Shown here: in pieces, positions 1 through 35,291 of the stretch
Position numbering within the stretch: the first letter of the stretch is position 1
How the letters are laid out: each line of letters starts with the position of its first letter
Assembly: GCA_017504205.1 (NCBI GenBank)
Contig: JAFVRO010000022.1
Coordinates: 1-35,291 of the forward strand
Reading direction: 5' to 3'
Length of the DNA: 35,291 bases
Source: Clostridia bacterium
GTDB taxonomy: Bacteria; Bacillota; Clostridia; Oscillospirales; CAG-272
Program-made: the position numbers and the translations under genes
The notes under the pieces: generated by a model
Told to the model about the DNA's origin: nothing
The model's input: only the letters and a program-made list of their open reading frames with translations
Database searches by the model: none

Positions 1-546
1 GATACGAGTGATATTGATATTGTTGTTATACTTGACGAGTTAACCACCTCGGATATTCAAAAATATAATGCAATGTTAAATACTCTACCACACAGAGAGC
101 TGATATGCGGTTTTGTTTCGGGAAAGAACGAGATTCTTCATTGGGAGCCTTCCGACCTCTTCCAGTTTTATTATGATACAACCCCGATAAAAGGAAGCCT
201 TGATGAATTATTGCCGTTGCTTGACAAGGTAGCTGTTGAAAGAGCAATTAAAATTGGTGCTTGCAACATATATCACGGCTGTGTTCACAATATGCTACAT
301 GAAAAAAGTGAGGATATTTTGCGAGATTTATACAAATCAGCTTCTTTCGTTGTGCAGGCAATAGCTTTCAAACAAACGGGAAACTATATCAGCCACCAAA
401 AAAAATTGCCCCAAGTTGTATCTTCCGATGAACAGGTTATCGTTGAAACATTTATGAATTTGAAAAATGGTGGAACGGTAGACTTCAATTTGATGTCCGA
501 AGCATTATTTGCTTGGTCAAAGAAATGGATTAACGAAACGAATTAA
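1..546 (+). CDS. Nucleotidyltransferase-domain protein, 5' truncated by window edge
   Basis: The frame is open from the first base, so the start lies outside the window; 181 residues are visible. The first visible residues, DTSDIDIVVILDEL, match the catalytic strand of the minimal nucleotidyltransferase (DNA polymerase beta-like) fold. The Asp-x-Asp pair, visible residues 4 and 6, would bind the metal ions; the preceding Gly-Ser motif must be off the edge. The remaining ~150 residues look helical, as in the substrate-binding or HEPN-like halves of such proteins, but no R-x4-6-H nuclease motif is seen. The target could be a small molecule such as an aminoglycoside, or a protein. The next gene starts 14 bases downstream, suggesting cotranscription. 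Codon use is AT-richer than in the genes after position 1472. Confidence 0.75.
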   Translation, partial: DTSDIDIVVILDELTTSDIQKYNAMLNTLPHRELICGFVSGKNEILHWEPSDLFQFYYDTTPIKGSLDELLPLLDKVAVERAIKIGACNIYHGCVHNMLHEKSEDILRDLYKSASFVVQAIAFKQTGNYISHQKKLPQVVSSDEQVIVETFMNLKNGGTVDFNLMSEALFAWSKKWINETN

Positions 547-560
547 ACAAATTCCAATTT

Positions 561-1067
561 ATGAAGAAATATATCGCAAACATCATTACAGGTAGCAGAG
601 TTGCCTTTAGTTTGCCGCTTCTGTTCATTCCTCTATCATCGGCATGGTTTTACATATTCTATCTTCTTTGTGGGCTTACCGATATGATTGACGGAGCGAT
701 AGCGAGAAAGATGGGAGCGGTTAGTAAATTTGGAGCAAAACTTGATACTGTTGCTGACTTTGTATTCATGTTCGTATGCTGGGTAAAGATACTCCCCCTA
801 ATACATATACCTGTATGGTTATGGGTGTGGATTATCGTTGTTGCGTTGATTAAGATATTTAATATTACGCTCGTCTTTATTCAAAAGAAAAAACTAATAT
901 CAATACATAGCGTGTTAAATAAAATCACGGGATTTGCTTTGTTCCTTTTGCCGTTGTCGCTGACTTTTGTTGAAACCACTTATAGCGTTGCGACAATATG
1001 CGTACTTGCAACCATTGCGGCAATGCAAGAAGTTTGTTTCGTTGCAAAAGGGCAAGAGGTCTTATAG
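561..1067 (+). CDS. CDP-alcohol phosphatidyltransferase family protein
   Basis: This 168-residue membrane protein would transfer a phosphatidyl group from CDP-diacylglycerol to an alcohol acceptor in the cytoplasmic membrane. The family signature D-x2-D-G-x2-A-R-x8-G-x3-D-x3-D is present in full: DMIDGAIARK at about residues 41-50, then G and D of GAKLDTVAD at about 58-66. Several hydrophobic segments flank it, as expected for a six-helix enzyme. The length suits PgsA-like or small orphan members, and the acceptor alcohol (glycerol 3-phosphate, serine or inositol phosphate) cannot be read from sequence. It follows the nucleotidyltransferase by 14 bases and shares its AT-rich codon use, so both may have arrived together. 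It is unlikely to be the housekeeping pgsA, whose usual neighbours are absent. Confidence 0.85.
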   Translation: MKKYIANIITGSRVAFSLPLLFIPLSSAWFYIFYLLCGLTDMIDGAIARKMGAVSKFGAKLDTVADFVFMFVCWVKILPLIHIPVWLWVWIIVVALIKIFNITLVFIQKKKLISIHSVLNKITGFALFLLPLSLTFVETTYSVATICVLATIAAMQEVCFVAKGQEVL

Positions 1068-1147
1068 CCAATTCCCAATTTGTCGAGCAGAACAGCGTTG
1101 AATGTTGGTGTGATTTTGGCGCAAATTTGGTGCAACAACTTTATGCG

Positions 1148-1222
1148 ACGATACTCACGATATTCACGATATCGCACGAAAACACACGATATCACACGAA
1201 TTTCCACGATATTCACGATATC
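1148..1222. repeat. Helically phased ACGA direct-repeat array
   Basis: The tetramer ACGA, mostly extended to CACGATAT or CACGAA, occurs eight times, starting at 1148, 1157, 1166, 1176, 1186, 1196, 1206 and 1215. The spacings are 9, 9, 10, 10, 10, 10 and 9 bases, close to one helical turn, so all copies would face the same side of the DNA. Units are too short and too tightly packed to be CRISPR. Possible roles are a binding array or a decaying microsatellite. Confidence 0.8.
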
Positions 1223-1280
1223 AAACAGTGTTCTTAAAACTCCAAGAGATAATTACCCGTTTGGAATTATTTTGGTATAC

Positions 1281-1307
1281 AAAAAGCTCTGCTATGCAGG
1301 GCTTTTT
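1281..1307. terminator. Perfect-stem intrinsic terminator-like hairpin
   Basis: A 12-bp stem runs from AAAAAGCTCTGC to GCAGGGCTTTTT (one T-G wobble) around a TAT loop. The A-run on one side and T-run on the other let it work in both directions. On the plus strand it would end transcripts from the phosphatidyltransferase gene. Confidence 0.7.
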
Positions 1308-1320
1308 GCATTTATGCACC

Positions 1321-1391
1321 GAAGGCGTAATTCATGAACGCAGTTCAATTCATGGCGTGAGCCAATTCATGCCGCAGGGCAATTCATTTTT
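1321..1391. repeat. Periodic AATTCAT repeats separated by mini-palindromes
   Basis: AATTCAT starts at 1329, 1347, 1364 and 1381, a period of 17-18 bases. Each 10-11 base spacer is itself a small inverted repeat: GAA-cgcag-TTC, GGC-gtga-GCC and GCC-gcag-GGC. A conserved linker with changing but self-complementary spacers suggests a copy of an interspersed, structured element. It ends about 15 bases before the -35 box of the next operon. Confidence 0.75.
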
Positions 1392-1404
1392 TATTGCCGT
1401 CCTA

Positions 1405-1433
1405 TTTACTTTTTGTGAGGATTATGATATAAT
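1405..1433 (+). promoter_or_regulatory. Sigma-A promoter of the MazG-like/GNAT/zinc ribbon/cupin operon
   Basis: TTTACT, a 17-base spacer and TATAAT, with TG one base before the -10 box (extended -10). The predicted start is near 1440, giving a leader of about 30 bases that carries AGGAG before the ATG at 1472. Confidence 0.75.
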
Positions 1434-1471
1434 ACGTTTGTCAGATAAACTTAAATTAATAGGAGCGCAAT

Positions 1472-1807
1472 ATGGAAATAAACGAGTACCAAAGACTTGC
1501 TATGACCACCCTTAACCCCGAGCTTGACCGTAAGGACGTCCTCATCAATAGCGTTATGGGACTGTGCGGCGAGGCGGGCGAGGCAATAGACGTCGTCAAA
1601 AAATGGCTGGCACACGGCCACGCTCTCGATAAGGAGCATCTGATAAAGGAACTCGGTGACATCGCGTGGTATCTTGCAGAAGCCGCCACCGCACTCGACG
1701 TCACCCTTGAGGACATTCTGGCGGCAAACCTTGAAAAACTCAAAAAAAGATACCCCGAGGGCTTCGACACAGAACGCTCGATCCATCGCCCCAAGGGTGA
1801 CCTTTAA
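1472..1807 (+). CDS. MazG-like nucleoside triphosphate pyrophosphohydrolase
   Basis: This 111-residue protein has the all-alpha NTP pyrophosphohydrolase signature: E34 and E37 in GLCGEAGEA, then E60 and D63 in KELGDIAWYL, the E-x2-E / E-x2-D set that binds Mg2+. Relatives hydrolyse (d)NTPs to NMP and pyrophosphate, usually for nucleotide-pool cleaning. The length fits single-domain MazG-like proteins rather than the two-domain MazG. It is the first gene after an extended -10 promoter, with AGGAG seven bases before the ATG, and appears to lead an operon of small stress or housekeeping genes. Substrate preference cannot be judged. Confidence 0.85.
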   Translation: MEINEYQRLAMTTLNPELDRKDVLINSVMGLCGEAGEAIDVVKKWLAHGHALDKEHLIKELGDIAWYLAEAATALDVTLEDILAANLEKLKKRYPEGFDTERSIHRPKGDL

Positions 1808-1864
1808 CGCGCTCCATCGTCTTATCGAACGAAACGAGCGCAGACAAAAACAACGGAGACAAAA

Positions 1865-2302
1865 ATGCAAAGTAAGATCAGACCAATAACGGAGCAGGAC
1901 AGGAAAGTGCTGCTTCAAATGATGCGAAAGTTTTATTCCTCCCCCGCCGTATTCACCGGCGGCTCCGAGGAAATATTTCAAGCCGATATAAATAACTGCC
2001 TTGCAGGATCCCCTTATCTTGAAGGCTACGTTTTCGATGACGGCAAAACCGTTCAGGGCTACGCTATGGTAGCCAAAAGCTTTTCCACCGAATTCGGCAG
2101 GACGTGCATCTGGATCGAGGACTTGTATATCCAAGCGGATTTCAGAGGACTTGGTATCGGTAATATGTTCTTGCACTATATCGAAGATAAATACCCCGAT
2201 TCCATACTTCGCCTCGAGGTCGAGGAGGAAAACGAAAGAGCAGTGCGCGTATATAAAAAATTCGGATTCACAACTCTTCCGTATATGGAAATGAAAAAAT
2301 GA
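1865..2302 (+). CDS. GNAT family N-acetyltransferase
   Basis: This 145-residue single-domain GNAT protein would use acetyl-CoA to acetylate an amine. The acetyl-CoA pyrophosphate-binding motif A (Q/R-x-x-G-x-G/A) is seen as RGLGIG at residues 94-99, after the strand IEDLYI. The C-terminal LEVEEENERAVRVYKKFGF is the typical motif B (N-x-R-A-x-x-x-Y-x-K-x-G-F). The acceptor is unknown. It lies 57 bases after the MazG-like gene with a CGGAG ribosome binding site and probably shares its transcript. Confidence 0.88.
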   Translation: MQSKIRPITEQDRKVLLQMMRKFYSSPAVFTGGSEEIFQADINNCLAGSPYLEGYVFDDGKTVQGYAMVAKSFSTEFGRTCIWIEDLYIQADFRGLGIGNMFLHYIEDKYPDSILRLEVEEENERAVRVYKKFGFTTLPYMEMKK

Positions 2303-2340
2303 TTCCAACCTAAAAATCTTTTTCTCAAAAGGAGCGTAAT

Positions 2341-2565
2341 ATGAAAAACACAGGTATCTGCCCCAAATGCAAATCGTCCGACATCGTAAGATTTGACGGA
2401 TACGCCGGCGCATACGGAAGCGGGAACAACGTAATGGTCGGTCACTCCATCTTTTCCGCAGTAAACGTCAATAGATATATCTGCTGTAATTGCGGATTTA
2501 CCGAGGAGTGGATCGATACGGAAGACATCGAAAAGATAACCAACAGTAAAAAAGCCAAACGCTGA
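2341..2565 (+). CDS. Small zinc-ribbon protein
   Basis: This 74-residue protein has two cysteine knuckles, CPKC (residues 8-11) and CCNCGF near residues 48-53, spaced as in a zinc ribbon, with a Gly/Asn-rich loop between them. Such proteins may bind nucleic acid or partner proteins; no specific function can be read. An AAAGGAG ribosome binding site precedes the ATG. It sits 38 bases after the GNAT gene and 39 before the cupin gene, so it is likely cotranscribed. Confidence 0.75.
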   Translation: MKNTGICPKCKSSDIVRFDGYAGAYGSGNNVMVGHSIFSAVNVNRYICCNCGFTEEWIDTEDIEKITNSKKAKR

Positions 2566-2604
2566 AAACATAATACATTCAATTTAATAAACGGAGGAAC
2601 AGAA

Positions 2605-2952
2605 ATGATAATCAAAGCATCCCAATGCACACCCGACGTCCGTCAGAATATGAAGGGCGGAGACGGCGCCGCAACAGTAACCGAATTCGTAACGTCCAAG
2701 GAACTCAACGAAAAGGGAAGACTTTTCGGCAAGATCCGCCTTGAGTGCGGCTCTTCGATCGGCTACCACGTCCACGAGGGCGAAAGCGAGCTCTTCTACG
2801 TTCTCAAAGGCATCGCTACATATAACGATAACGGCACGGAATATAAGGCGTACCCCGGAGACACTCTCGTAGTCTCTTCCGGAAACGGACATTCCATCGC
2901 CAACCGCGATTCAGAACCCCTTGAGGTCATCGCCCTTATCGTCTACGCATAA
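2605..2952 (+). CDS. Cupin-domain metal-binding protein
   Basis: This 115-residue protein is one double-stranded beta-helix. Cupin motif 1 is clear: H55, H57, E62 and G69 in the pattern H-x-H-x4-E-x6-G; motif 2 supplies H96 in SGNGHS after the PGD turn at 84-86. These three His and one Glu usually hold Mn, Fe, Ni or Zn. Single-domain cupins include isomerases, dioxygenases and sugar-binding regulators, so the reaction is not assigned. It is the last gene of the operon, preceded by CGGAGG and followed directly by a strong terminator. Confidence 0.88.
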   Translation: MIIKASQCTPDVRQNMKGGDGAATVTEFVTSKELNEKGRLFGKIRLECGSSIGYHVHEGESELFYVLKGIATYNDNGTEYKAYPGDTLVVSSGNGHSIANRDSEPLEVIALIVYA

Positions 2953-2957
2953 AAAAC

Positions 2958-2995
2958 AGAAAAGGCTTCGGTTTTTTGCCGAAGCCTTTTCTTTG
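2958..2995. terminator. Intrinsic terminator after the cupin gene
   Basis: A 14-bp perfect stem (AGAAAAGGCTTCGG pairing with its complement at 2979-2992) with a T-rich 7-base loop, followed by a T-run. It lies between convergent genes and could also stop transcripts of the minus-strand leucine-rich-repeat gene. Confidence 0.88.
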
Positions 2996-3019
2996 CCTGC
3001 TTACTGTGAGTATCTTATG

Positions 3020-4696
3020 TTAATAAGAAAACTTCCCATTCGTGCAGTAAATTGTGGTGTTCGGAGCGTAAAGACTAAGTTTCTTCCGTTCCTCAAGTGT
3101 TCCCTTGAAGGTCACCCTTCCGATCTTTGAATCCTTGAATGCATTAAAGGATATCGCTTGGATGCTATTGTAAATGATGACCTCATCCGCCTCGCAGCAA
3201 CTGAAGGCGTCGGATTCTACAATTTTAACGCCGTCGCATATCTCAAGCCGCTTTATTCCAAAGCACTTTTCAAAGGCATTGTAATCGACCTTTTCAACCG
3301 TTGAAGGGATTTTCAACTCCTTCAGTGAGGTGCAGTGATAAAAGGCGTGGGATTCAATTTTTTCAAGTCCCTCAGGGAAAACAATGGCTTCAAGCTCTAT
3401 ACAATCATAGAACGCATAGCTTCCAATGCTCCGCACTCCTTCGTGAAGCTCAACGTGCTTGAGCGCGCGGCAATCCCAGAAAAGTGACTTCTCCACACGG
3501 TCAATCGTCAACGGTAGCCTGAAGCTGACAAGACCTGTGCCTCGGAATGCTCCCTCGCCGATGCTATTGACCGTCTCGGGAATATCAATTTGATCAAGAT
3601 GATGGCAAGCGTTAAAAGCATTGCCCTCTATGGACTCAAGTCCCTCACTCAGCAGTACGGACTGCAGGAAAGTGCACCCCAGAAACGCACCCTTGCCGAT
3701 GCGCTTTACTCCCGCCGGGACGGTGATATTACCCTTCAAATTGTAACACGTATTGAACGCGTTATCTCCTATCACGGTGAGCGTGGAGGGGAGACTGATG
3801 CCCGTGAGCGCTCTGCAATCCTCGAAAGCGCTCTCACCGATTATCTGTAAGCCCTCGGGTAATACTATTGCCTCCTCAAGCGAAACACAGCACTCAAACG
3901 CACTCTTTCCTATCTCAATAAGCGTGCTCGGGAAGGTAACGCTTTTCAGATAATTACAATTCGCAAAAGCGTTCTCTCCAATCACCTGCAACCCCTCGGG
4001 AAGAATAACGTGCGTTGCCTTCTTTGGAACAACGCCCGCCTTAAGCACCGTAGTACCTTCAGCTACAATAAATGACGCATATGCGTTCAATTTGCTCCAT
4101 ATCTCTTCAAAGTCACTCGCAAGAGCCTCCTTGTCGAGAGTATCGTAGCACGGCTCGTTCGCCTTCGTGCTGATACCAAGCAGTGTAGCATTTTCAGGAC
4201 TGATGCCGAGATACTTCTCAAGAAGTAACCGCAATCCTTTCGTAAATACCTCGTTTGCAATTTCACTGTAGCCACCAAACTTGGGATACAAATGGTTGTT
4301 GTAAATGTAGGTTATACTCCAAAGTGCGCGTGCAATTTTATCGAAAGCCCCATTCGGCTCCGCCGTGGTCATAAGCAAAAGATCGTGCTGCGGGATATCC
4401 GTCTCACCGCATACGCGCTCGGCCGTCATACCGCGAACAACGTAAACGTATACACCCATATTGGGTACTGTGGCAGTAAAGCTATGTATACTGTCATTGA
4501 TGGTTCCCATAGCCGCACCAACTCCGTCATAATCAAGGTCAGTGTAGCGGTACTCAACAATCTTTGCACACACTTTGCCGCTTGTCACGGTCATGGTGTA
4601 CCAGCTCTCGTCACTGCTGCGTGTTTGTGAGTACTTTGTAGAATATTCTGCAATTTTGGTTGTATCGGATGCCGGGTTGATCTCGTAATGTATCAT
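3020..4696 (-). CDS. Leucine-rich-repeat (BspA-like, LRR_5) protein without signal peptide
   Basis: This 558-residue protein has an N-terminal region of about 230 residues that I do not recognise, then about 13 leucine-rich repeats of roughly 23 residues. Each repeat has the BspA/TpLRR pattern L-x-x-I-x-x-x-A-F-x-x-C, with the aromatic recurring every 22-24 residues from about 244 to 520. Related proteins are often secreted adhesins, but no signal peptide, anchor or transmembrane helix is seen, so this one is probably cytoplasmic or exported by another route. The start was placed at 4696 because GGAGG lies five bases upstream; the longer frame from 4708 would put its ATG inside that site. It is monocistronic, with its own promoter, and convergent with the cupin operon. 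Confidence 0.85.
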   Translation of the reverse strand: MIHYEINPASDTTKIAEYSTKYSQTRSSDESWYTMTVTSGKVCAKIVEYRYTDLDYDGVGAAMGTINDSIHSFTATVPNMGVYVYVVRGMTAERVCGETDIPQHDLLLMTTAEPNGAFDKIARALWSITYIYNNHLYPKFGGYSEIANEVFTKGLRLLLEKYLGISPENATLLGISTKANEPCYDTLDKEALASDFEEIWSKLNAYASFIVAEGTTVLKAGVVPKKATHVILPEGLQVIGENAFANCNYLKSVTFPSTLIEIGKSAFECCVSLEEAIVLPEGLQIIGESAFEDCRALTGISLPSTLTVIGDNAFNTCYNLKGNITVPAGVKRIGKGAFLGCTFLQSVLLSEGLESIEGNAFNACHHLDQIDIPETVNSIGEGAFRGTGLVSFRLPLTIDRVEKSLFWDCRALKHVELHEGVRSIGSYAFYDCIELEAIVFPEGLEKIESHAFYHCTSLKELKIPSTVEKVDYNAFEKCFGIKRLEICDGVKIVESDAFSCCEADEVIIYNSIQAISFNAFKDSKIGRVTFKGTLEERKKLSLYAPNTTIYCTNGKFSY

Positions 4697-4739
4697 ATCG
4701 TCCTCCATAATTTATATATTTGGGTAAAACGCTTAATTC

Positions 4740-4769
4740 ATTATAACACAGTTGACTATTACTTGTCAA
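4740..4769 (-). promoter_or_regulatory. Sigma-A promoter of the leucine-rich-repeat gene
   Basis: On the minus strand: TTGACA, an 18-base spacer, and TATAAT preceded by TG plus one base. Transcription would start near 4733, leaving about 37 bases of leader with GGAGG. Confidence 0.8.
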
Positions 4770-4816
4770 GTGTAATTAATTTAATAAAAAATTTACATAT
4801 CAATACATAAATCAGT

Positions 4817-4845
4817 TTGAACTAAATGAACCAATTTGCTATAAT
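4817..4845 (+). promoter_or_regulatory. Sigma-A promoter of the decarboxylase operon
   Basis: TTGAAC, a 17-base spacer and TATAAT with TG one base upstream (extended -10). The leader to the ATG at 4948 is about 95 bases. It is divergent from the leucine-rich-repeat promoter 48 bases away. Confidence 0.75.
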
Positions 4846-4947
4846 TATGATATATTGGGGAAGAAGGCGTACTTTCCCAAATATTGATAAACCACTGAAT
4901 ATTTTAGGTATTTTAAGCAATATATCAACCAAAAGGACGGTATTCTT

Positions 4948-6324
4948 ATGAATAATTCAAACACATTTCTCGACCTTAGCGGAAGAGAAATGCTTACAAA
5001 TCTCTTTGATGACGGATCCTTTGTTGAGCTTGGCGCATACGTTAAGCGAAACGGCAGTGTATCCGAGAACGAAGGCGTTATTTGCGGCTACGGCTCCGTA
5101 AATTCAAGGCTTGTGTTCGCATTCGCGCAGGACAGAACCTCATCCGGTGGCGCGGTGGACGCATACCACGCGAAGAAAATTGAAATGCTTTATGAGATGG
5201 CGCTGAAAAACGGCTCCGCAGTAATCGGAATTTTTGATAGCGACGGTGCCACCGTGCTTGACGGCTTTTCATCCGTCAGTGCATACGGAAGAATAGTAAA
5301 ATGTATATCGGATGCATCGGGTAAGATACCGCAGATAGCAATTCTCAGTGGTGTCTGCAACGGCACTATGGCGGCGGCATTTCAGATGTTCGATATCAGA
5401 ATAGCGATCAAGGACGTATCTATGCTGTATGTCGGCTCCCCCTCCATCATAGGCGAGGCGTTCGGTAAAACAGAATTTATTGTTAAGAACGGACTTGTAA
5501 GCACCGTCTCCAATGATCTTGCTTCTGCCATTGATTGCGCACGCAGTTTCATTGAGCTTATGCCGGATAATTGCAACGGAAAAGCAGTATCCGAGTCATC
5601 CGATGACGTACAGAGGGATACCTTCCTTGATATGGAAGACACAAGAAACTGCATTGAGGAAATATCTGACGGTTACAAATTCGTTGAGCTTTACCGTGAC
5701 TACGCGGAGGATATGATAACCGCCTTTACAACGGTGGGCGGATTAACCGTTGGTATCGTTGCCAATAACGTAAAATGTAACGGCGGCAGAGTAACTCCCA
5801 AAGGCGCGGAGAAAGCGTCAACGCTTATTAGCTTTTGTGATAGCTTTTCAATTCCCGTCGTAACGCTTGCAAACTCAGACGGTGTAGAAGTATCTTCCGA
5901 GGCAGAGCAGGCAAGGATCGCGTCCGCTATGGCAAAGCTTCTTACCTCCTACGCCTCAGCAACTACACCAAAGATCACTGTAATCCTCAATAACCTGTAC
6001 GGATCATCCTGCATACTGATGGGTTCAAAGAGCGTCGGGGCAGACGTGGTATACGCGCTCGACTCCGCCTCCATCGGCGCACTCTCTCCAAGTGCCGCAG
6101 TAGCCTTCTTCGAAAATGCAAAGGTGGATTCCGCCGATACACGTCAAAGACTTGAAGAGGATTGGAACAAAACCAATCTCACCGCCGCGAAGGCAGCAGA
6201 AAACGGCGATATTGACGACGTTATTACTTCATATGATCTGCGCCGCCGTATATGCTCCGCACTTTATATGCTCTCAGAGAAAAATACACCTCTGTGTAAA
6301 AAGCATTCAACCGCTATAATGTAA
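4948..6324 (+). CDS. Divergent biotin-dependent carboxyltransferase (MmdA / transcarboxylase 12S-like)
   Basis: This 458-residue protein has the two crotonase-like halves of the acyl-CoA carboxyltransferase family (MmdA, PccB, transcarboxylase 12S), which moves CO2 between biotin and an acyl-CoA such as methylmalonyl-CoA. Recognisable parts are ICGYGSVN and FAQD (about 45-62), HAKKI (74-78), and in the second half GGLTVGIVAN (264-273), FCDSFSIPVV (296-305) and TPKITVIL (340-347). It is some 50 residues shorter than typical MmdA. Signature loops are altered: SGGA near 98 reads SDGA, the first Gly-Gly loop reads CNGT (137-140), and the second Gly-Gly-Ala loop reads YGSSC (351-355). It opens an operon with OadG, biotin carrier, OadB and OadA. 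It may be a working enzyme with changed specificity or a structural paralogue. Confidence 0.8.
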   Translation: MNNSNTFLDLSGREMLTNLFDDGSFVELGAYVKRNGSVSENEGVICGYGSVNSRLVFAFAQDRTSSGGAVDAYHAKKIEMLYEMALKNGSAVIGIFDSDGATVLDGFSSVSAYGRIVKCISDASGKIPQIAILSGVCNGTMAAAFQMFDIRIAIKDVSMLYVGSPSIIGEAFGKTEFIVKNGLVSTVSNDLASAIDCARSFIELMPDNCNGKAVSESSDDVQRDTFLDMEDTRNCIEEISDGYKFVELYRDYAEDMITAFTTVGGLTVGIVANNVKCNGGRVTPKGAEKASTLISFCDSFSIPVVTLANSDGVEVSSEAEQARIASAMAKLLTSYASATTPKITVILNNLYGSSCILMGSKSVGADVVYALDSASIGALSPSAAVAFFENAKVDSADTRQRLEEDWNKTNLTAAKAAENGDIDDVITSYDLRRRICSALYMLSEKNTPLCKKHSTAIM

Positions 6325-6338
6325 AGGACGGTGCCAAA

Positions 6339-6755
6339 ATGCTTCCATATAAATTGTTAAATATGTCTTTTGCTTTGGCACGTGAAATGCTTCCATTTGG
6401 AGAACGCCTTGAATACGCTCTTCAGGTATCTCTTATAGGTATTATCGCGGTCTTTGGCGCGTTGACTCTCATAATGCTGATACTGAAGCTTATGAAGGTC
6501 GTTATGGATCTCATTGATAAAGCAAAGACCAAGGGAAATAAAAAAAGACTTCTTGCAGCATCCTCCGCCGATACCGCAGAGTTGCAACCCGAGAGGTCGG
6601 ATGACGGTGAGCTTATAGCAGTCATCACCGCCGCCGTTGCCGCTACCCTGTCTGAGGAAAATAAAAAATCTACAGACCCCTCAACCCACTTCGGTGAAAA
6701 CGGCTTTAAGGTCGTTTCATTCAAGCGCATAGGCTCAAACAATAAAAAGAACTAA
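6339..6755 (+). CDS. oadG: Na+-translocating decarboxylase gamma subunit (OadG/MmdD family)
   Basis: This 138-residue protein has one transmembrane helix (about residues 28-53), a charged linker, and a C-terminal stretch with DDGELIAVITAAVAATL (about 88-104), which is characteristic of the OAD_gamma family. The subunit anchors and assembles the carboxyltransferase, biotin carrier and beta subunit at the membrane. It starts 14 bases after the 12S-like gene, with AAAGGA overlapping that gene's stop codon. It is poorly conserved in general; the assignment rests on the helix-plus-AVI motif and on the gene order. Confidence 0.82.
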   Translation: MLPYKLLNMSFALAREMLPFGERLEYALQVSLIGIIAVFGALTLIMLILKLMKVVMDLIDKAKTKGNKKRLLAASSADTAELQPERSDDGELIAVITAAVAATLSEENKKSTDPSTHFGENGFKVVSFKRIGSNNKKN

Positions 6756-6784
6756 ACCCGATTGATAATTGAAAGGATAAAACA

Positions 6785-7141
6785 ATGAAAAAATATATAG
6801 TTACAGTAAACGGAAATCAATATGAGGTAGCTGTTGAGGAGGTTACCGATAACGCCACCACTGAACAACCCACACAGCCCCGCACAGTATCTACTCCAAA
6901 AACAACCGTAAAAAAGGATAAGCAGGGAAGCATAAAAATCACAGTTCCTATGGCGGGTACTATCAGTGAAATGCTCGTAAAGCCCGGCGATAAGGTCACC
7001 AGAGGTCAGACCGTTTGTACCCTTGAAGCAATGAAGATGATAAATAATATCCCCGCTCCACAGGACGGCGTAGTAGTATCCGTCGAGGTGTTTGCAGGCG
7101 CAAGAGTGGAGACCGACCAGGTCGTCGTAACCATTGACTGA
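6785..7141 (+). CDS. Biotin carboxyl carrier protein of the decarboxylase complex
   Basis: This 118-residue protein ends in a biotinyl/lipoyl domain with the canonical EAMKM at residues 81-85; K84 would be biotinylated. The hydrophobic and glycine framework around it (VPMAGTI, VKPGDKV, PQDGVV) is intact. The first ~20 residues form a beta segment, followed by a Thr/Pro/Lys-rich linker (about 23-48) that lets the arm swing between active sites, as in MmdC and transcarboxylase 1.3S. It is the only biotin carrier in the operon, so both carboxyltransferases presumably use it. No biotin ligase is in the window. Confidence 0.93.
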   Translation: MKKYIVTVNGNQYEVAVEEVTDNATTEQPTQPRTVSTPKTTVKKDKQGSIKITVPMAGTISEMLVKPGDKVTRGQTVCTLEAMKMINNIPAPQDGVVVSVEVFAGARVETDQVVVTID

Positions 7142-7156
7142 TAAGGAAGTAGACTT

Positions 7157-8350
7157 ATGTGGGAAAGTATTCTGAATTTTCTTGAAAGCACGGGTATCGT
7201 CCGTCTGTTCACATCCTCGGAGGATCCGTGGATGTGGCTCAAGACGCTTGCCATGTATGCAATCGTTTGCGGTCTCGTGTACTTAGCAGTTGTAAAGCAA
7301 TACGAGCCGCTCCTTCTTCTCCCGATCGCATTTGGTATGCTTCTGGCAAACCTTCCCGGTGCAAACCTGATAGATACCGAGCTATTTCTTTCCGACGGAC
7401 CACTTGACATAGTGAAGGTAGTTCAGCAGGGAAGTCTGCTCGATTTCCTTTATCTCGGTGTTAAGCTCGGTATATTCCCGGCACTCATATTTATGGGCGT
7501 AGGTGCTATGACCGACTTTACCGCGCTTATTGCTAACCCTAAAAGCTTACTTATAGGCGCCGCCGCACAGATTGGCGTGTTCCTTGCATTCTCGGGAGCC
7601 GTCCTCTCAGGCGTATTCTCACCTCAGGAGGCGGCGGCAATAGGCATAATCGCGGGCGCTGACGGTCCGACCGCTATCCAGGTCACCAAAGAACTTGCTC
7701 CCGCACTTCTCAGCTCAATAGCAATTGCCGCATATAGCTATATGGCACTTATCCCAATGATCCAACCGCCGATAATGCGTGCTCTTACTACTAAAAAAGA
7801 ACGTCTCATTAAAATGACCGCCCTCAGAAGAGTAAGCAAGGCGGAAAGACTCATATTCCCGATCCTCGTTACCATCGTAGTTGCTCTCATCGTTCCCGAC
7901 GCGGTAATGCTCGTAGGATTTTTGATGTTCGGTAATATTCTGAACGTCTGCGGAGTCACCGACAGACTCTCCAAGACTGCTCAGAACGGCCTTATGAACG
8001 CCATCACGATATTCCTCGGAGTAACCGTCGGAGCGACCGCAAGCGCAGAGAACTTCCTTCGCATCGAAACCTTCCTGATCATCATACTCGGCTTTTTGGC
8101 ATTCGCAATAGCAACCGCATCAGGACTACTGTTTGCAAAGCTTATGTGCTTCGTCACGGGAGGTAAGATCAATCCTCTCATAGGTGCCGCAGGCGTTTCC
8201 GCAGTACCTATGGCGGCAAGAATGGCGCAAAAGGTTGGCGCCGAAGCAGACCCCACCAACTTCCTTCTTATGCACGCAATGGGCCCCAATGTCGCGGGCA
8301 TTATCGGATCTGCCGTTGCCGCAGGCGTATTCTTAAGTTGGAATTGGTAA
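7157..8350 (+). CDS. oadB: Na+-translocating decarboxylase beta subunit (OadB/MmdB/GcdB)
   Basis: This 397-residue polytopic membrane protein has about nine or more hydrophobic segments. It takes CO2 from carboxybiotin and couples the decarboxylation to Na+ export. The conserved GADGPT sits at residues 167-172; D169 matches the essential Asp of region IIIa in characterised OadB proteins. Other family features are GVGAMTDF (114-121) and the C-terminal AAGVSAVPMAARM segment with HAMGPNVAG. Length is a little under the usual ~430. It starts 15 bases after the biotin carrier gene. Whether the feeding reaction is oxaloacetate or methylmalonyl-CoA decarboxylation depends on the two carboxyltransferases beside it. 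Confidence 0.92.
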   Translation: MWESILNFLESTGIVRLFTSSEDPWMWLKTLAMYAIVCGLVYLAVVKQYEPLLLLPIAFGMLLANLPGANLIDTELFLSDGPLDIVKVVQQGSLLDFLYLGVKLGIFPALIFMGVGAMTDFTALIANPKSLLIGAAAQIGVFLAFSGAVLSGVFSPQEAAAIGIIAGADGPTAIQVTKELAPALLSSIAIAAYSYMALIPMIQPPIMRALTTKKERLIKMTALRRVSKAERLIFPILVTIVVALIVPDAVMLVGFLMFGNILNVCGVTDRLSKTAQNGLMNAITIFLGVTVGATASAENFLRIETFLIIILGFLAFAIATASGLLFAKLMCFVTGGKINPLIGAAGVSAVPMAARMAQKVGAEADPTNFLLMHAMGPNVAGIIGSAVAAGVFLSWNW

Positions 8351-8375
8351 CCCTTCAATAAGGAGATAATTAATT

Positions 8376-9785
8376 ATGTCAGATACAGTAAAACAGGTAA
8401 AGATAACAGAAACCGTCCTTCGCGATGCCCATCAGTCGCTTATGGCAACCCGAATGACGTCCGAAAATATGATTCCCGCACTCGAAATGCTCGATAGCAT
8501 CGGATACCACTCTCTCGAGGCATGGGGCGGCGCAACCTTTGATGCCTGCCTGCGCTTTCTTGATGAAGACCCATGGCACAGACTCCGAATCATCCGTGAT
8601 CACGTAAAGAATACTAAGCTGCAGATGCTCTTCAGAGGACAGAATATCCTCGGATACCGCCATTACGCCGACGATGTCGTTGAATACTTCGTCCAAAAGT
8701 CAATCGCAAACGGTATCGATATTATACGCATCTTCGACGCCCTTAACGATCCGCGTAACCTCAGAACCTCAATAAATGCCGCCAAACGCGAGGGCGGACA
8801 TGTCCAGGCGGCAATCTCATATACTACAAGTCCTGTGCATACAAGCGAGTTTTTCGCTCAGTATGCAAAGCAGCTTGAGGAGATGGGAGCTGATTCTATC
8901 TGTATTAAAGATATGGCAGGACTTCTTACCCCTTACGCCGCATACGAGCTCGTTACCGCATTGAAGCAGACGGTGTCGCTTCCTATACAGCTTCATACAC
9001 ACTATACCTCAGGTCTTGCCTCTATGACGATCCTTAAAGCGGTCGAGGCAGGTGTCGATGTAGTTGACACGGCTCTCTCTCCCTTCTCACTCGGTACGTC
9101 TCAGGCTCCTACTGAGGCAATAGTTGCCGCACTTCGCGGAACTGAATACGATACGGGACTTTCTCTTGAATCCCTCGACGGACTTACAAAATACTTCACC
9201 GGACTTCGTGAAAAATATCTTGCGGAAGGTCTTATCGACCCCACCGTTCTCAAGGTCGACGTCAACGCACTTATCTATCAAGTTCCCGGAGGAATGCTCT
9301 CCAACCTTATTTCTCAGCTTAAAAATGCAGGCAAATCCGAGCTTCTTGGAGCCGTGCTTGAGGAGGTTCCACGCGTAAGAGCAGACGCAGGATATCCTCC
9401 GCTTGTTACACCGTCATCGCAGATCGTCGGAACTCAGGCGGTTATGAACGTGCTGCTCGGACAGAGGTACGAGCGCGTTACAAAGGAATTCAAGGGCCTT
9501 ATAAAGGGCGAATACGGCAAGACTCCAATGCCGATAGACCCCGAGCTTCGCCATAGCATACTTGGCGACGAAGAGCCCATCACCTGCCGTCCCGCAGATC
9601 TCATCGCTCCCGAGCTTGACCGTGCAAGATCCGAGATCCTGCAATATCTTACTCAGGATGAGGATGTGCTTTCGTATGCACTGTTCGAACAGGTCGCACT
9701 CAAATTCTTTGAAAAACGCAAAATGAGGACGTACGGACTTGATGCCACAACATCCGATCCCAAGCGCGGAATTCATAGCGTATAA
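8376..9785 (+). CDS. oadA: Oxaloacetate decarboxylase alpha / pyruvate carboxylase B carboxyltransferase (5S-like)
   Basis: This 469-residue TIM-barrel carboxyltransferase would move CO2 between oxaloacetate/pyruvate and biotin. Hallmarks are TVLRDAHQSL (13-22, metal-binding Asp), LEAWGGATFD, LFRGQNILGY, the biotin-contacting CIKDMAG lysine, and the metal-binding His pair in LHTHYTSG, followed by the conserved PycB/OadA C-terminal region. There is no fused biotinyl domain, so it must use the separate carrier gene in the operon, like transcarboxylase 5S and split OadA proteins. It is the last operon gene, with AAGGAG before the ATG and a terminator just after. Confidence 0.93.
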   Translation: MSDTVKQVKITETVLRDAHQSLMATRMTSENMIPALEMLDSIGYHSLEAWGGATFDACLRFLDEDPWHRLRIIRDHVKNTKLQMLFRGQNILGYRHYADDVVEYFVQKSIANGIDIIRIFDALNDPRNLRTSINAAKREGGHVQAAISYTTSPVHTSEFFAQYAKQLEEMGADSICIKDMAGLLTPYAAYELVTALKQTVSLPIQLHTHYTSGLASMTILKAVEAGVDVVDTALSPFSLGTSQAPTEAIVAALRGTEYDTGLSLESLDGLTKYFTGLREKYLAEGLIDPTVLKVDVNALIYQVPGGMLSNLISQLKNAGKSELLGAVLEEVPRVRADAGYPPLVTPSSQIVGTQAVMNVLLGQRYERVTKEFKGLIKGEYGKTPMPIDPELRHSILGDEEPITCRPADLIAPELDRARSEILQYLTQDEDVLSYALFEQVALKFFEKRKMRTYGLDATTSDPKRGIHSV

Positions 9786-9791
9786 ATGTTC

Positions 9792-9820
9792 AGGTCTGTC
9801 TCTTTTGAGCCGGACCTTTT
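9792..9820 (+). terminator. Intrinsic terminator of the decarboxylase operon
   Basis: An 11-position stem (AGGTCTGTCTC with GAGCCGGACCT, one mismatch and one wobble) closes on a TTTT loop and is followed by a short T-run. Confidence 0.7.
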
Positions 9821-9886
9821 ACCATTATCTGCCTTGCACAATATGAATAATAATGCTTCCATAAAGTCAATACTTCCTAATACAGC

Positions 9887-9907
9887 TACCCGAATAATTA
9901 CCCGAAT
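9887..9907. repeat. 9-bp direct repeat just upstream of sigG
   Basis: TACCCGAAT occurs at 9887-9895 and 9899-9907, 12 bases apart, immediately before the GGGAG ribosome binding site of sigG. It could be a tandem operator or part of the leader. No confident SigF/SigG-type or sigma-A promoter was found in 9821-9918. Confidence 0.6.
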
Positions 9908-9918
9908 GGGAGATAAAT

Positions 9919-10686
9919 ATGTATAATAAAGTGGAAATATGCGGCGTAAATACCGCAAAACTTAAAACCTTGACCGACGCCGAAAAGCATGATCTGCTGT
10001 TAGCAACAAAATCAGGGGATATGAATGCCCGCGACAAACTGTTTATGGGAAACCTACGCCTCGTGCTCAGCATTATCCAACGCTTCAGTAACCGTAAGGA
10101 AAATATGGACGACCTTTTTCAGGTCGGATGCATCGGGCTGATAAAGGCGATAGACAATTTTAACATGGATCTCGACGTCAAACTCAGCACCTATGCGTGT
10201 CCAATGATAATAGGCGAAATACGCAGATATCTGCGCGACAACAACGCAGTGAGGATCAGCCGTTCCGTGCGAGATCTTGCCTATCGCGCACTGCAAGCAA
10301 GGGAAGAGCTTACAAGCGATAAAGGCGAGCCCACACTTGATGCTATTGCCGTATACCTTGGAGAAAAAAAGGAAAACGTCTTGAGAGCAATGGAGGCTAT
10401 CGTCGAGCCTATTTCAATATATGAACCCGTATACAGTGAAAACGGTGACTCCATCTATGTTATAGATCAGCTGAGTGATAACGATGCCGTCGAAAATAAC
10501 TGGCTTGAGAGCGTTGCCTTAAGAGAAGCTCTCAAAAAGCTTGGTGAGCGCGAGCGCACCATAATAAATATGCGCTATTATAATAACAAAACCCAGATGC
10601 AGATCGCTGAGGAGATCGGAATATCTCAGGCTCAGGTATCAAGACTTGAAAAAAGCGCACTCGAAAAAATGCGAAAGCAGATATGA
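9919..10686 (+). CDS. sigG: Forespore-specific RNA polymerase sigma factor SigG
   Basis: This 255-residue sigma-70 family protein directs late forespore transcription during endospore formation. The N-terminus NKVEICGVNTAKL is the diagnostic SigG segment, absent from SigF and SigB. Region 2 includes NLRLVLSIIQRF and DDLFQVGCIGLIKAIDNF (64-81) and MIIGEIRRYLRDNN; region 4 ends in the helix-turn-helix TQMQIAEEIGISQAQVSRLE (225-244). GGGAG precedes the ATG. The immediate upstream gene is oadA, not the sigE-spoIIGA pair that usually precedes sigG. A strong terminator follows. Its presence marks the organism as a spore-former, at least by ancestry. Confidence 0.95.
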   Translation: MYNKVEICGVNTAKLKTLTDAEKHDLLLATKSGDMNARDKLFMGNLRLVLSIIQRFSNRKENMDDLFQVGCIGLIKAIDNFNMDLDVKLSTYACPMIIGEIRRYLRDNNAVRISRSVRDLAYRALQAREELTSDKGEPTLDAIAVYLGEKKENVLRAMEAIVEPISIYEPVYSENGDSIYVIDQLSDNDAVENNWLESVALREALKKLGERERTIINMRYYNNKTQMQIAEEIGISQAQVSRLEKSALEKMRKQI

Positions 10687-10701
10687 TGCGTCATACCTCA
10701 G

Positions 10702-10740
10702 AATACCGTTTCATATATTATGTATGAAACGGTATTTTTT
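10702..10740 (+). terminator. Intrinsic terminator between sigG and the carboxypeptidase gene
   Basis: A 14-bp perfect stem (AATACCGTTTCATA and its complement at 10723-10736) with a 7-base loop runs into six Ts. The T-run abuts the AAGGAG ribosome binding site of the next gene, so that gene is reached either by read-through or from a promoter overlapping this hairpin. Confidence 0.85.
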
Positions 10741-10753
10741 AAGGAGAAACATA

Positions 10754-11941
10754 ATGAAGATCAAATTACTCGCACTGTTCATGGCAATACTACTGCCACT
10801 CTTGCTTTTACATACCTCAGCAAATGCCTCTGAAAGCTCACCTGAATCCGACACATACACACTTGAAACCGTAGAAGACGGTTCCCTTTCCCTGAATTGC
10901 GTAAGCGCTCTCCTTATGGAGGCGTCAACCGGTACCGTCCTCTATGAGCAAAATGCCGACGAAATGCTTCCTCCCGCATCCGTTACTAAAGTAATGACGT
11001 TGCTTCTGGTTATGGAAGCAATCGATTCGGGCGCTATAAAATTGGACGATACCGTAACGGTAAGCGCGAACGCCGCGTCAATGGGAGGCTCTCAGGTGTT
11101 TCTGAAGGAGGGCGAGCAGATGAGCGTCGAGGATATGCTCAAATGCGTGGTTATAGCTTCCGCTAACGATGCGGCGGTAGCCCTTGCCGAGCATATCTGC
11201 GGAAACGAAAGCACCTTTGTCGCCCGAATGAACGAAAGAGCCAAGGAACTCGGAATGGTGAATACGGTGTTTGAAAACACAAACGGACTTGACGATACTG
11301 CAGTGTCACACCTTACAAGCGCAAGAGATATTGCTATAATGTCGCGTGAACTTATCAAACACGAAAAAATTCTTGAATATAGCTCTATCTGGATGGATAC
11401 CGTCCGAAACGGCGAATTCGGCCTTACCAACACCAATCGACTTGTTCGCTTCTATAAAGGCTGCACAGGGCTTAAAACAGGCTCGACCGCAAAGGCAGGC
11501 TTTTGCATCAGCGCAACAGCAGAAAGAGAAGGTATGAGCCTCATCTGCGTAATAATGGGCGCCGAGAGCCGCGACATACGAAATGCACAGGCAACTGCGC
11601 TCCTCGATTGGGGCTTTGCAAGCTACGCGCTTTATCATGCAGACGGCGGCGATACTCAACCCATATCAGTGCGCGGAGGGCAAAAAAACAAAGTTAACGC
11701 ATCCTACCCGGAATTTTCCTGCATACTTCCTAAGTCCGAAATATCTGCAGTTAAAAGTGATATCTCAATGCAGACCGAACTTACTGCCCCGATAAAAAAC
11801 GGCGACGAGATCGGAAGGGTCACGTATTCCTGCAATGGAAAAACAATAGGTGAGGTAGCGATAACCGTCGCCGAGGACGTTGAAAGGCTGACTTTCTGGC
11901 AGATATTTCTTCGTATGCTTTCAATTTATACTCTGAAATAG
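10754..11941 (+). CDS. D-alanyl-D-alanine carboxypeptidase (S11 family, DacF/DacB-like)
   Basis: This 395-residue secreted penicillin-binding protein would trim the terminal D-Ala of peptidoglycan stem peptides. All three active-site motifs are present: S76-V-T-K79, S136-A-N138 and K241-T-G. Residues 1-25 are a signal peptide (K-I-K, a leucine-rich core, cleavage after ANA). After the catalytic domain comes a PBP5-type C-terminal domain, ending in an amphipathic tail that may sit on the membrane. The start at 10754 is set by AAGGAG eight bases upstream and by the signal peptide; an in-frame ATG at 10646 lies inside sigG. Adjacency to sigG suggests the sporulation enzyme DacF, but DacA/DacB-like roles cannot be excluded. 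Confidence 0.9.
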   Translation: MKIKLLALFMAILLPLLLLHTSANASESSPESDTYTLETVEDGSLSLNCVSALLMEASTGTVLYEQNADEMLPPASVTKVMTLLLVMEAIDSGAIKLDDTVTVSANAASMGGSQVFLKEGEQMSVEDMLKCVVIASANDAAVALAEHICGNESTFVARMNERAKELGMVNTVFENTNGLDDTAVSHLTSARDIAIMSRELIKHEKILEYSSIWMDTVRNGEFGLTNTNRLVRFYKGCTGLKTGSTAKAGFCISATAEREGMSLICVIMGAESRDIRNAQATALLDWGFASYALYHADGGDTQPISVRGGQKNKVNASYPEFSCILPKSEISAVKSDISMQTELTAPIKNGDEIGRVTYSCNGKTIGEVAITVAEDVERLTFWQIFLRMLSIYTLK

Positions 11942-12012
11942 AACATTTTGTAAAACAATCGTAGTTTTTGCTGTGAAATTCAATAAATTCCTAAAAATTT
12001 GATGGAAATGGG

Positions 12013-12041
12013 TTGCAAAAAATACGGAAATGTAGTACAAT
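12013..12041 (+). promoter_or_regulatory. Sigma-A promoter of pgi
   Basis: TTGCAA, a 17-base spacer and TACAAT. The predicted start near 12048 lies downstream of the in-frame ATGs at 11999 and 12044, which supports the pgi start at 12083. Confidence 0.7.
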
Positions 12042-12082
12042 ATATGTGTGAAAAAATATTCAAAGGTAGGTTCACATCAGCA

Positions 12083-13417
12083 ATGTCATTGTTTTTAAAT
12101 AGCGGATACATCGGAGAGCTTGTAACCGACAAAGAACTCGACTATATAGCACCGTATGTAAAAACCGCTCACGATTGTCTCAGATCCAAAAGTGCTCAGG
12201 GAAGCGATTTCCTCGGATGGATTGATCTCCCCGAATGCTACGATAAGACCGAATTTGCCGCTATAAAGCAAAGCGCAGAGAAAATCCAAAACAACTGCGA
12301 TGTTTTTATAGTGATCGGTATCGGCGGATCTTATCTCGGTGCAAGAGCAGTTATTGAGTATCTTAAATCCCCACTTTATAACAACCTTAAGAAGGATACG
12401 CCCGACATATATTTCGCAGGCTGTAATATTAGTTCATCTTATCTTAACGAGCTCCTTGCTATCTGCGAAGGAAGAGACGTAAGCATAAACGTTATATCCA
12501 AGTCAGGAACCACAACCGAGCCCGCTATCGCGTTCAGAATTTTCAGAGAGCTCCTTGAGAAGAAATACGGAACCGAAGGCGCAAAGGATCACATCTTTGT
12601 TACCACCGACCGCGCGAAGGGAACACTCAAGAATTTTGCGGACACTATGGGATATCAGACCTTCGTCGTCCCTGATGATGTCGGAGGAAGATTCTCCGTG
12701 CTTTCAGCAGTCGGACTTCTCCCAATCGCAGTTGCAGGTATCGATATTGATGCTTTGATGGACGGCGCCGCAGCCGCAAGACTTGCGTACAACAATCCCG
12801 ATCTTGCAACCAACGATTGCTATAAATACGCAGCTCTGCGCAATATCCTTTACCGCAAGGGCAAGACTACGGAGATCCTCGTAGGATACGAAACCTATGC
12901 CACTATGTTTAACGAGTGGTGGAAGCAGCTCTACGGAGAAAGCGAAGGAAAGGATAATAAGGGACTTTTCCCCGCATCCGTCATCTTCACAACCGACCTT
13001 CATTCACTCGGTCAGTATATACAGGACGGAATGCGTACGATGTTTGAAACCGTTATCTCGGTAAAGGATCCCGGTTGTACTCTCGCAGTACCGTACGATT
13101 CCGCAAATATTGACGGCCTTAACTACCTTGCAGGCAGAGATCTTGACGAAGTAAATAAAAAGGCTATGCAGGGAACACTCTTTGCACATATGGATGGCGG
13201 AGTTCCCAATATAGTTATAGAGGTTGAGGATAGAAGTGAGCGTTCATTGGGATATATGATCTACTTCTTCGAGCTTGCGTGCGCTATTTCAGGCTATCTG
13301 CTCGGCGTAAACCCCTTTGATCAACCCGGTGTTGAATCATACAAGAAGAATATGTTTGCTCTCTTGGGTAAGCCCGGATACGAGGAGCAAAAGAAGCTTC
13401 TTGAAGAAAGAATGTAA
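12083..13417 (+). CDS. pgi: Glucose-6-phosphate isomerase
   Basis: This 444-residue enzyme interconverts glucose 6-phosphate and fructose 6-phosphate in glycolysis. Visible motifs include [11 protein letters not shown], the phosphate-binding [24 protein letters not shown] (PGI signature 1), the catalytic region [10 protein letters not shown] and [11 protein letters not shown] (signature 2, catalytic Lys). The length fits the ~450-residue Gram-positive form. In-frame ATGs at 11999 and 12044 were rejected because they lie upstream of or within the predicted promoter/start region. The chosen ATG has only a loosely spaced AGGTAGG site 12 bases upstream, so the exact start is less certain than the identity. 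A small P-loop gene follows 36 bases later. Confidence 0.93.
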
Positions 13418-13453
13418 AAAAGAAATTCACATATAACTTTAACGGAGGATAAT

Positions 13454-13864
13454 ATGTTAAAAATCATTATCGGTGTAAAAGGCACAGGAAAAACAAAAAT
13501 GCTCATCGAGGAAGTACATAAGGCACTCGATGCAACCAAAGGCGACGTCGTATGCGTAGAGAGAGGAACAACTCTTCGCTATAGTATAAGCCACAAAGCA
13601 CGTCTGGTAGATGCAGACGAGTACGGCATTAATAACGCAAGCGCACTCTACGGCTTCGTTTCAGGTATCCTTGCCAGCAACCATGACGTAACCGATCTCT
13701 TTATCGACCATACCTACAATATCTGCCAGAGAGATAACGACGCATTCGAAAACCTGCTCGTTCAGCTCGATAAGCTCAGCAATAAGCTCGGCGTAAACGT
13801 TATTCTCACCTCCTCAATTCCCGTAGAGGAAGCAACGGATAAGATGAAATCGTATCTTCTTTAA
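13454..13864 (+). CDS. Small P-loop ATP-binding protein of unknown function
   Basis: This 136-residue protein begins almost at once with a Walker A motif, GVKGTGKT (7-14), and has a Walker B-like strand, DLFIDH, in mid-protein. NVILTSSIP near residues 115-123 resembles a sensor strand. It is a minimal RecA/AAA-like core with no added domain or membrane segment. I do not recognise a characterised family. GGAGG precedes its ATG, and it lies 36 bases after pgi with no visible promoter, so it is probably cotranscribed with pgi. A terminator follows. Confidence 0.75.
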   Translation: MLKIIIGVKGTGKTKMLIEEVHKALDATKGDVVCVERGTTLRYSISHKARLVDADEYGINNASALYGFVSGILASNHDVTDLFIDHTYNICQRDNDAFENLLVQLDKLSNKLGVNVILTSSIPVEEATDKMKSYLL

Positions 13865-13883
13865 TCATAAATAAAGAAAAATT

Positions 13884-13915
13884 GCACGTCGGACATTTGT
13901 CAGGCGTGCTTTTTT
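13884..13915 (+). terminator. Intrinsic terminator after the pgi-P-loop gene pair
   Basis: GCACG pairs with CGTGC around an inner GACA/TGTC stem and is followed by six Ts. Confidence 0.7.
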
Positions 13916-13921
13916 ATCTGC

Positions 13922-13967
13922 ATGTAAAACAAAGCATCCGTCAAGCTTGTAGCTTAACGGATGCTTT
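13922..13967 (-). terminator. Intrinsic terminator of the ylxM-ffh-rpsP-khpA operon
   Basis: AAAGCATCCGT at 13931 pairs with its complement ending at 13967, extended inward by AAGC/GCTT after one mismatch. Read on the minus strand it is followed by TTTGTTTT. It lies about 20 bases past the khpA stop. Confidence 0.85.
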
Positions 13968-13987
13968 AGTCCTTCCGTCATATCAGA

Positions 13988-14224
13988 CTATCTGATCTCG
14001 ACGTTGACCTTCTTTCCGGAACCGCTTGCAGCCGCCTTGATTACGGTTCTGATCGCCTTGGCGATCTTTCCGTGTCGGCCGATGACCATTCCCATATCGT
14101 CAGCATCGACGTTCAGAGTTAACGTAATACTGTTGCTGTCTTCAACTACGGTAACGTTAACACTGTCGGGATTGTTGACAATGGATCGTGCGATATCGCT
14201 CAGTGTTTCCTTCAAATCAATCAT
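13988..14224 (-). CDS. khpA: KH-domain RNA-binding protein KhpA
   Basis: This 78-residue protein is one type II KH domain with the RNA-binding loop GRHG at residues 49-52, inside MGMVIGRHGKIAKAIRTVI. KhpA (YlqC) usually works with the Jag/KhpB protein in RNA binding linked to cell division and wall growth in Gram-positive bacteria. It lies 20 bases after rpsP, the standard arrangement, and GGAGAG precedes the ATG. In many Firmicutes rimM and trmD come next; here the operon stops at a terminator. Confidence 0.93.
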   Translation of the reverse strand: MIDLKETLSDIARSIVNNPDSVNVTVVEDSNSITLTLNVDADDMGMVIGRHGKIAKAIRTVIKAAASGSGKKVNVEIR

Positions 14225-14244
14225 TTGCTACTCTCCTGTGCAAA

Positions 14245-14490
14245 TTAGTCGATTATGCCGGATTTCTTGAGAAGTGCTTTAACAGTTTCAGTGGGCTGTG
14301 CGCCGTTGGAGATCCAGGTCTTTGCCTTTTCAGCGTCGATCTTAACCTCTGCAGGGTTGGTGAGAGGGTTGTAAGTACCGATCTCCTCGATGAAACGGCC
14401 GTCACGGGGTGAGCGGCTATCTGCTACGATTACACGGTAAAAGGGAGCCTTCTTTGATCCCATTCTTCTGAGTCTGATTTTAACTGCCAT
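14245..14490 (-). CDS. rpsP: 30S ribosomal protein S16
   Basis: This 81-residue protein is the standard length for S16 and shows the conserved start [19 protein letters not shown], then [21 protein letters not shown]. It binds 16S rRNA during small-subunit assembly. The strong GGAGG site and the 106-base AT-rich gap after ffh leave room for a processing site or weak internal promoter, which would suit its higher expression; none was clear enough to call. Confidence 0.97.
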
Positions 14491-14596
14491 GATTGTTTTC
14501 CTCCATAAATTTGTAAATATATTTTTTATTTTTTTCTTTATAATAATCCGTAAATTCTTGATAAACGGAAATATTCAATATTGATTATAACAGAAG

Positions 14597-15994
14597 TCAG
14601 CGCTTTTTCTTGAACTTTTTCTTTTTCTTTGTCGCGCTTCTGTCCTTGCCCATCGGCATTCTGCCACCTGCAAATGCGCCCATTTTGCTCGGATCACCGC
14701 CTGCAAAACGCTTCATTAGCTGATGAACCTGCTCAAACTGACGGAGCAGAGCATTAACGTCCTCTACCGTAGTTCCCGATCCCATCGCGATCCTCTTTTT
14801 GCGCGACGCGTTGAGTAGCTCAGGCTTTGCACGCTCACGCGGTGTCATCGAAAGAATGATTGCCTCGGTTCGACCGATCGCTCTCTCGTCTATTTGCGCG
14901 TTTCGCATCTGATTTGCATTTACACCCGGCATGTTCGGCATCATCGCCATAAGCTGATCAATGCTTCCCATCTTCTTGATCTGTTGGAACTGATCAAGAT
15001 AATCGTCAAGCGTGAAGGTGGATTCCCTGAGCTTTCTTTCAAGTTCAGCTGCCTGCTTTTCATCAAATGCCTGCTCAGCCTTTTCAATGAGAGTCAATAC
15101 ATCTCCCATACCGAGTATTCTTGACGCCATTCGGTCGGGATGGAAGGGCTCGATCATATCGAGTTTTTCACCCGTACCGATGAATTTTATCGGCTTACCT
15201 GTAATATATTTGATGGATAGTGCCGCACCGCCTCGAGTGTCACCGTCAAGCTTCGTAAGGATAACTCCTGTAATATCAAGTTGATCGTTGAACGCCTGTG
15301 CAACAGTGACCGAATCCTGTCCTATCATCGCATCTACAGTAAGCAGTATTTCCGCAGGATCAACTTCCTTCTTGATCGATTGAAGCTCATCCATAAGCTC
15401 CTCGTCAATGTGCAAGCGTCCCGCCGTGTCCACGAATACCATATCGTAGCCCTTGAGATTTGCGTGCTTGATGGCTTCCTTCGCAATCTTGACGGGGGAT
15501 ACCTTGTCTCCCATAGAAAATACGGGAATATCAAGCTTTTCTCCAAGTATCTCAAGCTGCTTAATAGCCGCAGGTCTGTATACGTCACAGGCAACCAGAA
15601 GTGGACGCTTACCCTGCTTCTTGTACATTCCCGCAAGCTTTCCGGCGTGCGTCGTCTTACCTGCGCCCTGAAGTCCTACCATCATAATAACCGTAGGAGG
15701 GTTTGCCCTGATGGTAAGCTTGCTCTGACTTCCGCCCATAAGAGCGATAAGCTCCTCGTTTACTATCTTAACGACCTGCTGTCCCGGATTGAGCGACTCA
15801 AGCACCGCCGTGCCCACAGCTCTCTCTGAAACCTTCTTGACAAAGTCCTTTACAACCTTGAAATTTACGTCTGCCTCAAGTAGCGCAAGCTTTATTTCGC
15901 GCATTCCTTCTTTTATATCGGATTCCGTAAGCTTCCCCTTGCTCTTAAATATCTTAAAAGCACTTGCAAGCTTGTCACTTAAGCTCTGAAACAT
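14597..15994 (-). CDS. ffh: Signal recognition particle protein Ffh (SRP54)
   Basis: This 465-residue GTPase binds signal sequences and SRP RNA and delivers ribosomes to FtsY at the membrane. The N domain is followed by the G domain with G1 GLQGAGKTT (107-115), G3 DTAGR (189-193) and G4 TKLDGDTRGG. The C-terminal M domain is methionine-rich and holds the RNA-binding SRKKRIAMGSG segment. It ends in a Lys-rich tail. It lies 27 bases after ylxM, the usual partner, with GAAGGGAG before the ATG. Confidence 0.97.
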   Translation of the reverse strand: MFQSLSDKLASAFKIFKSKGKLTESDIKEGMREIKLALLEADVNFKVVKDFVKKVSERAVGTAVLESLNPGQQVVKIVNEELIALMGGSQSKLTIRANPPTVIMMVGLQGAGKTTHAGKLAGMYKKQGKRPLLVACDVYRPAAIKQLEILGEKLDIPVFSMGDKVSPVKIAKEAIKHANLKGYDMVFVDTAGRLHIDEELMDELQSIKKEVDPAEILLTVDAMIGQDSVTVAQAFNDQLDITGVILTKLDGDTRGGAALSIKYITGKPIKFIGTGEKLDMIEPFHPDRMASRILGMGDVLTLIEKAEQAFDEKQAAELERKLRESTFTLDDYLDQFQQIKKMGSIDQLMAMMPNMPGVNANQMRNAQIDERAIGRTEAIILSMTPRERAKPELLNASRKKRIAMGSGTTVEDVNALLRQFEQVHQLMKRFAGGDPSKMGAFAGGRMPMGKDRSATKKKKKFKKKR

Positions 15995-16021
15995 TTACGC
16001 GCTCCCTTCAGTATTTTCGTG

Positions 16022-16357
16022 TTAAGCCCTGATAAGCTCGCATAGCTCCTCAAATTCCTTGATAAATTCATCCGTCGGAGAACTTTCCTTGATCATCCCC
16101 TCAAGACGCGTAAGATGCTGCGATGCATTATCTCTGAATCTGGCAAGCCCCAGACACTCCTCGTAATGGATAAGCTCTTCCTGAGCCTTGACTATCAGAT
16201 CTCTTACCCCCTGCCTCGATATTCCAAGCTGCTCCGCAATTTCGGAAAGGGAAAGATCCTCATAAAAATACATCTCGCAGGCCTCAAGCTTTCTCTCTGA
16301 TAATAGCTTTCCGTAATGCCCGAGAAGCACGCCTATCATAAGATTTTTTTCAAACAT
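16022..16357 (-). CDS. ylxM: YlxM family putative DNA-binding protein
   Basis: This 111-residue protein has a sigma-70 region 4-like helix-turn-helix, LSLSEIAEQLGISRQGVRDL (about 38-57), followed by a helical tail. YlxM homologues sit beside ffh/ftsY in Gram-positive bacteria and may support the SRP pathway; a regulatory role is suggested by the fold but unproved here. The start at 16357 is set by GGAGG five bases upstream; the in-frame ATG at 16393 has no such site and lies within the inverted repeat. It is the first gene of the operon. Confidence 0.9.
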   Translation of the reverse strand: MFEKNLMIGVLLGHYGKLLSERKLEACEMYFYEDLSLSEIAEQLGISRQGVRDLIVKAQEELIHYEECLGLARFRDNASQHLTRLEGMIKESSPTDEFIKEFEELCELIRA

Positions 16358-16383
16358 CACTGCCTCCGAATCAACGAACACGG

Positions 16384-16404
16384 TGTAAAGCAAAACACTT
16401 TACA
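16384..16404. promoter_or_regulatory. Inverted repeat at the ylxM-ffh transcription start
   Basis: TGTAAAG and CTTTACA form a perfect 7-bp inverted repeat with a 7-base centre. The predicted minus-strand start (~16399) falls inside it, so it may be an operator or, as RNA, a partial 5' hairpin. Confidence 0.5.
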
Positions 16405-16405
16405 G

Positions 16406-16434
16406 ATTATACTATATATTTATAGTTTTGTCAA
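16406..16434 (-). promoter_or_regulatory. Perfect-consensus sigma-A promoter of ylxM-ffh-rpsP-khpA
   Basis: On the minus strand: TTGACA, exactly 17 bases, TATAAT. Confidence 0.92.
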
Positions 16435-16536
16435 GGGTAATTTTCAAATTTTTTTGATTTTTTCATTATAAATCTTTATAATAATGTATTTATTGTAAAT
16501 TTAGATTTAAAAGCGCGAAAACTATTCAAAAAGCTA

Positions 16537-16565
16537 TTTTCAAAACCGAATAATTGTGTTAAAAT
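16537..16565 (+). promoter_or_regulatory. Probable promoter of dxs
   Basis: TTTTCA, a 17-base spacer and TAAAAT with TG one base upstream. The -35 box is weak. The leader would be about 30 bases and carries AAAGGAGG. Confidence 0.5.
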
Positions 16566-16603
16566 ATATTAGTTAACATATCGATGAAAGGAGGCGCTCC
16601 ACA

Positions 16604-18511
16604 ATGCCAAACGGCGAAAGCTATACTGTTCTGAATAAGATCAATTCTCCCGATGACGTAAAAAAGCTTACGCGAGATGAGCTTCATACATTGGCAGAGG
16701 AGATACGCTCCTTCCTCGTTGAAAATGTAGAAGTGAGCGGTGGTCACCTTGCCTCAAACCTTGGAGTCGTCGAGCTGACCCTTGCGCTCTTGCGCGTGCT
16801 TGATCCGCCAAACGATCACGTTATATGGGATGTCGGTCACCAATCTTACGTCTATAAGCTTCTCACGGGACGCAGGGAAGGATTCCATACGTTAAGGCAA
16901 AGCGGCGGTATCAGCGGATTTCCAAAACGCGACGAAAGTCCGTACGATTGCTTCGGGACGGGACATAGCTCTACCTCCTTGTCCGCGGCTCTTGGGTTTG
17001 CTCACGCGGACAGACTTAAGGGAAGCAACGCCGTTACAGTCGCAATAATCGGCGACGGAGCGTTTACCGGTGGAATGATATATGAGGCGCTGAATAATTG
17101 TACCAAGGATCAGAGACTTATCATAATTCTTAATGAAAATGAAATGTCGATATCCAAAAATATCGGAAGCTTCGCAAAGTACCTTTCCAAGACACGCGCC
17201 CAAAAACGCTATTTCCGTACAAAAAATATCACCCGAAGCGTTATAAAGCGCATCCCGCTTATAGGAAACTCACTGTTCGCATTTATCCGTGATTTCAAAA
17301 AGGCGCTAAAAAATGCCCTCTACGGAAGTAACTTTTTCGAGGATATGGGTCTGTATTACCTCGGCCCCGTGGACGGAAATGACGAGATCGCCGTTGAAAC
17401 TCTGCTCTCCGAAGCACTCAGACTCAACGAAAGCGTCGTAATACACTTGAAGACCCAGAAGGGAAAAGGATACGATAAAGCGGAGCAGGGTCCCGACGAA
17501 TACCATTGTCTCTCCCCTGTAAGTGTCGTTCATCCCCAAACGAGCTTCTCTAAGGCATTTGGGGAGTATCTCACTGAACTTGCTGTGAAAGACGAGCGTA
17601 TAGTTGCCATAACCGCCGCAATGAGCCGCGGAACAGGACTTGACGGATTCGCACAGAAATATCCTGAGCGATTTTTCGACGTCGGTATTGCCGAGGAGCA
17701 TGCCGTGACCTTCGCCGCAGGACTTGCCGCCAACGGAATGCGCCCCGTAGTTCCAATATACTCAACCTTTTTGCAACGCTCATACGATAATATCATCCAC
17801 GACGTAGCACTCCAATCGCTCCCCGTGGTTTTGTGCGTGGACAGGGCAGGGCTTAATACCTCCGATGGAGCAACCCATCACGGTATATTCGATGTAGCAT
17901 TCCTTTCGGAAATCCCGGGAATGAAGATCTATACCCCCATCACGCTTGATACTCTCAAACTTTGCCTGCGAACCGCATTAAATGATAATTGCCCCGTAGC
18001 CATCCGCTATCCCAATTCCGCCGAGGACGAAAACCTCAAGCGGTGCTTCTATCCCGAAGAGTTTACTTCAAATGAACTTTCCGTAAGAACTTACGTTCCG
18101 ACAGACTTAGCTCCCGTGGCTGCAATCGTCACACACGGAAAAATTGCCTCAGAAGCGGTAAAAGCGGCAGACTCTCTCACATCAAACGGTATCCCTACCT
18201 GCGTGCTGCTCGCAGAATTTATCAAGCCCTATGACCGTCTTGCCGAGCTTGTGACCGATAAGCTCCCGAAAACCGTCAGCACTCTTGTTTTTCTCGAAGA
18301 GGAAATCAAAAACGGCGGATTTGGAATGATCCTTTCGTATACGTTAAGAGCCTCACAAGCCTTTAATTCCGCTTTTCCGCGTATTACGCTTGATATACTT
18401 GCCACTGATGAAAGCTTTGTGATACCTCGAAAAGATCAGACCCCCTATCAATGCGCGAAAATTGACTGCGACAGTATAGAGGCACTGATTCAAAAACGAA
18501 TACAATGTTAG
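16604..18511 (+). CDS. dxs: 1-deoxy-D-xylulose-5-phosphate synthase
   Basis: This 635-residue thiamine-diphosphate enzyme condenses pyruvate and glyceraldehyde 3-phosphate, the first step of the MEP isoprenoid pathway. Residues GGHLASNLGVVELTLAL (46-62), DVGHQSY (76-82), GTGHSSTSLSAALG (118-131) and the ThDP/Mg motif GDGAFTGGMIYEALNN (150-165) are present. The catalytic Glu lies in AEEHAVTFAAGLA, and the transketolase C-terminal domain is complete. AAAGGAGG precedes the ATG. It is monocistronic, between a divergent SRP operon and convergent tyrS. Confidence 0.96.
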   Translation: MPNGESYTVLNKINSPDDVKKLTRDELHTLAEEIRSFLVENVEVSGGHLASNLGVVELTLALLRVLDPPNDHVIWDVGHQSYVYKLLTGRREGFHTLRQSGGISGFPKRDESPYDCFGTGHSSTSLSAALGFAHADRLKGSNAVTVAIIGDGAFTGGMIYEALNNCTKDQRLIIILNENEMSISKNIGSFAKYLSKTRAQKRYFRTKNITRSVIKRIPLIGNSLFAFIRDFKKALKNALYGSNFFEDMGLYYLGPVDGNDEIAVETLLSEALRLNESVVIHLKTQKGKGYDKAEQGPDEYHCLSPVSVVHPQTSFSKAFGEYLTELAVKDERIVAITAAMSRGTGLDGFAQKYPERFFDVGIAEEHAVTFAAGLAANGMRPVVPIYSTFLQRSYDNIIHDVALQSLPVVLCVDRAGLNTSDGATHHGIFDVAFLSEIPGMKIYTPITLDTLKLCLRTALNDNCPVAIRYPNSAEDENLKRCFYPEEFTSNELSVRTYVPTDLAPVAAIVTHGKIASEAVKAADSLTSNGIPTCVLLAEFIKPYDRLAELVTDKLPKTVSTLVFLEEEIKNGGFGMILSYTLRASQAFNSAFPRITLDILATDESFVIPRKDQTPYQCAKIDCDSIEALIQKRIQC

Positions 18512-18515
18512 AAGA

Positions 18516-18555
18516 CAGTCAAGCTCGGTTTTGCCGTGCCTGACTGCCTTTTTTT
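18516..18555. terminator. Terminator between convergent dxs and tyrS
   Basis: A 13-position stem (CAGTCAAGCTCGG against CCGTGCCTGACTG, two mismatches) with a TTTTG loop is followed by CC and seven Ts on the plus strand. It ends dxs and lies nine bases past the tyrS stop. Confidence 0.8.
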
Positions 18556-18563
18556 GACTTATA

Positions 18564-19784
18564 TCAGCCTAATATAACCTTCTTAAAGCTCTTCTTGCCT
18601 CTCTTGACAACAAGTCCTGCGGCAAGCTGCTCCTTGGTGAAGATGGCCTTGATGTTCGTGACTTTTTCTCCCTCAACGGTTACGCCACCCTGCTCAACTG
18701 CACGTCTTGCCTCGGACTTTGAAGGAACAAGTCCCGCCTTGACGAGCATAGTGAGAATGTCGATTGCACCGTCAATAAGGTCACACTCGGAAATCTGCTC
18801 GGTGGGAATTTCTCCACCTGCCCCCTGACCGAACAGAGCCTTTGCGCTCGCCTCAGCCTTCTTTGCTTCCTCCTCACCGTGAACCAGCTTGGTAAGCTCG
18901 TATGCCAGGATCTCCTTTGCTCGGTTGAGCTGTGAGCCCTCCCACTTGTCCATAGCATTGATCTCCTCAAGAGGAAGGAAGGTGAGCATTCTGATGCACT
19001 TGAGAACGTCTTTGTCGTCAACATTTCTCCAGTACTGATAGAAATCATAGGGGGGAGTTTTCTTGGGATCAAGCCAGACCGCACCCGACGCGGTCTTGCC
19101 CATCTTCTTGCCCTCAGAGTTTAGCAGAAGCGTAATTGTCATTGCATATGCATCCTTGCCGAGCTTGCGACGGATAAGCTCCGTACCGCCGAGCATATTG
19201 GACCACTGATCGTCTCCGCCAAACTGCATATTGCAGCCGTAATTCTGGTACAGATGATAGAAGTCATAGGATTGCATTATCATATAGTTGAATTCAAGGA
19301 AGGAAAGCCCCTTTTCCATCCTCTGCTTGTAGCACTCAGCCGCAAGCATCCTGTTGACAGAGAAGCATGCGCCGACATCTCTGAGTACCTCAATGTAATT
19401 AAGTCCGAGAAGCCAGTCAGCGTTGTTTACCATTTGTGCCTTGCCCTCGCCAAATTCAATAAACTTGCTCATCTGCTCCTTGAAGCATTCGCAGTTGTGC
19501 TGGATGGTTTCCTTCGTCATCATAGAACGCATATCCGTTCTTCCCGAAGGGTCACCGATGTATGCAGTGCCGCCACCGATAAGCGCGATAGGACGGTTGC
19601 CCGCCATCTGCAGGCGCTTCATAAGACAGAGCGCCATAAAATGACCAACGTGCAGCGAATCTGCTGTGGGGTCAAAGCCAATGTAAAACGTGGCTTTTCC
19701 GTTGTCTACCAATTCTCTTATCTCGGCCTCGTCTGTGACCTGAGCAATAAGTCCTCTGGCAACTAATTCGTCGTAGATCTTCAT
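18564..19784 (-). CDS. tyrS: Tyrosyl-tRNA synthetase
   Basis: This 406-residue class I synthetase charges tRNA-Tyr. The HIGH motif is HVGH (45-48), within [13 protein letters not shown]; the KMSKS loop reads KMGKT (227-231). The tyrosine/tRNA region FGGDDQWSN is present, and a C-terminal S4 RNA-binding domain ([13 protein letters not shown]) closes the protein. AAGGAG precedes the ATG. Expression is controlled by the tyrosine T-box directly upstream. Confidence 0.97.
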
Positions 19785-19811
19785 TGATTTGTATCTCCTT
19801 GATTTTTGTTC

Positions 19812-20085
19812 AAAATAAAAATAAGCCCTGATGCCGAAGCACCAAGGACGGATATTTCACCGTGTTACCACCTTGATTTACACAGAACTCGCGTCCTGCG
19901 CCTTAGTGAGTATGATACTCTGTCGCTATAACGTGCGACTCACGTTACGTCCTACTTGCACAGGGCTTTCAGCGTAAAGCTCAGGAATGTATCTTCACCG
20001 TTGTTCTGTGCGCCTCTCATCAACCGGCAGCTTTCTGTAAAGAACGTGTGCGGCTACTTTTTTCCCTCAGTGCCTTTGAATATTG
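19812..20085 (-). ncRNA. Tyrosine-specific T-box riboswitch of tyrS
   Basis: The minus-strand leader carries the T-box/antiterminator sequence AAGGTGGTAACACGG (19860-19874), which pairs with the CCA end of uncharged tRNA. Stem I has the GATGAGAGG element, and a specifier region with UAC, a Tyr codon, at 19989-19991 followed by a purine. Downstream is a 9-bp terminator stem with a TTCG loop and the run CTTATTTTTATTTT (19809-19850). When tRNA-Tyr is uncharged, antitermination would allow tyrS expression. Confidence 0.93.
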
Positions 20086-20090
20086 AAATA

Positions 20091-20119
20091 ATTATACACT
20101 AAACCGCAAGCGTTGTCAA
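20091..20119 (-). promoter_or_regulatory. Perfect-consensus sigma-A promoter of the tyrS T-box leader
   Basis: On the minus strand: TTGACA, 17 bases, TATAAT, with the start expected near 20084. Confidence 0.92.
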
Positions 20120-20122
20120 TAG

Positions 20123-20161
20123 TTAAACGGAGAAATCCCATCAAGCGGATGGGATCCTCCG
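20123..20161 (-). terminator. Hairpin terminator after the ackA-tmcAL-small protein operon
   Basis: CGGAG plus ATCCCATC form a two-part stem with their complements (20148-20161) around a 5-base loop; the T-run is short (TTT). It lies between the last gene of the operon and the tyrS promoter. Confidence 0.65.
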
Positions 20162-20176
20162 CAAAGACCTTTCAAA

Positions 20177-20470
20177 TCAGCCTCTTAACGCCCGGTCAAG
20201 CCAGATAATACCAATGTCAAGTGCCTGGTATATGTCGTCCTTCTGTCCTTCCTTGAATACGTCGCTTGAATCCTGGCTGTTAACTACCTGAATAAATATC
20301 TTGCCTGGAACCTTGCTTCCATTGTACTCTTTGTAGGACATGATCTCGAGTATGAGCACGTATTTTTCGCTCATATCTCCGTATACTATGGTGTTTTCCT
20401 CTCTGACAAGCGGCTTGCCCTTGTATTCAAGATAAGAGCCGCTGACCTTTTCTCTCTTAGAATCAGCCAT
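20177..20470 (-). CDS. Conserved-looking small protein of unknown function
   Basis: This 97-residue soluble protein has alternating charged and hydrophobic strands (KYVLILEIMSYKE, KIFIQVVNSQD) followed by a C-terminal helix, DIYQALDIGIIWLDRAL. I do not recognise the family. AAAGGAGG lies five bases before the ATG at 20470 and fixes the start; the longer in-frame opening to 20644 runs into tmcAL and has no such site. It lies 52 bases after tmcAL and is probably cotranscribed with it. No cysteine, signal peptide or membrane helix is seen. Confidence 0.75.
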   Translation of the reverse strand: MADSKREKVSGSYLEYKGKPLVREENTIVYGDMSEKYVLILEIMSYKEYNGSKVPGKIFIQVVNSQDSSDVFKEGQKDDIYQALDIGIIWLDRALRG

Positions 20471-20522
20471 TTTGTCCTCCTTTATGTTTTTTGAATTGCT
20501 TACCGTTACTGCATGTGCGCTA

Positions 20523-21704
20523 TTAAACGACATAGGGAGCCTTTTTAACGAAATAACTGCTCTCACGCCATTCGGGTAATGCCAACGTGTAGAGAGCATC
20601 CGCTCTTCGCGAAAGCTCATACTGCTTGCGCGCTGCATCTCCAAGCTGCATTATGTCCTTCACCTTAGTGGCAACGAATCCGCTCTTCCGTATCCTTGCA
20701 AGATATTCACAACCTACGCGGTTTGCAGCAAGAAGATTAACGTAGCTTATTGAATTGCACTCTATATCAAGATACTCCCGGCAAATCCCAAGCAGACAGT
20801 AGAAAATGATCCGCCAAACTCTTGCCTCTGAAAAATCCCGATTGACAAGCGCTTCTATAAATCCGTCAATACAGGTTGCCTCGTGCGCCGCCGCGCAAAG
20901 CCTGTGCTCAAACCCTGTGGGAAGATCGGCAATCCCCGAAAGTGATGACGGAGACACCGTTCTGAAAAACGCAAGAATATGCCCCTCAAGCGATATGTTG
21001 AAGCAGGGAGCAAGTCGGCGATCAACGCAATCGCGCAAAGCCTCAAGACTCTCGCTCGGCAAAAGACCGTTAATCGAGCCACCTTCGCGTAATACGCGCC
21101 TTATTGCAGACGCAGATGCGATCTCTTCACTTACATCCAATGAGCGGTATTTGCCGCCTATCCTCTGAATCGCGGTAAAATCCACACTGTATCCAAGCTT
21201 TATAGCCGCACGGATATAATGCATACCGAGTATATCGTTTGAACGTATTTCATTACCTATGGCGGCGTAATCCTTTAAAGCTTCAAAATACGACGCAGAG
21301 CCGCGCATTTCTTCCGTTCGGTATTCTTTGTACCGCGCAAGAAACCCGTCATCAAACGAGCATTTTGCAAGGCTCTTTAGCGCGTCAAGATCTGCCGACT
21401 CACTTCCAAAGCATATAGAGTCAACACCAAGTCCCTTTGCCACCGAAACGCCTCCCATGGCAAACGCCTCGGCATATCCTATGCAGTAAGGAAAAGGAAG
21501 CTCAACTACAAGATCGACTCCTGATCTCACCGCACTGAGCGCACGCTCGTGCTTTGGTATGACCGCAACCTCACCGCGTTGCGTATAATTGCCGCTCATA
21601 ATACCGATTATGCAATCCGCTCCGCTTTTGCGCACCTCGTTTATCTGATGCAAATGTCCGAGGTGAAATGGATTGTATTCGCAAATAATTGCAACAGTCT
21701 TCAT
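20523..21704 (-). CDS. tmcAL: tRNA(Met) cytidine acetate ligase TmcAL
   Basis: This 393-residue protein (YlbM family) makes N4-acetylcytidine at the wobble base of elongator tRNA-Met, using acetate and ATP. The nucleotidylyltransferase motif is clear: CEYNPFHLGH (8-17) with the HxGH at 14-17, then IMSGNYTQRGE and the FGSES segment; the C-terminal helical domain is complete. Start at the ATG at 21704; a GTG nine bases earlier at 21713 is an alternative. It lies 28 bases after ackA. Acetate as substrate makes the pairing with acetate kinase suggestive, though it may only be positional. Confidence 0.92.
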   Translation of the reverse strand: MKTVAIICEYNPFHLGHLHQINEVRKSGADCIIGIMSGNYTQRGEVAVIPKHERALSAVRSGVDLVVELPFPYCIGYAEAFAMGGVSVAKGLGVDSICFGSESADLDALKSLAKCSFDDGFLARYKEYRTEEMRGSASYFEALKDYAAIGNEIRSNDILGMHYIRAAIKLGYSVDFTAIQRIGGKYRSLDVSEEIASASAIRRVLREGGSINGLLPSESLEALRDCVDRRLAPCFNISLEGHILAFFRTVSPSSLSGIADLPTGFEHRLCAAAHEATCIDGFIEALVNRDFSEARVWRIIFYCLLGICREYLDIECNSISYVNLLAANRVGCEYLARIRKSGFVATKVKDIMQLGDAARKQYELSRRADALYTLALPEWRESSYFVKKAPYVV

Positions 21705-21732
21705 TCCGTTCACCCCGTACTCTGAATTTCAA

Positions 21733-22947
21733 TTATTTGTTGAGTGCTGTTACTATTGCCTCAGTGTCCTGAGCGATAACGAGCTCCTCATTGGTGGGAA
21801 TCATGTATACCGCAACCTTCGATGCCTCTGTAGAAAGCTTGGTTACACCGTCTCTGCCCTTGACGCGCTCATTGAGCTCACCGTCGATCTCAATTCCGAA
21901 GTATTCCATACCCTCAAGAGCCATCTTTCTGATGCTTGCTGTATTCTCTCCTATACCTGCAGTAAATACGATAGCATCTATGCCACCCATAGCCGCAGTG
22001 TATGAACCGATGTACTTCTTGATCTGATAACCGAGTATAGCCATAGCGATCTTCGCATGCTCGTTGCCCTCAGCAATAGCCGCTTCAAGATCACGGCAGT
22101 CAGAAGAAACACCTGAAACTCCGAGGAATCCGCACTTCTTGTTCATGTAATCATTCATCTCGTCGGGAGTAAGTCCGAGCTTATCCATAAGGAAGGGAAC
22201 AACTGCGGGGTCAATATCACCGCAACGTGTACCCATGATAACGCCTGCAAGAGGAGTAAAGCCCATGCTCGTGTCAATAACCTTGCCATCCTTAACTGCG
22301 GAAATGGATGAACCGTTTCCAAGGTGACAGGTAACGATCTTCGTACCCTCAGCCTTGCCGCCGAGGAGCTTGATCATCTCTCCCGCAACGTATCTGTGAG
22401 ATGTGCCATGCGCACCGTAACGGCGTACGGAATACTTCTCAGCAACATCGTAGGGAATTGCGTATGTGTATGCCTCCTTGGGCATGGTCTGATGGAATGC
22501 GGTGTCAAATACAAGCACCTGAGGTGTTTCGGGCATTACACTGAGACATCCCTGGATACCCTGAATGTGTGCACCGGTGTGAAGAGGTGCAAGGTCGCGG
22601 CACTTTTCAAGCTTTGCAAGAACATCCTCGGTCAGAAGAACTGACTCGGAGAAGTAATGACCGCCGTGGACTATTCTGTGTCCGACCGCGCTGATCTCAT
22701 CCATAGACTTGATGCAACCGTGAGCCTCAGAGGTGAGTGCGTCAACTACGCACTTCGTAGCAACAGAGTGATTGGGCATATCGATCTTTGCTGAATATTC
22801 GATATTCTTATCGAGCTGCTTGTGCGTGATAGCGCCGTCGATGCCTATTCTTTCACAAAGGCCCTTAGCTTTAACAGTGTTAGTGGTGGTATCAAAAAGC
22901 TGATACTTAAGTGAGCTTGAACCTGCATTAATAACAAGAACGTACAT
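21733..22947 (-). CDS. ackA: Acetate kinase
   Basis: This 404-residue enzyme converts acetyl phosphate and ADP to acetate and ATP, the energy-yielding last step of acetate fermentation. Signature segments are VINAGSSSLKYQLFD at the N-terminus, GHRIVHGG, FDTAFH, GAHGTSHRYV and GIGENTASIR. Length is typical. Phosphotransacetylase, often adjacent, is not in the window. GGAGG lies 12 bases before the ATG, a rather long spacing. It leads an operon with tmcAL and a 97-residue protein. Confidence 0.97.
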   Translation of the reverse strand: MYVLVINAGSSSLKYQLFDTTTNTVKAKGLCERIGIDGAITHKQLDKNIEYSAKIDMPNHSVATKCVVDALTSEAHGCIKSMDEISAVGHRIVHGGHYFSESVLLTEDVLAKLEKCRDLAPLHTGAHIQGIQGCLSVMPETPQVLVFDTAFHQTMPKEAYTYAIPYDVAEKYSVRRYGAHGTSHRYVAGEMIKLLGGKAEGTKIVTCHLGNGSSISAVKDGKVIDTSMGFTPLAGVIMGTRCGDIDPAVVPFLMDKLGLTPDEMNDYMNKKCGFLGVSGVSSDCRDLEAAIAEGNEHAKIAMAILGYQIKKYIGSYTAAMGGIDAIVFTAGIGENTASIRKMALEGMEYFGIEIDGELNERVKGRDGVTKLSTEASKVAVYMIPTNEELVIAQDTEAIVTALNK

Positions 22948-23000
22948 GATTTTTATGATCCTCCAATATTTTATAATACCTGATTTTTGTATATCATCTT

Positions 23001-23029
23001 ATTATACACCAATTATTGTATATTTTCAA
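23001..23029 (-). promoter_or_regulatory. Sigma-A promoter of the ackA operon
   Basis: On the minus strand: TTGAAA, 17 bases, TATAAT. The leader is about 45 bases. Confidence 0.85.
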
Positions 23030-23077
23030 TATATAAATTATAAATATTTTTGCCTTTTGCGAAAAAAGAAGCATTAT

Positions 23078-24190
23078 TTAACCGAAAAACTCTATCGTGC
23101 GAGCACACAGGCTATTGCGATAAACGCTCAACCTGTCAAAATCCATCGCGTCGACGTATATTTTCTCCAGAGCAAAATGCTTCCCGGAGGACTCCTTGAA
23201 GTATCCGAGAGCCATATCCCTGAGCATTATCCTCGTATCTGTAAGTCGCTTCAGCCTGATTTTGTCGTGCGTGTAGCGGATAACGTCAATAAAACGCCGT
23301 GTTCCTATGTTTTCTGCGCATTCCGATATACGATCCTCGTCTCCGCTTTCCATCACGCAGAAAGCAACCTCCGCCCCGGCAAACAGCAACGCATTGATCT
23401 TTGACGGTATGATCGGATCAAATGATACTTTAACCGCAATGCCTCGCTCTGTTGCCTGTGAATATAGCTGTTCCATAAGCCTGTAGCCGCATCCAAACGT
23501 GTCCCTGACGGTGACGGTTTTCTTTGCAAGTCTTTCATAAGTACAGAGCCTTATTCTTCCATGCACTCCAATCGAATCAATAAGTGCAATACTAACCGTA
23601 CCGAGCCTTACACCGTCAAGTGAATCAATAAGAGCTGCAGCGTATTTTTTGATTCCGTCCCGATACGTATATTCATCCATTATACTGTCAATTGCCGCAC
23701 TGACTCTTTCATACGCCCCAAGATATTCCAACGCAAGCTCAAAGGATCGCGTCTTTTCCTCACAAAGCTTCAGTATCTCGGAAGCACATGCACTGTCCTT
23801 GAGTCGTGCCGTGTCCCAGAAATGCCCGAGATTGATTATTTCGTCCTTCACTCCGGGTTGTAAGGTGTCGAAGGAATGCGGTGCAGTACCGTCTATGACC
23901 GCAAAGCATCTCCCGTTGCGCCTTACAATGATGCCATCAAGTGAACTCTGATCGGACGAGCAATAATAATATTCCACGTCGGCACCGACCTTTTTATGCT
24001 CCTCGGCAATATGCCGCATGAAGCTGCTTTTTCCCGTACCGGGACCACCTTTTATTATATATAGATGCTCAACCTCAGGGGCGCGGAATATCTCTTCGAA
24101 ATATGAATGAAATCCCTTGAAGCTGTTGGATGCAGCAAAAAACGCAGTCTCCTCTGCCCATAACGCCTCTACCGCTTTTATATCTGCCAT
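23078..24190 (-). CDS. P-loop ATPase with internal duplication (PRK06851-like)
   Basis: This 370-residue protein has a strong Walker A, GGPGTGKSS (48-56), in a first unit covering about residues 41-100. A second unit at about 222-285 follows the same strand-loop-helix-strand pattern, but the expected P-loop reads DTFGCGYRL (230-238) and lacks the GKS/T. It therefore looks like a tandem P-loop NTPase whose second site has degenerated. I associate the arrangement with an uncharacterised ATPase family (PRK06851) found in spore-formers; that link is from memory. GGAGG precedes the ATG. No partner gene lies next to it, and its promoter is unclear. Target and role are unknown. Confidence 0.72.
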   Translation of the reverse strand: MADIKAVEALWAEETAFFAASNSFKGFHSYFEEIFRAPEVEHLYIIKGGPGTGKSSFMRHIAEEHKKVGADVEYYYCSSDQSSLDGIIVRRNGRCFAVIDGTAPHSFDTLQPGVKDEIINLGHFWDTARLKDSACASEILKLCEEKTRSFELALEYLGAYERVSAAIDSIMDEYTYRDGIKKYAAALIDSLDGVRLGTVSIALIDSIGVHGRIRLCTYERLAKKTVTVRDTFGCGYRLMEQLYSQATERGIAVKVSFDPIIPSKINALLFAGAEVAFCVMESGDEDRISECAENIGTRRFIDVIRYTHDKIRLKRLTDTRIMLRDMALGYFKESSGKHFALEKIYVDAMDFDRLSVYRNSLCARTIEFFG

Positions 24191-24301
24191 ATTTACCTCC
24201 CATATGAATCGGCTTACTTTTAAACGTTAATATCTTATTCTACAGCCACATCTTTTGCTACCTTAAAATTAATTGATTAACATATTATCTACAATATTCT
24301 G

Positions 24302-24330
24302 TTGACATTGAAGCGTTTTAGGTGTAAAAT
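24302..24330 (+). promoter_or_regulatory. Sigma-A promoter of the ymfF-ymfH-lgt-folD-rfbB cluster
   Basis: TTGACA, 17 bases, TAAAAT. The start would be near 24337, 40 bases before the GTG start codon. Confidence 0.8.
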
Positions 24331-24376
24331 AGTATACTGTGAAGTTCTTGCCGCAAGGAGGTGACCGGAAATACTT

Positions 24377-25699
24377 GTGAATACAGTAAATATCTGCGAC
24401 GGAGCTTGCAGAATGTTCGTTATGAAATCAGACAAGTTCAAGTTCTCGTCTTTGTCCATGCATATCTTTCTTGACAGAATCGATACCAATATGGCATTCG
24501 AGTCCATGCTCCTCGGCGTTCTTACAAGAGGTACGGATAAGCATCGCACACTGAGCGATTTGAACAGTTATCTTGATACACTCTATTCTATGACTCTCGG
24601 CACGCGCAGACATAGCTTCGCCGGAAACCGATTCTTAAGTGCAAGCATAGAATATCTTGATAAAAAATATACCTATGACGGAACAGAACTTGAATCCCCG
24701 GGCGTTGAGATTATTAAAGAGCTACTTTTTGATCCGTTGCTGGATCAGGACGGGCTTTTCCTTGATGCCTATGTCGAAAGCGAAAAGCAAAATTTGATAA
24801 ACGCCTTCAATTCGCGCAAAAACAACACCAAAGCCTACGCGGCATCCCGTTGCGTGGAAATCATGTCAGAGGACGAGCCCGGATTCCAAAGCTTTGACGA
24901 CGCACTTGAATGTATATCAAATATAACCGCCAAATCACTTACAGACTATTATTACAAGGTGATTTCCGCGTGCAGTTTTGTCTGCTTTTATGTAGGTAAT
25001 ACCCCTGAACGCGCGATCAGCGCAGTTGAAGACATGATGCACTCACTGAAGCAGAAGGGAAGACTTGGCACGCTTCCACACATGTTCACACTGCAAGCTC
25101 CGCATATTCCAAGTGATGTGACAAGCTTGAATATTCCCATTGAAGTATCGCAGTGCAAGCTCTCCGTTGGATATAAGACCCCCGTTGTCTTTGGTGCGGC
25201 AGATGTTACACCGCATGAGATCTATGCCACTCAATTACTGAATGAGATTTTCGGTGGAGGGGCCTCCTCAAAACTTTTCCTCAACGTCCGTGAGACCAAA
25301 GGACTTTGCTACTATTGCGGATCGTCATATTCGATCTATAGCGGCATAATAAATGTCAACTCAGGAATAGATTCCGCAGACCGCGCTCTCGTTGAGGCGG
25401 AGATCGATGCACAGCTTGACAGTATAAGACGGGGCGATATCAGCGCAGATGAGCTTGAGAACGCCAAGCGCGCACTGAAGTTTTCCTACACACAAATAAC
25501 GGATAGCACAGAGGCATTGGAGTATTTTTACCTTTGGAGAACTCTTTTTTTCACCGCGGCTTCCCATACCGAGGTAATCGACGGTATAATGAGTGTAACC
25601 GCCGAGGACGTGGCATGCGCCGCAAAAAAGATCGTAAAGTGCGCCTGCGTCTGCATTGACACCCCCGCTGAAGAAGGGAGAGCACCTGACAATGAATGA
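24377..25699 (+). CDS. ymfF: M16 peptidase-like protein, inactive partner (YmfF/YfmF family)
   Basis: This 440-residue protein has the two-lobed M16 metallopeptidase fold but no H-x-x-E-H zinc motif; the equivalent N-terminal helix reads MAFESMLLGVLTRGT. The C-terminal lobe keeps the substrate-binding Arg/Tyr element RETKGLCYY (305-313) after FGGGASSKLF. In Bacillus the YmfF/YmfH pair is associated with EF-P 5-aminopentanol modification (NCBI family names use YfmF/YfmH). The GTG start at 24377 is set by a full AAGGAGGTGA site, although the spacing of about 12 bases is long; an ATG at 24413 is the alternative. The last eight bases overlap the next gene. Confidence 0.85.
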   Translation: MNTVNICDGACRMFVMKSDKFKFSSLSMHIFLDRIDTNMAFESMLLGVLTRGTDKHRTLSDLNSYLDTLYSMTLGTRRHSFAGNRFLSASIEYLDKKYTYDGTELESPGVEIIKELLFDPLLDQDGLFLDAYVESEKQNLINAFNSRKNNTKAYAASRCVEIMSEDEPGFQSFDDALECISNITAKSLTDYYYKVISACSFVCFYVGNTPERAISAVEDMMHSLKQKGRLGTLPHMFTLQAPHIPSDVTSLNIPIEVSQCKLSVGYKTPVVFGAADVTPHEIYATQLLNEIFGGGASSKLFLNVRETKGLCYYCGSSYSIYSGIINVNSGIDSADRALVEAEIDAQLDSIRRGDISADELENAKRALKFSYTQITDSTEALEYFYLWRTLFFTAASHTEVIDGIMSVTAEDVACAAKKIVKCACVCIDTPAEEGRAPDNE

Positions 25700-27005
25700 A
25701 CGTAAGAGCGTATTGTCTGAAGAAACAGTTTCAATGCCGCGCATTGACGAGTCATATCTGAAGATACAACACGAAAGCGGACTCAGTATATATGTTCACC
25801 CGAAAGATATGAGCGTTACATATGCTATCCTTTGCGTGAATTTCGGATCCATGGATCAATCCTTTGTGGACGAAAACGGATATCCGTGCCTTGAACTTCC
25901 GCACGGCACCGCCCACTTTATGGAGCATAAAATATTTGAAAACGAGGACGGCTCGGATTCATTTGAAAGGTTTTCTGCTCTTGGAGCAGACGCTAATGCG
26001 TATACTACGCACAACCGTACGGTATATCTCTTTAACTGTACCGAATATTTTGATGAATGCCTTGAAGAGCTGCTTCACTTTGTTACCCATCCGTGCTTCA
26101 GAAAAGAGTCTATAGACCGTGAAAGAGACATAATAGCACAGGAAATACTTATGTATGAGGATAACCCATATAGCCGCGCGCAGGAAGCTCTGATCGAGGC
26201 AATGTATTTCAAACATCCCATAAAGAATAAGGTCAGCGGAACCGTGGAGTCAATAGAGGATATCACCGCTGAAACACTGTACGAATGTCACTCACAGTTT
26301 TATAAGGCTTCGGAAATGTCGCTCGTTATCTGCGGAAACGCAGACCCCGATAATGTAGTAAGCATTGTCGATAAGGTTATGATCGAATCAAATCCATCGC
26401 GTGGGAAAAGAAGGCTGAAGGTAACCTCCTTCGAAGAGCCCATCACCGTAAGATGTGAGCGCGTTGAAATACAGATGCCGATAAACCGCCCGATACTGAA
26501 TCTTGGCTTTAAACTGCCCGTTCCGTTACCCGAGGATGCTTCAATAGAAAGGGATCTTGCGCTTGATCTTATCTGTGAGATGCTCTTTTCACGCTCAACT
26601 GAGCTTTATAGCACACTTTTCGACGGTGGATTTATAGCACCCTGGTTTTCATCGTCGCTTGCAGATTCCGAGGACTACGCAAATATATCAATATCGACCG
26701 AAACGGAACACTGCGATAAGGTCATTGAGCTTATCGAAAACTATATAGACCAAAAGCTTGAAAACGGCTTTGAGTCAGAAGAATTTGAGCGTTGCAGACG
26801 CGTAGGATACGCCGAGCTTATCTCGACCTTTGATTCCACCGAAGATATTGCCGAGTTTATGATAGAGGGAATTGTAAAGCATAGAAACATATACGACTAT
26901 ATAACAACGGTCGAGTCCCTTACTAAAGAATACGTTGAAAGCGTGTTCAGACAAACATTTTCGAACCGACAAAAATCGGTAGTAATAATAACCCCCACTA
27001 ATTAG
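25692..27005 (+). CDS. ymfH: M16 zinc peptidase, active partner (YmfH/YfmH family)
   Basis: This 437-residue protein carries the inverted zinc motif H75-F-M-E78-H79 (in HGTAHFMEHKIF) and the downstream metal-binding Glu region, ERDIIAQEILMYEDNP. The preceding gene lacks the motif but keeps the Arg/Tyr substrate element, so the two probably form a heteromeric protease resembling mitochondrial processing peptidase. The start at 25692 overlaps the ymfF stop by eight bases and has AAGGGAG upstream; an in-frame ATG at 25656 lies farther inside ymfF. Coupled translation is likely. lgt follows after 22 bases. Confidence 0.88.
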   Translation: MNERKSVLSEETVSMPRIDESYLKIQHESGLSIYVHPKDMSVTYAILCVNFGSMDQSFVDENGYPCLELPHGTAHFMEHKIFENEDGSDSFERFSALGADANAYTTHNRTVYLFNCTEYFDECLEELLHFVTHPCFRKESIDRERDIIAQEILMYEDNPYSRAQEALIEAMYFKHPIKNKVSGTVESIEDITAETLYECHSQFYKASEMSLVICGNADPDNVVSIVDKVMIESNPSRGKRRLKVTSFEEPITVRCERVEIQMPINRPILNLGFKLPVPLPEDASIERDLALDLICEMLFSRSTELYSTLFDGGFIAPWFSSSLADSEDYANISISTETEHCDKVIELIENYIDQKLENGFESEEFERCRRVGYAELISTFDSTEDIAEFMIEGIVKHRNIYDYITTVESLTKEYVESVFRQTFSNRQKSVVIITPTN

Positions 27006-27027
27006 TCAGACAAAGAAAGGATAGAAT

Positions 27028-28086
27028 ATGAATCAGATCACCGTTGCATTCCCGGGGCTCTGGGATGGAGAATTTACCTTGAATAAGGTCCTTTTCGAAT
27101 TTACAATGTTCGGTAGGGAATTTTCAATAAGATGGTACGCGGTACTTATCGTCGTCGGTATGATACTTGCAGGTCTTTACGGCGCATGGCGCTCAAAACA
27201 AGAGGGCATCAAGCTTGACGATCTTCTCGATATGGCTCTTTTTGCGATAGTATTCGGTATTATCGGCGCAAGACTTTATTATGTCCTTATGACGCTCGGC
27301 AACGGCGAGTATAAATCATTCTACGATGTAATCGCTATCTGGAACGGCGGACTCGCCATCTACGGAGGAATTATTGCAGGGGCATTGACGATAGTAGTCA
27401 TCTGCAGAATAAAAAAGATTAACATCTTCAAAGCGTTCGACATGGCAGCTCCCGCGGTTATGATAGGGCAGATGCTGGGCAGATGGGGTAACTTCTTTAA
27501 CGGCGAGGCGTACGGTTATGAGGTGCTTGCGGGAAGCCCACTCTATTTTCTCAGAATGGGACTCATTCCTAACGTCGAAAGCAGCTTTAAGATGCACTAC
27601 TTCCACCCGACGTTCCTTTATGAATCACTCTGGAATCTTATCGGATTTATAATTATTAATATTTTCTATAAGAGAAAGAAATTTAACGGTCAGATATTCT
27701 ATATGTATATCTCCTGGTATGGCTTCGGCAGAATGCTCATCGAAGGCCTCAGAACTGACAGTCTCTATATTGGCCCGTTCAGAGTGTCTCAGGTGGTCGG
27801 ATTTCTGTGCTTCATCATCGGCACAACAATGCTTGTCCTGAATCTCCTGAAGGCAAGACGCGCGCGACTTGCAGGCGCGGACTACGATGCAGCATATCCT
27901 CAGTTCAAAACCTCCCTGTCCACGAAAAAAGATGAGACTACCACCGAAAAGAAGCAGGATGAGCCCCCCGTTTCCGCTCCTAACATCGAGCCGACGGATA
28001 AAACTGATGAAGAAAACGATCCCGACATGATGGATACCGAGATCGTAATACCGCCTACAGAGAACGAAACCGATAAAAACAATTAA
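27028..28086 (+). CDS. lgt: Prolipoprotein diacylglyceryl transferase with acidic C-terminal tail
   Basis: This 352-residue membrane enzyme attaches diacylglycerol from phosphatidylglycerol to the lipobox cysteine of prolipoproteins. The Lgt signature GRWGNFFNGEAYG is at 151-163, and WNGGLAIYGG (105-114) takes the place of the proteobacterial HGGL loop. About seven transmembrane helices end near residue 270. The last ~80 residues form a low-complexity tail rich in Glu, Asp, Thr, Pro and Lys, longer than most Lgt C-termini and probably disordered in the cytoplasm. AAAGGA precedes the ATG. It lies between ymfH and folD. Confidence 0.95.
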   Translation: MNQITVAFPGLWDGEFTLNKVLFEFTMFGREFSIRWYAVLIVVGMILAGLYGAWRSKQEGIKLDDLLDMALFAIVFGIIGARLYYVLMTLGNGEYKSFYDVIAIWNGGLAIYGGIIAGALTIVVICRIKKINIFKAFDMAAPAVMIGQMLGRWGNFFNGEAYGYEVLAGSPLYFLRMGLIPNVESSFKMHYFHPTFLYESLWNLIGFIIINIFYKRKKFNGQIFYMYISWYGFGRMLIEGLRTDSLYIGPFRVSQVVGFLCFIIGTTMLVLNLLKARRARLAGADYDAAYPQFKTSLSTKKDETTTEKKQDEPPVSAPNIEPTDKTDEENDPDMMDTEIVIPPTENETDKNN

Positions 28087-28114
28087 CCCCCTCAATCCGA
28101 GAAAGGAATCCAAT

Positions 28115-28981
28115 ATGTCAGACAACGTAACAAAAATTATTAACGGTAAAGAAATATCCGCAACTCTCAGAGCAAAGATCGCACAAAAGGTAGCAGCACA
28201 CATTGATAACGGGGGACAACGCCCCGGTCTTGCCGTCATACTAGTCGGTGAGGACCCCGCCTCAGCAGTCTACGTTAGAAATAAGCATAAAGCATGCGAG
28301 GAGGTGGGAGTGTATTCCGAAGTCATAAAACTCCCGGAAAGCACAACACAGAACGAGCTGCTTGCCGTTATCGATTCTTTGAATAACAATTCGGATATTC
28401 ACGGCATACTCGTCCAACTCCCACTTCCCAAGCATATAGATAAGCAGACCGTTATAAATGCTATCTCTGCAGATAAAGATGTGGACGCCTTCCATCCGGT
28501 AAACATCGGTAAGGTAATGACGGGGGATTATAAATTCGCCCCCTGTACCCCTGCCGGCGTAATGTATCTGCTCAAAGCCTCCGGCGTATCTACCGAAGGT
28601 AAGCATTGCGTGGTTATCGGCAGAAGTGATATAGTCGGTAAGCCTATGGCAATGCTCATGCTCCACTCGGGAGCAACAATAACCGTCTGCCATAGCCGTA
28701 CACGCGACCTTGCCGGAGTGTGCCGCGATGCAGATATACTCGTAAGCGCAGTCGGTAAGGCAGGATTCGTAACGGCAGATATGGTTAAAGACGGAGCTGT
28801 GGTTGTAGATGTTGGTATAAACCGCCTGCCGGACGGTAAGCTTGCAGGTGACGTCGCATACGATGAGGTAGCACCCAAAGCTTCTTACATCACCCCCGTC
28901 CCCGGTGGAGTAGGCCCCATGACGATAGCTATGCTACTTATGAATACACTTGCCGCCGCAGATATCGAATTACCCGATTGA
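28115..28981 (+). CDS. folD: Bifunctional methylenetetrahydrofolate dehydrogenase/cyclohydrolase
   Basis: This 288-residue enzyme interconverts methylene-, methenyl- and formyl-tetrahydrofolate for purine and one-carbon metabolism. The catalytic Y53-x3-K57 lies in YVRNKHKACEEVG; ILVQLPLPKHID, the NADP-binding VVIGRSDIVGKPMA and the closing PVPGGVGPMTIAML are all intact. AAAGGA precedes the ATG, 28 bases after lgt. Length is normal. Confidence 0.97.
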   Translation: MSDNVTKIINGKEISATLRAKIAQKVAAHIDNGGQRPGLAVILVGEDPASAVYVRNKHKACEEVGVYSEVIKLPESTTQNELLAVIDSLNNNSDIHGILVQLPLPKHIDKQTVINAISADKDVDAFHPVNIGKVMTGDYKFAPCTPAGVMYLLKASGVSTEGKHCVVIGRSDIVGKPMAMLMLHSGATITVCHSRTRDLAGVCRDADILVSAVGKAGFVTADMVKDGAVVVDVGINRLPDGKLAGDVAYDEVAPKASYITPVPGGVGPMTIAMLLMNTLAAADIELPD

Positions 28982-29008
28982 ATTTATCAATAACGTAAAG
29001 GACAGAAT

Positions 29009-29989
29009 ATGCTCAAGGGATCGGATTTCAAGTATAAAAAGCTCTTCGTCACAGGCGGAGCAGGCTTTATAGGTACGAATTTTATAAACATGCTTCTCGA
29101 TGAGGGGCTTTGTGAAGTCGTCTGCTTTGATAAGCTTACCTACGCTGCAAATCTTCTCGCCCTTGAGCATAACCTGTCACGCAAGCACTTTACATTCATA
29201 AAAGGCGATATATCAAGTCCATCAGACGTCAAAACGGCACTTGAAGAAACAGTCCCCGACTGTATTGTAAATTTTGCTGCCGAAACCCACGTTGATCGGT
29301 CAATAGATAGCTCCGCAGCATTTATCAGAACCAACGTGCTCGGTACGGCTACACTGCTTGATACCGCCCGTAAGATCCTTGGTGATCAGGTGCGCTTTCA
29401 TCAGATTTCTACCGACGAGGTGTACGGCGACCTACCGATTGACTCCGAACAATCTTTTACAGAAACCTCCCCCCTCGAGCCGTCAAACCCTTACGCCGCA
29501 TCAAAGGCATCCGCAGACCTTCTCGTACTTTCATATGTAAGAACTCACGGTATGAATGTCACCGTCTCGCGCTGCTGCAATAATTACGGCGCGTATCAGC
29601 ACGCCGAAAAACTGATACCCCATTCCGTAAAACAGACATTAAATGGTGAAAGCATAGAAATATACGGAAACGGCAAAAACGTCAGAGAATGGATATATGC
29701 CCCCGACCACTGCAGAGCTGTGCTCGAAATTCTCCAAAACGGAAGAGTAGGGGAGATATATAACGTCGGAAGCGGTCAGCTTGTGTCAAATATCGAACTT
29801 GCCCATCGCATACTCTCTATCCTGAACGCCTCCCCCGACCGTATCAACTTCGTCCCCGACCGCCCCGGTCACGATAGAAAATATCATGTCAACGCCACTA
29901 AGCTATCAACCGAGCTCGGCTTTTCTCCTGCGTCAGACTTTATTTATACCCTCACCCAAACCGTGAAATCATATATCCCTATGTCTTAA
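29009..29989 (+). CDS. rfbB: dTDP-glucose 4,6-dehydratase (isolated)
   Basis: This 326-residue short-chain dehydrogenase/reductase has the NAD-binding TGGAGFIG (15-22), the dehydratase motif STDEVYGDL (Asp136, Glu137) and the catalytic Y162-x3-K166. The pattern AETHVDRSID and CCNNYG are those of RmlB/RfbB, which turns dTDP-glucose into dTDP-4-keto-6-deoxyglucose for rhamnose and related sugars. The usual rfbA, rfbC and rfbD partners are not adjacent; it follows folD by 27 bases and looks like the last gene of that operon. No clear terminator follows. The protein is slightly shorter than typical RmlB (~340-360), and a related NAD-dependent epimerase cannot be excluded. Confidence 0.87.
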   Translation: MLKGSDFKYKKLFVTGGAGFIGTNFINMLLDEGLCEVVCFDKLTYAANLLALEHNLSRKHFTFIKGDISSPSDVKTALEETVPDCIVNFAAETHVDRSIDSSAAFIRTNVLGTATLLDTARKILGDQVRFHQISTDEVYGDLPIDSEQSFTETSPLEPSNPYAASKASADLLVLSYVRTHGMNVTVSRCCNNYGAYQHAEKLIPHSVKQTLNGESIEIYGNGKNVREWIYAPDHCRAVLEILQNGRVGEIYNVGSGQLVSNIELAHRILSILNASPDRINFVPDRPGHDRKYHVNATKLSTELGFSPASDFIYTLTQTVKSYIPMS

Positions 29990-30078
29990 CCCCTGTCGCA
30001 TTTTTTGTACATTTTCTTCATCCTTTCCACGCCTTACAGTGCCGTTTCATCAACTCCATAATTTTTTTCCAAAAACAC

Positions 30079-30107
30079 TTGATATATTTCTAACTTTGTG
30101 CTATAAT
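30079..30107 (+). promoter_or_regulatory. Sigma-A promoter of tRNA-Arg
   Basis: TTGATA, 17 bases, TATAAT with TG one base upstream; the -10 box ends 23 bases before the tRNA. Confidence 0.85.
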
Positions 30108-30130
30108 GTATAAGTCTCAAAATTTAATAT

Positions 30131-30205
30131 GCCTGCATAGTTAAATGGATATAATAACCCCCTCCTAAGGGGTAGTTACAGGTTCGATTCCTGTTGCGGG
30201 TGCCA
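30131..30205 (+). tRNA. tRNA-Arg (anticodon CCU)
   Basis: A complete cloverleaf can be folded. The acceptor GCCTGCA pairs with TGCGGGT (G1-U72 and U4-G69 wobbles), the D stem is GTTA/TAAT, and the anticodon stem ACCCC/GGGGT holds loop CTCCTAA, placing CCT at 34-36. The T arm is ACAGG-TTCGATT-CCTGT. The 3' CCA is encoded. The anticodon reads the Arg codon AGG. Confidence 0.95.
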
Positions 30206-30237
30206 AAAGCGGTCTATGATATTGGTAGACCGCTTTT
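30205..30237 (+). terminator. Intrinsic terminator of tRNA-Arg
   Basis: A 12-bp perfect stem (AAAAGCGGTCTA with its complement at 30226-30237) starts at the last base of the tRNA; the T-run forms the 3' arm. Confidence 0.88.
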
Positions 30238-30280
30238 TAAATCGATCTCAATGCAAAACTCACCTTTTTTACCATACGCA

Positions 30281-30309
30281 TTGACAACCAGTCGCTAAAG
30301 TGATAAAAT
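30281..30309 (+). promoter_or_regulatory. Sigma-A promoter of the M20 peptidase gene
   Basis: TTGACA, 17 bases, TAAAAT; leader of about 50 bases with GGAGG. Confidence 0.8.
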
Positions 30310-30366
30310 AACCGTATACGGACTTGCGGATGGAAATTTGTCCCTTATAAGATAATGGAGGACGGT

Positions 30367-31521
30367 ATGGATCACAATAAACTTTTTGAAACGGTTGAAG
30401 CTCTGCAAAGCAAATATGAGCAAATATTTCTTGACGTGTGCAATATAGAAAGCCCCACCGATTGTAAGGTCGGAGTGGATGCGGTAGGAGAATATTTCAT
30501 AGAACGCGCCAAGGAGCTGGGACTTACCGTTGATGTTCACGAAGAACATATCTCCGGAAATGCCATAACGCTTATACTAAACTCGGATTCATCTGAAAGA
30601 CCTGTCGCAATTTCGGGACACATGGATACCGTCCACCCCATCGGCTCCTTCGGTTATCCCGCCGCACATATTGCCGACGGCAAGCTCTACGGCCCGGGTG
30701 CTATGGACTGTAAAGGTGGAATAGTAGCGGGGCTTATGGCAATGGAAGCACTGAAAATCTGCGGATTTGATAAACGGCCTATCCTGCTTATACTTCAAAG
30801 TGACGAGGAAAACGGAAGCCGAAACAGTAATAAGGGTACTGTTAACTATATGAGTCGCATCGCTAAAAATGCCGTAGCATTTCTGAATTGCGAAGGGCAT
30901 ACAAAAGGCTATATAGTCTTAGAACGTAAGGGAATACTTAAATACGAATTCAGAGTTAAAGGGAAATCAGTACACGCAAGCCAATGCAGCAGCGGCATAA
31001 GCGCAATAGCAGAGGCAGCCCATAAAATCCTTGAGCTTGAAAAGCTAAAGGATGGCGGAGAGTGGGGAGTTACATGTAACTGCGGTCTTATCCGTGGCGG
31101 AAGCGCCGAAAACAGTGTGCCCGCAGAATGTATTTTCACCGCAGATATACGCATAATATCCGCCAACGACGAAGTATACGTCAATGATATTGTTAATAGA
31201 ATCGCAGCAACATCTTATATAGAAGGATCAAGTTGCGAGGTGGTTCTGAAAAGTCGCAGGCTCCCAATGCCGTACTGCGAAAGAAACGTGGCACTGTTTG
31301 ATAAGATCAATGGCGTGTTCGCTTTGGTCGGATTTCCTCAGCATAAGCCAAAAAAAAGCAGCGGCGGCTCGGATGCGGCAGATATGACTGCAGCAGGCAT
31401 TCCAACCGCCGATAACCTTGGAATATCAGGCAGTAATCTTCATAGCGTTAATGAATACGCCGAGCTTTCCTCACTTTCGGAATGCGCCAAACGCCTTGCT
31501 GCTATAGCGGCATTCATTTAA
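30367..31521 (+). CDS. M20 family zinc metallopeptidase (ArgE/DapE/CPG2-like)
   Basis: This 384-residue enzyme has the M20 di-zinc set: H85 and D87 in SGHMDTVHP, the bridging D114 in GPGAMDCKGG, catalytic E147 and metal E148 in SDEENG, and the C-terminal metal His in LHSVNEYA. A dimerisation domain interrupts the catalytic domain, as in carboxypeptidase G2, ArgE and DapE. The substrate, probably an N-acyl amino acid or small peptide, cannot be chosen. The start at 30367 is set by GGAGG five bases upstream; the in-frame ATG at 30355 overlaps that site. No signal peptide is seen, so it is cytoplasmic. Confidence 0.88.
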   Translation: MDHNKLFETVEALQSKYEQIFLDVCNIESPTDCKVGVDAVGEYFIERAKELGLTVDVHEEHISGNAITLILNSDSSERPVAISGHMDTVHPIGSFGYPAAHIADGKLYGPGAMDCKGGIVAGLMAMEALKICGFDKRPILLILQSDEENGSRNSNKGTVNYMSRIAKNAVAFLNCEGHTKGYIVLERKGILKYEFRVKGKSVHASQCSSGISAIAEAAHKILELEKLKDGGEWGVTCNCGLIRGGSAENSVPAECIFTADIRIISANDEVYVNDIVNRIAATSYIEGSSCEVVLKSRRLPMPYCERNVALFDKINGVFALVGFPQHKPKKSSGGSDAADMTAAGIPTADNLGISGSNLHSVNEYAELSSLSECAKRLAAIAAFI

Positions 31522-31576
31522 TAACAATCAAACTTCAAAAGTATAAAAAATATTCTTCTGAAGCTTCTGTTTTTTC

Positions 31577-31605
31577 TTGACAGACAGATTGAGAGATGTT
31601 ATAAT
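31577..31605 (+). promoter_or_regulatory. Perfect-consensus promoter of the cation/Ca2+ antiporter gene
   Basis: TTGACA, 17 bases, TATAAT with TG one base upstream. Transcription from about 31612 leaves an AT-rich leader of roughly 129 bases. Confidence 0.9.
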
Positions 31606-31740
31606 ATATACCGAATTTTGTATTGCATCCGTTTTTCAATATTATTATGTTACATTTTTGCGGCTACAATATATACATATATATCTATTCAATTCCGCTA
31701 TGGAAAATCTTATACATGTTAACGAGGAAATGCTAAAATT

Positions 31741-32706
31741 ATGGAATATCTTATGTTAATCGTAGGCTTTGTCTTGCTGATAAAGGGCGCAGACTTTTTC
31801 GTGGACGGTAGCTCCGCCATCGCAAGGCTTTTCAAGGTTCCGTCAATTATAATCGGTCTTACCGTGGTCGCGCTCGGTACTTCATTGCCCGAGGCGGCGG
31901 TAAGCGTCAGCGCGGCGCTGAACGGATCAAACGGACTTGCCATCAGTAACGTACTCGGCTCGAATATTATGAACCTTTTGGTCGTTCTCGGTGTGAGCGC
32001 ACTCATACTCCCTGTAAAGGCACAGCCCGTAACTGTAAAGAGGGAAATACCGCTTACGATCTTCGCAGCAGTTCTTCTCGGCGGCCTGCTCCTTCTGGGC
32101 GCATCCTTTGAAAATACTCCGACATTTACTCTTACCCGTATAGGCGGAGGCGTATTGATTGCAGTATTGGTCGGTTATCTTGTTCTTCAGATAAGCGCTG
32201 CGCTTAGGGCTCGTAAAAACTCCCAAGGTAACAGTGAAACCGAGACAGACGAAAAAAAGCTCCCCCTCTGGTTGTGCATCATCTACGTTGTAGGTGGCGC
32301 CGCTGCCATCGTTTTCGGCGGTGATCTCGTCGTTGACGGCGCAAGCATAATTGCAGAAACCTTTGGTATGAGCGATACACTTATAGGACTTACCGTGGTC
32401 GCCTGGGGAACATCACTCCCCGAACTCGTCACGTCCATCGTAGCGGCAGGAAAGGGAGAGAGCGATCTCGCGCTCGGCAACGTGGTAGGCTCAAATATGT
32501 TCAATATCGTATTCATCCTCGGTGCCAGCGCCCTTATCTCCCCCATCACCGTAGGATTGACAGCCATTATCGATACCGCTGTGCTTGTGGTGCTTAGCTG
32601 CATGGTGCTGATATTCGCCGCTACCGGAAAAAGAATATCCCGCACCGAAGGTATCGTAATGCTTTTGGCGTACGCCGGATATTTTGCATATATACTGCTG
32701 AGATAA
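31741..32706 (+). CDS. Calcium/sodium antiporter (CaCA superfamily, YrbG-like)
   Basis: This 321-residue membrane protein has about ten hydrophobic segments in two inverted halves, each with a conserved alpha repeat: GLTVVALGTSLPE (39-51) with SNVLGSNIMNLL, and GLTVVAWGTSLPE (216-228) with GNVVGSNMFNI. The acidic residues of these repeats bind the ion. The halves are joined by a charged loop (about 155-174). Prokaryotic relatives exchange Ca2+ for Na+ or H+. Na+ coupling would fit the Na+-pumping decarboxylase elsewhere in the window, but this is inference. The ribosome binding site (GAGGA) is weak and spaced about 12 bases from the ATG. A terminator follows. Confidence 0.93.
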   Translation: MEYLMLIVGFVLLIKGADFFVDGSSAIARLFKVPSIIIGLTVVALGTSLPEAAVSVSAALNGSNGLAISNVLGSNIMNLLVVLGVSALILPVKAQPVTVKREIPLTIFAAVLLGGLLLLGASFENTPTFTLTRIGGGVLIAVLVGYLVLQISAALRARKNSQGNSETETDEKKLPLWLCIIYVVGGAAAIVFGGDLVVDGASIIAETFGMSDTLIGLTVVAWGTSLPELVTSIVAAGKGESDLALGNVVGSNMFNIVFILGASALISPITVGLTAIIDTAVLVVLSCMVLIFAATGKRISRTEGIVMLLAYAGYFAYILLR

Positions 32707-32741
32707 TTATCATAAAAATTATGATAATAAAATAATTGTAT

Positions 32742-32787
32742 GGCATTTCACCTTGCATGCTTTGCTGCAGGGTGTAATGCCTTTTTT
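32742..32787 (+). terminator. Intrinsic terminator of the antiporter gene
   Basis: An imperfect stem GGCATT-CACC-TGCA with complementary TGCA-GGTG-ATGCC is followed by six Ts. A separate perfect inverted repeat, TTATCAT/ATGATAA, precedes it just after the stop codon. Confidence 0.8.
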
Positions 32788-32946
32788 GTTATCCGAACTT
32801 AGTATCCGGATATAATTCAGTTACCGGCATTCCCGCCTTCAGTATGTCCGGTTTACAAAACGGAAGGTATCAGATCTCCGTACAAGGAAATGGACTAGTA
32901 ATCAATGGCAGAGAATGGACTTGTGTCCAATAGTAGAACAGAACAT

Positions 32947-32982
32947 AAAAAGGCAGGTGGCCGACGGGCTACCTGCCTTTTT
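32947..32982. terminator. Bidirectional terminator after rpmA
   Basis: A 16-position stem (AAAAAGGCAGGT plus GGCC, against GGCT plus ACCTGCCTTTTT) with a short GACG loop; the A- and T-runs serve both strands. It ends the rplU-prp-rpmA operon. Confidence 0.88.
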
Positions 32983-33003
32983 ATTGATCAACAGTTGGAA
33001 AAA

Positions 33004-33291
33004 TCAGTCAGCAATAACACTAACCTGCTTTTTATCCTTAGACTTATGCTCAAATGAAACCTTGCCATCTACGAGAGCGAAGAGGGTGTGATCCTTACCC
33101 ATACCAACGTTTACGCCGGGATGAATAGCGGTTCCTCTCTGTCTTACGATGATGTTTCCGGCGATAACGTGCTGACCGTCAGCCTTCTTAACACCAAGAC
33201 GCTTGGATTCACTGTCACGGCCGTTCTTAGTAGAACCAACACCTTTTTTATGAGCAAAGAACTGTAAATTCATTTTTACCATAGTAATCAT
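33004..33291 (-). CDS. rpmA: 50S ribosomal protein L27 with cleavable N-terminal extension
   Basis: This 95-residue protein contains the conserved L27 segments [21 protein letters not shown] and [10 protein letters not shown]. As in other Firmicutes, the mature N-terminus is preceded by a short extension ending LQFF (9-12), which the Prp protease removes after F12 so that the N-terminal tail can reach the peptidyl-transferase centre. The start at 33291 is set by GGAGG seven bases upstream; longer in-frame openings have no site. prp is the preceding gene, 71 bases away. Confidence 0.95.
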
Positions 33292-33362
33292 TTCTTTACC
33301 TCCGAAAATAAAATTAATTTGTACGTTAAATTTTTGGGGCTTAAACCGAAACAAGCTTAGTT

Positions 33363-33722
33363 TTACTTGTAAGGGCGTTCAACCGCGTCAACCTCAAGAT
33401 AATCGTAATACTCTTCGGTCATGTCATTAAGCTGATAAAAATAAGCCATAAACAATCCCGAAATCGCATATCTTTTGCGTTCATCTCCCTCAAATTCGGG
33501 TAACGCCGCCTTCGCACGAACCGTAATATCGGCATCGTCCTCCGACATCGTGTACTCTACCTCTGAGGAATATGCAAGCTCTATCGTGTTGATGATAAGA
33601 AAGGTCATAGCCGAAATAGCAGAGCAGAGAACATCCTCTCCAAATTCAGCATATCCTGTATGACCGTGCTCTTCAAAGCCGTAGAACACGCCGTTGCTTT
33701 TGTAAAAAGTAATCTTTGTCAT
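33363..33722 (-). CDS. prp: Ribosomal-processing cysteine protease Prp
   Basis: This 119-residue protein (YsxB family) cleaves the N-terminal extension of L27. The catalytic pair is visible: H21 in [12 protein letters not shown] and C33 in DVLCSAISA. It sits between rplU and rpmA, the standard gene order, and its substrate motif LQFF/AHKK is present in the next gene. The start is the ATG at 33722, since the in-frame GTG at 33734 lies inside the GGGG ribosome binding region. Confidence 0.95.
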
Positions 33723-33748
33723 CGTTTTCCCCACAAGCCTGAGAAAAA

Positions 33749-34057
33749 TTAGCCTTCGATAGCAGTGATCTCAACCTTTGTGAAAGGCTGTCTGTGACCG
33801 ATCTTCTTCTTCTCGTTCTTCTTTGCCTTGTACTTCATTACGTAAATTTTCTTGTCCTTACCCACTTCGGTAACGGTAGCCGTAACCTTAGCACCTTCAA
33901 CAACGGGAGTGCCAACCTTGAAGCCTTCAGCGGTCTGGAGAGCGATAACGTCAAACGTTACGGTGTCGCCAACGTTCGCATTGATCTTTTCGATCTGTAC
34001 GAACTCACCTACTGAAACCTTGTACTGCTTTCCGCCTGTTACGATAATTGCAAACAC
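33749..34057 (-). CDS. rplU: 50S ribosomal protein L21
   Basis: This 102-residue protein shows the L21 pattern FAIIVTGGKQYKVSVGEFVQIEK at the N-terminus and KAKKNEKKKIGHRQPFTKVEI at the C-terminus. It starts with GTG at 34057, six bases after GAGGTG; a GTG at 34066 overlaps that site and would give an unlikely extra MLF. The first gene of the operon, it is preceded by a 136-base leader that probably carries autoregulation. Confidence 0.95.
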   Translation of the reverse strand: MFAIIVTGGKQYKVSVGEFVQIEKINANVGDTVTFDVIALQTAEGFKVGTPVVEGAKVTATVTEVGKDKKIYVMKYKAKKNEKKKIGHRQPFTKVEITAIEG

Positions 34058-34193
34058 GAAAAGCACCTCACTTTCTTTATAGACTCGCTAATGTGGCGTC
34101 ACGCTTTTGGCAGTGATCTTGTTTCTCAGGCTACTCAAAAACAGGCCTTTGCCTTATTTTTGCGCAACACAAAAAGAAGCCATTTTTATGCGG
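34058..34193 (-). ncRNA. Candidate L21 ribosomal-protein leader RNA
   Basis: The predicted transcript has about 136 bases before the rplU start. It contains paired-looking blocks such as GCCTGAG and GACGCCACATTAGCG, positioned as in the L21 leaders known from Firmicutes, which are thought to bind L21. I could not fold it fully by eye, so the call rests mainly on position and length. Confidence 0.55.
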
Positions 34194-34199
34194 CAAGTT

Positions 34200-34228
34200 A
34201 TTATACCATATCCCCACACCAAAGTCAA
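34200..34228 (-). promoter_or_regulatory. Sigma-A promoter of rplU-prp-rpmA
   Basis: On the minus strand: TTGACT, 17 bases, TATAAT with TG one base upstream. The interval 34229-34366, to the glnN promoter, is AT-rich and shows nothing further. Confidence 0.88.
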
Positions 34229-34366
34229 GGGCTTTTTAAAATTTTTTCATCTTTTTCTACAAAGCGTATCCATTTTTCGGCATTTTGTATCCTTCTTGCA
34301 AGCGTTTCAATTGTAAAAGTGTATAAAAAATTAACTGCAAATATATCTAAAATGCCGAATATCCAC

Positions 34367-34395
34367 TTGACAAAGCTTGCTGTCTGCTATATAAT
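34367..34395 (+). promoter_or_regulatory. Perfect-consensus sigma-A promoter of glnN
   Basis: TTGACA, exactly 17 bases, TATAAT. The start near 34402 gives a leader of about 43 bases. Confidence 0.9.
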
Positions 34396-34415
34396 ATAAA
34401 TATTATAATTTTACC

Positions 34416-34437
34416 CCTTGTGATACCTCACAAAAGG
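34416..34437 (+). promoter_or_regulatory. Hairpin touching the glnN ribosome binding site
   Basis: CCTTGTGA pairs with TCACAA and, after a two-base bulge, GG; the loop is TACC. The last two bases are the GG of AAAAGGAGA, so the fold would partly hide the Shine-Dalgarno sequence. Confidence 0.45.
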
Positions 34438-34444
34438 AGATAGC

Positions 34445-35291
34445 ATGAACAAAGTAACAGAAATATTCGGTTCGTTGGTATTCAACGATGCAGTTATGAG
34501 GGAAAGACTTCCCAAGGAGACCTACCGCGCTCTCCAACTTACTATAAAGCTTGGAAAGCACCTTGACCCCGCGCTCGCTACCGTAGTTGCAAACGCAATG
34601 AAGGATTGGGCAATAGAGAAGGGCGCTACTCATTATACACATTGGTTCCAGCCGATGACGGGTATCACCGCCGAAAAACACGATAGCTTTATTTCACCGT
34701 CAGAGGACGGTCGAATTATTATGGAATTCTCAGGCAAGGAACTCATTCAGGGCGAATCCGACGCCTCCTCTTTCCCCTCGGGCGGACTCAGAGCCACCTT
34801 TGAGGCAAGAGGCTACACCGCTTGGGACGCCACATCATATGCATTCATCAAGGACGGCATACTCTGCATTCCTACCGCATTCTGCTCATACGGAGGCGAA
34901 GCACTCGATAAAAAAACTCCCTTGCTGCGCTCAATGGAAGCCCTGAACCGTCAAGCCATGCGTATACTTCGTCTCTTCGGTAACACTGAGGTCACCAACG
35001 TAAAAACGACTGTCGGTCCCGAGCAGGAATATTTCCTTATCCCGCTTGAACTTTATGAAAAGCGCAAGGATCTTATCTATACAGGCAGAACTCTCTACGG
35101 AGCAAAGCCCCCAAAGGGACAGGAGCTTGACGATCATTATTTCGGTGCTATCAAGCCCAAGGTCGCTGAATTTATGGAGGAGCTTCACGTTGAACTCTGG
35201 AAACTTGGCGTAAACGCCAAGACAGAGCATAATGAGGCTGCCCCGTCTCAGCACGAACTCGCTCCTATTTATACCACAACCAATATAGCAG
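34445..35291 (+). CDS. glnN: Glutamine synthetase type III, 3' truncated by window edge
   Basis: The first 282 codons of a GSIII enzyme, which makes glutamine from glutamate, ammonia and ATP; the family is about 700 residues long, so most of it lies beyond the window. Diagnostic segments are [12 protein letters not shown] (12-23), [39 protein letters not shown], and [14 protein letters not shown] just before the edge. These motifs separate GSIII from the shorter GSI. AAAGGAGA precedes the ATG, and the gene has its own perfect promoter. It would be the organism's ammonium-assimilation enzyme or one of several. Confidence 0.95.

Follow-up and report, generated by a model that had tools for sequence, protein, structure and literature searches.

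The 12S subunit is the core of transcarboxylase. The Na+-pumping oxaloacetate decarboxylase OadGAB occurs in Klebsiella and Vibrio; OadA moves the carboxyl group of oxaloacetate to biotin, and OadB decarboxylates carboxybiotin with export of Na+. PccB, AccD5 and AccD6, the carboxyltransferase (CT) subunits of acyl-CoA carboxylases, are active enzymes. The locus described here resembles each of these systems in part. Its CT has the same fold as the acyl-CoA carboxylase subunits. With MmdA (TIGR01117) of the Na+-pumping MmdADCB it shares the fold and the OadG/MmdD-like, biotin carrier (BCCP) and OadB-type beta neighbours, but its loops are altered, it is shortened, OadA is encoded in the operon, the OadG tail is truncated, and the bacterial family lacks the mutase. 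Fold, 5S-type OadA and 1.3S-type carrier in one operon are shared with Propionibacterium transcarboxylase (12S structures 1on3 and 1on9), whereas the present operon adds OadB and OadG, that is, a Na+ pump, has altered loops in its CT, and is likened to the 12S hexamer by analogy only. OadA, OadB and OadG, with intact motifs, are shared with OadGAB; here, in contrast, the carrier has a gene of its own, and the gene for a CT-like subunit comes first. A similar combination of CT, OadA and carrier is described for clostridial strain BL-4 (CLOSBL4_v1_1895-1897), where the CT has 33% identity to 12S. In the accessible sections of that report, the cluster was proposed as a methylmalonyl-CoA transcarboxylase and the authors found no methylmalonyl-CoA mutase; the loops of the CT are not mentioned there (PMC7764203). 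The likeness is one of description rather than sequence; judged in this way, the BL-4 CT fits the degenerate group presented below in its identity level. No description of a degenerate CT of this kind was found in the openly licensed literature, including the accessible portions of PMC5534430, PMC3199775, PMC7835884 and PMC7764203.

The window, meaning the whole stretch of DNA analysed, is contig JAFVRO010000022.1 (GCA_017504205.1), positions 1-35,291. Its source genome (assembly of 947,027 bases) is 52% complete, so the absence of FabF, AccD or mutase from it says little, and its single PF01039 match is the CT of the window. A genus-level search returned no further genome beyond the source genome; comparisons below refer to the bacterial family of this genome (the window's family) and to the class Clostridia. 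The operon has the order CT-OadG-BCCP-OadB-OadA, with CT as gene 1 (Table 1). The host is probably a spore former, because a SigG gene is present in the window.

Table 1. Features of the 35,291-nucleotide window
Feature	Position	Strand	Evidence or remark
BspA-type leucine-rich repeat protein, 562 aa, divergent from the operon	3020-4708	-	LRR_5, 277 bits
Degenerate 12S/MmdA-like CT, 458 aa	4948-6324	+	PF01039 261.8 bits; TIGR01117 260.9 bits; AlphaFold2 pLDDT 90.9; TM 0.90 to PCC beta/12S
CT loop 1, residues 98-101 SDGA (canonical SGGA); Arg of SGGAR is T102	5239-5250	+	Translation, alignments
CT loop 2, residues 137-140 CNGT (canonical CAGG); YSP 143-145 is AAF	5356-5367	+	Translation, alignments
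CT deletion site, about residues 170-171; 10 residues of the canonical TGP...VTGE...LGG loop missing	5455-5460	+	Alignments
CT loop 3, residues 351-354 YGSS (canonical YGGA)	5998-6009	+	Translation, alignments
OadG-like gamma subunit, 138 aa; lacks the C-terminal W..GRQEQ tail that accompanies canonical CTs	6339-6755	+	PF04277 61 bits
BCCP, 1.3S-like, with EAMKM	6785-7141	+	PF00364 75.9 bits
OadB, Na+-translocating carboxybiotin decarboxylase subunit	7157-8350	+	PF03977 493 bits; TIGR01109 462 bits (cut-off 190.6)
OadA / 5S-type oxaloacetate carboxyltransferase, no fused BCCP	8376-9785	+	NF008985 764.5 bits (cut-off 718); catalytic residues kept
Sporulation sigma factor SigG gene downstream of the operon, then D-Ala-D-Ala carboxypeptidase	9919-11941		SigG 386 bits
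T-box leader	19841-20079	-	93.4 bits, barely exceeding the gathering score of 93
tRNA	30131-30202	+	

The CT gene is a single, intact open frame. The residue register was set by pairwise alignment to the solved enzymes 1x0u and 6ybp and by a 156-sequence alignment. The three loops read as the original prediction had claimed, in translation and in alignment to solved enzymes. That prediction had named glycines reappearing after correct gapping as an outcome that would speak against it, and Gly140 and Gly353 are still absent in this register, at positions where 1x0u, 6ybp and 1vrg all keep Gly-Gly (equivalent to 139-140 and 352-353). In the window CT, each Gly-Gly loop has lost its second Gly, G100 is no longer preceded by a Gly, the SGGAR arginine is replaced and YSP has disappeared. 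The claim of lost glycines needs refinement, since the neighbours are gone yet one Gly stays in each loop (G100, G139 and G352) and is near-invariant in the clade; the losses also go beyond those predicted and include R102, Y143-S144-P145, the TGP...VTGE...LGG loop and the RHG motif. Where a catalytic member of the family would have Gly-Gly in both loops, SGGAR and YSP, this protein has T140, S353, T102 and A143-A144-F145. Positions 140 and 353 are the ones we take to carry the oxyanion amides, following the crotonase fold and Streptomyces coelicolor PccB; a search of the openly licensed literature found no statement on the oxyanion residues of PCC or 12S. The predicted shortfall of about 50 residues amounts to 55 when the 458 aa of the window CT are compared with the 513 aa of a canonical relative (L177), distributed over gaps of 23 (N-terminus), 7, 10, 10 and 4 residues.

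These changes are set in a framework that is clearly of the family. The CT scores 261.8 bits against the PF01039 cut-off of 22.3 and has the double crotonase fold. An AlphaFold2 model built from a 35-row alignment gave a mean pLDDT of 90.9 and a pTM of 0.89, and its best Foldseek matches are PCC beta, engineered relatives and 12S (1on3), with TM 0.90 on the query. In VIA-align, AccD6 (4l6w) is the best match (Z 47.2, rmsd 1.7, 391 residues aligned), and 12S (1on9) aligns over 437 residues with Z 45.1 and rmsd 2.6. The predicted carboxyltransferase fold is complete; the model is of a monomer and thus silent on a hexamer.

A PF01039 profile search over 146 genomes of the window's family found a divergent CT in 89 (tally of profile searches). 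Seventy-nine loci were read, namely that of the window and 78 that were fetched; one genome contributed two of them. The complete five-gene order, with one frame per gene, is found in 69; among the remaining ten, four end for lack of downstream sequence, three are without OadB, in two no OadG was detected, and in one the OadA gene is broken into two frames. The 12S-like fold and the operon position claimed for the window's CT are supported. All 79 loci have Gly at position 100 and none has it at 99; it is kept at 139 in 76 loci and at 352 in 78, and remains at 140 in 2 and at 353 in 3. Ser144 and Pro145 occur in none and Arg102 in about 3. Residue 140 is spread over S, A, L, T, M and I. In a canonical set of 52 loci, 51 have all nine scored residues and L174 has eight. 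The TGP...VTGE...LGG stretch measures 26 residues in 52/52 canonical loci, against 5-21 residues in 78/79 family loci. Across 51 canonical loci, 196 positions are conserved to at least 96%; the clade retains 52 of these in 80% or more of its members and 69 in 20% or fewer, and the other 75 are intermediate. At 21 positions the family has fixed a new residue (at least 80%), for example A69, F96, A145, G348 and W406. Pairwise identity inside the clade has a median of 42%, and identity to the canonical L034 is about 26-34% at the ranks sampled. A second set of 80 named loci, which overlaps the first, has Gly140 in 2 and Gly353 in 2; its members are mostly uncultured Clostridia, some labelled Oscillospiraceae, and many come from the gut or rumen of animals according to record titles. 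The degenerate CT is a clade rather than a sequencing quirk, because the same changes recur in both of these overlapping sets. The residues lost make it very probable that the CT no longer carries out acyl-CoA carboxyl transfer. The word 'paralogue' in the original prediction is not supported, because 87 of the 89 family genomes with a degenerate CT showed no canonical copy; it is a displaced or decayed orthologue and not a second copy.

The partner proteins have kept their catalytic residues. Residues matching D17, K178, H207 and H209 of OadA are present in 75/75 loci, the biotin Lys of BCCP in 76/76 and the GADGPT motif of OadB in 74/74, so the catalytic motifs of a Na+-pumping oxaloacetate decarboxylase are intact in all three subunits. 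OadG differs in its C-terminus. The W..GRQEQ-like tail was found in 34 of 37 canonical loci by a pattern drawn up after inspecting some of the sequences scored, the other three having a variant by eye, and the same pattern matches 1 of 81 loci at loop scores 2-4 (L162) and 4 of 13 at scores 5-7. The CT gene is under purifying selection, as had been supposed: dN/dS is 0.04-0.14 in 11 of the 12 closest CT pairs, the twelfth being saturated, although these values are rough because dS is often near or above 1. CT dN exceeds OadA dN in 12/12 pairs. That the gene is functionless and decaying towards loss is hardly credible; the many conserved positions lost and the CT-less operons of the same family would agree with it, but the low dN/dS, the reading frames open along the CT length in all 79 family loci and the retention in 89/146 genomes do not.

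The distribution of CT types was surveyed in a class sample of 148 Clostridia genomes, the window's own included. A canonical CT was found in 67 (by score or as a fragment) and a divergent one in 25 others; loops were read in 50 of the 67 and in all 25. The divergent CTs form a gradient from seven of the nine scored residues (L148) to two (L166). With AccD scored by weak matches to TIGR01117, a model that also fires in the E. coli control, FabF occurs in 66 of the 67 canonical genomes, and 63 of these 66 have no AccD-like match. Among the 25 genomes with divergent CTs, 11 have FabF, all with AccD, 13 have neither, and in one (G173, 72% complete) AccD is present and FabF was not found. The association of AccD with CT type among FabF-positive genomes has a Fisher p of 5e-11, kinship ignored. 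Where AccA/AccD are missing, canonical CT is, to judge by co-occurrence, the probable supplier of malonyl-CoA for fatty-acid synthesis. It is the likely malonyl-CoA source, probably as the carboxyltransferase of acetyl-CoA carboxylase, in most FabF-positive Clostridia carrying it, because no AccD was found in most of these.

In the window's family, AccD was searched with its own model and is present in 28 of 30 FabF-positive genomes with a degenerate CT, while 59 of the 89 genomes with a degenerate CT have neither FabF nor AccD. FabF without AccD was seen in 4/146 family genomes, namely G035, G138, G049 (63% complete) and G118 (88%, fragment). In G035 and G138 there is, apart from the degenerate CT, a canonical one that lies away from the oad operon (L034 and L033). 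These two genomes are the only FabF-positive genomes of the family sample that are more than 90% complete and without AccD, and the solitary canonical CT lies beside glmM/glmS-like genes (names by eye). A degenerate CT is the sole CT of a FabF-positive genome lacking AccD in none of the 11 class genomes and none of the 30 family genomes. A role of the window CT as acetyl-CoA carboxylase was rejected, given that FabF and AccD co-occur in the family and that such a CT never stands alone in this sense.

Methylmalonyl-CoA mutase was found in 0/146 family genomes, and a methylmalonyl-CoA route for the window CT was rejected for this reason. In the class sample the mutase occurs in 16 of 67 genomes with canonical CT and in 0 of 25 with degenerate CT, so that all 16 mutase genomes have a canonical CT; no OadA was seen in the operons read from them, some of which are cut by contig ends. 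An MmdA would sit in an OadA-free operon of a genome with mutase, but here OadA lies in the operon and the mutase is absent from the 146 genomes, the window's own genome being 52% complete. These data bear on the reading that automatic annotation would give, a normally active 12S subunit or alpha subunit of methylmalonyl-CoA decarboxylase. The PF01039 score and the best NCBIfam match, TIGR01117 (mmdA), agree with it, as do the 12S-like CT, 5S/OadA and 1.3S/BCCP genes of the operon, the gene trio of transcarboxylase. The match to mmdA reaches 260.9 bits against a cut-off of 998.8, a cut-off also missed by canonical clostridial CTs; as it is reached by 0/148 class genomes, canonical carriers included, the score alone does not exclude MmdA. 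With the altered loops and the mutase distribution counting against it, we consider an ordinary MmdA or 12S highly improbable.

In a 78-row CT tree built without the loop columns, the family's 30 rows group as one clade (SH-aLRT 96), and the degenerate rows fall to one side of a single branch. In OadA trees, degenerate and canonical rows are intermixed, with about 10 changes of both traits, at least 4 of them forced by starred branches. Among 52 class rows with OadA, 28 are canonical where the CT is needed (FabF, no AccD) and 2 are canonical where it is not (L174 and L175), whereas 0 are degenerate where it is needed and 22 are degenerate where it is not. Four independent pairs could be drawn on starred OadA branches; they run in the same direction in 3.6 on average and never in the opposite one (sign test p 0.125). 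The single split of the CT tree conflicts with the several changes of the OadA tree. Within the class, degeneration of the CT seems to have occurred several times, and long branches may have pulled the degenerate CTs together in the CT tree; exchange of CTs between operons is an alternative. The idea of one clade tied to oadA operons therefore stands for the window's family but not class-wide, where several origins seem likely on the OadA tree.

Some operons of the same family have OadA, and mostly OadG, BCCP and OadB as well, but no CT (18 rows in the OadA tree). Their OadA belongs to another lineage, the long row L308 excepted, and descent of these operons from the window's lineage is not supported on this ground. 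Because they exist in the same family, the OadA/OadB pump can do without a CT subunit, which counts against a strict need for CT as core. Nine operons lack OadB (L055, L077, L085, L152, L160, L161, L164, L166 and L172), and OadB is encoded elsewhere in 9/9 of these genomes; a transcarboxylase without pump, with an active CT as sole acceptor, was rejected for them accordingly. L055, L077 and L085 have the order CT-OadG-BCCP-OadA in genomes with one OadA and OadB elsewhere. The OadB encoded elsewhere in G050, G068 and G132 is of another type that scores lower (its neighbours were read in G132 alone), and no OadA besides that of the operon was found in these genomes. No OadB was found in G236, whose CT (L165) is divergent and of unsure placement (long branch); no argument is rested on it here, though it is counted among the 25. 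The degenerate CT of L155 (G241) has no OadA in the stretch read, and one OadA-sized protein is encoded elsewhere in the genome.

On balance we think it probable, with some reserve, that the CT has lost acyl-CoA carboxyl transfer and is kept in a Na+-pumping oxaloacetate decarboxylase as a subunit without catalytic function, probably a structural one. By family biochemistry and intact motifs, OadA would load carrier-bound biotin with the carboxyl group of oxaloacetate, and OadB would decarboxylate carboxybiotin and export Na+. The CT, by its 12S fold, might form the core that holds the carrier and OadA, as 12S does in transcarboxylase, and its remaining role is probably structural. Where AccAD is present or fatty-acid synthesis has been lost, the CT would become dispensable, and its catalytic loops could decay while the gene stays under purifying selection. 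The original prediction had offered a different acyl-CoA substrate or a structural or regulatory role. The second option is favoured over canonical catalysis by the lost catalytic loops, the intact partner motifs and selection; the first is weakened by the spread of residue 140, the missing mutase and the mostly absent fatty-acid synthesis.

A broader form of the first option is a re-tooled enzyme that moves carboxyl groups between biotin and another acceptor, an acyl-CoA or a non-CoA acid, its oxyanion hole being rebuilt from the amides of the altered loops. The 21 newly fixed positions could point to such a re-tooled site, and the backbone amides of the retained G100, A101 and G139 could still serve; the complete fold predicted with high confidence, the near-invariant Gly in each loop, the strong purifying selection and the position of CT as gene 1 of the operon in the family are all consistent with it. 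We nevertheless regard it as unlikely, as residue 140 varies, R102, YSP and the TGP...LGG loop are gone, no mutase occurs in the 146 genomes, and FabF and AccD are both missing from 59/89 family genomes with a degenerate CT. The evidence for a structural role, a fold retained with catalytic residues lost, applies equally to a regulatory subunit that would gate the decarboxylase by binding a CoA ester it does not turn over. This reading seems distinctly unlikely, given that there is no direct sign of ligand binding and that the shortened TGP...LGG loop may, by its position, line the CoA side. Beyond the preferred structural role, we would tentatively entertain, as a doubtful but possible extension, that a lineage of gut Clostridia made the CT a dedicated new subunit of the pump. 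The new residues (A69, F96, A145, G348 and W406) around the old active site would then sense a CoA metabolite to gate the pump or serve an undescribed carboxyl acceptor, and the conversion would have taken place on several occasions, each time once fatty-acid synthesis had ceased to rely on the CT.

Databases name the degenerate CT as a working enzyme. If our explanation is true, a gene widespread in gut and rumen Clostridia, with methylmalonyl-CoA decarboxylase/carboxyltransferase as its nearest named family, does not run that reaction, and propionate pathways inferred from it would therefore be wrong; the BL-4 cluster is a possible case, as far as the accessible sections of its description go (PMC7764203). 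The gradient would also trace, in nature, the passage from an active enzyme to a subunit without catalysis, and the cause stated for it, presence of AccAD or loss of fatty-acid synthesis, would make the change testable.

L316 and L319, and also L320, L321 and L182, carry an OadB of a second type that scores lower (about 370-410 aa), with no CT, OadA or carrier found in the stretch. At L319-L321 a short OadG-like protein follows this OadB.
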